Shown one piece after another: positions 1 to 64,000 of a stretch of 64,000 nt of DNA. The stretch's first letter is position 1, and every line of letters begins with the position of its first letter. This DNA comes from Basidiobolus meristosporus CBS 931.73 (lineage: Eukaryota > Basidiobolomycota > Basidiobolomycetes > Basidiobolales > Basidiobolaceae), in the NCBI GenBank assembly GCA_002104905.1, contig MCFE01000271.1, positions 42,169 to 106,168 of the forward strand. Direction: 5' to 3'. The notes beneath the pieces were generated by a model. That model saw only the letters and a program-made list of their open reading frames with translations. It did no database searches and had not been told where the DNA came from. A program made the position numbers and the translations under genes.

Positions 1-1935
1 ATTGCTCTTTGCTGCAATAGCCCAGTAATACATCATGCATATACAGTCATTGCTAGTAGAAGTATGATTCAAATATGATTTATGTGTATCCCGGATGGCG
101 GGATACATGTATCACATAGCTCTACTTAGGTTTGATTTAGATTGATTCATATTGTATATGGCTTACCACATATTGTGGAGAACCGTGGATCCTGAGTTGA
201 TCAGAAATCCATTCAGGGTCCATACCGCTCTAGGTAACAAACCGCGGAACAAGCCGTACTTGATAGTTTAACCATCTATACCTAGATTTGTTGTGGGCAT
301 ATGCCTATATGGGCCTTCACACCTCCACAAAAAGGCAGGGTTGTGATCAGGATGAGCGTGACCCATGACAAAACAATCATACAATATACATCCCGTTGTG
401 TGGTATTTCCATTCAAATGCACCCTCGACGGCCACAGCCCTTTAGTAGCAAAATTTTCTTTTGGCATGACTAATACATGCTTCGAATGAGTGCTGGTGAT
501 CCCGGGTTTGCCAAATTCTGTGTAGCTAATGTGGAGAATAAACCTTGATTTTCAATGGGAATTCATCTAAGGCTCATACGAGCCCAGCTATTCTTTCTGA
601 TGGGCTTAAAATGGCATTCAAGATGTGATTATCTTTCCATAATTGTTGGCTCACCGGGGCATTGCCATCTCTTACGTCCAATAATCTTGGAGGTTGTCGC
701 CAGATATGAGCCATCTCACCATACTCGGCCTCCACGGTGTTAGTGTGTGGTCAACGAATCGGAATTTTCAGCAGTGGAGACGACTACAACGATTGCCTAT
801 TCAGATAAATGTGCCTTAACCACATCGTATGGTACCAATCTACTTACGACCCATGATAACAAGGGCATTTACTCCACATAATAGTGGTGTCATTGTTTAC
901 AGTGAAGAATTCGTGTTCGAAACGTTCTGCGATAATGTGCTACAGTCCAAACTGCCTATCAAGCACCATTATTCTTCTGGACTACAGAATCATGGGAAAA
1001 TACCATACTTAGACTGTGAACCCTGGCCCTCGATATTCCAACAGATGTGGCACAAAATATATGGAATTCACATGAGTCGGTGTGGTTCGAATCATAAAAT
1101 GGCCGTTCAAATCTCGTCGCCGCAACCGCTAGTTCGATTTGTACAGTACACCATTGAGTAAACAAACATTGCCTAATTTTAAGGGCTTCGATAATAAAAA
1201 TGTGATGTAAGACCTGTATCAATATTGATGTAAATATTATACTTCTTGTGCACCAGAATGGCCAATGGGGAAAGGCCCCCGCGGAACGTTTATCAAAAGA
1301 AGCAATCGTTGAATCGGCTACAGGTGCCGTTTACAGTGGATTTGGAAAATGGCGGGTAATCCTTTCATGAACTCTGAAATGTACCCGTATGGCTAAATCC
1401 TTGAACTGATCAGAAGATTGCTGGTGTTCCCACTTGCTTAGTATGGAAATTTTCGAAATTCGTGCAGGGTACACATGATATTTGGCTGCTGATTCATGCA
1501 GGGATTATTACCGAGATCTGAGTATTCCGTTGCCTTCACACCGGTACTATTGGTACGGTAAACCCTCAGAAGGTAAAAAATATATTCCAACGCATGGGAA
1601 ATGGATAGTTCAATCCCATCGATGTTTCAGTGCTTATTATGCAATAGTGTGAACATTTCATGGTTAGATCCATCTTAAGATTGTGCGTGGTACCCTCTAA
1701 GATGATGTTCGTTCGAAGTAACATCCATAAACTAATTTTGGTGCCCAGAATTGTTCAGTACTACCCACCATTCTGATGTTGGCCTGCGAGTATTGGTAAT
1801 CTGCGAGCTGTTTATTGTAATGCAGCTTCATTCCAAATAATATTATGCATACCAAGTTTTAGATTCGCTTAAGGATAAACAAAAGTGTCTCGGTGAAGTT
1901 ATACAAGGAAATAAAGTGACGCAGTCATGAGTAGT
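1..1935. other. Gene-free stretch
   Basis: No convincing gene seen. The longest open frames (829-1161 on plus, 959-1222 on minus) overlap each other, have no recognisable motif and no splice-linked partners. No repeat shared with the rest of the window was noticed. Confidence 0.6.
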
Positions 1936-2379
1936 CTAATCTCTAAAGCGGAGCCGTTCCTCATCTGTCATATTTTGCCATAGAGTCGCTATCATGCGAG
2001 ATGCTTCCTCTCCATATATTTTACATTTCGATAGCTCCTCAGTTTTGAGGATGACATACTTCGAGTATGCATCATGCCATAATGTAGTATCCTGTACAAT
2101 TCGGTTGTCTCCAAGGTCATATATACGTTTCTTGGTATTACGCGGATTCAGTACAATTGGTGAATCCACATCTGTAGGGAGAAACGCCTGAACATGCTTG
2201 CTGTTTTGGTGTAATGATCGAGAAAAACTGTCATCTTGCACCAGAAGCACCCGGTATCCCCTTGGAATCAGGTAGTACGAGCCTACGTTAGTGCGTGGAA
2301 TCTGATCAACAGGGAGGCTGGAGATATGAAAAGCGGCTAAACGCCTATTTTTGTGGTTCTTATTGATCATTATTCTCAC
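1936..2379 (-). CDS. Possible HMG-box-like protein, partial
   Basis: A 147-residue frame whose last ~50 residues look like the first two helices of an HMG box: an aromatic/basic helix (DAYSKYVILKTEEL) followed by a helix ending TLWQNMTDEERLRF, where the conserved W and the 'DEE...F' pattern are typical. HMG-box proteins bind and bend DNA in the nucleus, and in fungi many are mating-type or sexual-development regulators. The third helix is missing because the frame stops right after RFRD; it may lie in an unrecognised downstream exon or be lost. The first methionine could equally be the third codon-class ATG a few residues in. No neighbour supports the role. The assignment rests only on my reading of the motif, so treat it as a candidate. 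Confidence 0.35.
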   Translation of the reverse strand: MRIMINKNHKNRRLAAFHISSLPVDQIPRTNVGSYYLIPRGYRVLLVQDDSFSRSLHQNSKHVQAFLPTDVDSPIVLNPRNTKKRIYDLGDNRIVQDTTLWHDAYSKYVILKTEELSKCKIYGEEASRMIATLWQNMTDEERLRFRD

Positions 2380-4479
2380 AAGTTAGAGTTCATAAAAGAA
2401 ATAGAGACAAGTTTAGATCAACATCAGTCTAGATGTGAGAGGGTGGTGGTGCTGTCGTGCCTTGATGATATTCTGATACTTTTATATATTTAGCGGCGGG
2501 CTACAGCAATTGTTATTTTATAAATGGTTGTTCCTTGGTCGAAATGAGAAACACTGTAGCTTCCTTGGCATACTATGAACAGTGGTATCTTCAATTTAGG
2601 ACGTTCACCAATGGTTATGACTTTTCTAATTTGCAGTTCACGTTGTTGGGAAAGCATGCTTTTTATTAGCTTGGCCTTAATGCATTGATGTATCCAACTC
2701 GGTAATTGGATATAAACAGGGTTCTGACCTTGGAAATGAATTTATCTTGGCTGTTTAGAGGAAGGTAGTAGCTAATAGGAGCCTCAGCGAGTGACTGGTC
2801 CAATGAGAGAGGGAGCCATGTTGCCTGCAAAATTTCTGTGTGGCTTGGAGGTATAGTGGCTATACAGCCCTCTAAAAAATTTCTATAGGGCGAACCATCG
2901 TAGCCATGGATATTGTCCTATAGAGCAATCCGGTCGCTAAAACAATGGTTTAGTAATACAGCCATGTATATAATCTGATGCTGGCTTAGGATACGCGTAT
3001 AAATTTAGTTACGTATAATGTTTGGAATTCGTTCAAGACCTCCGAACAACATATGTAGTGTGAACTACAGCTATTGGAGTTCGGGATAAGCATTTTAATT
3101 GGGGAAATGCATCATCTAATCTGATGAATCATCCTTTGTTTCTGAGTAGTCCCGCTTGTGAGAAGCATCGATGAATCCCAGCCAAAGCTTGGATGTATGT
3201 ACTTTGTGGCCCGAGTTACGGCTTAATCTAACGAAGACATGATAAATAGTATAATTTTTACTATCGTGAGCTTGTGTATTGTTAATGCTTGATCGTGCGG
3301 AATTGGCCTCAATCCTATTTGGTGTATACTTTGGCGTGCATGCGGTATTCTGCTTTGCATCGACTTGACTGTGGATATTCACCAGGACTATTTTTGGATA
3401 AAAACCCGCAATAAAGGTTGTTGTTGCTCCATCCTCGTTACTCACAAATCTCTTGATCCAAATCTACAATTTTCAGTTATAGAACACTACCAAGTACACA
3501 GAATGGGATGGGATCGGAAATAGTAGAAATCAACATAGATAATCAGAATTAGCACTCATATCCAGGTTATTTTGATATGAACGAAAATTGCGTAATACCA
3601 AGAACTCTTCTCCGACTTGGTTGGTTAACATTTTACATCCTGTACTTTGTTGACATGTTTCACTCACATATCGAAGCTAGTGTACATGCCGATGATATAA
3701 TACCTGTATGACTATTGTATCTTATAGCTTTGGTTCTACTATACTCACCGAATATTGATATGGCTGACCATTCTTAAAAACATGTGCATTATTAGGAGGA
3801 ATACTATAGCGAAGGCTGCAGAAGGAATATCTCTGCTCGGGTCATCATGGTATATGAAAGGAAAGGAATACATAGGTCAAATCCAAAAGTAAGAGATTCC
3901 GTAGGACTTCAATGGGATATTATATAAGAGAGGATAATCATGAATTTAGATATAAAAACGAATATCCAGATATCAGTAGTACCTTCGAGGCTCATGCGAA
4001 CCCCAATAGTAATCTATTATTACTGGTATTCTAACATTAGTACCTGAAACAGTTTCTGTGCTGAGCACGAATGTACAATCTTAGATCTTACCAGCAACCA
4101 GCCCTTCAGGTGATGTGAAGGTTAATATCGAGGCTTCGAGTACTACATACGTTGTTACACTGTTATCACCGTAGATGTATAGCAAATAATGCAACCAAGT
4201 AGCGAATCTAGGCTTGATCAGACTCGCTGTAACTCTATACTGTCAGAGAAGATGGTGAAGAATTACGCCGTGATGCGCTAGTCTGTCAATCAAGCCCAAC
4301 TATCCCGCGCGTATCATCTTTGATCAGGTTTGTGACCATGATTGCCATAAACAACATCTATTCATGAAAATGGTAACTATTGTTGGGGGCCTTTTTATGC
4401 TGGAATTACGTATACAGAATATGCTCATGCATATAAAGAAACTGAATCACCAACTGCGTTATTACAAAGTCATTCACTC
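2380..4479. other. Gene-free stretch
   Basis: No supported gene. A 109-codon minus frame (3116-3445) has no family signature or splice context. Only AT-rich, low-information sequence is seen. Confidence 0.55.
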
Positions 4480-5902
4480 ATGGAATTATTTGACTTGCAT
4501 CAGCAATTAGTCTCCATCAATTCAACAGTTGGTTCAGAGGCCCCAGCAGTTGACTATTTATATCAGTACTTAACAAAACTTGGTTGGACTGTTGAACGCC
4601 AGTATGTGGAAGATGGAGAAGGAGGCCCTAGAGAAAATATATTCGCACATTTGGGAAATAAGAACCCCAAGTTAATCCTAAACAGTCACCTAGATACAGG
4701 TAAGAGAGGTTTTTATCTGAAGAAGGCATCACGACTAATGTAACACTGTTGAGAAGTTCCACCATTCATTGATTATCAGAGAGAAGGCGACAAAATCCGG
4801 GGAAGAGGAACATGCGATGCTAAAGGCTCGGTAGCTGCTCAAATAGTAGCAGTTGAAGAATTGCGCAAGGAGTTAGGCGACCTAAGCATAGGGTAAGCCG
4901 ATCCTTTGAAACCGCTATCAAGCATTTTATGGTAAATATTGTCTTCTTAGACTTCTCTACGTAGTAGGTGAAGAGCGTGGTGGGACTGGGATGCTTAAAG
5001 CTAACGAGGTAATAACTTTATAATCTGCATTTTCGTGATGTTCTTGTGTAAACTATACAAAATAGTTGGGTCTCGAACCTGAGGCTATTATTATTGGAGA
5101 ACCTACGGAAAATAAGTTGGCTCTGGGTCACAAGGGAATTGTTGGATTTAAGATTACCAGCCAAGGTTTTTAGGTGTATATCATATATGTCGTTCTTAAA
5201 TGAATTAACAGAATCATTGCTGTTAGGGAAAGCCGCACATTCTGGCTATCCTGAACTTGGTCAATCAGCAACTGACCAATTGGTAGAGGCTTTATGGAAG
5301 TTGAAGAGTATTGTTAGTGTAGATATTGTTGAGAATTACGGATGACAGCATGAGGATTAACTTCGAATTTAGAAATTCCAGGAGGAAAATTCAAGGCTAG
5401 GCAAAACCACCATAAACATCGGAATTCTCGAAGGCGGGGTGGCGCAAAATGTAATCCCAGAGCATGCTAGTGCTACCATTTATATAAGAGTAGCAACTGA
5501 TGCTTCATACATCTGGCAAACCGTTCGCGATACAATTGGTGGAATTCAAGGAATCAGCTTGGAACTAAACACGAAAACTGATCCTGTTACCCTGGATGTG
5601 GTGGATGGCTTTGATGTAATGGTGGCCAAGTATAACACTGGTAGGTACAACACCCCAAAAGTTATTGCGGTTTATTCCTGATCTGTATGGTTAGATTTTT
5701 CGCGCTGGAGAGGTCCAGGAAAAAAGTATCTACTAGGTCCAGGTAAAACTCATAGTATGCGTATTCACCTTCGCTATTTCTAATTGGAGATTTAGGAACT
5801 ATACATGTTGCACATACTTCCGAAGAGTTTGTCAATGCTGCAGAGTTGAAGGAAGCTGTGGAGTTATACAAGAAGCTGATAAAGCATGTAATTGAACAGT
5901 AA
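4480..5902 (+). CDS. Peptidase M20 family (ArgE/DapE/ACY1-type) metallohydrolase, 8 exons
   Basis: Zinc-dependent amidohydrolase that would remove acyl or peptide groups from amino acids. Exons I could join in frame: 4480-4699, 4757-4892, 4951-5008, 5066-5165, 5227-5312, 5382-5640, 5695-5742, 5796-5902 (1014 nt, 337 residues), all GT-AG. The fifth intron (5313-5381) has the least certain donor. The family's metal ligands all survive: His70 in NSHLDT, Asp94 in GRGTCDAKG, the catalytic Glu pair 126/127 in VVGEERGG, Glu150 in IIGEPTE and His309 in HVAHTSEEF. The dimerisation insert carries KAAHSGYPELG and NIGILEGGVAQNVIPEHA. There is no signal peptide, so it is probably cytosolic. Substrate cannot be told from sequence; fungal relatives include acetylornithine-deacetylase-like and vacuolar carboxypeptidase-like enzymes. 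Length is normal and there is no break. Confidence 0.9.
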
Positions 5903-6049
5903 TTTTGTTGAATATGAATGCTGTTACATCTAGTCAAGTTCCATAAATCCACTGCAAGTCTAATGCAGCATTAGATGGTGAAGCTGTACAGTGTTTTATG
6001 CATTTCGATGCCAAACCATCTAATTTTGTTCAGCAGGCCAATCCATGGT

Positions 6050-6481
6050 TTACTCAAAAACAATATGATCGTAGCTTTCCAATTGTATGATATCTCTGGA
6101 GTCAACGAAGACAAGTGTCAAATATGATGTACCAGGTTGTTCTCTTAGTGTATTATGCGATGGGGTATCTATTTCTAAATCTTCCAAGTGGGGAAAAGAA
6201 ATATAATCAGAGCTTTGGTTAAGTTTTGGGAATAGGACTGAGCGTCTGTCCTGCTGCTTTCGTTTCAAGCTTGCCTCGCTAATGGCAGAAGATTCCCGTG
6301 GGGCGCTAAATCGAGAGCCTCGTCTACTCGGCGGAATAGTTGCGTATTTACCGCTGAAAAGTCTCTTCAGCCCATTTAGAAGAAATCTGTCCTTTTTGTG
6401 TTTTTGAGAGGTTGTAATGTTCATAAAAGTCAAATTTTGACGTGAATCTTGTGGCTGCTGAATACAGATCGATATGGACAA
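6050..6481 (-). CDS. Hypothetical Ser/Arg-rich protein
   Basis: A 143-codon frame with protein-like composition: a basic, Ser/Arg-rich middle (SGKYATIPPSRRGSRFSAPR) and an acidic C-terminal part. I do not recognise a domain. It starts 147 bp downstream of the convergent peptidase gene. It could be a real small gene, an exon of a larger one or chance; no clear TATA box or splice partner was found. Confidence 0.3.
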   Translation of the reverse strand: MSISICIQQPQDSRQNLTFMNITTSQKHKKDRFLLNGLKRLFSGKYATIPPSRRGSRFSAPRESSAISEASLKRKQQDRRSVLFPKLNQSSDYISFPHLEDLEIDTPSHNTLREQPGTSYLTLVFVDSRDIIQLESYDHIVFE

Positions 6482-7669
6482 AAGCAGTTTCTATATTTCG
6501 AAGTTAAGCATGCGGAAAAGAACGATGGCTGGGCTTTCTGACTGTTTCCATTCTAGGTCCACGGAGTCGGACTTTTATAGCAATTCTGCCTCAGATGAAA
6601 CAGTCCATTTTATCCATAGCATAGTGGGCCTGCCCACAGACCATAAATGCTATTGATCGAACCAATGATAGATGTTGGCTGAATATAAAGGATCATCAAT
6701 TGATCCCGTCGCCGTAGCAGCCAATAGAGGTGTTAAATCCCATCCTCAATAGCTGAACTGTTGCGACCACCAGGTGAATACAAAGTATCGCATGCTTTAT
6801 GACGCTGTTCATGTATCTGTTGTAAACAAATTTAGGAAAGCGCATTAAATAGATCTTGTTCCGATTGATGAGCAGCTGATCCGATCTGCAATGTGATAAA
6901 GGCCTAGGAGGCACTCAGTCCCAGGCTCTCGAAAATAAATGACAGCATCATTATAAGCAATAAGGCAGACTGTACAGATGTATTTTCTGATGCGAAATAA
7001 ACAGCCTACTTTCACGAGGAAAGGATACAATGTGTCACTGGTTAAACCACCTTAGACTCTCACGAGCTCCCCTGTCTATCGCTTCCGTTCCTTCGATTTT
7101 TCCAACAATCTATATTGACTCACATTCATAATCATGACCGATCCTCTCAGCTCGTTTCGCAATTGCCAATTGGAATTATCCTATATTTTACCTTGGAATA
7201 ACATCATCAATATTATGTCAAGGCGACTGAGGTGGCCTGGGCATCGGTAACGCCAAGGTGTTAACTTCCCATACACCTCCGTGAGAAAGTATAGTGACTT
7301 GATAGATGACAAACACTTCGCCACACATAGAAAAGCTTAGTAATCACAGTATAACAGCATGGCTGCTTGGAAGAAATCTTCCATTGGATTTATTTACAAA
7401 TGAAAATCAAGAAACGTCACTAAAACTCCAGCGATAGGATATATTGGGGTCTTCACCTTTGATGTTTGATATAATACAACAATGTTTGCCAAGATGTTGA
7501 CATTGTGACTTGGGCACATGATGGGGGTTTGCAATAAGTGAAGAGGGAATTAGTTCGAATATTGTACAAATATAAGGGTGATGGAGTATTGTAGCAATCC
7601 TTGTATAGTGACAGCAATTGGAAAGTGTAGAAGGTGAAGGAAAATTTGTAGGTATGCTATCGGAAGAAC
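6482..7669. other. Gene-free stretch between hypothetical gene and cyclin
   Basis: Short frames only. A Ser/Pro-rich minus frame at 7407-7679 follows the cyclin stop closely and resembles its tail in composition, so it might be an alternative or ancestral extension of the cyclin, but no splice site joins them convincingly. Confidence 0.5.
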
Positions 7670-8485
7670 TTAGAACCACGAAGGTGTTGAGGTATCGTCT
7701 ACCATTGAGGGAATACCAATAAAGCTGCTAGTATTGGACAACGGAGGAGAGAGATAATCCTGAGGGAGGTACACGTGGTTAACCGGATGCCGCTCATAGG
7801 GCTGATATGGTTGAGTAAGCAGTAATGAGTCACTACTTGATTTCTGTGCTAGGAACGATCTTCTGAGCCACTGTTGCTGATTTATACAATACATCTGTAC
7901 CGTCTGGAACCAATGCAAAAACGCACTGTTCGAGATGTGAAGCTCATACTTCAGCCCTGCTAAGAATTCTCGCTCCATGACCGCGATCTCACGTGTTGGC
8001 ATCCCGGTGATGGTTGACCAAGATTGACTTGTATATGTAATGTCTTCAAGGAATTTCGCTGCCAGCATCATCGAGACGATGAAGATCCGGTATTCTGAAC
8101 CTAACTCCCCTCTCATCGACCGATTCATTTTCCTCAACTTTTGTACATATTTCAGTGCCAAGATTACCGTTGCGGGGGACATACGGATATGGTTCAGCAC
8201 ATGGATGCAAAACATCCGGAAGGTATGATATGCTGGGAGCGAAAAGGGGTTAGGGTTGGTATACCAAACGAAGTAGATGACATTGGCAGCAACATCCCCA
8301 AGATACACGTTGTTATCGGGGATTAAGGTCTTCGGGATGCAGGAGAAGTCATGAGAGATGTTGTGCTGAGTACTAGGTGGGTAAGAGGAAGAATGCAGAC
8401 TCCAAGGGTGCTGTGTGGGGATTTGATCAACGGGTCTTGAAGGTTGAAAGAGTGATTGAACAAGGTAAAGCTGAGATAGGCTCAT
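7670..8485 (-). CDS. Pho80/Pcl-type cyclin
   Basis: A 271-residue single-exon cyclin of the fungal Pho80/Pcl (Pas1-like) type, the regulatory subunit of a Pho85/Cdk5-class kinase. The cyclin box spans about residues 88-195. Hallmarks are SPATVILALKYVQKL in helix 1, GSEYRIFIVSMMLAAKFLED (the conserved MLAAKF.ED core), then WSTITGMP and the MEREFLAGLKYELHIS helix, ending with F..W. The 50-residue N-terminus and the Ser/Pro-rich C-terminus (residues ~205-271) look disordered, as in Pcl cyclins. The start at 8485 is the first in-frame ATG before the box. Pcl cyclins control phosphate response, polarity or G1 progression; which one applies here cannot be told. Confidence 0.88.
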   Translation of the reverse strand: MSLSQLYLVQSLFQPSRPVDQIPTQHPWSLHSSSYPPSTQHNISHDFSCIPKTLIPDNNVYLGDVAANVIYFVWYTNPNPFSLPAYHTFRMFCIHVLNHIRMSPATVILALKYVQKLRKMNRSMRGELGSEYRIFIVSMMLAAKFLEDITYTSQSWSTITGMPTREIAVMEREFLAGLKYELHISNSAFLHWFQTVQMYCINQQQWLRRSFLAQKSSSDSLLLTQPYQPYERHPVNHVYLPQDYLSPPLSNTSSFIGIPSMVDDTSTPSWF

Positions 8486-9093
8486 GGTAGCCTAATTTGT
8501 AGAGTATCAATCTTATTTAAGGATACTTTCAGGGGAGTGTATTACGAAGGCCTCCTCGAAGAAGTCCGAGAAATTATTATTGTGAAGAAATTGAGAACAT
8601 TGATGGCGACTGAGCTTCATAATCCTTATATACCAATGCGGCGTGAAAATATCATTGGCCGAAAACGCACTCCACTAACAAAGATTGTACGGCTTAACAA
8701 TCGAGTCTCAGCCAAGACAAACGGATGAGTATCTTGTATTGCAGGCGGTATCACCGTCCAAAATAAAAGGTGTAGAGATTCATTGCCAAATCCGTGCACT
8801 ACAGAACAATTCTAAATTAATGGGGATGTGGAAAAATATATGGGTTGGACCCAGCTAGAACGAACGAAAATAGATGCAATTTCGTGACCGCAGATGAGGC
8901 CCTTGGGCGAATCAATGGCCAATAATATAAGTTATACGCAAGATAAAGGGCAAACATTGCAGAAGCCAATAAACGCACAACCGTCCTACTCTTGAAATGT
9001 ATTAGCTGCTTGTTTCATAATGATTGCTCATTCATTTACTCCCCTAGCCACTTGAACTTCCAAATCCATTGAGACCGATGCAATACATATTAG
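8486..9093. other. Gene-free stretch
   Basis: A 63-codon plus frame (8537-8728) with basic composition is the only open frame. It has no motif I recognise. Probable intergenic DNA upstream of the cyclin. Confidence 0.5.
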
Positions 9094-9477
9094 CGGCATC
9101 CACGTAGAACATCGACTAATATTGAGGTCATAAAACGAGTCACTTTGCTGTGCCACCGCGAAAACTCGTTTATCATGATACACAAATGGAAACAAGTAAG
9201 TCATAGGATAACGTGGCAAATATTAGCTGCCAAACCGATTAGATTTCCGTACAATTGCAGGAAAGCGTACGAATGTTCCCACAGAGCACCAATGAGCAAG
9301 CTGGCTAGATCCATTTGGAAGAAATCCGAAGCATCTAGTCCGCATCCTCTGGACAGATTTGCAATGATGGGTGATTTCCCAGCCAAGATACAGGAAATCG
9401 AAGAGGCGGCCATTGTAGAACTATTGCAACCAGAGTATGCCTATCTACACCATCGTAGAAAAGAAGGGAGCCAATGA
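9094..9477 (+). pseudogene. HMG-box-like gene, apparently frameshifted
   Basis: Exon 1 (to 9195) contains CHRENSFIMIHKWKQ, resembling helix 1 of a fungal MATA-type HMG box (normally 'RPxNSFIIYR'). A textbook intron follows (GTAAGT at 9196, TTGCAG ending 9260, 65 nt). The next segment reads KAYECSHRAPMSKLARSIWKK, then LDRFAMMGDFPAKIQEIEEA and PEYAYLHHRRKE, matching helices 2 and 3 and the basic 'YxYxxRRK' tail. Removing the intron gives the right helix spacing but shifts the frame by one base, so the gene is either broken or uses a junction I cannot see. Such boxes regulate mating and sexual development in fungi; the role here is inference. Confidence 0.4.
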
Positions 9478-9754
9478 GTTGCCGCTGAGTTTCTCATGGC
9501 TTATCACCATCACCATGCTGCGCTACCTTGCGAGCATCCGTTGTTTCTCCGGAATATCCATCTACCATCCTTCATCAATTGGCGCCTTAATATCGGTAAC
9601 AAGCCCAGCAACCATCATCCACCGCATGACCTTGGTTTTTTACGGTTTATTACATATATAGAGTCGAGGCAAATAGAAAGACGTGAACACCGCAGAGCCT
9701 ATGGGCGCTGTCAACGATGCTCAATTGAAAAATGGTGATCCAAATGAATAGAAT

Positions 9755-9838
9755 AGGCTAAACGTTTTATTCCTTGCCGGTTTAAGTGGCTCGGGGAAAC
9801 AGACTTTGTTTGCCAGATTGCTGAGATACAATCACGAG
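9755..9838 (+). pseudogene. P-loop exon-like fragment (SRP-receptor-beta-like)
   Basis: The frame reads LNVLFLAGLSGSGKQTLFARLL followed at once by a possible GTAAGAG donor. This resembles the Walker A region of small GTPases such as SRP receptor subunit beta, but the residue after the lysine is Gln rather than Ser/Thr. No upstream membrane anchor or downstream G motifs could be joined. It is either a relic or a chance match. Confidence 0.25.
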
Positions 9839-12800
9839 TAAGAGCAGATTCATGTGATTTCCACTTGTACTATCATTTACTCACCTTGGCAGGGCCACAG
9901 GATCCCGAACTGATCCAGAATGGTTAAAGCAAATATGAAGTTGGGTGGAGTGATTCGTCCTAAAATTGATATTTCCCCTACTTTGGGGGGGGGGGGTTTC
10001 GTCTGTACGCTACGATGGGACTTGTGTTTTACAATGACAAATTCGGAGTCAATGGATGAGGCGGTCACCAGCATGCATTTACAGGAGTTTCGTTGATGAG
10101 TGTTGACTAATTGTCGGCCCATGTCTCTGCTTCAAGGTGCAGCCAAGTTAAAGCTGGCATTTAGCTATGGCATGATTATCAACATTCCTTTTGAACGGTC
10201 TTTGGGTTTGAGCTAGTTAAAGAGCCATTGAGGCAAGCGCTCAGTTTAGTGCTGCTTCAACAGGTGCATTCAGGAAATCGAGGACTGTCACACACTCGGT
10301 TGTGGGCACATACGAATATCAAGCATTCTTGCTTGGTGCTATATTCCACCGCTCCTAACTGGATTGGTCGCCTATTCCCCAGCAAAGTGACCATCCAACA
10401 GCCTAGATTCGTATGTTTACAAAGGTCTGAGAGGTATGTTATTTGATATTCTCAGTTTCAAGCCGCCTTCTACAAATATTCACTGTAATGCATTTGGTAA
10501 GTCGAGCCACATCCGTAATGATAAGCTGGCTGATGATAGGGCCAAAACAATACCTTTTTGAGCGATTCTGCCGTTCCAAAGAGTTCAATCCAAATGATTA
10601 GCATTGTATATTCAGAGCTGATTCAGTGATATTCACTGGAGGTTTCCAGGGTTAAACAGGTATGGCTGAAAATCAGGAAAACTCGAGGTTTATGCAGATA
10701 TCATCTGGCTACCTCTGCGTATGCGTTCTTTGTGCTAGACTGATCAGCAACTTTGAGAGTCCTTTTCATGACTCGGTATCGTAGTACTGAGCACACAACA
10801 GATATTATAATAATTTTACCGGAATTCAAAAGAGTAAGGATTTACAAGGTTGCGGCCCAGTAATAAGCAAAGCTACCACCCTCTTGATACAGCATTGTTT
10901 TGTTGCGAATGTTTGTCCTCCAGCGCAAGGCTAATGGGGCGCAATATAGCTGAAGACGTTTCTGTTAGGCACTCAACAGCTGAGATACCAATTGAATGCA
11001 TCGCCATTGTGAGGCTGATCTGAAATTCACATGATAGCAGAGGTCATTCAAGTAGGTTATCAGCTATTGAAAACTTGGTTGAGTGATAGGTTTTATGTTA
11101 GCTTCGGTATTACAAGTCTTCACAACCAGTCGTTTTGCGGATCCCTGGCTTGACAGTCCATAGACTAATTAGCCAATTTGATGTCTGCTGGTTACGAGTG
11201 ACGCAATCAAGAGATTCAAAGAGCTAAGAATCTGGAACCAGCCGGTTTAATATTGGTTTTGCCTGTTGTTGCTTAATACTGTGGCTGGTTATGGTAGCAG
11301 TGCTTTTCTTACTAACAAGGGAAATGTCAGCAAGGCATGAAATTTCATTCTTTGATAACATGCTCAACAAAGATCCTAATATATAATTCTATTCCCGAGG
11401 GTCTATTTGTTTTTTTTCGGTATCTAGATAAGCTGTGATGTTGAGGAAGATTCATTGGGATGTAAAATATATGCACTACAACCGATAGACCCGTCTCTTC
11501 AGGTATGGAGAATAATTAATGGCGGCTTATATCTGCTTTCGGTTCCAAGATATCATTTTTCTGTTACGCCCAACATTTATTTTCAAAGTACAAAGTGCCG
11601 TTGCATCAAGAACTAAGCATGCTATTGATTGGTACTACTTCTGCAACATTTCCTACTCCCCCATCATCTAGAGCGTAAATGTATCTACTCTTGGACTAGA
11701 CACGAATTCCTAAACATTGTGAAATGAAGTTAAAGATGAGTTGAAAATTGGCTAACCAATAACCAATAGCTGAATGTTTTGCAAGAGTTAAGCCCGCGTG
11801 CCAAGTCAACTCTCCTATGAGATCTGAATTGTTACTAAGGATGATGCACTTTTCACGTTTATCATTAGCAAGCATTATTCTAGTTCAACATTAGCACAAG
11901 GGAGCATTCTCAATAGGTAATTTGTCATATCGTTGACTTTTAAGGTGCCCACATTAATATAGTCATTAACTGATGCCCCAATCTATTTGGACGGCTAATA
12001 AGCATTTGGATTTAGTCTACTGTTTATTATACGTAGTTTTCTCAGCAGTGGAGGATGGTTGAAATTACATGCCACGTATTTCGAATAGTTAAAATAATTA
12101 GAGATAAGAAAAAGTGACTGAGCATTCTTCCGCGAATTTCTAGAACAGCCATATCGCTGGCTTCACTATTGAGGGAGTTCTGGGAATATCGGAAGTTTCC
12201 TTGGAATATACACAGAGAGCACAACTCTCCTGACTATTCGCCAGGTATGTTTCATTCTACAGCTCCATAGACCTAGCTGTGCCATTCAGGTGATCACGAA
12301 CTTGGATTTGGTTGCTGGGCAATATTGGTACTATCGAAGTCCATTATTAGCCCTACATTGATGTACAAGCCTTAAAAAATATATCGGTAGCCTAGTATCA
12401 AGAATGACTCACAAAGTAGAATACTTTATTTTCGGTCATAGAACGAGTTCCAAACATACAAGTTTTTCAGCTCTTGAAGCATAACCAGCAGACTAGAAAA
12501 CCAATACAATTCAAGGTGCGTTGGAAATACTATGCCATTTTTGATATATGTGGGTGATGTTTATTGCTCTCTATATTGAATGAAAAGGTATATTTGCAAT
12601 TGATATACCATTAGGAGGTTAATAGTCGTATTACCTCACGGAAAACTTTGGATAGAGATGTACCAGTATTCAATCTTCCTGATATTACGGTAACACCTTC
12701 TTAGTTATGCATTTGAATCTTTGCCGATGTTTAGCTTCTGAATGAGTCCTCAAGGGTATCCGAAGTCACAAAATGTTCCACAATTGACACAGATTTCCAA

Positions 12801-12900
12801 AGCCTAATATACATATATTCATAATGAGTCAGCATTTAAATATATCGTTTTCTTAGAATTTGTTACATAGTTAAATACGATCTAACGTAAAAGAAGGAAA
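9839..12900. other. 3-kb gene-free stretch
   Basis: No open frame above 81 codons and no family motif on either strand. A run of about 13 G lies near 9,986. The sequence looks like unconstrained intergenic or fully decayed mobile DNA. Confidence 0.6.
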
Positions 12901-13089
12901 GGCTGAGCAAAACCCTAAATAGGAAAACCTAATTAGCCCACACAACATACCATGGCCATGCATATACCTACCTCTATTTCTATGAGTTGGCAGTTGGTTC
13001 GGATATAGATCCTGAGCTAGAAGGAAGAATATCATCCCATCACCGACGGACTCAACTATTTCCTCTGTCCATTATATTCTAAATAAATA

Positions 13090-16000
13090 TCCGTCTTCTT
13101 ATTAAAGCCCCCTCCCCCCCTAGGTAAATATACCATTATCATACATCTATATTCTCTACTACATGACCCCTAACCCCGTAGCCAATTGGGCACCCAACGT
13201 GGGGGGAAGTCATACTTTATTAACTAAAGACGACCTTTTTACATATCGAAATGGACAGAGAACAAAAATTGATCTCCATCCAAGCTTTTGTGGGCATGCC
13301 CAGGAAGATGCTATTGCACGGCTGCATGAGTGTAAACTCAGCTAAAAGGTGAACAGATGGAATATGGCAGATCTTCCTATCATTGCTCGATTCTATATGA
13401 AAGATCTAGCAGTCACTTGGTATGGGCCACACAAAGCTACCTTAATTGACTGGGATCACTTCAAAACACAATTTAAGCAGAAATTTGTCACGGCCCAAAT
13501 TGCTTCCTAGCATCAAGAATCTGAATACGTACAATAACAAAAGCACTCAACTTATGAGATTGCCACTAAATACCTATACTTAGCAACTTGTCCAGAATAC
13601 ACTGATAACAGAGAAAAGATTCAGATCTTTCTTGATGTACTCAATTGTTGTATCTGAGTGGAAGTCAGAAAACTTAAACCAGCTACCTTAGATGAAGCAA
13701 TCTCTCACATAGAGAAGAACAGTACATAATTGAAATGAATAATGAGATCAACAATAACCCTGAGCAATTAGCTAACAAAGATATGGACTGGCTGGCTACT
13801 AGATTGCAGCAACTAGAGTTGAATTTTCTGACAGCACACATTGTTTGCACAAGGAAATTTCTACCTCAGCTCATTGGTGAGAAAGCAAATGATTTAGATC
13901 CTGGAGTACAGAATATAATTCAAAATTGCCACCATTACAAGTAGATATCTAATGATATCCCAATGAGCCACAAATCTTGGAACTGAACCTAATATCATTG
14001 TACTGGAAGACATTTTGAGCATAGTACATAAACATCCAGTAAGAGAATCAGTGAAATCTCCTACTCACAAGAGATATCACTCTGAAGAAGGCCACAATGC
14101 TATACACAACATGAATCTAGACTTGATCATTTTCTTAATTAATGTAGATGGACTCCAAGAAGTCATAGTATCCATCTGCAATCTATTGCAATTACCAACT
14201 ATCCAGTAAGGTCATGATCAATATGTTGCTGAGAACAACCATGTTGAGAGCTATAAGGTTACCTGTCAGCCTATACCTTGACAAAAAGCAAGTTTCCCAG
14301 TAGGAGGCCAGATACATTAAGTATCAGCAAATACATGCGTAAATTGTAGTATCACACTGGCAAAATACCTCAAGGATAAAAACCTCCAAGCCAGTAGCAC
14401 AATAGTAAGATGTGTCAAAGGTTTTGTTTGACAAGAAGTTATAAGCACCTATATAATGTAACAAGCTCAGGCTAAGGTCCAGGTCTATTCTCTTCCTATA
14501 TATCTGGTAGTAGCAGAACAAGCTCAATATAATCTTTTATTAGGAATAGATTGGGTTGGTAAACATCTGATAAGGCTAGACTCTAAAGCATATGCAATGG
14601 ACTTCCACACTAGCAGTGGCCATACTGGGATCTCCATAAATTGTTACCAATATCTACTCATAAGCTCAGTGCTTAAAGAGGATCAGATATCTCTAGTTTC
14701 CCTAAAAAACACCAGAAAACTAGAACAGGATTCCTAAAAAAAACCCCAAGAAAATGCCAGCAGAGCACTGTGAGCAGACCAACAGATACATTTAGCAGGA
14801 GGGTACTAGGCTAATTAGAGTTCATGCCAAATTTGGCTATTGGATGCTCACTACTTCCACCAAGAATTGCAACTGTGAATTTGAAGGAAAAGCAACAGCC
14901 AAATACTATTAGAATACCATTACAATATCAGCTGAGTACCAGCTGATAATCTGATGATTTTTCATTTGGATGGGAGCTATAGCCTGGCTGCTATCTATCT
15001 ATGATAAGATGTTATTTGCAAGAGTTTTCAGACATCTTTGCAGATTAACTCAAGGAACACAGATAGGTAGAAGAGGTAAAACACTATACCAATACATGAA
15101 ACCAATTATTACTTTGGCAATCCCACTGTTGAGTTTGAGAAAAATGATTGCTTATTTCAAGAGCAATGGGAAAGGATCCAGCAAGAAGCCGTAATTCCAT
15201 CTATGCCCCCTTGGGCTTCCCTGGCCATGCTAACTGAGGAAAAGGAAGGAACAAAATGCTTTTAAGTAGACTATCAAAGGTCAAGTGCAATCACCCAGAA
15301 GGATGCCTACCCACTACCTAAAAATGCAGAACTATTAGATGCACCAGTACCGGTGTAGTGGGGTGACAGTGACACCCACTGACAGATGTGCTCATTCCCT
15401 TATTTTCTACTTCCCTATATCTCTACTACACTTATTTTAGTTTTATCCCATTTGTCTTACCCAATCAGTACTATCCCATAAGCTGGTTGACTATCACACC
15501 TGCTTACCTTATTGCATAAGTTACCCCTCACTTTATGTAAGATTACTAGCTATAAGTACTTCTATATTAGGCAAGTACCCGCGCCAGTACCTGTGACACA
15601 TGATCAACCCATGTCACCATCCCTACCATTTCCATACCATATGGTATCCCCATGTTACACAGGTTTCAGAATACTGATTCCTGATTGGTTGGATGTGCTG
15701 TGCCTCTTAGAACCTTCTGGCACCTACTTAGAACATTCTTAGGTCATTCTGATGTCATTAAGATTTCTATTGATATCCGGAACCTTCTGGAACACCATGA
15801 TTAGTAATAACTTAGCCAGTAAGAAAAGTATATAAGGGAGGCTATCCCTTAACAATAAATCATCATCCCTTTTATCAATATACCAACTTGTTGATTAGTG
15901 TGATCACTGCTACCTGCTGCTACCTGAACTTCCAACCCTAGACCACAGGACACTCCCAGGAAACCGCGCTGACAGCCAACTGACCTTGGAGGCACTACTT

Positions 16001-18060
16001 GTGAGGAATACTCAGAGTAGGTATCTTTTATTATATTTGATTCTTTCCCAAGTTTGTTCTTGTACAGGCAAAGATACTTTTCTGTCTTTGTAACTATTGA
16101 CCACAGCTGCATTCTTATCAAGTCCCTGCTGGTGGAGTTTACAGTTGTTTTGACTTTGGAAGCTTTAGTACATTGTCATCTCAAAGGACGCTGAACCCAG
16201 CACATACTTTTGTTAAGATGCCAACTAAGTTGGGGATTGTAGCTCAATAGTTTTCCCTTGACAAGCTTGTGGCTTTATTCCCCTTCACATTAGATTAGAG
16301 ACAGAACCCAAGTATTCCTAGCAAGCTTTTGCCAGAGGTTATCACACCCAGTGAACACCCCACACACAAAACACTTGAGAAGCGTTGGACGTATCTCTCC
16401 CTTGGACCTATACACCACCACACCGGTTAAATACTATTCCACTCTTGAAGATGGCTCAGGCTACTTGCAGAAAATGATGGAACCAAGTTGCCAAGAAAAG
16501 ACAGTTTTTGTAACTAAACAGAGATTATTTGAGTTTATAGTCATGCCCATTGGTCTCACCAATGCCCTGGCAATATTGCAACAGATAATGGACCACATTA
16601 TTCAGGATCAGCTGCAAAATTATGTGCTCATCTCTATAGATTATTTCACAATCTATCCAAGATTATGGAGGAACTGCAGTGCCATCTATAACAAGTACTT
16701 AATATTTTACAGTGTGTACTGGTAGAACTCATTCAGAATGAATGCATTCTTTTGCAGGATAGACTATAGTATCTTAGGCATGTAATATCCAACAAAATGT
16801 TGGAAACTGAACTGGCCAAGGTGGATATGTACATAAAAAAGCAACCTCCACCACTCAGTAAAGAGCTAGTTGCTTTTCTACAGCTGGTAGGCTGCTCCTA
16901 AAGCTTTATTAAAGATCTTGCAAAAATTGCTTACCTGCTTACCAACTTGACTAAGAGGGCCAACATACTAAAATTGGAATAGGCACAGGAAGATGCCCAC
17001 CAAAAACAAAAATAACCTCTGGTAGTAGTACTTATGCACTAATCCCCAGCTTATGACCAAGAATCTTGGCTCACAAGTAATGCCACCAAAGAAGAGCTTG
17101 ATGTACTCTATCCCAGCCAAATAGACATGACAGGAGAGAATGTGTAATAAGATATGCTGGTTGTACTGAGCAAGGTTCTGAGAGAAGCTATTGCAGCTCA
17201 CACCTGTATGGCCTAGCCATTATTTGGGTGATAATACAGTCCCAGCATTGCATATAGTGACAATATATCAGGTTGCTTACAGACTACCAAGTTTTATGAG
17301 TATAATAGAGCATGTCAAGCCCAGTGAGTAGAGTCGTCAGATGGACCATGACTTGCACAGAATATTCATTCCTATATATCACAAAGGAGGAAAAGGAACC
17401 CACAGATGCCCTGTTGAAATTAGCAGGCATCTCCAAAGCTCCTTTAGAGATATATCAAATTATGCAAATTAGGTATACTTGAGAGTTGACTGTTCTAGAT
17501 CATAATGCAGTATTGGAACTCCTACAGACTGAGGTCCCAGATGCCTGAGCTGTTGGTATTTTTATCATTATATCATTGTGGTAAGAGATCCTGCTTCTTT
17601 GGCTTCCTGGATGCTTCAAGTGTCTCCAAAGGCATCTGTATGCTCCTGTACACTACCTTGAGAAGCACCTTTATGGCAAGCCTAGATATTACTGCCAGAA
17701 GTAGGTGCAGTGACCAACTGCCAATCAATAAGCAAAGAGTGCAGCTGATGCAAGGTAAGGATTACTGATGAGTGATTATATTCCTGGTAAACTTTTCCAG
17801 CTTAATAAGTACTACTAATGACATGGCTCTGGAATATTCTGTGGGTTACTAGAAATCTTGATAACAGTGTAATGTGATAAAAATGATCCAACAATATGCT
17901 GGAAGGCTCTAAGTGGTGCATTACAGCCATCTAATAAGGTACCACAGATCCAAATCTGCTATAATAACTTCTCATTAGAGTCCCCTTGCCCTGGGCAAAT
18001 ATGCCACTATCCTACACATTGATTCTTTATTATGTAGCACCTAGCCCTGTAGCCAATTGG
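13090..18060 (+). mobile_element. Decayed Ty3/gypsy LTR retrotransposon
   Basis: Two diverged LTR ends flank the element: the end at 13,097-13,188 and the end at 17,971-18,060 align with roughly 70 percent identity and both finish in TAGCCAATTGG. After the first comes a primer-binding-like GGCACCCAACGTGGGG. Pieces in order: a Gag domain (ARFYMKDLAVTWYG, about 13,360-13,490), a protease-to-RT linker with YNLLLGIDWVGKH (about 14,510-14,570), RT motifs (VDYR near 15,270, DAYPLPKN, then FEFIVMPIGLTNALAILQQIMD near 16,530), and a post-RNase H PTDALLKLAG at about 17,405. Many stops and a lost YxDD core (SIDY) show it is dead. A solo LTR splits the RT. The outer limits of both LTRs were not resolved. 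Confidence 0.75.
15350..16426 (+). mobile_element. Solo-LTR-like insertion inside the gypsy RT
   Basis: The 1,069-bp block 15,354-16,422 begins TGTAGTGG and ends CCACCACA (TG...CA, near-inverted ends) and is flanked by CCGG on both sides. It carries a TATATAAG box at 15,829 followed by AATAAA at about 15,853, as expected for an LTR promoter/R region. Removing the block plus one CCGG restores the host RT frame exactly, reading LLDAPVPVKYYSTLEDGSGY, the canonical region between RT motifs. No internal coding sequence was seen, so it is a solo LTR or another short element. Confidence 0.75.
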
Positions 18061-18492
18061 CCACCAATACAATATCAAATATTGTGACTATCTCAAATCC
18101 ATGTACTCCAAGCCAGATGCTCATTTAAGAATGCAGGTGCCACTAGCAGCCCTTTGAACCAATTTGAAAAATTCCTGTTTATCAAGTTGGAAGTTAATAC
18201 CGTAAAACAAATTGTTTACAAAAAAAAAGAAACCATAATTTAGAATTGAATGCACTGACATAAAGCAATACACCATCATAAAAAAGACTGCCAATTATTG
18301 AAACCTGTAGCTCCAATAAGCTTTTTTGCCGGTCATAAAATGCTGATCTTAGTCCTTACAAGAGGCCCAAACTGATAAACACATTTCAATCGCAACCATC
18401 GAATCCAGATGTACAGTTATTACTATAATTCTACAATTCATATTAAATTGACGATTAATATTACTTTTAATACTTGAATTTCTTCAATGGAT
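18061..18492. other. Gene-free stretch
   Basis: AT-rich DNA between the gypsy element and the left arm of the inverted duplication. Nothing recognised. Confidence 0.5.
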
Positions 18493-21400
18493 AATATCAG
18501 GAAGAAGTCAGATGATCATGTCAAAATTAGCAATTGCACTCTAAGCTCTGATGCTTGTTGGAAGTACTATGCTTATGGAATCATTGCTGACATACAACGA
18601 AATCCACCTGGGTGGAGATGGTAGTCATCCAACAACTTGCATGGAATGCTAGCAAGGCTACGTGAACAGCTAAAATAAATGGTAACAAAGAAGTTCGAAT
18701 ATCAAGAGGTTGTCGTGAACCAGGCGTACAGGAAAGACCCACGCTACTCCAATTGGTCATCTACTTATCCACCAGCTCTATGAAGTACTACCAGCGATCA
18801 GAAAGATGTCAATGGGTGGTCTTCTCGCTGGTGTTGCCATTCTGAAGAAGGTTGATGGCATGGATGGCACGGACAGCGGTGCGCACTTTCTCAATGTTCG
18901 AGGTGACTCGAGTATTCAGCTCCTTCTCAATCTTTCGTGCCGATAGCTTTCTGCGACGAGTGGGTGTGGGCCAGAGCTTGGCGGTAAGCTCAAATGACCA
19001 AATGCGGAACATGAACACCTTGACAAAGTCGAGCACAACAAAGTACCCAAGTGAGATGGCAATCACACTGCATCCCCATCCCCAGCCAATTGCTGTAGTG
19101 AGCCCGGGAACGCCAAACACCGAGATCAGCATGGCAAACACCTGAGTGCCGAGAATAGCAATCGTGAACGTCCAGGACGGGAGGTTCTCCCAGAAGAAGC
19201 CGCTCAAACGAGTCGAGAAGATCACGAAATGAGGACATGACGAGATGTGTAGGTACATGATGGTACCAAGCTCGTCATTCGTCACGTTAAACACGTCCCG
19301 AGCAATGAAGAAGTGGGCAAACGAGGCCCCAGTAAGGAATACCGCCAACGTGAACGACATGGTGATCAGCTGTCCGATGCGCCACTTGTCCGGCTTGGCT
19401 GAGATTTGCGCGTTGTCCACGGAGATGACCAAGGTGGCGGCATCATTCAAGACCGCAATGAAGATCAGCAGGATGGCGTCGAGCTGCCATTGGAAGATGA
19501 TGGTCACAAAGAAGAAGAACAACAGGAAGTGGATGGTGGAGGTGATACGGTACAATGCGTATGATCTCATTCGCTGGAAGATCGCTCTGGACGTGGTGAT
19601 CCCGTCGACAATGGTGGAAAGACCGGGAGCGAGGAGTACAATGTCCGATGCTGAGCGTGCCGCGTCAGTGCACCCGTGGACTGCAATCCCTACGTTTGCC
19701 TTCTTCAGTGCTGGTGCATCGTTCACTCCATCCCCGGTCATTCCGACAAGCAACCCTTGCTCCTGAAGCAACTCGACCACCCTGTACTTGTGCTCCGGAA
19801 CAACCTGGGCAAACCCGTCCGCCTTCACACATCGGCGAACAATCTCTTCCTCGGGGACATCCGCCTCCACGAGCTTCTGCGCCTCGAGAATCGCCCTTTG
19901 CATTCCCAAACGCTGCGCCACCTCCTTCGCGATGATCAGCTGGTCGCCCGTGATCATCTTCACCGAAACCCCCATCTCGTGGCACCGAGCGATGGTCGCG
20001 GCGGAGTCTGGTCGAGGTGGGTCCAACAGTGAGATCATTCCAATCAGCTCCCACTGCTCGATGTCTCCATTGATCGTCCGTGCCACGCCCAGCGCACGCA
20101 GTCCACGTCGTGCCAGACTGTTGACAGCATGGATGGCATCATCGTTCCCACCAACTAGCTTGATGATCACCTGCGGCGCCCCCTTGGCTACCTTGAACAC
20201 CTCCCCTGTCTCCTCGTTCAGGATTGTTGCTTGGGTAAGTTTGGTGACCGGGTTGAACGGCAGGAACGAGGTGGTCTTGAACCCGGGAATCTTGGTTTCC
20301 TTCTCCCCAAGACTCTGCAGCGTGTCAAGTTGTGCTCTAGCGGCTGTACGGACTGCGTACTCGATCGGGTCGTTGGCCCCTTGCTCGGCCGCCATGTACG
20401 AGTACATCAGGATATCATCGCTGGTGTAGCCCTTGCACAGCCATGGCTCATCGAACGTGAGCTCATTCAGGGTGAGTGTGCCGGTCTTGTCGGAACAAAG
20501 CACTGACACGGATGCCATCTCCTCCACCGCAGTCAACCGCTTGACGATCACCTCCTTCTTCGCGAGCTGTTTGGCGCCCACTGCCATCGTCACCGACATC
20601 ACTGTTGGAAGTCCGACCGGAATGGCCGCCACCGTGAGTACCAGTACTTGGCGCAGAATATCGAGAACGTTGTGTCCCTTGTCCTTCACCATGAGAACGA
20701 TGAAGATGATCACCACAAGGAGAATCGTCACCAACACCAGGAAGTTACCAATACGGTTGATGATCTTCTGGAAGTGCCCTTGCTCGTTGGTGTTCGACAT
20801 CAGTGTGGCTGCCCGGCCGATGAAGGTATGCTCGCCCGTCTTCGTGACAACCCCCATCTGCTGTCCCTGCTTGACGATGGAGGATGAGTATGCCGTGGCT
20901 CCCTTCCCCTTGCTCACCGGAAGCGATTCTCCTGTCAACGCTGACTGGTCGATCTGGAGATTTCCCTCCACCGGCTCGCCGTGAACCCCGATCCCGAGAA
21001 GACGGCAATCCGCTGGGACGATATCCCCGAGTCGAAGGACAATCACATCCCCAGGAACCAGGTCAACAACATCAATCTCATTCAGCTCCCCGTCTCTCCA
21101 AACTCGCGTCTTCAGCGCAAGCGTGTTCTTCAGCGCGTCCAGTGCATTCTCCGCCTTCGACTCCTCGATGAATCCGATCGCCGCATTGATGAACAACAAG
21201 GCTCCGATGATTCCGAAGTTGGCCCAATCCTGGACAACCCCCGAGAGGATCCATGCGATCTCAATCAAGTACGCGATTGCTCCAGTGAAGTACCCAAGGA
21301 ACTTCAGGAACGGGTTTTTCTTCTTCTCCGACAATTCGTTCCGCCCAAACTGCTCCAAGCGCTGAGCAACTTCAGCGGAGGTGAGACCCTTGGCCGGATC

Positions 21401-21502
21401 GGTGTGGAGCAGGGCTTCAAGCTCAGGAGGGATCTCTTCTGCCATCTCCTGATGCTTGTGGTCTTCAAGCTCGACTTTGTTCTTTTCTTCTTCTACCGGC
21501 AT
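18493..21502 (-). repeat. Left arm of the H+-ATPase inverted repeat
   Basis: About 3.0 kb nearly identical, in reverse orientation, to 25,659-28,668. The arm covers the whole ATPase coding sequence plus about 316 bp of 3' flank. Identity begins at AATATCAGGAAGAAG on the outer side and stops at the start codon on the inner side. Confidence 0.95.
18809..21502 (-). CDS. P3A plasma-membrane H+-ATPase, copy 1
   Basis: Single-exon 897-residue proton pump that would energise the plasma membrane using ATP. Motifs in order: TM1-2 at about residues 65-113 with Asn106, the actuator TGES at 190-193, TM4 PVGLP at 295-299, the phosphorylated Asp338 in CSDKTGTLTLNE, KGAPQ near 440, MITGDQ near 516, the hinge TGDGVNDAP at 589-597, and Asp687 in the VLNDAAT of TM6. 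Asn106 and Asp687 sit where plant AHA2 has its proton-coordinating Asn106 and Asp684. The C-terminus after TM10 is short and basic. The NELTFDEP signature is closer to the plant-like class than to yeast Pma1. Start chosen at 21,502; a TATAAAGG box lies about 130 bp upstream (plus positions 21,632-21,639). Identical to copy 2 except residue 2 (Pro here). Confidence 0.95.
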   Translation of the reverse strand: MPVEEEKNKVELEDHKHQEMAEEIPPELEALLHTDPAKGLTSAEVAQRLEQFGRNELSEKKKNPFLKFLGYFTGAIAYLIEIAWILSGVVQDWANFGIIGALLFINAAIGFIEESKAENALDALKNTLALKTRVWRDGELNEIDVVDLVPGDVIVLRLGDIVPADCRLLGIGVHGEPVEGNLQIDQSALTGESLPVSKGKGATAYSSSIVKQGQQMGVVTKTGEHTFIGRAATLMSNTNEQGHFQKIINRIGNFLVLVTILLVVIIFIVLMVKDKGHNVLDILRQVLVLTVAAIPVGLPTVMSVTMAVGAKQLAKKEVIVKRLTAVEEMASVSVLCSDKTGTLTLNELTFDEPWLCKGYTSDDILMYSYMAAEQGANDPIEYAVRTAARAQLDTLQSLGEKETKIPGFKTTSFLPFNPVTKLTQATILNEETGEVFKVAKGAPQVIIKLVGGNDDAIHAVNSLARRGLRALGVARTINGDIEQWELIGMISLLDPPRPDSAATIARCHEMGVSVKMITGDQLIIAKEVAQRLGMQRAILEAQKLVEADVPEEEIVRRCVKADGFAQVVPEHKYRVVELLQEQGLLVGMTGDGVNDAPALKKANVGIAVHGCTDAARSASDIVLLAPGLSTIVDGITTSRAIFQRMRSYALYRITSTIHFLLFFFFVTIIFQWQLDAILLIFIAVLNDAATLVISVDNAQISAKPDKWRIGQLITMSFTLAVFLTGASFAHFFIARDVFNVTNDELGTIMYLHISSCPHFVIFSTRLSGFFWENLPSWTFTIAILGTQVFAMLISVFGVPGLTTAIGWGWGCSVIAISLGYFVVLDFVKVFMFRIWSFELTAKLWPTPTRRRKLSARKIEKELNTRVTSNIEKVRTAVRAIHAINLLQNGNTSEKTTH

Positions 21503-21631
21503 ATTACAAGCTTTCCAAGTCTCCTAGACTAATGAATCTTTTGGATGTCCCGGATAGTGGTAGATTGTAGAGTAACGAAAATGTGAATATTCAGAAACTT
21601 GGGATTGTATTATTCAGGTAGCTCCCTACGC

Positions 21632-21639
21632 CCTTTATA
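21632..21639 (-). promoter_or_regulatory. TATA box of H+-ATPase copy 1
   Basis: TATAAAGG on the minus strand, about 130 bp upstream of the start codon. Confidence 0.5.
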
Positions 21640-24600
21640 TTGCCTTGAAGATGGTCACTCCACCCTATGAATGTGACGACTGATACATGATATGCTCAAA
21701 ATTTATGAACTGATATAATTCAATGAATTACAATCAGTCTTTTTAACTTCACCTAATTTAGCTACTTCTCGCTATTGCTCGTTATGAATATCTCTCGATT
21801 TGACTTTTACCGGATATGCTACCAACATATTGTTCATTTCTAGACTGAGTGGAATTCATGTTTTCCATTTGGTCGAAGGTTGCACAGACATTGTAGTCCT
21901 GCAGTACCTCCACAGGCCGTCCGAGATTACTTGAAAGTGGCACCCAAATATGGCCAAATATTCTGCCAATCTGAGCCATGAATTGAATTGCATTATTATA
22001 TTTTGGCAATAATTCTCAACAGTCTATATGTATGTCATCTATTTCCTGATGGATTATTCATTGTTCCGGGTTGGATTATCTAGACTGATATGTTTTCAAC
22101 TGGTCCGTTGGCGAGGATGTTCACTGTTATGTAGTGTCCTTTATGTGCACCAAATATTTTACCGGAAAGTATACTGTTTTATCAGAGCATCAAATCTAAG
22201 TATAGTATGTTATGCTCTAGAACTTACACTTGTTTCATGGTACTCACGATCATACACGATGGAGATCTCTGAGAACTCCAATCTGAGTATTCATGAATAT
22301 TACATAACGTTTGATTTATTAAACAAAATCGTTGAAGAGGAAACAACTTGGAATGTTGAAAATTACTAAATATAGTGATTTAATCATGCTACTGGTCTAT
22401 GTTTGCCTTATCCGTAATATTTCTTCCAATATGACTCTGGCACGCATCGCATGTCATGATGTTAAAGCAAGTGCAATCACTTCCACAGCTCGATAAAAGT
22501 CTAGGCCAAACCCTGGCAGAAATGAAGTTTGTGGTTGCAAATTCCGGATATATCCATGATATTGTTGCGATATTAGGTATAACCGTAGCAATCTTCGCAT
22601 CTTGAAAGAAAAGAGCGTCTGCTTAGTAGCGATAAGGGACTAGCTTTAAGGTTGTAAGCTTAATAAAATCCAAAGTTTCTTTAAGTTCTCGCGAATGAAA
22701 AGTTTTTATTTCTAGTGACTTTCTTCGGCGAATTGAGCTGGGCAGAACTAAATATCCGGTTGGTCAGAAAGAATGAATCAGCGACTTGATTCTCAGCTCA
22801 CAGATCCCCGGGCAGGTTAATATTCTCAGCAGCAAAGCCACAGACTCATGATCACTGAAACTAGAAAGTCGCACTAGTCGGCTATTCCTTATTCCTTTAC
22901 AAATCACTTCACGCAATGCGCTAACCTGAGTCATGGATATATGCTAAGGTTGACATCATTCAGTTAGTAATATTACTGTATGGCTTTTTGAACAGCTTTC
23001 GGATTGAGGATCTTTTCAAGTGCTCAATAACAAGTGCCATCCAAAGAATATAGTCACAAGCAATGGCCCATGTACATATATTCAAGCCAAGACCCACAAT
23101 ACAAGCGAGGGTATATTCAATCCATTATCAAGTATCGCAAACGTGGTATATTTTATACCTATAATAGGTAGTGGATCGATTGGATTTTACCTTAGCCTTC
23201 CTTTTACTCTGACTCAGTTTCGTCAGTATACTTGGTCCACTCGTGATATGCATATGCTTCACTATTGGAACAAACATTCCATAAGGGAGCACAAGGAGAT
23301 ATATCCAAATATCGCATGTTCCTGACTAATATACTGATGCTTCTAGACCCGAAAATTCTTGTCATTAATTTTGAACAGCTGGGTTGAAGTGGCGAGTTTA
23401 ATATAGTCATATGTATACTAGATATTGAAGATACGCTCCATGTGTCAAATCATGTGACAAATGAATGTATTTGCACATCGGGCACAGCCTTCACCAGTCA
23501 CAACAGATTACCAACGTCATAAGGAACTAGATGTAGTGGTCTGTACGACATTCAAGTCCCTTGACTCTGAACCAATGCATTGTTGCAAAAGGAACAGCTG
23601 GAAATTGCTGAAATATTGTTTAATATTATATCATATATGCGGCGTGCCTCAGAAGCAAGCGGATATGCCTACTACCAAATTCTCTAATATCAACTCTCGT
23701 GTCAATTGATCACCAAGTTGATCTCTACACCCTGAACTAAACACCCCTTCTACCTTCCATGCCAAACAGTTAGTCAAACCCAGACACTCGTGGATGCGAA
23801 ACTTGTCGGTTCCCAAATGTATGTATACATAATGACAGTCCTGGTAATCCTCTCGTCTATTTTAGAAACTAGGGCTTCACCTGGCCAAACCAATGATCAC
23901 TTACAACACAGGGCCATGTGGAGGCCTTTCTCATACCATGACCAAATTCAACTAGCATGAATTTTAGATTCGTTTAGATAACGTAAGTATATGTCCAATG
24001 AATAGGCACCTCAACGCCTTCGTTGTATTCCTGATTTAGATTAATCAATCCACATCTGTCGGCCATTCTCCGCCGAAAATTACTATATATCTATGCACAA
24101 TGTTCCATAAAGCTTCTGCAACCGGAATACCATATATCGAGCTATTCGGTTTGTATCATAACTAAACGTAGTATTCCGGATTATAGTCCTCGAAATCGCC
24201 ATGATGATCGATCTCAACATTTTTGTGCTTGCACATGACAATTCATTTCTCTACGGATTTGCCAGAGTATATATACATAGATGGCCTAATTCTGATATTC
24301 TACCAATGAATGCTCGAACTCTTAAGGATGGCCTTTGTTTGCTAGTCGGATCATTACTTGCCGTTCAGGGTAGCGGATTCTTATTACTAAATAAGAATAC
24401 TTGTGAATATGAAAGCAACCACAGTTGTCAGTAGGCATGTGGTATCTTGTGCTTCAAAGGTTTAACCATTCTTAACGGTTGACTCCACCATCATCATCAA
24501 TGGAGTCATATGGCATTGCACCTCAAAATTTTGATAACTGTTACATCATGGAGTGTGAGGCTCCAAATCACATTTGTGCTGTACAGTAGCTAGGTGTACG

Positions 24601-25527
24601 CCCAGAGCAAGAATTATCTGATTGACTGTTGTGGTATTAATTAATTTTAAGCACGAGGTTATTTCGAGCTTCTAATTTGTATAGCCGTTGATTTGCCGTT
24701 TTACGGTCGCCACAATTTGTTTGTGAATGCTACGGATCGCATTTTTCTTCAGGGTATATGTGAAGTTGGGTATCTGAATAAGGAAATAAGTCCTTGAAGT
24801 TTAGCCATTGGGATGCAGAGTTATCTAAGTAAACAGCCTGGCATTTAAGCTTATTTGATTGAAGGTTATTGCAACTTGACTGTTATTTTTGTTGAATATT
24901 CATTATTTCCCTAATGCGCAATGCAAGTTCTATGGATGGCTTGCTCCCTTGCCGTTTGATAGCGTTGATAACCCTTTCCGGCTTGCCAACCTGTTCACAT
25001 CAAAAAATCACAAGGCACTCCTGATGTAACAGTTGTGTTAAATGGAAGTTGACTTCCAAGAGGAACACGCTAAGAGGAGTCATCAACGGATGTAGATTGC
25101 CGAATTTGCCTACCAAAATGTTAATACTAATTAGGCTCCGGCAGGGTAAATAATGGTAGATTAATATGGATCTAGTAAGTATGAAAAGCTTTATCACGTA
25201 CGGTTTTCAATCATGCAAATTTGCCATCCAACGATTGTGCAACCGCTTCCCTATAATCTATTCGATTCCAGCATACCAATGCACGTAAGTCGAATGATGA
25301 ATCGAATTCAATAAGTGATAGATAATTTGACGCCGTTTGCAATATGGAGTGATGGGAAAACCATGCTGGAGAGAAGAACCAAAAGGGTGACCAACTAGAT
25401 CTAAATAGATCTCATCTAATTTCCTCATATATTTGAGATCCTGAGTATTGTAAAGGAGAGTACGCAAAACGGTTTGATGCAAAGTACAGCGACATCGATA
25501 CATCCCAAAATATCTGGCCTTAGCAGG

Positions 25528-25535
25528 TATAAAAG
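25528..25535 (+). promoter_or_regulatory. TATA box of H+-ATPase copy 2
   Basis: TATAAAAG, about 124 bp upstream of the start codon; its flanks differ from those of copy 1. Confidence 0.55.
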
Positions 25536-25658
25536 TACATTCTCCAGCCCGAATTTGAATGTACTCAGTTATTTCCTCTCAGCATCTGAAAATCTACCTT
25601 TCCTAAGGTACTAACACTAACCCTAGCCTATACCAAGCATTCTTATACGTGTAAAACC

Positions 25659-28352
25659 ATGTCCGTAGAAGAAGAAAAGAACAAAGTCGAGCTTGAAGAC
25701 CACAAGCATCAGGAGATGGCAGAAGAGATCCCTCCTGAGCTTGAAGCCCTGCTCCACACCGATCCGGCCAAGGGTCTCACCTCCGCTGAAGTTGCTCAGC
25801 GCTTGGAGCAGTTTGGGCGGAACGAATTGTCGGAGAAGAAGAAAAACCCGTTCCTGAAGTTCCTTGGGTACTTCACTGGAGCAATCGCGTACTTGATTGA
25901 GATCGCATGGATCCTCTCGGGGGTTGTCCAGGATTGGGCCAACTTCGGAATCATCGGAGCCTTGTTGTTCATCAATGCGGCGATCGGATTCATCGAGGAG
26001 TCGAAGGCGGAGAATGCACTGGACGCGCTGAAGAACACGCTTGCGCTGAAGACGCGAGTTTGGAGAGACGGGGAGCTGAATGAGATTGATGTTGTTGACC
26101 TGGTTCCTGGGGATGTGATTGTCCTTCGACTCGGGGATATCGTCCCAGCGGATTGCCGTCTTCTCGGGATCGGGGTCCACGGCGAGCCGGTGGAGGGAAA
26201 TCTCCAGATCGACCAGTCAGCGTTGACAGGAGAATCGCTTCCGGTGAGCAAGGGGAAGGGAGCCACGGCATACTCATCCTCCATCGTCAAGCAGGGACAG
26301 CAGATGGGGGTTGTCACGAAGACGGGCGAGCATACCTTCATCGGCCGGGCAGCCACACTGATGTCAAACACCAACGAGCAAGGGCACTTCCAGAAGATCA
26401 TCAACCGTATTGGTAACTTCCTGGTGTTGGTGACGATTCTCCTTGTGGTGATCATCTTCATCGTTCTCATGGTGAAGGACAAGGGACACAACGTTCTCGA
26501 TATTCTGCGCCAAGTACTGGTACTCACGGTGGCGGCCATTCCGGTCGGACTTCCAACAGTGATGTCGGTGACGATGGCAGTGGGCGCCAAACAGCTCGCG
26601 AAGAAGGAGGTGATCGTCAAGCGGTTGACTGCGGTGGAGGAGATGGCATCCGTGTCAGTGCTTTGTTCCGACAAGACCGGCACACTCACCCTGAATGAGC
26701 TCACGTTCGATGAGCCATGGCTGTGCAAGGGCTACACCAGCGATGATATCCTGATGTACTCGTACATGGCGGCCGAGCAAGGGGCCAACGACCCGATCGA
26801 GTATGCAGTCCGTACAGCCGCTAGAGCACAACTTGACACGCTGCAGAGTCTTGGGGAGAAGGAAACCAAGATTCCCGGGTTCAAGACCACCTCGTTCCTG
26901 CCGTTCAACCCGGTCACCAAACTTACCCAAGCAACAATCCTGAACGAGGAGACAGGGGAGGTGTTCAAGGTAGCCAAGGGGGCGCCGCAGGTGATCATCA
27001 AGCTAGTTGGTGGGAACGATGATGCCATCCATGCTGTCAACAGTCTGGCACGACGTGGACTGCGTGCGCTGGGCGTGGCACGGACGATCAATGGAGACAT
27101 CGAGCAGTGGGAGCTGATTGGAATGATCTCACTGTTGGACCCACCTCGACCAGACTCCGCCGCGACCATCGCTCGGTGCCACGAGATGGGGGTTTCGGTG
27201 AAGATGATCACGGGCGACCAGCTGATCATCGCGAAGGAGGTGGCGCAGCGTTTGGGAATGCAAAGGGCAATTCTCGAGGCGCAGAAGCTCGTGGAGGCGG
27301 ATGTCCCCGAGGAGGAGATTGTTCGCCGATGTGTGAAGGCGGACGGGTTTGCCCAGGTTGTTCCGGAGCACAAGTACAGGGTGGTCGAGTTGCTTCAGGA
27401 GCAAGGGTTGCTTGTCGGAATGACCGGGGATGGAGTGAACGATGCACCAGCACTGAAGAAGGCAAACGTAGGGATTGCAGTCCACGGGTGCACTGACGCG
27501 GCACGCTCAGCATCGGACATTGTACTCCTCGCTCCCGGTCTTTCCACCATTGTCGACGGGATCACCACGTCCAGAGCGATCTTCCAGCGAATGAGATCAT
27601 ACGCATTGTACCGTATCACCTCCACCATCCACTTCCTGTTGTTCTTCTTCTTTGTGACCATCATCTTCCAATGGCAGCTCGACGCCATCCTGCTGATCTT
27701 CATTGCGGTCTTGAATGATGCCGCCACCTTGGTTATCTCCGTGGACAACGCGCAAATCTCAGCCAAGCCGGACAAGTGGCGCATCGGACAGCTGATCACC
27801 ATGTCGTTCACGTTGGCGGTATTCCTTACTGGGGCCTCGTTTGCCCACTTCTTCATTGCTCGGGACGTGTTTAACGTGACGAATGACGAGCTTGGTACCA
27901 TCATGTACCTACACATCTCGTCATGTCCTCATTTCGTGATCTTCTCGACTCGTTTGAGCGGCTTCTTCTGGGAGAACCTCCCGTCCTGGACGTTCACGAT
28001 TGCTATTCTCGGCACTCAGGTGTTTGCCATGCTGATCTCGGTGTTTGGCGTTCCCGGGCTCACTACAGCAATTGGCTGGGGATGGGGATGCAGTGTGATT
28101 GCCATCTCACTTGGGTACTTTGTTGTGCTCGACTTTGTCAAGGTGTTCATGTTCCGCATTTGGTCATTTGAGCTTACCGCTAAGCTCTGGCCCACACCCA
28201 CTCGTCGCAGAAAGCTATCGGCACGAAAGATTGAGAAGGAGCTGAATACGCGAGTCACCTCGAACATTGAGAAAGTGCGCACCGCTGTCCGTGCCATCCA
28301 TGCCATCAACCTTCTTCAGAATGGCAACACCAGCGAGAAGACCACCCATTGA
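25659..28352 (+). CDS. P3A plasma-membrane H+-ATPase, copy 2
   Basis: Same 897-residue proton pump as the copy at 18,809-21,502, with every catalytic motif intact (TGES 190-193, Asp338 in DKTGT, TGDGVND 589-595, Asn106, Asp687). Ser replaces Pro at residue 2. All other nucleotide differences I found inside the coding sequence are silent: for example GTT/GTC before HGEPVEG, TCG/TCA in LMSNTNE, TAC/TAT in IEYAV, GAA/GAG in VPEEE, GCG/GCA in RAILE. The gene is intronless and visibly richer in G+C than its intron-split neighbours, with strong third-position C/G bias, which also creates long false antisense frames. It has its own promoter with a TATAAAAG box. Confidence 0.95.
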   Translation: MSVEEEKNKVELEDHKHQEMAEEIPPELEALLHTDPAKGLTSAEVAQRLEQFGRNELSEKKKNPFLKFLGYFTGAIAYLIEIAWILSGVVQDWANFGIIGALLFINAAIGFIEESKAENALDALKNTLALKTRVWRDGELNEIDVVDLVPGDVIVLRLGDIVPADCRLLGIGVHGEPVEGNLQIDQSALTGESLPVSKGKGATAYSSSIVKQGQQMGVVTKTGEHTFIGRAATLMSNTNEQGHFQKIINRIGNFLVLVTILLVVIIFIVLMVKDKGHNVLDILRQVLVLTVAAIPVGLPTVMSVTMAVGAKQLAKKEVIVKRLTAVEEMASVSVLCSDKTGTLTLNELTFDEPWLCKGYTSDDILMYSYMAAEQGANDPIEYAVRTAARAQLDTLQSLGEKETKIPGFKTTSFLPFNPVTKLTQATILNEETGEVFKVAKGAPQVIIKLVGGNDDAIHAVNSLARRGLRALGVARTINGDIEQWELIGMISLLDPPRPDSAATIARCHEMGVSVKMITGDQLIIAKEVAQRLGMQRAILEAQKLVEADVPEEEIVRRCVKADGFAQVVPEHKYRVVELLQEQGLLVGMTGDGVNDAPALKKANVGIAVHGCTDAARSASDIVLLAPGLSTIVDGITTSRAIFQRMRSYALYRITSTIHFLLFFFFVTIIFQWQLDAILLIFIAVLNDAATLVISVDNAQISAKPDKWRIGQLITMSFTLAVFLTGASFAHFFIARDVFNVTNDELGTIMYLHISSCPHFVIFSTRLSGFFWENLPSWTFTIAILGTQVFAMLISVFGVPGLTTAIGWGWGCSVIAISLGYFVVLDFVKVFMFRIWSFELTAKLWPTPTRRRKLSARKIEKELNTRVTSNIEKVRTAVRAIHAINLLQNGNTSEKTTH

Positions 28353-28668
28353 CATCTTTCTGATCGCTGGTAGTACTTCATAGAGCTGGTGGATAAGTAG
28401 ATGACCAATTGGAGTAGCGTGGGTCTTTCCTGTACGCCTGGTTCACGGCAACCTCTTGATATTCGAACTTCTTTGTTACCATTTATTTTAGCTGTTCATA
28501 TAGCCTTGCTAGCATTCCATGCAAGTTGTTGGATGACTACCATCTCCACCCAGGTGGATTTCGTTGTATGTCAGCAATGATTCCATAAGCATAGTACTTC
28601 CACCAAGCATCAGAGCTTAGAGTGCAATTGCTAATTTTGACATGATCATCTGACTTCTTCCTGATATT
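25659..28668 (+). repeat. Right arm of the H+-ATPase inverted repeat
   Basis: Mirror of 18,493-21,502. Similarity continues about 316 bp past the stop, with scattered substitutions (for example TTCATATAGCC versus TTCACGTAGCC), and ends near CTGATATT at 28,661-28,668. Confidence 0.95.
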
Positions 28669-28984
28669 GCTCATTAAATAAAGACATAATGTTAGACCTC
28701 TCAAGATTTTTTCAGAGTTCATAATGAATGGAATAAACAATCATATTTGGCTGTTACCACACCATATCTATTTTACGAGTACATTTATAGCACGCTTTAC
28801 AGTCCGTTGAGAACTTAAATGGTTGTAAATAGTATGATTTAAGTCGCTCCCTACCGTTGTTTACCTACGGATTTGACAATAGCGTATTACATAGTATGTC
28901 TATTTATTGGATGGTTGTCATGAAATTATACATCAGTTTGCTCCCTGCATATATGGCCAGTTAGTTTTAGATTTGTGAAAGATT
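28669..28984. other. Gene-free stretch
   Basis: AT-rich intergenic DNA between two convergent genes. Nothing recognised. Confidence 0.5.
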
Positions 28985-30598
28985 TTACATCCAGGACTCC
29001 TTTTCATTATCGTCGTCGTCATCGTTGTCGATAATGACACTGAGTTGGCCTATCATAGAATCAAATCTGTCTCTCATTCTCAGAGCTTCCTCTTTAGTGG
29101 ACTGTAGGCGAGCCTTGTATTCCATGATGTCACTTTCATATTTTGAGCGCTCTTCAGCCACACGCATATCAACACTAAACAAAAGGGTTCGTTAAAGATG
29201 CCCAAAACATGCTCTCTAAAAAGGAATGTACCTATCATTGAGTTGGTATTGCTGTTCGCGGTAAAGATTCACTTCCTCTTCGGTGGATATCACGTTTTTC
29301 TGGAGGTCCTTCACAGTCAATATCATACTGTTCTCTTTCTATTATTTTGCGCGAATTAGCTGTAGATCGCTCTACAAATACCTGGATTATGGCAGACTTA
29401 CCTTTCGCGTATTTTCAACAATTCGTTTGAGCTCGTCGTATCTGGATTTCAGCTCATTAAACAGAGATCTAACTCGGTCGGCTTCTGATTTTGAGCCAAT
29501 GATTGATTCTCGAAGAGACTTCTCTTCCATGGTCAGCATTGATATCTCGGCGGTGAATTTATCTTCGTCGTTTCTTATTTGCTCTTGCATAATCTTCACA
29601 TGTTCCAACTCGGCTTCCAACGAGGTATTGATCTTCTTACAGGCATCGGTGTACTTTTCTTTTTCCATTATATACCATTCTCGCTCAGTGTCCCTACGCT
29701 TCAATTCACTCCTCAAGTACTCCAATTTCTCTCTGAGCTCTGCATTGGTGGAGTCTGAACGCGGTTTTATCTTGGCTTGAGGAGGATTGGCCCGTAGTGT
29801 CTCCAATTCTTGACGTAGAGTGTTTGTTTCCGCCTCTGCCTGAGAGACTTCTTTCTCCATTTCTTCCCGCTCCTCCAAAGCTTGCTCAACTTGTACTCGC
29901 AAGTCCTCGATCTCAATATCCGCCTCGGCCACTAAATTCGCCTTCAACTCGTTTATCTCCCGTTCGCTGAATTTAGGTTTGTCGTCTGACATTTCATAGG
30001 TATTGGACAGGTCTAACAGATTCATGGTGTTGGGCTTTGGCGTTCCAATCGACCGCCGATATGTGGACTTACGACCAGTGCTAATACTTCCAAAATCAAG
30101 GGAGTTTTCCGAGTTGCTCATAGCATTGTGTGCTTTACTACTTTGTGTGGCGTTGCGAACGCTTTGAGGGGTACGCAAGCGGCCAGTTGTCTTGATATGA
30201 GAGCGCGGAAAATTACGAATACTAGAGCTAGGCAACGGAGTAGAGGCCAACAGGCCACCAGTGGCCCCTCTATGTCTGCGCAGGATAGAGCCAGGTGTCT
30301 TCTGGTTCAAGGCTTTATCCTGCGTCTTGGACGAACGTACACTAGAGGAATTGGAGGGGGAATTCAATAGGCTCCCTTCTTCATCTGACATTTCAAATGC
30401 GTTTCGTTTGAATCGTGGAGTAATGCTTAAACCGAAGGTTTGATGGCTATTCTCTTCTTCATCCGAAGGTGGGTACTGTTCAGAGCCATCAAATTCTTCT
30501 TCTAGACTTGGAGTGTCCTCAAATTCAGGAACCTCCGATATCTGGGAGTCCGAATGATATGACTGAGTAGTTGGAGAATCAGAAATATGGTCAGTCAT
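28985..30598 (-). CDS. Coiled-coil protein with disordered N-terminus, 3 exons
   Basis: Exons 30,598-29,402, 29,338-29,232 and 29,174-28,985 join in frame (1494 nt, 497 residues) across introns of 63 and 57 nt, with a GTAAGT donor at the first. Residues 1-200 are acidic, then Ser/Thr/Pro/Arg-rich with several SP/TP sites (TPGSILRRHRGATG, STPLPSS), as expected of a protein phosphorylated by cyclin-dependent kinase. From about residue 215 to 480 it is a nearly continuous coiled coil (EIEDLRVQVEQALEEREEMEK and similar heptads). The tail is strongly acidic (DNDDDDDNEKE). This architecture recalls spindle-pole, kinetochore or microtubule-organising scaffolds, but I recognise no specific family. 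Function is therefore unassigned; the gene model is solid. Confidence 0.75.
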
Positions 30599-31266
30599 TT
30601 TGACTATGGTATACTTGAAGTGAAAATCGTAAAGCGATAGTAATTAGAAGTGTATGTGAGTGAGCTACGTTCCCAGAATGTACAAAATCCCTCAGAAACC
30701 CGGAAGACCTGATGATAACACACCACGGATTTAGCTGGAAATTTTGTTGTTTTTTATGTAATCAACGGAAATGGCTGGATCTCATTTGTGGATTGCGTTG
30801 GCCTAAACCAAACAAAAACAACCGATTACGGATGCAACTGGTAGAGATTCGTTCCATGTATTTAGAACACAAAATGATCAGGAAAATCACCACTGACCAG
30901 AATAACATTAGGTTGGTATAATTTAGTAACCAGGACAACAGTAACGGTTTAGCACTATCATAATTGTTTCAAACTGTCTAGACTGCACTGGAAGGTAATA
31001 GTGACATACTTTTGGGTGGCTGCACAAGAATCGACAATGCCGATTTCTATTTCTTCACAATAGGACTTCTATTGCGATTCTATGGTTATCGGGTTGTCAA
31101 CAATCAATATATGAGTTTAGCGAGGGTTTGTTTCTGGGGGAATGCCTAAAAACGAGCACCGCTCGATGCCATTTCTAATAAGGTCATAAAGCTAGACCGC
31201 ATTACAGAGACATATTTCCAATGCTAATGAGTGTTGGCAATAGACATTTGATGCTCCGAACTAGGA

Positions 31267-31303
31267 GAGCCCAGGGTGAACACCACCCGGGCTCTTTTCA
31301 ACA
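31267..31303. other. Strong hairpin followed by a T-run
   Basis: AGAGCCC and GGGTG (separated by one bulged A) pair with CACCC and GGGCTCT across a 5-nt AACAC loop: 12 base pairs, followed by TTTT. It has the shape of a factor-independent terminator, which is unexpected in a fungal nuclear genome. Role unknown. Confidence 0.5.
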
Positions 31304-31827
31304 CCAGCCCCCTGCTAGGTTCTAGATGATTTGTTGTTTCTGGTGACTCTCCAATGACATTACGTTCGAATGGAAAATAAATGGACCATTTGCCAACGAA
31401 GAAATCACCACCAAAAGAATTAATTACAATGCAATTAGTGGAGGATTGGCATTGATCAATAGAGCGATTGTACTTGCTTTGCTTTTCACCAGTTAATCGA
31501 AATCCCTTGAAACACTAGGAGATATTCAACTCCCAATCAAGTCCAGGGAAATGATATTTGGAATTTCTAACACCCGAAGAATAATCGACTCATTTCCACG
31601 ATTTATTGCTTTATGGTATGGCTTGTATTTGGGCTGTATTATTGAGAAGTATATATCGCCAATAGGATATTGCACTTTGACTTCCAATGCAATAGCCAGC
31701 TTGTGAGCAAGCATTACTACTTCATCAAATTTAATCCTCTAACCAATCTCTTGTTGCAGTTTTAATGACTTATTCGTGGAATACTCGGTGCCTAAATCAC
31801 CACGAAGTTAGCCGGGACTCTAGTAAA

Positions 31828-31835
31828 TATATAAA
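31828..31835 (+). promoter_or_regulatory. TATA box of the chitosanase gene
   Basis: TATATAAA, 84 bp upstream of the start codon at 31,919. Confidence 0.6.
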
Positions 31836-31918
31836 GTCTCACGCTAGCCATCATTCTATAAGCGGCTCAAAGCAATATCTACACCCTTTCGTAGCAAGTT
31901 AACTTCTAGAGCTCAGTA

Positions 31919-32887
31919 ATGCGCTTCTTTTCGGTGATCATCACAACAGTCATGTTGATAAATATTTTGCAAACCGAGGCAGTTAAATTTCCGTATTGCA
32001 AGAATCAGTACGCGATAACTAGTGCTCATTGCCAATTTCTTCGGCAATATCCTAAAAATAACCGCAATTACGAGAAAAGAATCAAGCAACTCTCGGTGGT
32101 TGATTTAGATCCCAAACCAAAGCTCATAGCCAAGATGATGACCAATGTATTTGAATATGGCACTACAACGTTTGGCTATGCTACCTGTGATAAGCTTGGT
32201 GATGGTCGCGGATATACATGTGGGCTTGTTGGCTTCACTACCGGCACAAACGACGCGCTGGCTGTTGTCGCGGAATACAACAAAATTAAACCGAACTCAG
32301 AGCTGGCCAAATTCATCCCTGAGCTAACTCGTATAAGCAAGTTAGATTGGAGCAGTAGTGGACGTGATGATACTAGTAAACTGGGAGGCTTTACGGATGC
32401 CTGGAAGAAGGTAAGCTGCTCAGATCCGGACTTCCGTGCAGTTCAGGATAAAGTGGCCGATCAGATGTACCTTATTCCAGGCCTCCAGCTAGGCGAGGCC
32501 GCTGGAATAAGTACGAACCTAGGTAAAGCCATCATGTATGATACTGCCGTTCAGCATGGGTGGGAAGAGGATGATGGTATCAGTCTACTCACCATCCTCA
32601 ACTTTGTTGGCCCTCCAAATGGCCGAACTGAGGCACAGTACCTTGAAGACTTTATCAAGGTTCGTTGGATTCTTCTTTGCTGCACCAAAGATAACGTGTG
32701 GCCAGCCTCTGCCGATCGGACTAGTGATTTGATGAATGTACTGAAAACTGGCAACTTCGATCTGAATCCCCCAATTGATTTGAAGGCGTATACTACGAAC
32801 ATCACTGGCAACGAAGATCCAAGCAAAGATATTAAGGGATGCAGCGCAAGTACCAGTAAGAAAAACAAGACCAGCACCAGCCATTAG
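31919..32887 (+). CDS. Secreted chitosanase, glycoside hydrolase family 46
   Basis: A 322-residue endo-chitosanase, which cuts beta-1,4-linked glucosamine chains outside the cell. Residues 1-21 form a signal peptide (FFSVIITTVMLINILQTEA). The GH46 core is clear: NVFEYGTTTF followed by CDKLGDGRGYTCGLVGFTTGT. The proton donor is probably Glu79 and the second catalytic residue Asp95, matching Glu22 and Asp40 of Streptomyces N174 chitosanase. FNLDLNPP-like NFDLNPPIDLKAYT near residue 280 is another family landmark. The last ~15 residues are Ser/Thr/Lys-rich. It is intronless although neighbours have introns. GH46 is best known from bacteria and occurs patchily in fungi, so acquisition by transfer is possible but not shown. 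It could remodel the fungus's own wall or attack chitosan-rich walls of other fungi. Confidence 0.9.
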   Translation: MRFFSVIITTVMLINILQTEAVKFPYCKNQYAITSAHCQFLRQYPKNNRNYEKRIKQLSVVDLDPKPKLIAKMMTNVFEYGTTTFGYATCDKLGDGRGYTCGLVGFTTGTNDALAVVAEYNKIKPNSELAKFIPELTRISKLDWSSSGRDDTSKLGGFTDAWKKVSCSDPDFRAVQDKVADQMYLIPGLQLGEAAGISTNLGKAIMYDTAVQHGWEEDDGISLLTILNFVGPPNGRTEAQYLEDFIKVRWILLCCTKDNVWPASADRTSDLMNVLKTGNFDLNPPIDLKAYTTNITGNEDPSKDIKGCSASTSKKNKTSTSH

Positions 32888-35627
32888 CATGCCGCCAATT
32901 TATATCATTTGATAGTAGATTTTGATTTTCAGAGCTTTCAGTGATCGTTAGACGCCTGATGATACTATTCACATGATACAAGAAACTCCGCATAGCTCTT
33001 CGCCTTGGTGGATGAATTGCTTGCATATATTCAGTATTTATGAATGATTTCCAAAATTATGTTTGGCACCACCTCATTAATAAAGAAATAGACAGCATTG
33101 AAAATTTACCCGCACGACCAGACCTTTGCATATGATATCAGCTCAAGACCATTCACAAGATTATAGATAACTATACACCATAAAGGGGCCGAAGATAACT
33201 AGCAACAGTACCGGCTTTGCCATGTGCCCACCCTTCATGGCAAGAATCCATTGTTTACTGTCAGTTGAGCCCATGGATTGATATTTGATTCATAAGGAAC
33301 TGCAATTGTTACCTCCCAAGTCTAAATAAATGCCAATATCGACTTGTACTGCAAGCAGTTACGTAAGTTACGAATGTTCATATCGGCTGTAGGCTATGAT
33401 TTGAAACATCGCATTTCCTAGGCATGGTATCGGGTGGAAGATATTAGGAATCAACCCAGGGGCTGCCACCACTGGAAGCGACCAGGGATCATGGAGCTTC
33501 TATCTGCTAGTTTCAATTTTTTATACAACTTCAGCCTTCTCAAATGACACCTAGACGTAGGACATGGAATCAAAATAACAAGTATAATTGAATCCATAAT
33601 CTTGATGTGGGGGCTTCAAAATGCTTCGAATCTAATCCGAATTCCTATCTGGATGCAGTATGTGTCTGACTGTGGATATCACCTGATCCGTCACACTTTC
33701 CAAAGTGACCGAGATGACACAACTTCGTTTTGAAGTGATGATCATCTCCAACATGATGTAATACATATATTTATACTGGTCCAATAAACAAGTTGTCTAA
33801 TTTTTTGATCAATCGTAGCTCAAGTGCTCGTAGCTGCTTATATCCAACACCCAACAATCGCCATTGTCAAACTGCTCAAGGAGCATCAGGAAGGATGGGC
33901 TGCCCACAGCTCTGCCACTTTAGTACCAGCCACTTGCTTTAAAGGCAACAGTGCATGTTTACATAGTAGTTACTATCCCCATTTAGGTCCCGCCCAGGAC
34001 AAAGAGAGTCTAGCTATCCGGGCCGAGTCATCCTATTGGAGTACACAAGGAGGGTTGTATATAATTTGAAACATGTCGTAACTTAAAGCAGATAAAGGAA
34101 TCATTTTGATTTGCGAGGGTATTTATCAATGAGCTGAAATTTCTGAAGGGCGTATCAATCGCCACAACGCTGGGATGACTTTTCCCGGACACATCGCCCG
34201 AAGGCTTAAAAATACACACAAACCCCCGTTTATTGACTTGCTCAATCGAAAGAATATTTGTCAACAGAGTAAATATATCAAAGATCCGACATGTTATTAG
34301 CAGCCATATCCTCAGGCACTGTGGGGAGGGAAATCAATACGGCCACAAATTCATCAACACTGAATCATTTGTCATGGTGCAGTGATGGGATTGATTGAAA
34401 TAGCATCACGGTCCTACCTAGTCATCCTTCATTCAAAATGTGGGAGTTGGGTAATTGATATAGTGTCGAATGAGGGACAGGACTGGCGCCTTGAGGGAAT
34501 AAACGATTACCGGGGCTACATGCGATGCAGAAGAAATGTTCCGCAGGAGAACTGGATCGGTTTCCAATTATGATAGTAAAGGATGTCAATACTGGCAACT
34601 CCAACACCTGTTGAGGCCAACCAGTAAAATTAGCATTCCACAAGGATCAGGGAATTGCAGATAGGCATCTTAATTCTGATATCACCGCTGACTTATCAAG
34701 GCCCTATCGCGCAGTCTCAGTACCCTACCTCAGCGCGCAATCCTCCAAAATATCACCAACAGGGCCAAATCAGATACCTAGGCTTTGGTAATTCTTGCCG
34801 ACTGTGGACTAATTTGAGCCCAGGAAACCCACCCTATAGCACAGCCATTACGTGTGCAACCTTGATCATATGCCACCGGAGAAGCTCTGAGCTGGGCTCA
34901 GCTTCTTGCGAGTAGTCTTTCCACAGCAGAAGCACTGCGCACTTATGGTATATATGCACCATGGCTAATGAATCTTGAACTGACTCCAAGCTCACGCTGA
35001 TAAATAGGTTGTAGAGACAAGTCCTCCTGAACACATAGAGCGGATATTTGGCTCAGTCACTGAAACACATGTACATCAAAGTAAAAAGGGCGCTAAAATG
35101 AAACTGATATTCTATTAACCCCATATTATACGTAGAGCGGCTAGTGAATGATTAGTGATCGCTGAGTGATGGTTGCGGCACCGAACAAATGGCTCTGTTT
35201 TTAATTTGAATGAGTATCATTTTTATCCTCGGCCTGATCGATTATTTAGAGGAATCGGGAAAGTGGTAAAAATAATCACTGGCCCCGATGAAACCTATTA
35301 TCGCATCAGACAGGATACAGCCAAACTCACACAAGACCTGATTGTGAGATATATATGGCAATAGCCAATAATATGTAAAGACATGCCTTCACAACTTTTT
35401 GGATGATGGTTGAGGTGGTTTCACGTAGCATTTTGCTATCAATATATAATCAAGACGCTCCCCCGCTCCCTAGGCAGGCTTTGTTGCCTTTAATGCTCCA
35501 TATATCTCCGACAAGCTAACCACGGTTTATATTACTTTGTCTCTCTCTCCCTGCCACATTCCATTCGCAGTGTGGTCTCGTCTACTGTCACTAGCACATT
35601 ATCAGCTTGAGAACACCATATTGACCG
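32888..35627. other. 2.7-kb gene-free stretch
   Basis: Only short, motif-free frames (for example 33,824-34,069). No repeat or RNA gene recognised. Confidence 0.55.
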
Positions 35628-36869
35628 GTGCTCATGGAGGCACCAATACCTGCATTACGTAAAGAGCAAATAGAATTAGTTTTGACCATCAATGTTAACA
35701 TCAATGTTGTGTCGCTGCTTTGTAGCCTACTGGCTATCGTTGCTTTGGTCGTCCTTTGTCCCTATGCCAAGGGCCATACCAATCGCATCTCGATACGGTT
35801 ACTCATCTACATCGCCACCATGGATACGCTGTATTCGGCATTTCAGATCATCAGCTTCAAGATGGCCTCCGATAGTTTCATATGCAGCCTCTCTGTGTGG
35901 GGATTGATTTATTTCACCCTGGCTTCGGTATTCCTTCGACTTGCCGTTGTGGTCAACATTCAATTAGCGGTGGTGAAAAGCACCAAGAATGCCTCGATCA
36001 CCGAATTGCATTACCTCCTGGTGGCCACAATACTTCCCCTATTGCTCTCGATCGTCCCGGCCTGTGCCAACCTGCTAGGTTGGACCACACACGAAGGTAC
36101 CTGCTGGTTCAGAGATGATGGGAAAAGTAGGAACTTCATCTGGCAATGGTTCTCGTATTACATGTGGGTGATACTCGGCGTGCTCTACTCCATAGTGTCG
36201 ATCCTACTTATAGTTCGCTATCTGCGAAAGCAAAAATCCGAAATCCAGGAAGACATGGAGGCGGCGGTTCCGAGAATTCCTTTGGAGTGCAACCCTCTGC
36301 CACACTCCCAATCTGCCGATATCATCAAGCAAACGGTGTACCGCACTTGCTGGTATCCTATCATTCCAACCATTTCACAGAGCTTTGTCATGGTGAACGC
36401 CCTGATTTTAACGGCCAAGAAAGAAATTCTGTTCCCAGTGTATTTGATTTCAATCATCGGGACGGCACTCCAAGGCACATTAACAGCCATAGTGTTCGCC
36501 AATGATCCTGTGGTTGAGGAATCCTGTGGTCATTTTCGAAGGCATCTGATCAAAAAGTACTACTACGACTATGAACAAGTACAACACCTCCCGCCGAAAG
36601 ATCAAAACCGAAAAGGATCCATCGCCTCACTGTTGTCTAACGTGTCCTCTCATGAAACCACCGCCGTCATCACATCAATCCGTTCACCAGGTTTTACCGC
36701 AGAAGGTGGGACCAAGATCAATTCCATGGCCACAAACGAATCGATCCCGATTACCCAACCGTCGTTCACCTCTTGGTTTTCCCATCTGATGTATAGATTC
36801 GTAAGGAGATTTTTGGTAAGAGAGATGAGCACTGTAAACGAAATCGATGCCAATGTCTCCCCTCGTTGA
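35628..36869 (+). CDS. Seven-transmembrane G-protein-coupled receptor
   Basis: A 413-residue single-exon receptor. Hydrophobic helices fall at about residues 21-46, 55-78, 86-115, 127-149, 172-197, 233-260 and 268-291. Cys86 at the start of helix 3 and Cys159 in the second outer loop (GWTTHEGTCWF) are placed to form the usual disulfide. The long third inner loop (RYLRKQKSEIQEDMEAAVPR) and a ~115-residue Ser/Thr-rich tail would contact G protein and be phosphorylated. The layout resembles fungal and amoebal cAMP-receptor-like (class E) or Git3-type receptors rather than pheromone receptors; the ligand is unknown. The start at 35,628 is used because it precedes helix 1 with a short outer tail; an ATG two codons later is equally possible. 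Confidence 0.82.
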   Translation: MLMEAPIPALRKEQIELVLTINVNINVVSLLCSLLAIVALVVLCPYAKGHTNRISIRLLIYIATMDTLYSAFQIISFKMASDSFICSLSVWGLIYFTLASVFLRLAVVVNIQLAVVKSTKNASITELHYLLVATILPLLLSIVPACANLLGWTTHEGTCWFRDDGKSRNFIWQWFSYYMWVILGVLYSIVSILLIVRYLRKQKSEIQEDMEAAVPRIPLECNPLPHSQSADIIKQTVYRTCWYPIIPTISQSFVMVNALILTAKKEILFPVYLISIIGTALQGTLTAIVFANDPVVEESCGHFRRHLIKKYYYDYEQVQHLPPKDQNRKGSIASLLSNVSSHETTAVITSIRSPGFTAEGGTKINSMATNESIPITQPSFTSWFSHLMYRFVRRFLVREMSTVNEIDANVSPR

Positions 36870-38741
36870 GAGTTGTTTATAGCCTAATAATTACATCCCT
36901 CGATCCCGCTGCAAGATATTTTGATTTTTGATCACGAAGTATCATTTGTGTATACACCATGTATTAAGCGATTTTTCACATCCCGCATTTTGCATTGCCA
37001 TGCTATTTAATAATGTTGAGTAATCCTTGCTCCCCGAAGATCACTTGGATAATGGGCCAGTGGTTCATTCTAACTTGCAAGCCCTCCAGAAGGACACCTC
37101 AATACATTTCTTTTTGAAAGAGTTTATGATTCCCTTGGCATGTGTCGTCTGTGTTGGCAGCTCCACAGTACTTTCATTTCACGACAGGGCCAGACACGAA
37201 GGCACCTCCAACATTTGCTGCTCTTAGCAAAATGAGGTCATGTGGTTTTACCACTTGCAGATCTCTGACGATGGGCTTCGTCAGACATGCCGGGACACCC
37301 ACCATCTCCACGAAGTCAATAGATTTTGTTGATTGAGAGCACTGGCTTGTACTAGTGATAGCTAGTACGAAGTATCATGTTGACGTTGTCAGCTGTTGGA
37401 CAATCATTATCCACTGTGTGACCACACATCTAACATGTTTGAAACTTGATTGCACTAATGGCAATTATTCTTGTGACTCTGATAATTCATACATCTAACC
37501 AACCCAGTCACATTATCCTAGCATTCTACATACTATTGACAAAACCCGGCAACTGCGTAAAACACAAGACGCACTTGATAACTGATTTTCACCCAGCGAT
37601 GGCCGGCGTTCTGTTTTGTGCTTAGATTGATGATAAGTAACTATCCCGTGCTGAGCAAAACGTCGAGGTAACGCCCATACTACAGGTATTGAAAACCTTG
37701 ACCAGATGTCTTGCTTACCCCGAAACCTGAGCCAGCCATATGAAATTGTCTTGACATATAAGAATATTTGGATCCTCCATAGACATCTTGACAAGACTAT
37801 TTTCGAAAGCACTCACAGAAACGTATATATAGCATAACATATGCCCACCTTCTATCTCCATATGTTTGATACTGTATTACATATTTCGGGGGGGGGGAGA
37901 CTGTGGCAAGTAGTTTGACACGCTACATTGACAAACACAGCCAGTGCCTTCTGCGTGATGCAAAACGCAACTAATACATCTATACGAATGGGATTTATAC
38001 AAGAGATCAGATTTTAACCTATTTGGGATAAAAGAGCTGGCCAAATTGGCAACTCTACATATCTTTATCAAGGCTTCAAGTGAATCAGAATACCCATTAC
38101 AAGCTGATTCATTGTCAGCCCAACAAGGCCATAGTGGCGTGGACACCTTATGTACCAGCTGAGTGGCGGCCGTAGTCCCCAGTCGAGCATCTGGGGCGCC
38201 GAATTCAGCTGCTGGCCAAGCTCCCTTGCAAGTACACCAGGTATAAATCGGTACAAATACCTGATTGCTAGTATTGATCGAAAATTAGATTGCTTATTCA
38301 AGCATAGGCAATATTAAACGAAATAAACCACCCCCAAGTCGGGCCAATCACAAAGGCTTGCTAATGTATGATGAAGATGTCACAGCATACTCTATTCACC
38401 ACCCAGCCCATTTCTACCAATTGTTACTGATATGGTTGCAAGGATCTGGAAAAATTTGAAGTAGCATACCAAATATAGCATACAGTTAAACTCCCATGCA
38501 AGCTTTCTCCATAAATCATGTGCGACATGAGCCTTTACGAATGGTGACGGGTGCAACCCCTAGGCTCCTACCGCCACCATGGTAATATCCGATTTCTTAG
38601 TTACTCTACACCATCACAACACTACCAGCATAGCCTTACTCAACCATATCTACCCCTTGCCTGCTTCTTTATACGTTACGACTACCAGAGTCCAGTCTCT
38701 CTTCTCGATTTTTCAACAACACCTGCCTCTCAATAAATAGA
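36870..38741. other. 1.9-kb gene-free stretch
   Basis: Short frames only. Contains a run of ten G at 37,888-37,897 followed by AGACTGTGG; see the rejected list. Confidence 0.55.
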
Positions 38742-39498
<757 letters not shown>

Positions 39499-39901
39499 AT
39501 ACTCGATCTAAAAAATATTATCTGACATTTGCGCTCCGCCTCCCACTCCCCCCTCTCTCACTCCATGCACTCTATTATGCTTTGATTATTAATGCCGACA
39601 CAGCATGTGGCGTATTAACAGTATTATTCGTCCAATATTCCAAAACATGAGTTGTTTCAAGAACCACTCGGTGTAGTATACGACATTGATTGCATACGTG
39701 ATATATTATCTCACAATTTTCATGGTGACAGGTCATCTGAGACGTAATCCCAAAAACTCGACAATGCAGCGGTTGCCTTATCTTGGGCACCATGTTGGGG
39801 ATGTTCAACGAATTACCTGGAGGATATACGAATGTTTAGAGCATTTTAATTTTAAAAGCTATTTGTTGCATCTTTTTCCATAGACATGCGCTTCATATGT
39901 C
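39499..39901. other. Intergenic stretch
   Basis: Between convergent ARF6 and prenol-kinase genes. Nothing recognised. Confidence 0.5.
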
Positions 39902-40673
39902 TCAGTAGCCTAGATACCAAATGCAATAGGATATGCTTAAGGGTACAGTCAAATTGTCTATACCAAACGGTGCTACCGCCTCAGCCAGAGTTCCGATTGA
40001 TGCTGATACCAGAGCACCACTTATTTTGGAGTTGAAGCGATTCACCGTAAGTAACTCCAAGGTATAGTACACCGCGACGAAAATCGCCACAAACGCTGCG
40101 AGACTTCCTTCGACTGTGCGAACCGAGTTTCCATATACGCGGTAATATCTTCGGCCGAAAGTTCGCCCAATATAATTCGCCAAAGAATCACCGAAAGCCA
40201 TTCCCATGATGCCACAGGTACCTATGTATGCATTACCTCTTGGGAATCCTCGTTCCCAACCTGAATGGAACGTGAGACATAGTAGGGTGCAAGAAATCAC
40301 GAAGTAAACCGTTCCTAGTGTAGAGTTACGTTTTGGATCGACGGATTTGAAGACTTGGAACCGTAGAAAAAGATAATTGAGGGGGATGAAAGTCATCATG
40401 GGTATACAAGCATATTGCCAATGGTCAAATATGAACAATTGAAAAAGAGGACAAAGGCCAGCTCCGACATGAACAACCTATGAAAGACAGCTTAGAAGAT
40501 TAGCGCAACTCGGATGAGACTTCGGTCGACAGCGAAATACCAACTTTTCTTGTAATATGTCTCGAGAAGGAATATTTCCATTTCAATATCTCCGCAGTGG
40601 CCAAAAGTACAGCACAGTAGCCATACACGTAAACAAGCCCTTGAACATCTTTGTCTGTGGGAGATGGGATCAT
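39902..40673 (-). CDS. Dolichol/phytol-kinase-type (CTP-dependent lipid kinase) membrane protein, 2 exons
   Basis: Exons 40,673-40,545 and 40,477-39,902 give 234 residues. The junction restores RKVVHVGAGL, the N-terminal signature of the phytol kinase / DGK1 / Sec59 family. The second signature is MAFGDSLANYIGRTFGRRYY followed by TVEGSLAAF. About six hydrophobic segments cover most of the chain, and an endoplasmic-reticulum or other internal membrane location is usual. Family members use CTP (or another NTP) to phosphorylate a prenol or diacylglycerol; which substrate applies here is unclear. The intron donor (GTTGGT) is weak but is the only one that preserves the frame. The ATG at 40,673 is the first in frame; an upstream exon adding one more helix cannot be excluded. 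Confidence 0.75.
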
Positions 40674-43600
40674 TGCAAATAGGTGCCAGAACACTTGCAA
40701 GACATTCGGCTATTTTATGCTATATAAATTATAGGCAGAGATGATTGTACTAGGATACATGATTCTGGAAGGACCGTTATTTTTTAACGTGCAGAGGAAA
40801 TAGCGTCCCAGGAGCAATGCCTTTGCCACCAATAAAATGGCTGAATGGAAGCTTTGTTGACATGTATGTCGATTTAGACCCATATAGTCGCAACAGGGTT
40901 ACTTCAAGGAGGCTCAGAAAGAAGAGGATGGTGGGGTGTTTAAACCAATAGTGTCACATCCGTGATAAGGGACCAAATCAAAGCGGACTAATCCGGCTTT
41001 CATGCTGCACAAAAGCCATGCACATACTATAGTGGGGGAAATGAAATCGGGCTTGATAAGACATCGAATGGCTTAGCATTAGTTGATATACCTTCTTTCA
41101 TGTGCTGGATCAGTAGATTCGCTGCAAAAGCATGGGCCTACCATCTAGAAATCCAGGGACCAATACCTAGTCACCTTGCTTCACTGGAACTCTAAATCCA
41201 AGACAACATGAACGCAGTTTCGGAAATTCTAATTCCAACCAAAAGGCATTTGTTTGCCAGCTGGGATGTTGGCCATACCAATGATCCGATTTACACATTG
41301 TGTCGACCTCCTGAGATCTTGAGACTTGGATATTCGAAGTATTTCCCTAATCACTCATTCTGACTTGACAAGTGACTTCACATTATTGGCTGATAAATCG
41401 TGGATGCTACTAATCAACGTGCCCAGATACCCTAGGATGATATATGATTAGGAGTCGACTTATGCAGAGTTGCTGGGTCCTGATGGACCTTGGATTGTTG
41501 TTGGCTTTGTGTCTGACCCTCATATAGGTTGGTGGTATGAATAGCTAATGCAGATAATTACTAATTTGAGTAAGTTTGAGGGTCGCTTAGTTCTATTTAT
41601 ACTTTCGAGTAAAATATACCATGTCAGCAATTTCCATCTATCCGACATGACACATCCCTTCCCATTACTGACACCCATTTGTTCAGAGAATAGTATATAT
41701 AAGTGGGTTGAAGACTAGTTCTAGATATCATCTGAATGTAATATGTAGTTTGGTTTATGCCACCTCAATGGTATTCGTGCATGAGGTGATATTGGCATAT
41801 TTGGGCATGTATTGTATTGATAATGAATGGTTTCTCGATAGCATGAATGTGACCAAGTGATTGTGTTTCCTCTCCAACTTCGACCCTGCTATATGCCAGA
41901 ATCTGTTTGTTGGGTCTAAATCAGAGAGAATGTGTTGGAAAAAGCCATTCCCTTTGACTGTGATACGCAGCTCTCCTTTATCGTTTTCAATCAGGATTGA
42001 TTGCCTCTTCTCTTTAACTTGAATCCATCACTCCTAGATCGATATGCTAAATTCGTTGCTGTATCCGAAATACCCCTCCGAGCCAACGAAAGGTCTGATT
42101 GCTCTCTGACTCTTGGGCTAATACACTTCATCAGGAGTAGCTATGGGTCACCCTATTTACATGACTACGAGTTCGGCAAGATTGGCATTACTGATATATG
42201 GTTATGCTACTGACTGGTTTAACTTGATTTCCCTGCTTTATCTTATGAAACCATTGACCCAAAATGCATTGTTTTGGGTCTTACTAAATCAAGATCCTAA
42301 CCGGACTGTCCCCAGACTTAGTATGGTGATCGATAGATCTGCGTCCAAAGCCGAAAATTCGGTTCAGCCAATCCGTTTAGGAGAACTGTATCCCATACGG
42401 GATTGTATTAGGGCTATGGGTGCTAGTTATACAATGACTTTTGATTCAGAGCTAATGAAAGTGAAGCGACTATTAAGGCAACAGTAAATTACCTTCACAC
42501 CTGGCCTTATAGGCCATGGAGCTGTATATATGCGCGGCAATGGCTCATCCTTGTTTCCTGCAAACGGATAAGCTTCATGCACGGTATCAGCTATTTATTT
42601 CTATGCCAGCTATAATCGGCATTCTCTACCAGTAGAGGCTTTGAGGAGAATACTAGAAACATAGGCGTGATTAGCCTTGGATTATTTGAATCAGCGCGTA
42701 TCATGGCTGAATTCATGTGTGTATTTTAGGACGTCGGGGAATTTGCCAAGGTATGGGATTCCGCTGGCAAATTATAATGATATACGTCGCTGGTATATTC
42801 ATCGTCAAAACATATCATTGCATATTCAACAAGACTCACATTAGTGACTAAGCGCTGATATCGGATTGCTATTGGGTCCATTAATGAGTAGTTAGACTTT
42901 TGAGGCTACGACATTGGAAATTAATCAATTCGGTTGGGGTATATCATCACCAATAGCTATTCGGATATCAAACATCATAAGGTCTAATGAAATTGTAACT
43001 TCCTGCGATTCATGCATACCATGCGCGACGATCCCCTTTGGCTACTCTTGCATACATTTCCTTCCAGTTGGGTTAGTGTACTTCAGGGTTTTCCGGTAGG
43101 GCGCTAGTCCAGCGAGTTAATGAAACGTGCAGAGCGGCCGTATAATACAGGAATACTCAGTAATGGCCAATATTGGCCGAAATGGCGGAATTTGCTACGT
43201 GCACTTCATTTTACGACAAGAGGGCTTACTAGTTTATTAGCATTCTCTAACAGCCCAGTAAGGAAATAATTTGGCCCCACAGCCTAGTATTTTCAGCTTC
43301 TCTCTCAATCCCGCCTCATCCGTCAACTGTCTCGTAAATGCACTTCGGGATAAAGGTATAATCAAATGAGCTAGCTTATGCATGGCAAGGGATCATTTCA
43401 GGTCGAAGCTCATAAAAGATTAGCGATTCGTTATGAATTGGGTTTTCCACTGGGCAGTCACTCCAATAGGTCAACCACATGCCTGCCGAGCATATATTTA
43501 TTCGCATTATAATAAGCTGATTATATTTGTTCCCAGTTATATATCCAAAATGGTCCATGCTTGGAACGGGTTTGTCCTAAGCAGATGATGGTTCAACGGA

Positions 43601-44736
43601 AGCGGATTATCACACCAATCCAATGGAAGCATAATATATGCAGGCTCGTACAATCGGATCGGAATCACGGTGAACGCTGGTTCCACCACATAATTCGGAA
43701 CAACTATTCTGTCATAAGGGGTGCCCGCGTTGATTGATGATGAGTTGCCTCTATAAATACAATAGAGATTGGCTATTGTGGTCAGCCCACCTATGATATG
43801 AGAATTTGGTACTTCCCCACTGTTTAGAATTCTCCATGGCCCGGATCCTTCTCCGTGATGTTTGGATTGGCGAGCTGGAGGCCGCCTACATTCCTTAATA
43901 GCGACATGCTATATAGAAATGCCCTTTGGCTACACGCTCAGCTAAGGAGCGAGCCTGGACTTGACAGCTTTGTCCGAACAATAGTGATATACATGGGTGA
44001 CCATTTTAGCCGAATGCACTCTGATCCACAGTCTGCTTTCCATACTAAAGAATATCACCAAGGTGAAACTGCAGCACTGCTGTATGACTATCTCACTCAT
44101 ACGGAATAACTGTTCTGAGTAGAGGCCGAATGGCCACGATGGAAGCGATATAAATTGCAATCTATTTTTAAATGAATTTCCACAGTCCTTATGAAATTTA
44201 TTGAGTCCATCATTTTAAAAGGAATCCATGGTTTTCACAAACCGTTTCATTGGTTGCCTCAATGATTCAGCGGAATTGTCAAACCTAGATTCAATGGCAT
44301 TCTGTGCCCTGAGGAATTTTCATAACCCATATATCCATGTGACAATATTCAAATCACCTCCCTTTCATGTATACATCCTCAATAGAAATGGCCATTCGAT
44401 TGGCTTGAGCATGTTTGGTTCCGACTGTATCGAAACGTACTTCATGGCCACATAAAAAATCCGAGTGTCAACGCTACAGAAAATCCATACAACCCTCAGC
44501 CATGATGACTAATTCTGATTTGATAAAACCCATTGATCTAAAGCACTCCGTAGACTGCTTTCATTTCCCTTGATATGGGTGTTAATTTAAAACCGGTGGC
44601 AGTTACAAAAATAGATTTAGATTTATTTGTGCAGTCGACCTTGGATATAAAAGTCTGGCCAACCTGCCCCCATTCAGCATCATATTTCTCCTCAGAATTA
44701 TTTTCCAAGCAATTTCGATTTGTCATCCTCAGAATC
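40674..44736. other. 4-kb gene-free stretch
   Basis: Several 60-115-codon frames (for example 42,143-42,487 and 43,855-44,109) lack motifs and splice partners. Nothing supported. Confidence 0.55.
44646..44653 (+). promoter_or_regulatory. TATA box of kinase 1
   Basis: TATAAAAG, 84 bp before the ATG at 44,737. It argues that the longer in-frame start at 44,575 lies upstream of transcription and is not used. Confidence 0.55.
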
Positions 44737-46038
44737 ATGACCAGTATATGTCAAGATATTCCGAGTAATTTCACGGACCCCTTTAGCCTAAAATCGTATG
44801 GAGATCGCACCACTTTAGATTCGGAAGTGGTTTCAAAGTCCTCTTTAAGGAGATTCTCATCCACTTTTACCCCAAGGGGTCATCAAAGAAGTTACAATCG
44901 TAGACATTCTTGTAATTCCCCTTTTGGTAATCCCAATTCTTCCCAATCTTTGTACGGGCCACTTCCACTTCCTACCCCTTCATCATTCTCTACTCCCCTT
45001 TGCTCTGATCCGATTCCTGTCGAGTACCACGGGCTTGAGAATTTTACTTATGGTACACCGGAGCCTACTGAAAAATCTGAAAGCTCTGATTCACAATCAG
45101 AAAGCCAAGACGCTGGCAACCTTCAACCCACGCCTGCCGAAGACACAACTGTCACCAGTGACAAATACCCAACATGGCCCACACCACCCCGCACCCCTAC
45201 TCCTCGGGAAGTCCTATTCAGCATCGGTTCGTATAATGTGCTGGAGCTACTTGGAACCGGGTCGTTCTCCAAAGTTTACCTCGCTGAGGATACCCGAGGT
45301 ACAGACCACCTCGTGGCAATCAAAATGATAGAGAAGGCCTCCGGGATGCACGGTAGAAGGTTAAGAGCACTTGTCAACCAGGAAATCGAATTTCTTACTA
45401 TGGTGGACCATCCAAATATTGTCGCGTATTACGAGACACTGCACACTGAATCACACGTATGCCTTGTGTTAGAATACGTGAATGGTGCCGAACTATACGA
45501 ATACGTTGCTAATGATAATTCATTACTCTCTGATGAACGAAGAATCCAGGAGGTATTCTCCCAGTTGGTATGCGCGGTTGAACATCTACATGATCGCAAC
45601 ATCTGCCACAGGGATATCAAGTTGGAAAACGTGCTAATTCAAAACTCAGATGTTGGCAACTTCACAGTCAAGCTATCGGATCTTGGGCTTGCTGAGTATG
45701 CGTCTAATATCTCCTATCTATCCTCCCGTTGCGGCACCGACGAATATTGCGCTCCGGAGATCCTCTTAGGTCAGTCAAATGACGGCATCAAAGCAGATAT
45801 TTGGTCGCTCGGAGTCATTCTGTATACAATGATTGCCAAACACCTTCCATTCAATCTTGAACCCAATGAATCGCGCCGAAGTTTCTATGCTCGTGTTAAT
45901 AGAGCTGAGTATGAGTTCCCCTCTTCGGCGACCGAGGGGGCTCGGGATCTTATTTCCAAGGTTTTGCAGAGCAATCCTAGCAAGCGGGCCTCCATCAATG
46001 ATATTAAGCAACATCCATGGCTTCAGCATTTTTTTTAA
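44737..46038 (+). CDS. Ser/Thr protein kinase 1 (CAMK-like), intronless
   Basis: A 433-residue kinase. The first ~160 residues are Ser/Pro-rich and disordered, ending in TPPRTPTPREVLFSIGSYN. The kinase domain (about 165-430) has the glycine loop LGTGSFSKV at 172-180, Lys196 in VAIKM, HRDIKLEN with Asp293, the metal-binding D315-L-G in place of DFG, an APE equivalent in APEILLGQ, and DIWSLGVILYTM. Residues suggest an active serine/threonine kinase of the CAMK/Snf1-like group. It is paralogous to the kinase at 56,876-58,005 across the whole domain, but lacks both of that gene's introns. The start is chosen from the TATA box at 44,646. Confidence 0.9.
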   Translation: MTSICQDIPSNFTDPFSLKSYGDRTTLDSEVVSKSSLRRFSSTFTPRGHQRSYNRRHSCNSPFGNPNSSQSLYGPLPLPTPSSFSTPLCSDPIPVEYHGLENFTYGTPEPTEKSESSDSQSESQDAGNLQPTPAEDTTVTSDKYPTWPTPPRTPTPREVLFSIGSYNVLELLGTGSFSKVYLAEDTRGTDHLVAIKMIEKASGMHGRRLRALVNQEIEFLTMVDHPNIVAYYETLHTESHVCLVLEYVNGAELYEYVANDNSLLSDERRIQEVFSQLVCAVEHLHDRNICHRDIKLENVLIQNSDVGNFTVKLSDLGLAEYASNISYLSSRCGTDEYCAPEILLGQSNDGIKADIWSLGVILYTMIAKHLPFNLEPNESRRSFYARVNRAEYEFPSSATEGARDLISKVLQSNPSKRASINDIKQHPWLQHFF

Positions 46039-48166
46039 CCAATAGAGAAGTTCGCACCCACCCTTAGGATTGCGCAGCTTGTACATACAGCCCTATTACC
46101 AGTATATACCCGCCTCCACTACTTGAAAGATGAAGACGTGAGTGTGTACCCGCAATCCTCATAATTTGTAATGATAATGTAGGCCCGTTTCTCCATAGAC
46201 AATACTGGCGACCCATCTCAACCCGATATATTTCAAATACACATTCCCCTTGTATCCTCCAACTGAAACCTTTCGCAGTACTTGATTGTGCCACCCTAAT
46301 TTATTTATCAACATCTTTCTGGCTTGTACCAAATATACAACTATATCAAGCTATCCATATCCTTAATAATAAAAGGTTGACCCTCTATTGAATACACCGC
46401 TTGTCTTGTTAGTTTCAAAATCATACCCTTGACATGCCCATACAATGGCTGGCCTCAAGGAGACTTTGTCACCATAAATTCGATATGGTAAGCCCCAAAT
46501 CTAGCATACCGCAGATTGCTCTCCAAAACGGGTAAGGGCGCCGATCACAGGGTCATTGCGGTATGCGTAGCATTCACAAATCTACAAACGATATACCACC
46601 ATCGATTCTCATTAGATCACTACATTGGGCATTGATAACAGGAAATTACAATTTGATACTCCAGGGTCACGATTATGTAATCTGTGAGTCTTACTCATGG
46701 TGTAACGATGGGGTTGACTGATATCGATATGGAATTATCGGATGCCGATCTCCATTACTACCGAGTCCGTGGCTCAGCCAACCTCACGAATGCTTCACTG
46801 AAAGTCATTCGTGAGTTGCGGATTCCCCCAACTGTACACGAACTTTCCCGGTTTATGTGTCATATTGCTCCGTTTTTCCGTCACAACTTCCAATTATGCG
46901 TTGTTGGGGATATTCAGTAAACCTGGGATTTCTAAAGGTCCCGATTTTCTGCAAAACCCTGAAGCCAGCAGAGCAGAATCCCCGAAGTCACATTACTTTG
47001 AAAAGGATCATTGGTACATCGGGACTCATACCACTGGAGTGGTAGAGAACCGCGAATCAATCAGCATAGGATATCATACATACTCAATTCTTGCCTACAG
47101 AATAAATGGCTATCTAGGACTACATCCATTGTTCTTTCTCTTATACAATCTTGCAACTGCACTCCGAGCTTCACTATAACTGTAGATTGCTTGCTCGGTT
47201 GTTAACAGTGAATATAGCTCATGAATCTCTTGTTTCATAAACGATCCAAAATTTACATGAGACCATCCAAGTAGAGTAATTGGTGTTGAACTTTTCCCAT
47301 TAACGATGGTAAATGCTAATACCTGTCAACAATGCCTTTCTATTGCAATCCTAATTGAATGATGTATATGTGTATTAAGGCACAGTATTGACCATTGCGA
47401 GATGGCAGGCAATCTGTATATACTCGAGCCAATTGCTTAATTTGAATAGACCTGAATAGTCAAGGATCATCGTACTCTGCTGGGACCATGTTCTAGTTAA
47501 TGTCACGCTAATACCCTGGATCCATATTATTGCCGGTAACTCTTGATAAATTTGCATATGTCATCTTGAAGAATGGGACAATCCCTACTACCAAGCTGAC
47601 CCAAAACGCACATATGTTTCCGAAATCTCTGTATTTGAAATACGATCAGGTGAGCCAGGTTTTTTTTGACATGACTCGAAGTGTGTTCATGGTAGATGAA
47701 TCAATGGAGCTCCTGATCATTCTGATGTAATAGGGCTCTGGATGCATCAAACCCAATTTCTACTTGGACTTGCTACGCTAAGCATCATCTGACCAAACAT
47801 CCCTCTGGTGACGTATTCCTGATTAGAATGCTTTGTTTCAACTTGGTGGTAATCCAATGGGTGTGGTCAGTTGGAAGTAGACTCTGGCGTGATTGAATGT
47901 AAATTGGAAGAAATTGGATTCTCATCTGTGGACTTGTTGTGTTAATGGCTTAATCAACACTTTCTGCTGAATATTGCAAAAGAGTTAGTACACCGCGCCC
48001 GGAGAGGTCATCGGACACGCCCAAAGCTCAGGAACTTTTGGATGACATCAAGGATACAATTCCCTCTTCGTATATCTAATTTTCTAAACAATAAATTGAG
48101 TCAAAATAGAGTATTTATACTAAATTAATGGTATAATGCAGCTATAGCCTGAATTGATGTTGAAGA
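46039..48166. other. 2.1-kb gene-free stretch
   Basis: Overlapping plus frames at 46,684-47,205 share no motif or consistent splicing. Nothing supported. Confidence 0.5.
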
Positions 48167-48518
48167 TGCTGTAAATTTCGTAATTACACCTAAACATTCA
48201 CTTGACTTGGTCGCTTAGATCACGGTCTACAATTCTTAAAATATTCTGCCAAAATTCTTTGTTGGGATTTACTTGGAATATCTCACCAAAACATCAGGCA
48301 CCCAGGATATGAAAAATCTTCAAGTTGTCCAAAGAGCCCCAAACTTTGCACACATGCTCTTGGGATCTTCCTGCGCATATTCGAAGTGATTGCTCTGCCA
48401 AGACCATGTAGAAGTGTATATACCACTTTTACATTCAATAGATCATTAAGTGAAAACCACTTAATCTACTTGCTCTTCCAATCAGTTCCAATATCTCCCA
48501 AACTGTTACCACAGAAGA
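48162..48518 (+). mobile_element. Solo LTR, family L1, copy a
   Basis: 347-bp LTR at 48,167-48,513 (TGCTGTAAATTTCG ... TTACCACA) with a 5-bp target duplication GAAGA on both sides. Near its end it carries TATATACCAC and AATAGATC, the degraded counterparts of TATAAATA and AATAAA in copy c (60,823-61,173). Confidence 0.85.
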
Positions 48519-49118
48519 TTCAAGTAAATAGCTATCTATGAGTTGACGCTATACTAGTAGCCTAAGTACTGGCAAATTACAATAGAAAGCTCTTGGAGGC
48601 TCTGTTTGAAGGAGATAGCAATCTTCCAATATGGAATAACTGTTAACTCTCCTGAATTTAGCATGTTTATCAATTCCTACAAAGCTCTCAAGCTTGTAGG
48701 AGAGCATTGCAAAACTGTTGGTCAGAACAAATCAAGCACTAGAAAGCAATACTCACTGTTTTGGAATATTTGAGCAAATTTGGCAAGTAGTAGCAATATT
48801 GCTTAAGCTATATGCTCTCCATATATTATTGAGGAAAGTCAAGTGATCTCACTCTCCAGATCACATCCAATATATTTGAGATTCTCTTAGCAGAGAACCT
48901 CTGATATGGTAAGCTAGAGTCACAGAACTGCAATACCATTTGTGTTAAACTATTAAATCAATGAGAAATTTATCAAATCATGTGTCCAATTTCAATTGCA
49001 TATTGTTCATTATACAAATTAGATTGGCACATGGTACTTATAGCTATGTATGTTGTCTTGTGGGGAGCAGGCTTCCATGAGACAGGAGATAGCCATTAGA
49101 CTGATTAGCACTGGGGAG
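48519..49118. other. Gene-free stretch between two solo LTRs
   Basis: No open frame of note and no retroelement coding sequence, so the two LTRs are separate insertions and not the ends of one element. Confidence 0.6.
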
Positions 49119-49460
49119 GGTACTGTTGTAAGAGTCTTGGAGATATTGGAAGTGATTGGGAGAACAAGTAGATTATGTGGTTTTCACTTAATGATTTATT
49201 GAATGTAAAAGTAGTATTTATACTTTTACCTGATCTTGGCATTACAAACACGTAGAATAGGTTAAGGAAGGTCCCAAGAACATGTGTGCAAAGTTTGGGG
49301 CTGTCTGGACAACTTTGAGAATTTTCATGTTCTGGGTAAATATTCTAAGTAAATCCCGACAAGGAATTTGGTCAGTATTCTCTAGGATTTGAAGGTAATG
49401 ATCTAAGTGACTAAGTTAGGTGAATATTTAGGTGGAAATACGAATTTTTACAACAGGTAC
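49119..49460 (-). mobile_element. Solo LTR, family L1, copy b
   Basis: 332-bp LTR at 49,124-49,455 with exact ends TGTTGTAA and TTACAACA and a 5-bp target duplication GGTAC. Inverted relative to the copy at 48,167. Confidence 0.88.
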
Positions 49461-49739
49461 AAGTTTATTTCATAGGAACTTGAATTGGGTTGTTGTAGTC
49501 TATTCCTATGGTTGGTATATATATATAAATTTCTAGCCATATACACTATGAAACCATTCTATGCTTAGGAAATCCAATGAATTGCTGACACCGATCTGAT
49601 CATCAAATGAAGCTTTAATGCTGGTGTCTACGAATGTCAGTCTAGGATCAAGAAACATAAGCGCGTATTGCGGCATTCTTCATACAATTGCAACATCAAC
49701 AGACTTTATTGAGAAAAGGCAGAAAGCTATGTGAGTCAT

Positions 49740-50589
49740 CTAACCCAAAAGACTCTCAATGTCCTTCTCCATATCTTCTGGCTTAGTGAGAGAGGAATAA
49801 CGCTGGAAAACGTTTCCATTTCTATCGATCAAGAATTTCTCGAAGTTCCACTTGATACGAGTGAGGCCAAGGATTCCTGGCTTCTCACTTTTGAGGAACT
49901 TGTAGACTGGATGTACGTTGTCTCCGTTAACCTCACTACGAAAGAAAAACAACAACGACTGGGGTTATTTGGGGGAAGTTCGGGCACTCCACCAAAAGCA
50001 ACTTACATCTTCTCCATAAGTGGGAAAGTTACCCCGAAATTGAGCTCGCAAAAGCTGGAAATCTCTATGGCAAAGGGCGATAGTTAGAAGATGTCTATTT
50101 CAACACCACACACCTGACACCCACCTTCTTCGGTTCCGGGCTCTTGCCCTCCAAATCTATGTGTAGACCGTTAGTGTTTGAAAGAGAAGACCAGTAATTC
50201 CGAGCCACTTACTGGTTGCAGGGAAAGCCGAGAATCACAAAGCCGCGCTCCTCATATTTCTTATACACCGCCTCGAGGGCTTTGTACTGAGGAGTGAAAC
50301 CACATTTGGAGGCTACGTTTACCACAAGTACAACCTGTTGGAGATGCACGAGTTGGAATAGGGAACCACATCAAAGATAAACGATCGCAAATACCTTGCC
50401 CTTATAAATGGAAAAGTCGACTTCCTGGTGCTTCTTGTCGTTGGCTTTCAGGTCGAAAAAGGATTGAGCAGACATAGTAGAGTAAAGGCTTCGGCTCGAG
50501 CTGAAGTTCAATTTAACTGAAGTTTTCGGGAGGCCATCAAATAGAATTCGACGTACACCTGGTAAGCACATGAAAATCTTGTACGTCAT
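49740..50589 (-). CDS. Glutathione peroxidase-family (Cys-type, thioredoxin-dependent) enzyme, 5 exons
   Basis: Reduces hydrogen or lipid peroxides. Exons 50,589-50,395, 50,334-50,213, 50,156-50,125, 50,064-50,007 and 49,935-49,740 join in frame to 200 residues. The peroxidatic cysteine is Cys76 in [12 protein letters not shown] (Cys, not selenocysteine). Cys104 in GFPCNQFGGQEPG is the likely resolving partner, as in fungal Hyr1/Gpx3-type enzymes that use thioredoxin. The catalytic Trp lies in IKWNFEKFL. The first 38 residues are Arg/Ser-rich and acid-poor ([14 protein letters not shown] ... SSSRSLYST), like a mitochondrial presequence, followed by a second in-frame Met (50,475) at the usual cytosolic start MSAQSFFDL. 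Alternative starts could therefore supply both compartments. The gene is intact. Confidence 0.9.
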
Positions 50590-51061
50590 TTGGATTGAAG
50601 TTCGTCTAGATCGAAGTTTGCTTGATGGACACCATCAGATATCAGAGAATAAATACCATTGACACCGAGATCCCTGCTGTGACATGTGACAAAAAGAGAT
50701 GACGTTCGGCCTCCTACCAATCTAGTTTGCACGCAGTTCTGGGTTTTGGAAGCGTTTTGGAGGGAACTGTCCAGGCATCTGTGATGGCCATTCTTCAGGC
50801 GCAACGCTTCAGCCGACAACATAGTAAATGCAGTGAGATTTGCCGCACTACTATTCGACAGCGATGGAGATCAGACTTTTTCACAGGGTTGTTGGATTTG
50901 GAGATGGCTGCATTAATCATGGCAGGCTAATGGGAACAATCCATGGAGATTTCATGGGAAACGATGCACGAATTTTCCTGATTTACCAATGCCGAATGTA
51001 TCCGTATAAAACATTTTCGTGGAATGATCACTCTATCGTGGCGGGTTGAATAAGACAAACG
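50590..51061. other. Shared upstream region of divergent GPx and MCU genes
   Basis: 472 bp between two divergently transcribed genes whose products are probably both mitochondrial. Short frames here are motif-free. No clear TATA box. Confidence 0.45.
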
Positions 51062-52351
51062 ATGCGAGCAGGTTTATTACATGTCATTTCTAAGTACGCC
51101 TCGAAACCGGCCCGTACTGGACTACTCCAAGCACGCCTTCTCCCTTCACCTTTGAATTCGTGTCGCAGCATCGTTTCGTGCGGGTTTCCTTGGCAAGGGC
51201 TGAATCTTTTGGAACCGAGAATCCGGTTTAACAGGGCTTGGTTCACCAGGGAGCTTCGACAATTCACCACCCAGACAAACCAACTGAAACCAGAGGAACG
51301 CAATCAGGTAGAGTTCATCAACGATGCCGACGGTGGTCAAGTCGCTATGGGTAGGTGGAAGCTTTGGCTCTGGTACAACCAGTTATTGACTTTTGCTTCC
51401 CGCTCCTTAGGCTATCTCGACTTTGACACCTACAGCGGAAACCCCAGATTCTTCTTGCCCATCCCAGTTCCCAACCTGAAAAGTGCTCAACTTGCTTCCA
51501 TGTTGTTAGATTTTACGCTACCAATCTCAACTATCAGCCAACAAATCAAAGAAGAGTACCCGGAAATTAAGCGGGTCACCATTCACGAGGCTTTGTACGG
51601 CCTAAAAGTGGGAGAAGATTGGACTTGTGACTACCAGGTGGATGATCTAGTACGTGCTGCTACCTGCGGAGAGATTAAGGGTTTCATCGTGATAATCGAT
51701 AACGAAAAAGTGTTCGTGAAAATCCCTACCTTTGAAGGCAAGCGAGCTGGTAGATCTTACCCATTCAAACCATCCATTAACCCCGTCTCCACCTACAGAG
51801 AGGGCGGCAGGTTTAGTTAGACAGCACAACCATTTGATGTCAAAAATCGAATCCATGTCCACGCTAAAACAGTCGTTGGATAGACAAGCACAGACCGCTT
51901 CCATCATACTGGCAACCGGAAGCTTCACTGGATTAGTCACGTATATTGGAGTCATGGTATAGTTGCATGTAGAAAGCCCCATCATTGCTGGAGTACCTTT
52001 TCCTTACTGATCAACGCAATACACAGGCACGACTGACCTGGTGGGATTACGGATGGGATGGTTAGTACGACCTGGTACGTTCGATGGGTGTGTTTTTATT
52101 GACTTTTTGCATTAGTGATGGAGCCAGTTGCATATTTCACAAGCATCGGAATGGGTATCGTTGGCTACCTCTACTTTTTGATCACCAAGAGAGAGTACAC
52201 GTACGAGGCTTTGGCGCACTATGCAGTATCTCAAAGACAAATGAAACTTTATATCAAACACGGGCTCGACATCAATCAATATCAGAATTTAGTCAACGAG
52301 GCCAAGAAGCTGGAGCGAAAGATCGACAAAGTTCGCGATGACTATGAGTAA
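51062..52351 (+). CDS. MCU: Mitochondrial calcium uniporter pore subunit, 5 exons
   Basis: Forms the Ca2+ channel of the inner mitochondrial membrane. Exons 51,062-51,350, 51,411-51,749, 51,799-51,956, 52,027-52,060 and 52,116-52,351 join in frame to 351 residues. The N-terminus is Arg-rich and nearly acid-free (mitochondrial presequence). The matrix domain follows, then a coiled coil (HNHLMSKIESMSTLKQSLDRQ), TM1 (SIILATGSFTGLVTYIGVM), the pore motif WDVMEP with Asp273 and Glu276, and TM2 (VAYFTSIGMGIVGYLYFLI), ending in a second coiled coil. The pore motif is split by an intron. The first intron (60 nt, 51,351-51,410, with pyrimidine-rich ...CCGCTCCTTAG) is a multiple of three and open, so a naive frame reads through it. 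Whether EMRE or MICU partners exist cannot be seen here. Confidence 0.9.
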
Positions 52352-55300
52352 GATCCAGGCCATATAAAATGTATTGTATCTAGATGCCTGCTTTTCAAAT
52401 AAAACACAACCACCATGTATTTGTTCTCATGATTGTCTGATTCATGCTTCCCCGGCTTCCCTTTGCCAAAGCGATAATCCCGTTTTCTTCAAGCGTTGTT
52501 TATACATATATGTATATTCTTCCTTCGAAATATCTGAAATTCCTGACACTATTGTTGATGAATTTCCGGAAGAGCTGAGACTAACTTGATCAGAATCTGA
52601 CAGCTCTTGTAGCTATTCTGTTGCAAACGCAGTAGATGAGGCCTCTGACAATCAACAGCAGCAAGACCACTCGAGGTCTCGAAGAAATCGAATATACAAG
52701 GAGTGACACTTTTAAATATGTACTGGGCTTGACGACCAAATGTACTGACTCCAACCTGGAAGAGTTGGAGCGGCAATCCCTGACCATCTTCCTTTGCTAT
52801 TGTCCTACTAGAATCTGAATTTGCCTCACATACCCCAGAAAAACACTAGCTCTTTGTTCGACAAAGTGGTATTATTTCGGACAGTTGGAGCAGAGGCCAG
52901 TTGGTTGGACTTGCCAGAAATGAAGTAGATCTTCCCACCCTTGACTCTCCCATTTCCCCTCAACTCTGGGGAATGTGAGGGTAAATCTATCGACCATATT
53001 GGGGATACTATATGAAAACTGTCCTTCAGTGCTCGATTAGGGGGCCCGGGCTATCGAAGTCCTGTAACCGATAAACTAAATTCCGAAATCAATTTATGTG
53101 GCAGAATTGGTTAGTCCCGCAACCACTTCCTTATTGAATCCCCTCAAGACTGACCTAACCATGCTTGCGTGTTTGGCATCTCATCTTGATTCCCATTGGA
53201 GAAAGCGTACAAGGCACAGAAATTGATATATCTTGATTGAAAGACAACGCTGGATAGGTTGGGTTTTAATATCCATTGTGGAAGCGAGCCAAGCGCACTA
53301 GTTATAGTAATTGGCTCAAGGACCTTCACAAACATACCATTATATGAAAATGGTGGGATGTATTCACTTGCATGATGTTATAGGGTGGCCTGTATGGAAT
53401 CTACAAGTCCATCCACCCTGCTGCGACGTTCCCTACCATTCACTTGGCCTGTTCACTTCGACACCCATTACCAAACACGCCCTCTCTTCACTCCTTCCCA
53501 TCGAGTGAAACAAGGAGCCTCTTACTGTGGCACTCGCGTGTGCGAGATTGTTCTTTGCGAACTGCGAACCCGCCGCATTACTAATGGCCGGAAAACATCT
53601 GCCCACAGCTCTACCTGACGCAAGACCTATTGTTAGATCAAACCCAATTGGAACCCATCGAACGGCTGATTTTTGGTGGAGAATTGAACAGGATCCGATC
53701 ACAGAATACACCCCATTGAATTGAGGCAGGTCTGCTCACCAATGCCTGCACCTATTATTCAAGGCGAACATGATCACAATGCCCTTGGACATCCGCTTGA
53801 TTGGTGTATCTACTCACCTTGTTTCGTATCTATGTGTGTGGGATTTGAAGGACTGTGGGGGAGACTAACCATGGCCGTCTGCTAGGAATCTTGCAACAGC
53901 AGGATTCCCCTCCAAGTCTCTCCCCCCCCCCGCATGAGTATGGGTGTGGGCGAAGACATTCGCGTACGTGTTAGACAGATGGACACCGGGCTGCGAACTT
54001 TTGAGGTATGGCGTTCCTGAGGCAGCGACTGTGTCTCAACAACGCACTTGAACGATTGTCAGTGGAAAGAGCAGACGGATCATATATGGCGGGGAGCAAT
54101 CCAGGATTGAGCAAGTACTGGCACTTGACGATTTTCTTCATTCGAATTAATACCCCATTCAGCGAATATCCAGTCATCGAAGCCGGTTGTGGGAGGAGAT
54201 CAACTTGAACACAAAAATCAGCGGAAGCCCAAAGCCGAAAATAATGATAATCATTGTGTGGTTCTGTAGATGAAGTAAAGGATGTAGTCATGGCCCAATT
54301 AGTAATCCGGCATCCTAGGGGTTAGGGGTCAGACTTGCCAAACCTAACTATGGCTCCTTACTCATCCGCCCGATCAAAGTAAGATCGGATCAGTGTCCAC
54401 ACTAAAAGATGTCAGGTCACGCCGTTTGGGGCTGCTTATGCGTCAAATCAGACGTCGTCAAGGAAAAATACGCAGTTAGCGTAGAGAACCGCATTGGAGC
54501 CGTGGCTCGACCCTCTTCCTCGTGAATGGACAGCGAGGTTCCATTTTTTAAGCCCACAAAGGCATTAGTGGGCTCGCGGTTCGTAATGGAAATCCCCCCC
54601 CCAGAGTTAGGTGGGAAATCCAGCGCAACCGCTGAGGATCGAAATCTTGGAATTCCAAATCAGGAGCTTCCATGAAGCCATAATGAGTCAACTGTCCTCG
54701 TGGTGGATGGCTTAGAGAGAATTCACCTGATATTTAGCCGCATTTGGAAAGCGCTGTTCAAGAGCTGAAGAATTCAAACGGACATAACTATAAGCAATAT
54801 GAAGGGGACATTTTGACGTAAGAAGACCGTAGTACAGCCGTAGTCATATATGCATTGTGTATCTGTAGGTATTTTTGAGGAATATAATACAATTCACTTG
54901 ATCTCGACTGGAAGCTCCAAGTTTTCCCGCCTCAGCTGGATATCAAAAACACTCCAAGTTAGGCATCTTCCAAGTCCCATGATCCCTCGGACTGCCCAGG
55001 TAAGTTCGATGCTACCCTGATCATAGATACCAGGGGAGATCCCGCAGAATTCCCTAGCTCGGATCACTTGATGTGATCCATGTATGAGCGGAAGTTCGAT
55101 TTTAACTCAGATTAAGACAGAAATCAGTTTTACTTCATAAATGCCACCTATTGCTCACCTCAACACCCATTTAGTGGCGGTGTGATAATTTCCTCACCAA
55201 TGGATTTTCCATCGCAGGTGTTTTCACAAGCCAGCACAGGGACAAATACCAGTTACTAATCTCACCCAAAGGCCAGTGATATTGGTTGACTATTAAGGAA

Positions 55301-56875
55301 ACTTCAGTCTCAATCAGTATCCGGATTACCGATTTGGATTATCCACACCGTATCAATTTAGTCTAGACCTCCATCGCATGGATGGCCAAATTCTTCATAC
55401 CGCAGATCAGCAAAATCACTCAATATAGCGTGTGATTTAGACAGCTTTACATAATGGAGCTTAATAAATAGTCATCCATGCCAGGTCTCGGCATACGACA
55501 CAAATATTGTGCTAGCAGCCAGCGTTGAGAGATCGCGAAGTTGAATGTTGATTTCAACAGTAGCACACGCGTGTGTTGCATCCGTCTAATTTTGCATCCA
55601 TGAAATTCCCATCATTGAACATTACAATTCATATATGTAGGCTAGCTTTGATTTACCTATCCTACAAATGGATCCACTTTGCTAGCCTGCCTCTCTGATG
55701 ATCTCGAGAATTGTTGGTCAAGTGCAGAATAGTGCCTATCCGATTCACCCAGCTCCACTCAAAGAAAGCATCATTGTCAACTCCGCTTTGGCTGTATACA
55801 TCACCAAATTGATTAGTTTCGTTTGTTGGAAACAATCGGTTTAACCTTAACCTCTGGCTCAGCGGTAGGCTGCCATCACTGCTGGCTGACTAGGTTAGCG
55901 TTTATTGATTATTGCTACATTAAATTTGCATTGTCTGTGCTTGATACAAGCGCTGCATTGAACACTGTTCGGGCCTGATTGGTGAGCGTGAGGAAAATTA
56001 GCATGTTTTGGAAACCGTTACTTTTGGAATGATGGTTTGGCTTGGCCCATTTCGGCGCAATTACTGTATGTGTGTCGTATATCAGGGCGGAATCACCGAG
56101 AAAAAGCCGATTGCGTCGCAGGGTGCCCCCAAAAGCAATGTGATTTTAATAGGATCTCGGATCTATTGGAGAGTTTGTAGGTGACCGATCCTGAGCTAGA
56201 TGGATTTAATTATACTCATCATTAAACGATTGAATACGATGCCACCCTGTTGCCTCGTACGCTTACCCTATCCAATCATTAAATCACACCAATGGTAAAA
56301 ATACCCATTGGCACTCGCGCTTACCAAGGATCTTAATATTTATAGGATAATCTTAACAGTGACCAAAAGGATTTCTACATTAAACAATAACATTCCATTA
56401 TATAGCGCATTTATCCAATACTTGATGGTGTGGTCATTTGGGGGGGGGCGAGGAGGGTTAAGTAAAAGTTGGAAAAGGGGTTAGTTTTATATCCAGCCCT
56501 CAAATTTCCTTTATATTGCCTTGCCCATATCACGGCAGACATTTGACAAATCCATTCGTCTAGTACTGAGAGAGTGCTTATTCCTTTTATCTCCACCTGC
56601 ATCCTTTAATTCACGGACAAGAGTTCAGTTGGGCTTTGTTGAGTTTCCAACTTTCATACGCTTGCTCTCAGAAAAGTCCCTATTAAGTGCTTCTATATTC
56701 GTTTTTATACATTCAACGCCCCAGTTATTTAGTCCCAACCTTCTTCATTCTTTGTAATCAAAGAGCTACCTAAAGCCGTTCCAAATTCAAGTGCTAATTC
56801 CTGGTGGCTACAACTCTCTGCCCCCAGCCAACCTTCCACATTCCAACCCAGTCTTGTATTATAGAGTCCTCAAAA
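52352..56875. other. 4.5-kb gene-free stretch
   Basis: No supported gene. A Ser/Gln/Arg-rich open piece near 52,590-52,710 and overlapping frames at 53,385-53,724 lack motifs. Homopolymer C or G tracts of about 10 occur near 53,922, 54,592 and 56,440. A TATAT tract precedes the kinase gene at about 56,510. Confidence 0.5.
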
Positions 56876-58005
56876 ATGAATCCCCATCCATATAATTCCG
56901 TATCCGGACTTCCTCCCGTGTTAGGTTTGACGAACTATTCGGAACATCCTTCGGAGTACAAGAAGCTTACGAACAGCACCACTTCTGCGCCATTTTTATC
57001 ATGTATCACTTCGATGCCAAACGACGAAAGCTTTTCCTTGCTCACCCCACTATCTACCCCCACTACACTGGAAGTGTTATTCACTGTTCGTCAATACAAC
57101 GTCGTGAGATCCCTAGGGTCGGGTTCATTTTCCAAAGTCTACCTTGCCGAAGATTCTGAACAACCAGGCCGTTTAGTTGCCCTCAAGATGGTTGAATTGA
57201 ATTGCGATCAATCTACCAAACAGCTGATATCTCGCGAAATCCAAATGCTGAAGGTAAGCGCGAAAACCTTCTCACACGCATACAATCTTACTAAATCCCA
57301 TTTTTTAACCAGACCCTCGATCATCCCAATGTTGTTGGTTTCTACGAATCATTTGAAACAGACACCCACTTTGTGTTGGTGTTAGAATATGTGCAAGACG
57401 GTGATTTGTTTGATTATGTGGCAAATCATGCCAACGAGTACTGCGAAAGCAAAGTCCAAGAGATTTTCAAGCATATAGTAGATGGTACGTCTCCAAATGT
57501 GTAATGGAACTCATACCGATGCACTGCTAACTCTGCTTTCATAGCCGTTGAATACCTTCATAGCAAGAATATCTGCCACCGAGATCTCAAGTTGGAAAAT
57601 ATACTGATTCAAGAATCTTCTGAGGGAGCTCTATCCATAAAGATCACTGACCTGGGATTGGCCGAATTTGTCGACAACAACTCCACCTTAACTACTCGTT
57701 GCGGGTCTGAAGAATACACTGCACCTGAAGTGATTCTTGGTCAGCCTTGCAATGGATTTAAAGCCGATGTATGGTCTCTTGGTGTTATTCTTTATACGAT
57801 GCTAGTTGGATATCTGCCGTTTTCTATGGATGGAAGCCAATCCAGGCGTAGCTTTTTCTACCGAATCGCAAATGCCGATTATAGGTTGCCTCGTGACCGG
57901 ACCATCTCTCCCGAAGCATCAGATCTACTACGGATACTATTGCAAAGCAATCCCAAGAAGCGACTCGAGGTGTCCGAGATAAAGAAACACCCATGGTTAA
58001 GCTAA
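56876..58005 (+). CDS. Ser/Thr protein kinase 2 (CAMK-like), 3 exons
   Basis: Exons 56,876-57,253, 57,313-57,484 and 57,545-58,005 join in frame to 336 residues. The short N-terminus (about 70 residues, Ser/Thr/Pro-rich) leads into TPTTLEVLFTVRQYN and the glycine loop LGSGSFSKVYLAEDS. Then come the VALKM lysine, HPNVVGFYESFETDTHFVLVLEY written across the first splice, HRDLKLEN, DLG instead of DFG (TDLGLAEF), a CGSEEYTAPE activation segment and DVWSLGVILYTML. It is paralogous to the intronless kinase at 44,737-46,038, sharing DLG and NPxKR...HPWL. This is the last unique gene before the chromosome end: the oldest telomere scar lies 0.77 kb beyond its stop. The GTG-led longer frame from 56,804 is not used because ATG at 56,876 precedes the conserved region. 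Confidence 0.9.
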
Positions 58006-58777
58006 AATCGGTGATAGGGCTGTTTCATCATCAGCCACACATGTTGTCTATTTCAACTTCAAGTACCTTTACGAAGGATAGATAGTGCGAGATGTATCTA
58101 GCATCACAGTATACATATTAACCTAAACGCCTTACGACCTAAGCGCAATCGCATTGCGCTTATATCACACATAGTCATGAACTGTATTGTCTACTCCCGA
58201 AAGTTGGTCGTGGGGTCCATTACGTTGTTTCATTATGGTTCATAGCCTTCTCTATTATCACATTGTATATATTTATTGTCCTGGTCATTCTTATCATTAC
58301 CAATGAATTAATAACCTTTTGTATTAAAGGAAGTTTGTTGAGTCGCACATTGACGACTTCAGGTGAAATATAACATTGGCGTTGCATCCACCTTGTATGC
58401 ACTTATCATTTTACACCTTTTCTTACCAGCATCATTGTGCGTAATCTGTTCATGCATCCTCAAGCAGCGTAGATTAGCAGCAACATAAAGTATCATGAAT
58501 ATTTGTTCTTGTGTGGTATGCGTGCGAGAACACATGACCAGAAGCGATATTGCTTGAAATGCTGCATAGCAATTGGTACTGGATGCTTTAAAATTACCAT
58601 ACACTGGATAGATAGCGATTTATCATTAATGGGGTCTTATATATTTATTTTGACTGCTAGCATATAGATTTGTTTCATTGCTGTGTCTGCCACAATGCCA
58701 GCAGACCAGCCAATTTCCTGCAATACCAAATTCAACATCATATGTTCAACATTTACCTGTCCTTTGTTGCCCCACTA
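58006..58777. other. Last unique sequence before the subtelomeric array
   Basis: Gene-free. Ends at the first telomeric scar. Confidence 0.6.
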
Positions 58778-58789
58778 TAGGGTTAGGGG
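58778..58789 (+). repeat. Internal telomere remnant marking an older chromosome end
   Basis: TAGGGTTAGGGG: nearly two TTAGGG units at the boundary between unique DNA and the retroelement array. Confidence 0.75.
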
Positions 58790-58925
58790 ATGAAAGCCAC
58801 CAAATGGTGAAATCTTTATTTACTTAGTACAAGTATTTAAAGAAGCCAAGTTAATCTGAAGTTGCTCCTATAAAGCTAGGTGTGAAAAATGTATTCCCAA
58901 AAAGCCAGGTCTGAGAGTTAAAGGT
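58790..58925 (-). mobile_element. Telomeric retroelement fragment A
   Basis: 3' end of a non-LTR element, read on the minus strand. It keeps the terminal hairpin CACC-AAAT-GGTG (58,798-58,809) and the following GAAATCTTTATTT block. Diverged from the other copies beyond ~60 nt. Confidence 0.6.
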
Positions 58926-59034
58926 TAAATGGGAGACAGTCACCAACAGGTTAAATCTTTATTTCAGTTCAAATATAGAAGCTAGTACTACTGTTGTAGC
59001 TGTGATACAAGATTATGTAGCTGAGGGTAATTTG
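58926..59034 (-). mobile_element. Telomeric retroelement fragment B
   Basis: Starts GGGAGACAGTCACCAACAGG and matches the E-I copies for about 100 bp (TACTGTTGTAGCTGTGATACAAG), then is interrupted by LTR sequence. Confidence 0.7.
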
Positions 59035-59250
59035 TGTTGAGAATTTTGTAATCACACCTAAATATTCATCCGTCTTGATCACTTAGATCATTGCCTACAA
59101 ATCTTGGAGAATTCTGACCAAGTTTCTTGTTGGGATTTACTTGGATTATTTTCACCAAGACATCAGTTACCCAGAACAGGAGTTTTGATAAGCTGTCCAA
59201 ACAGTCTTAAACTTTGCACACATGCTGTTAGGATCTTCCTGAGTATTTTC
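59035..59250 (+). mobile_element. Truncated solo LTR, family L1, copy d
   Basis: Plus-oriented first part of the LTR (TGTTGAGAATTTTGTAATCACACC onward in pieces), broken after about 215 bp where copy e begins. Confidence 0.75.
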
Positions 59251-59497
59251 TGCTGTAAGAGTCTTGGAGATATTGGAAGTGATTTGGAGAACGAGTAAAT
59301 TATGTGGTTTTCACTTGATGATTTATTGAATGTAAAAGTAGTATTTATACTTTTACATGGTCTTGGCATTACAAACTTGTAGAATAGGTTAAGAAAGGTC
59401 CCAAGTACATATGTGCAAAGTTTGGGGCTGTTTGGACAACTTTGAGAATTTTCATGTTCTGGGTACCAGGTATTTTGGTGAAAAAATTCTAAGTAAA
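59251..59497 (-). mobile_element. Truncated LTR, family L1, copy e, capped by TTAGGGG
   Basis: Begins TGCTGTAAGAGTCTTGG, the minus-strand terminus of the LTR family, and runs 247 bp before ending abruptly at TTAGGGG. The part that would complete the LTR is absent, as if a broken end was healed with telomeric sequence. Confidence 0.75.
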
Positions 59498-59766
59498 TTA
59501 GGGGAGGGAAAGTCACCAAAGTAGGTGAAATCTTTATTTGATTTCAGACAAATCTAACTACAAATAAAGAAGCCAGCTGGGAATAGAAGATTCCCAAAGT
59601 AAAAACCAAGTTGAATATGAATAAACCTAAGCTAAAGTTAAGGCAGTATCCCAGAGTACACTGGAGTTCAGGTTCATGGGGGAGTGAAGTAGATAAGCTT
59701 GAGAGATATAATATTCTTTCAGGAAGTGGGTAACAGCAGGTGAAGGGGAATTTTTGATAAGTGAAG
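59498..59766 (-). mobile_element. Telomeric retroelement fragment C (family 2 tail)
   Basis: After the scar TTAGGGGAGGG comes the hairpin TCACC-AAAGTA-GGTGA. The minus strand encodes the last ~50 residues of a protein reading LIKNSPSPAVTHFLKEYY and LLHSPMNLN...WDTAL, homologous to copy D. Confidence 0.75.
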
Positions 59767-60107
59767 TTAAGGGGATGACAATCACCACAGGGTGAAATCT
59801 TTATTTAAATTGTAAATAAAGAAGCCAAGTTTGAATATGAATATTTGAGATGCAGAAAGCCTACAAGATAAACTTGGACTTTGCTGTATCCCAGATATCC
59901 TCAATATCAAAGTTTAGAGGAGAATGTAGCAAAACTGCTTGTTCACTGTAGTATTTCTTGAGGAAGTTTGTGACTTGAAGGGAAGGAGAGTTTTTCAACA
60001 AGCTGGTAAACCTTTTGAGGAGTTCTTTTTCCAGAGAGAATGGTACAAAGAGTGGAATGTCTAAATGATGTCTGAATATATGCTCTGAGAGCTCCCAATC
60101 CAGCATA
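59767..60107 (-). mobile_element. Telomeric retroelement fragment D (family 2 tail)
   Basis: Scar TTAAGGGG, hairpin TCACC-ACAG-GGTGA, then a minus-strand C-terminal coding piece (59,861-60,106) with LLKNSPSLQVTNFLKKYY and LLHSPLNFDI. It is 5'-truncated directly into TTTTAGGGTTAGGG. Confidence 0.78.
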
Positions 60108-60125
60108 TTTTAGGGTTAGGGGGGG
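60108..60125 (+). repeat. Telomere-repeat scar between fragments D and E
   Basis: TTTAGGGTTAGGGGGGG: one and a half telomere units plus a G-run between two element copies. Confidence 0.85.
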
Positions 60126-60340
60126 AGACAGTCACCAACAGGTGAAATCTTTATTTCAGTTGAAACAAAGAAGCCAGTGCTACTGTTGTAGCTTTGATAC
60201 AAGAGTGTGTAGCTGAGGGGAATTTGTAGGTAAGTTAATAAGAAGTGATGATAGTTCTTCAGTGCTCAAGACACTGTTCAGTGGGAAGGGGGGTAGCAAG
60301 AGAGGTAAGAATGACTTGTGAACAACATTAATAAGGGGAA
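60126..60340 (-). mobile_element. Telomeric retroelement fragment E (family 1)
   Basis: Hairpin TCACC-AACA-GGTGA and about 215 bp of family 1 3' end, encoding the last residues (LINLPTNSPQLHTLVSKLQQ-type). Truncated at GGGGAAT and followed by TTTA plus ten G. Confidence 0.85.
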
Positions 60341-60408
60341 TTTAGGGGGGGGGGAGACAGTCACCAACAGGTGAAATCTTTATTTCAGTTGAAACAAAGA
60401 AGCCAGCG

Positions 60409-62987
60409 CTACTGTTGTAGCTTTGATACAAGAGTGTGTAGCTGAGGGGAATTTGTAGGTAAGTTAATAAGAAGTGATGATAGTTCTTCAGTGCTAAACA
60501 CACTGTTCAGTGGGAAGGGGGGTAGCAAGAGAGGTAAGAATGACTTGTGAACAACATTAATGAGGGGAATGTGATAAGGATTGATATTCATCATAAAGGG
60601 AGTGTGCTGCTGCAGATATTGCTGCCAAAGGTCTGTCAAGTACATCAGGTAGGCCAGCTTGGGTTTTTCTGACTGCAGAATATAGTGAGCAAACTTCTTG
60701 ACTTCAGGATCTCCAAGTATAGTTCTCCAGCAGGAGTCAGGTGTTGTGTGGTGTGTTCTCTTCCAGGCCTTAATCAGTGGGTTGTTGCAGTTGTGAAGTC
60801 TGAGATATAATCTGGTTCTAAGTGTTGTAAAAATTCGTATTTTCCACCTAAATATTCACCTAACTTAGTCACTTAGATCATCACCTTCAAATCCTAGAGA
60901 ATACTGACCAAATTCCTTGTCGGGATTTACTTAGAATATTTTCACCAAAAATACCAGGTACCCAGAACATGAAAATTCTCAAAGTTGTCCAAACAGCCCC
61001 AAACTTTGCACACATGTTCTTGGGACCTTCCTTAACCTATTCTACGTGTTTGTAATGCCAAGACCATGTAAAAGTATAAATACTACTTTTACATTCAATA
61101 AATCATTAAGTGAAAACCACATAATCTACTTGTTCTCCCAATCACTTCCAATATCTCCAAGACTCTTACAACACTAAGGTAGAGAAGTCTGATCTTATAG
61201 GGCATAAACCCAAAAGCACCAAGAATAGCATGTCTGTAGGGGCATTCAGGCAAATGAGGCACCAAGGAGGTAATGCACCATACTGCAAACTTGTCAAGCT
61301 TAGTGCAGTCTCTAGAAGTAAGAGAGAGAAGTGGTAAGCCAAATTCCAGGGCAGGGAAGACAAACTGCTTGAGTAGAAGGAGGCAGCTGGGAGCTAAAGT
61401 TGTAGGAGGAGTAACAGCCAGTAGTTTGTGGAGTGCCTGTCTTGCCAGGATAATTCTCTTCTTCAGGTGTGCTCCAGAGTCTAGTCCAGTAGGAAGGAAA
61501 GGAAAGCCAAGATATGTAGCAGAAACCTGAGCAGGTAGAGTGGAGTTCTCCAAGTTGATAGGAGAGCCCAAAGGTACTGTCTTTGCAATGGAAAGCTGGA
61601 GATTATTCTTCTGCAGATACTGCTGGATGGTCTGGGAGTCTTGTTGCACATTGGAGGAGGATATTCTGATGTCATCAGCAAAGAGAGTAACCAGGCAGTC
61701 AGCTGAGAGTCTTGGGAAATCATTCAGGAAGATGGCAAACAGTATAGGACCAAGCACAGAGCCTTGAACCACTCCATTAGGAACTGAGAACACAGCTGAT
61801 TGCTCACTTGGGTGCAGAATTCTTGCTTGTGGATCCAGAAACAGAGACCTGACAAGGAGGGTGAGAGAGGTACTGGAGAAGCATTGCAACTTGGACCAAA
61901 GCAGATTTCTGTCAACTGAATCAAAGGCCTTAGTAATATCAAACAGAACAGAGGGATACTTGCACTGGAGAGAGTGATCTTGGCTAAGTATGACTGCATA
62001 TTCCAAGGAGAGGCCAGGAACAAAGCCAAACTGTGCAGGATGAAACTTGAGGGAGTCAGAGTAGAGCTCCTGAGCAAGCAGAAGCTCAAACACCTTTCTG
62101 CAGGTGGGCAGCAGAGATATTGGCCTGTAGGAGCTAGGATCCAGGTGCTTTCCTTTACCCTTGTACAGTGGCAGAACATTTGCAAAGGACCATTCCTCAG
62201 GAGTAGAAAGCTGGGCTGAGCATTGCTGAAACAGTGGAAGCAGAAGTGCAGACATGGCCTTGGTACTAGTCTTCAGAAGCTCATAAGAGATTGTGTCCAC
62301 ACCTGGAGCAGTAGAGTTGGGAAGCCTCTTGAGCACATTATGGATTCTCCTTTGATCAAGTGCAAGTGGGATGGGCAGAGTCTTGAAGTCAGGATGAAAG
62401 CCAGGAGTTGAGTACTGCTTTGTAGAGAAGAAGATGTTAGCCAGCTGTTCTGTTGAAGGTAACTTCCTGGAAGAGGGCCTCATTGCCCTGTAGAGTCTTG
62501 ATACAGTTCTTGTTATAGAGTTGGAAGATTGCAGAGGCAAGGAACTCATAATATGATCCCAGAGCTGAGTATGCAGAGTGTGGTGAATTGCCTTGGAGTG
62601 GTGTATTGCTGTCAGGAGGAGTTTCTCTGTTTTTGGGTTAGGGAAACTCAGGTAGCTTTGTTGCAGGGCTGAAACAATGGATTCCCATTTTCTTGAGGTA
62701 ACAGCAGTAGTCTTGCATGGCAGTGAGAGGGAGGCAGACACCAGAATCAGATGCTTCACAAAGAGCCAGGCATAGTTGAGATCATCTGGCAGAGACAGTA
62801 GCAAACTGGCAAGCTTCAAGTAGTTCCCAAAGTCTTTCTTCTGATTCTTGGTAGCTTTGTGGGTGAGCACAGTAAGTTTTGGCAGCTTCTTCTTCACAAC
62901 TGGTTGCATAGAAAGGGACCAGGCTGGATGGTCAGAGGCTCTCAAGGATCCTAGCTCAGCTCCAGAGAATTGCTTAACTTCATTCAC
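60409..62987 (-). pseudogene. LINE reverse transcriptase, 5'-truncated and split by an LTR
   Basis: Encodes the RT that would copy the element RNA onto a DNA 3' end. On the minus strand 62,987-61,179 gives the RT domain: YKGKGKHLDPSSYRPISLL near residue 275, FGFVPGLSLEYAV near 320, motif A FDITKAFDSV with Asp350, motif B GVVQGSVLGPILF near 405, and motif C LFADDI with Asp438-Asp439. Taking out the 351-bp LTR and one CTAAG copy joins LLYL to RTRLYLRLHNCNNP in frame and continues to the stop at 60,409, for 740 residues in all. Without that, translation runs into LTR sequence and ends at 61,095. All catalytic Asp residues remain. The frame is open past 62,987 (a GTG) to the truncation, so the true start is lost. 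Structure-wise it belongs to the LINE/non-LTR RT class; the clade is not certain. Confidence 0.88.
60818..61178 (+). mobile_element. Solo LTR, family L1, copy c, inside the RT gene
   Basis: 351-bp LTR at 60,823-61,173 (TGTTGTAAAAATTCG ... CTCTTACAACA) with a perfect CTAAG target duplication at 60,818-60,822 and 61,174-61,178. Contains TATAAATA and AATAAA in the plus orientation. Confidence 0.93.
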
Positions 62988-62995
62988 AAAGTAGA

Positions 62996-63218
62996 GGGGG
63001 GGAGACAGTCACCAACAGGTGAAATCTTTATTTCAGCTGAAACAAAGAAGCCAGCACTACTGTTGTAGCTTTGATACAAGAGTGTGTAGCTGAGGGGAAT
63101 TTGTAGGTAAGTTAATAAGAAGTGATGATAGTTCTTCAGTGCTCAAGACACTGTTCAGTGGGAAGGGGGGTAGCAAGAGAGGTAAGAATGACTTGTGAAC
63201 AACATTAATGAGGGGAAT
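62996..63218 (-). mobile_element. Telomeric retroelement fragment G (family 1)
   Basis: G-run, hairpin and the same 215-bp truncation point as fragment E (ending GGGGAATTT, then 11 G). Confidence 0.85.
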
Positions 63219-63221
63219 TTA

Positions 63222-63381
63222 GGGGGGGGGGGAGACAGTCACCAACAGGTGAAATCTTTATTTCAGTTGAAACAAAGAAGCCAGCGCTACTGTTGTAGCT
63301 TTGATACAAGAGTGTGTAGCTGAGGGGAATTTGTAGGTAAGTTAATAAGAAGTGATGATAGTTCTTCAGTGCTAAACACAC
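63222..63381 (-). mobile_element. Telomeric retroelement fragment H (family 1)
   Basis: About 150 bp of family 1 3' end matching fragment F (shares its GCTAAACACACT variant), cut there and followed by TTAGGGGG. Confidence 0.85.
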
Positions 63382-63777
63382 TTAGGGGGAGACAGTCACC
63401 AACAGGTGAAATCTTTATTTCAGTTGAAACAAAGAAGCCAGCGCTACTGTTGTAGCTTTGATACAAGAGTGTGGAGCTGAGGGGAATTTGTAGGTAAGTT
63501 AATAAGAAGTGATGATAGTTCTTCAGTGCTCAAGACACTGTTCAGTGGGAGGGGGGGTAGCAAGAGAGGTAAGAATGACTTGTGAACAACATTAATGAGG
63601 GGAATGTGATAAGGATTGATATTCATCATAAAGGGAGTGTGCTGCTGCAGATATTGCTGCCAAAGGTCTGTCAAGTACTTCAGGTAGGCCAGCTTGGGTT
63701 TTTCTGACTGCAGAATATAGTGAGCAAACTTCTTGACTTCAGGATCTCCAAGTATAGTTCTCCAGCAGGAGTCAGGT
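63382..63777 (-). mobile_element. Telomeric retroelement fragment I (family 1), outermost
   Basis: Scar TTAGGGGG, hairpin, then ~390 bp of 3' end with coding tail (63,444-63,674 and beyond), truncated at CAGGAGTCAGGTG directly into the terminal TTAGGG array. Confidence 0.88.
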
Positions 63778-64000
63778 GGGTTAGGGTTAGGGTTAGGGTT
63801 AGGGTTAGGGTTAGGGTTAGGTTAGGGTTAGGGTTAGGGTTAGGGTTAGGGTTAGGGTTAGGGTTAGGGTTAGGGTTAGGGTTAGGGTTAGGGTTAGGGT
63901 TAGGGTTAGGGTTAGGGTTAGGGTTAGGGTTAGGGTTAGGGTTAGGGTTAGGGTTAGGGTTAGGGTTAGGGTTAGGGTTAGGGTTAGGGTTAGGGTTAGG
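63778..64000 (+). repeat. Telomere, (TTAGGG)n
   Basis: About 37 uninterrupted TTAGGG units running to the window edge, with one 5-base TTAGG variant near 63,818. The G-rich strand reads toward the edge, so this is a true right-hand chromosome end. Confidence 0.98.

What the first reader, a model, noticed from the sequence alone, without database searches (positions are those of the whole stretch)
58778..64000. Head-to-tail array of 5'-truncated retrotransposons built outward onto the chromosome end
Nine pieces (A-I) all have their 3' end toward the centromere and truncated 5' end toward the telomere, and most meet their inner neighbour at a TTAGGG-like or poly-G scar (TAGGGTTAGGGG, TTAGGGGAGGG, TTAAGGGG, TTTAGGGTTAGGGGGGG, TTTA+G10, TTAGGGGG); A-B is only GGTTAAATGGG and F-G TAGAG7. 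This is the orientation expected if an RNA is reverse-transcribed from the 3'-OH of the G-rich telomere strand, as in Drosophila HeT-A/TART, and resembles Magnaporthe MoTeR elements inside telomeres. The scars imply cycles: element added, end eroded (5' truncation), telomere repeats restored, next element added. The mechanism is inference; order, orientation and scars are seen.
Basis: partly seen in the sequence, partly recalled or inferred. Interest (0 to 1): 0.92.

Follow-up and report, generated by a model that had tools for sequence, protein, structure and literature searches.

The report
Retrotransposon arrays at fungal chromosome ends
Chromosome ends of the fungus Basidiobolus carry one-way stacks of broken retrotransposon copies joined by scraps of telomere sequence, made by two protein-coding families and several short non-coding ones; they live like the telomere elements of other fungi but use a different type of enzyme.

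Summary
Nine tails in one orientation lie between other DNA and a 223-bp TTAGGG telomere. The genome is Basidiobolus meristosporus CBS 931.73 (named protein 100% identical). The array is no local oddity: three 3' tails occur 907, 486 and 263 times. Of 167 listed copies on 95 contigs of at least 50 kb, 165 lie within 20 kb of a contig end, pointing the expected way. The elements are an APE-type LINE (APE fold plus LINE-1-like RT), a second LINE, and short non-coding families with a similar 3' hairpin and C-run, without poly(A). Scars are telomeric (53/74 versus 15/1004 control G-runs) but almost all at most two repeats. Alpha 5' breakpoints share telomere microhomology, as expected of telomere healing. 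Corrections: G-H duplicates E-F, so nine pieces are not nine additions; A, C and D are short non-coding families. It works like MoTeR elements but is not one: APE, not REL. Priming on the G-strand is inferred. New variant of a known kind.

The parts
58780..58789 (+). innermost scar GGGTTAGGGG on non-array DNA
   Evidence: sequence; 8 telomere-periodic nt before the G-run
58790..58919 (-). piece A: truncated SINE-like copy related to beta (tail CCACC-AAAT-GGTG)
   Evidence: 87.9% BLAST match over 99 bp to the beta stretch of C29
58931..59035 (-). piece B: 105 bp of LINE alpha; its scar AAAGGTTAAATGGG is degenerate
   Evidence: BLAST 88.6%
59034..59240 (+). LTR fragment inside piece B
   Evidence: BLAST 79.5%
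59254..59498 (-). second LTR fragment, opposite orientation, broken at the scar of piece C
   Evidence: BLAST 93.9%; LTR inner flank
59498..59770 (-). piece C: truncated gamma element with scar TTAGGGG
   Evidence: 95.9-96.7% to two other gamma copies
59767..60111 (-). piece D: truncated delta element with scar TTAAGGGG
   Evidence: 90-96% to two other delta copies
60112..60341 (-). piece E: alpha truncated at about 222 bp, scar TTAGGGTTAGGGGGGG
   Evidence: BLAST 97.7%; tandem pair E/F also found by TRF
60349..62998 (-). piece F: alpha, about 2.3 kb of element with an RT ORF at 61095-63008 (-), split by the LTR
   Evidence: RVT_1 E=4.5e-26; BLAST
60823..61173 (+). solo LTR (TGTTGTAA...TTACAACA) in the RT gene of F, CTAAG on both sides
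   Evidence: the same LTR at many other places
62997..63218 (-). piece G: near-copy of E; joint to F is TAGAGGGGGGG, no telomere repeat
   Evidence: 98.3% to E over 232 bp
63221..63382 (-). piece H: copy of the 3' end of F, truncated at about 157 bp
   Evidence: 100% to F over 157 bp; the E-F/G-H junction occurs nowhere else in the genome
63385..63777 (-). piece I: alpha truncated at about 395 bp, directly joined to the telomere
   Evidence: BLAST; terminal junction row
63778..64000 (+). terminal (TTAGGG)n, 223 bp, at the end of contig C504

Best explanation
The array is one of many built by telomere-specialised non-LTR retrotransposons of Basidiobolus meristosporus. LINE alpha encodes an APE-type endonuclease and a LINE-1-like RT, and a second LINE (gamma2) has a related RT; short families (beta SINE-like, gamma, delta) are most likely mobilised by them through a similar 3' end: a hairpin TCACC-loop-GGTGA followed by a C-run. 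Proposed cycle: the RNA 3' C-run pairs with the G-rich strand near the telomere base; the RT copies outward from that 3' end (inferred), so each copy has its 3' end inward. Most copies end early or lose their 5' end; telomerase heals the raw end from short microhomologies; later elements join at the remaining one or two repeats. Broken ends are also repaired by copying existing array junctions (seen here: G-H copies E-F). Shown: end specificity, orientation, truncation, telomeric scars, microhomology, domain folds, a duplicated junction. Inferred: the priming strand, the roles of hairpin and endonuclease, dependence of the short families on the LINEs, and why scars are short.
Against: No insertion event was observed. 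21 of 74 parsed scars lack TTA before the G-run, and 14 of 42 breakpoints aligned to an element could not be phased. Interstitial tracts are far shorter than the 191-223 bp contig-end tracts, which random insertion into a full telomere would not give. One copy (C1202:59303) is internal. Contig ends are not all chromosome ends: 6 of 19 right ends sampled carry TTAGGG. The APE active-site glutamate is aspartate in the 3 clade members that cover it, so endonuclease activity is uncertain. 8 of 26 alpha alignments contain stop codons. No tRNA or other credible Rfam match in the beta copy tested.
Confidence: 0.78

Rival explanations
1. The arrays are mainly recombination products: a few retrotransposition events, then spread and amplification by break-induced copying and telomere healing, as described for MoTeR arrays.
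For: G-H duplicates E-F with a junction found nowhere else in the genome; F-G is joined at a G7 tract without TTAGGG; successive beta copies on C96 are spaced 525-534 bp. Such repair is documented for MoTeRs (passages of PMC7367193).
Against: 30 alpha junctions in the sampled arrays have 29 different breakpoints; only the E-F/G-H one repeats, and it is on no other contig.
Confidence: 0.35
2. TRAS/SART-like insertion inside intact telomeres by an APE nick in TTAGGG, with interstitial tracts later shortened because long ones break.
For: APE fold present. In Magnaporthe, stable interstitial telomeres have at most two repeats and longer ones break. Nine alpha copies follow three or more exact repeats.
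Against: Active-site Glu is Asp. SART1 needs at least three repeats and a poly(A) tail; here most scars are one or two repeats and no poly(A) is seen. 29 of 74 scars lie on broken LTRs or on other or unassigned DNA.
Confidence: 0.35
3. The TTAGGGG scar is part of the element RNA (read-through into the scar of the inner neighbour), so telomerase is not needed between additions.
For: Most scars are about one repeat long, and G-run length varies from 3 to 11, as expected of a templated tail that slips.
Against: Scars start in several phases and hold 0 to 3 repeats, and alpha breakpoints share microhomology with the telomere phase, which points to telomere addition onto the broken end.
Confidence: 0.2
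4. Assembly artefact: contigs simply break at repeats, or the order of pieces is wrong.
For: Telomere repeats lie almost only on right contig ends (6568 versus 68 hits; 0 of 20 left and 6 of 19 right ends), so the assembler treated the two ends differently, and many contig ends lie inside arrays.
Against: Breaks at repeats would not fix orientation: forward copies are at right ends and reverse ones at left ends. Arrays differ in order and breakpoints between contigs. The RT shows purifying selection.
Confidence: 0.03

Closest known systems
MoTeR1/MoTeR2 (Magnaporthe oryzae), with FoTeR (Fusarium oxysporum) and Cnl1
   Same: Telomere-specific; MoTeR 5' ends always nearest the chromosome end; 3' end joined to telomere repeats; 5' truncated copies healed from short seeds; interstitial tracts of at most two repeats in stable ends; telomere-like sequence at the 5' end; a non-autonomous partner; internal relics, two with TTAGGG on both sides (passages and sections read).
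   Different: Those have a REL endonuclease and group with CRE-like elements. Alpha has an N-terminal APE fold and no strands after the RT region. Here the short families share only the 3' end with the LINEs (MoTeR2 shares both ends with MoTeR1), and the host is a distant fungal lineage.
TRAS1/SART1 (Bombyx mori)
   Same: APE-type non-LTR elements found in telomeres built of simple repeats; SART1 has two ORFs.
   Different: SART1 ends in poly(A) and needs at least three repeats; TRAS1 and SART1 insert in opposite directions (abstract and passages). All families here lie in one direction.
HeT-A/TART/TAHRE (Drosophila)
   Same: Recalled: head-to-tail arrays with 3' end inward and 5' truncated copies.
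   Different: They stand in for telomerase (start of abstract of PMC5537684); here TTAGGG repeats cap ends and a telomerase domain is present. Recalled: they join by oligo(A).
Stringent-type LINE/SINE pairs with a 3' stem-loop
   Same: LINEs and short families share a 3' stem-loop end (start of abstract of PMC5135761).
   Different: Recalled: known pairs are not telomere-specific; here the shared 3' end also carries the C-run that meets the telomere.

Membership tests
MoTeR/FoTeR/Cnl1 (REL-type telomeric elements) | copies at chromosome ends, 5' end outward | tested here: met
   165 of 167 listed copies on contigs of at least 50 kb lie in 20-kb contig-end zones, pointing as expected; contig ends stand in for chromosome ends, many without TTAGGG
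MoTeR/FoTeR/Cnl1 (REL-type telomeric elements) | restriction-enzyme-like endonuclease domain in the RT protein | tested here: not met
   no Pfam match after RVT_1 in 5 of 5 RT ORFs scanned; model all helical after residue 680; N-terminal APE fold instead
MoTeR/FoTeR/Cnl1 (REL-type telomeric elements) | RT in the CRE-like clade | not tested
   no CRE reference sequences at hand; the RT profile scores LINE-1 (1.2e-21) above R2 (2.6e-8) in the PDB
TRAS/SART | N-terminal APE endonuclease plus RT in one ORF | tested here: met
TRAS/SART | 3' poly(A) tail at the joint | tested here: not met
   the 74 parsed tails run from G-run straight into the 3' motif, by the parsing rule and by eye
TRAS/SART | RT in the R1 clade | not tested
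   clade recalled; no named R1 RT in the tree
HeT-A/TART | telomere made of elements instead of telomerase repeats | tested here: not met
   TTAGGG caps and a telomerase RBD domain on C880
tRNA-derived SINE (beta family) | tRNA-related head with Pol III boxes | tested here: inconclusive
   B box GGTTCAAATCC and A-box-like TAGCCTTGTGG by eye (consensus recalled); no tRNA found by Rfam in one copy or ARAGORN in five loci
tRNA-derived SINE (beta family) | short, fixed 5' end, often full length | tested here: met
   486 tails and 261 heads genome-wide; five copies of about 528 bp with a common 5' end

The most novel reading that the evidence does not exclude
A separate, long-branched clade of APE-type LINEs has become a chromosome-end specialist with its own short parasites: element RNA, through a 3' hairpin and C-run, is copied onto eroded or broken ends that keep only one or two telomere repeats, largely without endonuclease cutting (active-site Glu to Asp), and so acts as an emergency cap that telomerase finishes.
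Probability: 0.3. Interest if true: 0.85.

Novelty: new variant of a known kind. Interest (0 to 1): 0.7.

Why it matters
The fungal telomeric retrotransposons I saw in the literature searches are REL-type elements. Here an APE-type lineage in an early-diverging fungus has reached the same life at the chromosome end, with LINEs and several short non-coding families together and 1,656 counted tails of three families. That makes it an independent case of convergence between mobile elements and telomeres, and a natural system, with a telomerase gene, for asking whether an RT can use a real chromosome end as primer and how short elements hitch onto it.

Tried and rejected
Whether elements are dispersed: rejected. 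A first version of that test bounded unknown contig lengths by the copies themselves, which is partly circular; I replaced it with exact lengths of all 95 contigs and the counts stayed the same. Whether fixed orientation is only assembler orientation, or contigs breaking at repeats: the two contig ends are treated unequally, but left-end copies point the other way and other retroelements show no such bias (lengths interpolated, 37 of 150 places on small contigs dropped; of 18 of those places on contigs of exact length, picked by hand, 15 are interior). Whether the REL-type family fits: rejected on domain grounds. Whether each scar marks one addition: rejected for G-H. tRNA origin of beta: not confirmed. 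Naming the RT clade: unresolved. The RT tree has no named reference clades; alpha, gamma2 and five metagenome proteins form one group at 100/100 on a branch of 2.07, and the tool warns that long branches meet. Homologue search gave five relatives at 48-80% and then nothing above 35% (only the 8000 candidates sharing most words were scored). The APE part was not hit by sequence in the PDB at E<=0.01. Literature: the one paper found for Basidiobolus, telomer and retrotransposon concerns DNA methylation in Mucorales (listing); of eight listed for Basidiobolus meristosporus and transposable elements I looked into one, with no occurrence of 'telomer'; no telomeric SINE (one frog paper with 'subtelomeric SINE'). 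Only the open-licence library was searched.

Full report
WHAT WAS CHECKED. The window ends at the end of contig C504 (106,168 bp) of an 89.0-Mb, 1311-contig genome. The last 5.2 kb hold nine 3' tails in one orientation followed by 223 bp of TTAGGG. The organism is Basidiobolus meristosporus CBS 931.73: a protein that NCBI names so (P0065) is 100% identical over 896 aa to contig C447, and the window's own H+-ATPases are 88% identical paralogues.

FAMILIES. Alpha is a LINE. C29 and C3 hold copies of about 4.6-4.7 kb between successive tails, with a 523-aa ORF upstream of the RT ORF in C29 and an RT ORF of 922 aa, stop to stop, in C3, RVT_1 E=2.6e-25. Its 5' region has 100-bp units (two in C29, one in C3) and an embedded TTAGGGTTAGGG. 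Gamma2 (C32, 474-aa RT fragment with YADD) is a second LINE, about 67% identical in DNA to alpha over 490 bp. Beta is a short family of about 528 bp with a common 5' end in five copies printed, GGGTTAGGG inside its head and Pol-III-box-like motifs by eye. Gamma shares its first 76 bp with gamma2 at 85-91%; delta shares its first 62 bp with alpha at 80-83%. So short families carry 3' ends like those of the LINEs; that they use the LINE enzymes is inferred.

LOCATION AND ORIENTATION. Pattern searches count 821+86 alpha tails, 452+34 beta tails and 232+31 gamma tails (forward+reverse; up to 3, 2 and 3 mismatches). Each lists only its first 100 places, so 300 places were studied. 133 of them lie on contigs under 50 kb or of length not asked and were set aside (7 reverse). 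The other 167 (77 gamma, 49 beta, 41 alpha) lie on 95 contigs whose exact lengths I read. 157 are forward within 20 kb of the right end and 8 reverse within 20 kb of the left end; about 44 would be in end zones if spread evenly; the median distance is 3.5 kb. The two exceptions are C1:322932, 22 kb from its end, and C1202:59303, 59 kb from the nearer end. As a control, of the 150 best RVT_1 places (150 of 2913 candidates scored), 113 are on contigs of at least 40 kb by interpolated length and 59 of these are interior, 30 forward and 29 reverse. In contigs of size rank 104-123, 0 of 20 left ends and 6 of 19 right ends carry TTAGGG, and 1 of 20 left and 8 of 19 right ends (300 bp; 2.5 kb for one left end) match a LINE, one of the eight only over 87 bp at 84%. 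So many contig ends are inside arrays or elsewhere, and contig ends only stand in for chromosome ends; of the six capped ends, two match alpha in the last 300 bp, one an LTR, one gamma weakly, two none.

SCARS AND BREAKPOINTS. In fetched sequence 82 fuzzy hits were found and 74 parsed: 69 forward and 5 reverse, the five all on C27. 53 of 74 have at least TTA before the G-run, against 15 of 1004 G-runs in non-array sequence; 73 of 74 have fewer than 10 exact telomere-periodic bases before it (interrupted tracts such as that of C45:2537 are undercounted). Genome-wide only 9 alpha copies follow three or more exact repeats, while eight contig-end tracts are 191-223 bp. Inner neighbours: 45 telomeric elements, all in the same orientation; 4 broken LTRs; 25 other or unassigned. 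Very short alpha pieces also carry scars, about 16 bp near C2:254330 and about 29 bp at C32:9370 (by eye). Of 42 junctions aligned to alpha or beta, 30 are alpha, with 29 different breakpoints; only position 218 repeats (E-F and G-H). 28 of 42 could be phased; the 24 alpha ones overlap the telomere phase by 2.08 nt on average against 0.75 for simulated breaks, and 0 of 20,000 resamples reach it. MoTeR 5' truncations show the same: 17 of 23 had seeds (passage). Truncation is strong: 907 tails, 477 sites about 1 kb in, 53 sites about 4.4 kb in (different patterns, so the ratio is approximate).

THE 3' END. On the RNA strand the families end in AATAAAGATTTCACC-loop-GGTGA...CCCC, without poly(A). 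Of 76 tabulated hits (some chance), 65 have all five pairs; eight different loops occur with intact arms, and one copy (C32:2510) has TCGCC/GGCGA, a double compensatory change. Arms are otherwise constant, so this is conservation with little covariation. The alpha end folds at -9.6 kcal/mol (z -3.15), the four others at z -1.3 to -4.2.

THIS ARRAY'S HISTORY. Non-array DNA ends at 58779 with a telomeric scar. A, B, C and D follow, with LTR pieces and breakage in B. E and F follow. F ends at about 62990; the joint to G has seven G and no TTAGGG. G-H repeats E-F with a junction found nowhere else in the genome, F and H identical over 157 bp, E and G 98.3%. Most simply the broken end copied an E-F stretch through the shared G-run, as in MoTeR break-induced repair; the four E-G differences are unexplained. 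Then I and the telomere. So seven additions and one copying event would do, and the odd F-G scar has a cause.

MECHANISM. Orientation (G-strand inward, element copied outward) is what reverse transcription primed by the G-strand gives; this is inference. Insertion at random into a telomere of about 200 bp is unlikely because scars are so short; either the end was already short, or long interstitial tracts break and are lost, as reported for MoTeRs (stable tracts at most two repeats). These cannot be told apart here. A telomerase RBD domain is encoded on C880 in two pieces, one with an in-frame TAG that may be an intron.

COMPARISON AND NOVELTY. It works like MoTeR/FoTeR/Cnl1 but fails the REL feature, so it is not filed there. 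It has the endonuclease type of TRAS/SART but not their poly(A). In a tree of 54 RTs, alpha, gamma2 and five unnamed metagenome proteins form one group at 100/100 with a stem of 2.07; its place among named clades is untested. I rate it a new variant of a known kind. Papers: PMC12857005, abstract, sections 18 and 19 and part 1 of section 23 read; PMC7367193, abstract and passages; PMC7265360, abstract and passages; PMC8381367, passages and the start of its abstract; PMC11105155, passages; all others from search listings only.

Noticed in passing
window 18809-21502 (-) and 25659-28352 (+): Two plasma-membrane H+-ATPase genes (897 aa) in inverted arrangement; by eye the translations differ at one residue near the start. 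The stretch has higher G+C (0.55-0.57) than its surroundings. C447 holds a similar divergent pair.
   Followed up: no
L090 (C1202:58803-60302): An internal gamma fragment of about 140 bp flanked by TTAGGG on both sides, 59 kb from the nearer contig end: looks like the internalised MoTeR relics described for Magnaporthe.
   Followed up: partly
G000, all contigs: Telomere repeats lie almost only on right contig ends (6568 forward versus 68 reverse hits of (TTAGGG)6; 0 of 20 left ends sampled). Perhaps the assembler drops the first read of a contig (inference).
   Followed up: partly
window 60823-61173, 59034-59240, 59254-59498 and many loci: A 351-bp LTR with TGTTGTAA...TTACAACA ends is common in these subtelomeres, also as a solo copy; ORFs with a YVDD motif lie on several of the same contigs.
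   Followed up: partly
L043 (C29) and L036 (C3), alpha 5' region; beta head: The LINE 5' region carries TTAGGGTTAGGG (intact in 50 of 53 hits of a pattern that contains it) and the beta head carries GGGTTAGGG: both outer ends hold a built-in telomere seed, as MoTeR1 does with its variant repeats.
   Followed up: partly
C27 (L040, L041): The five parsed tails on this 19.9-kb contig are all reverse, as expected of a left-end array without its telomere.
   Followed up: no
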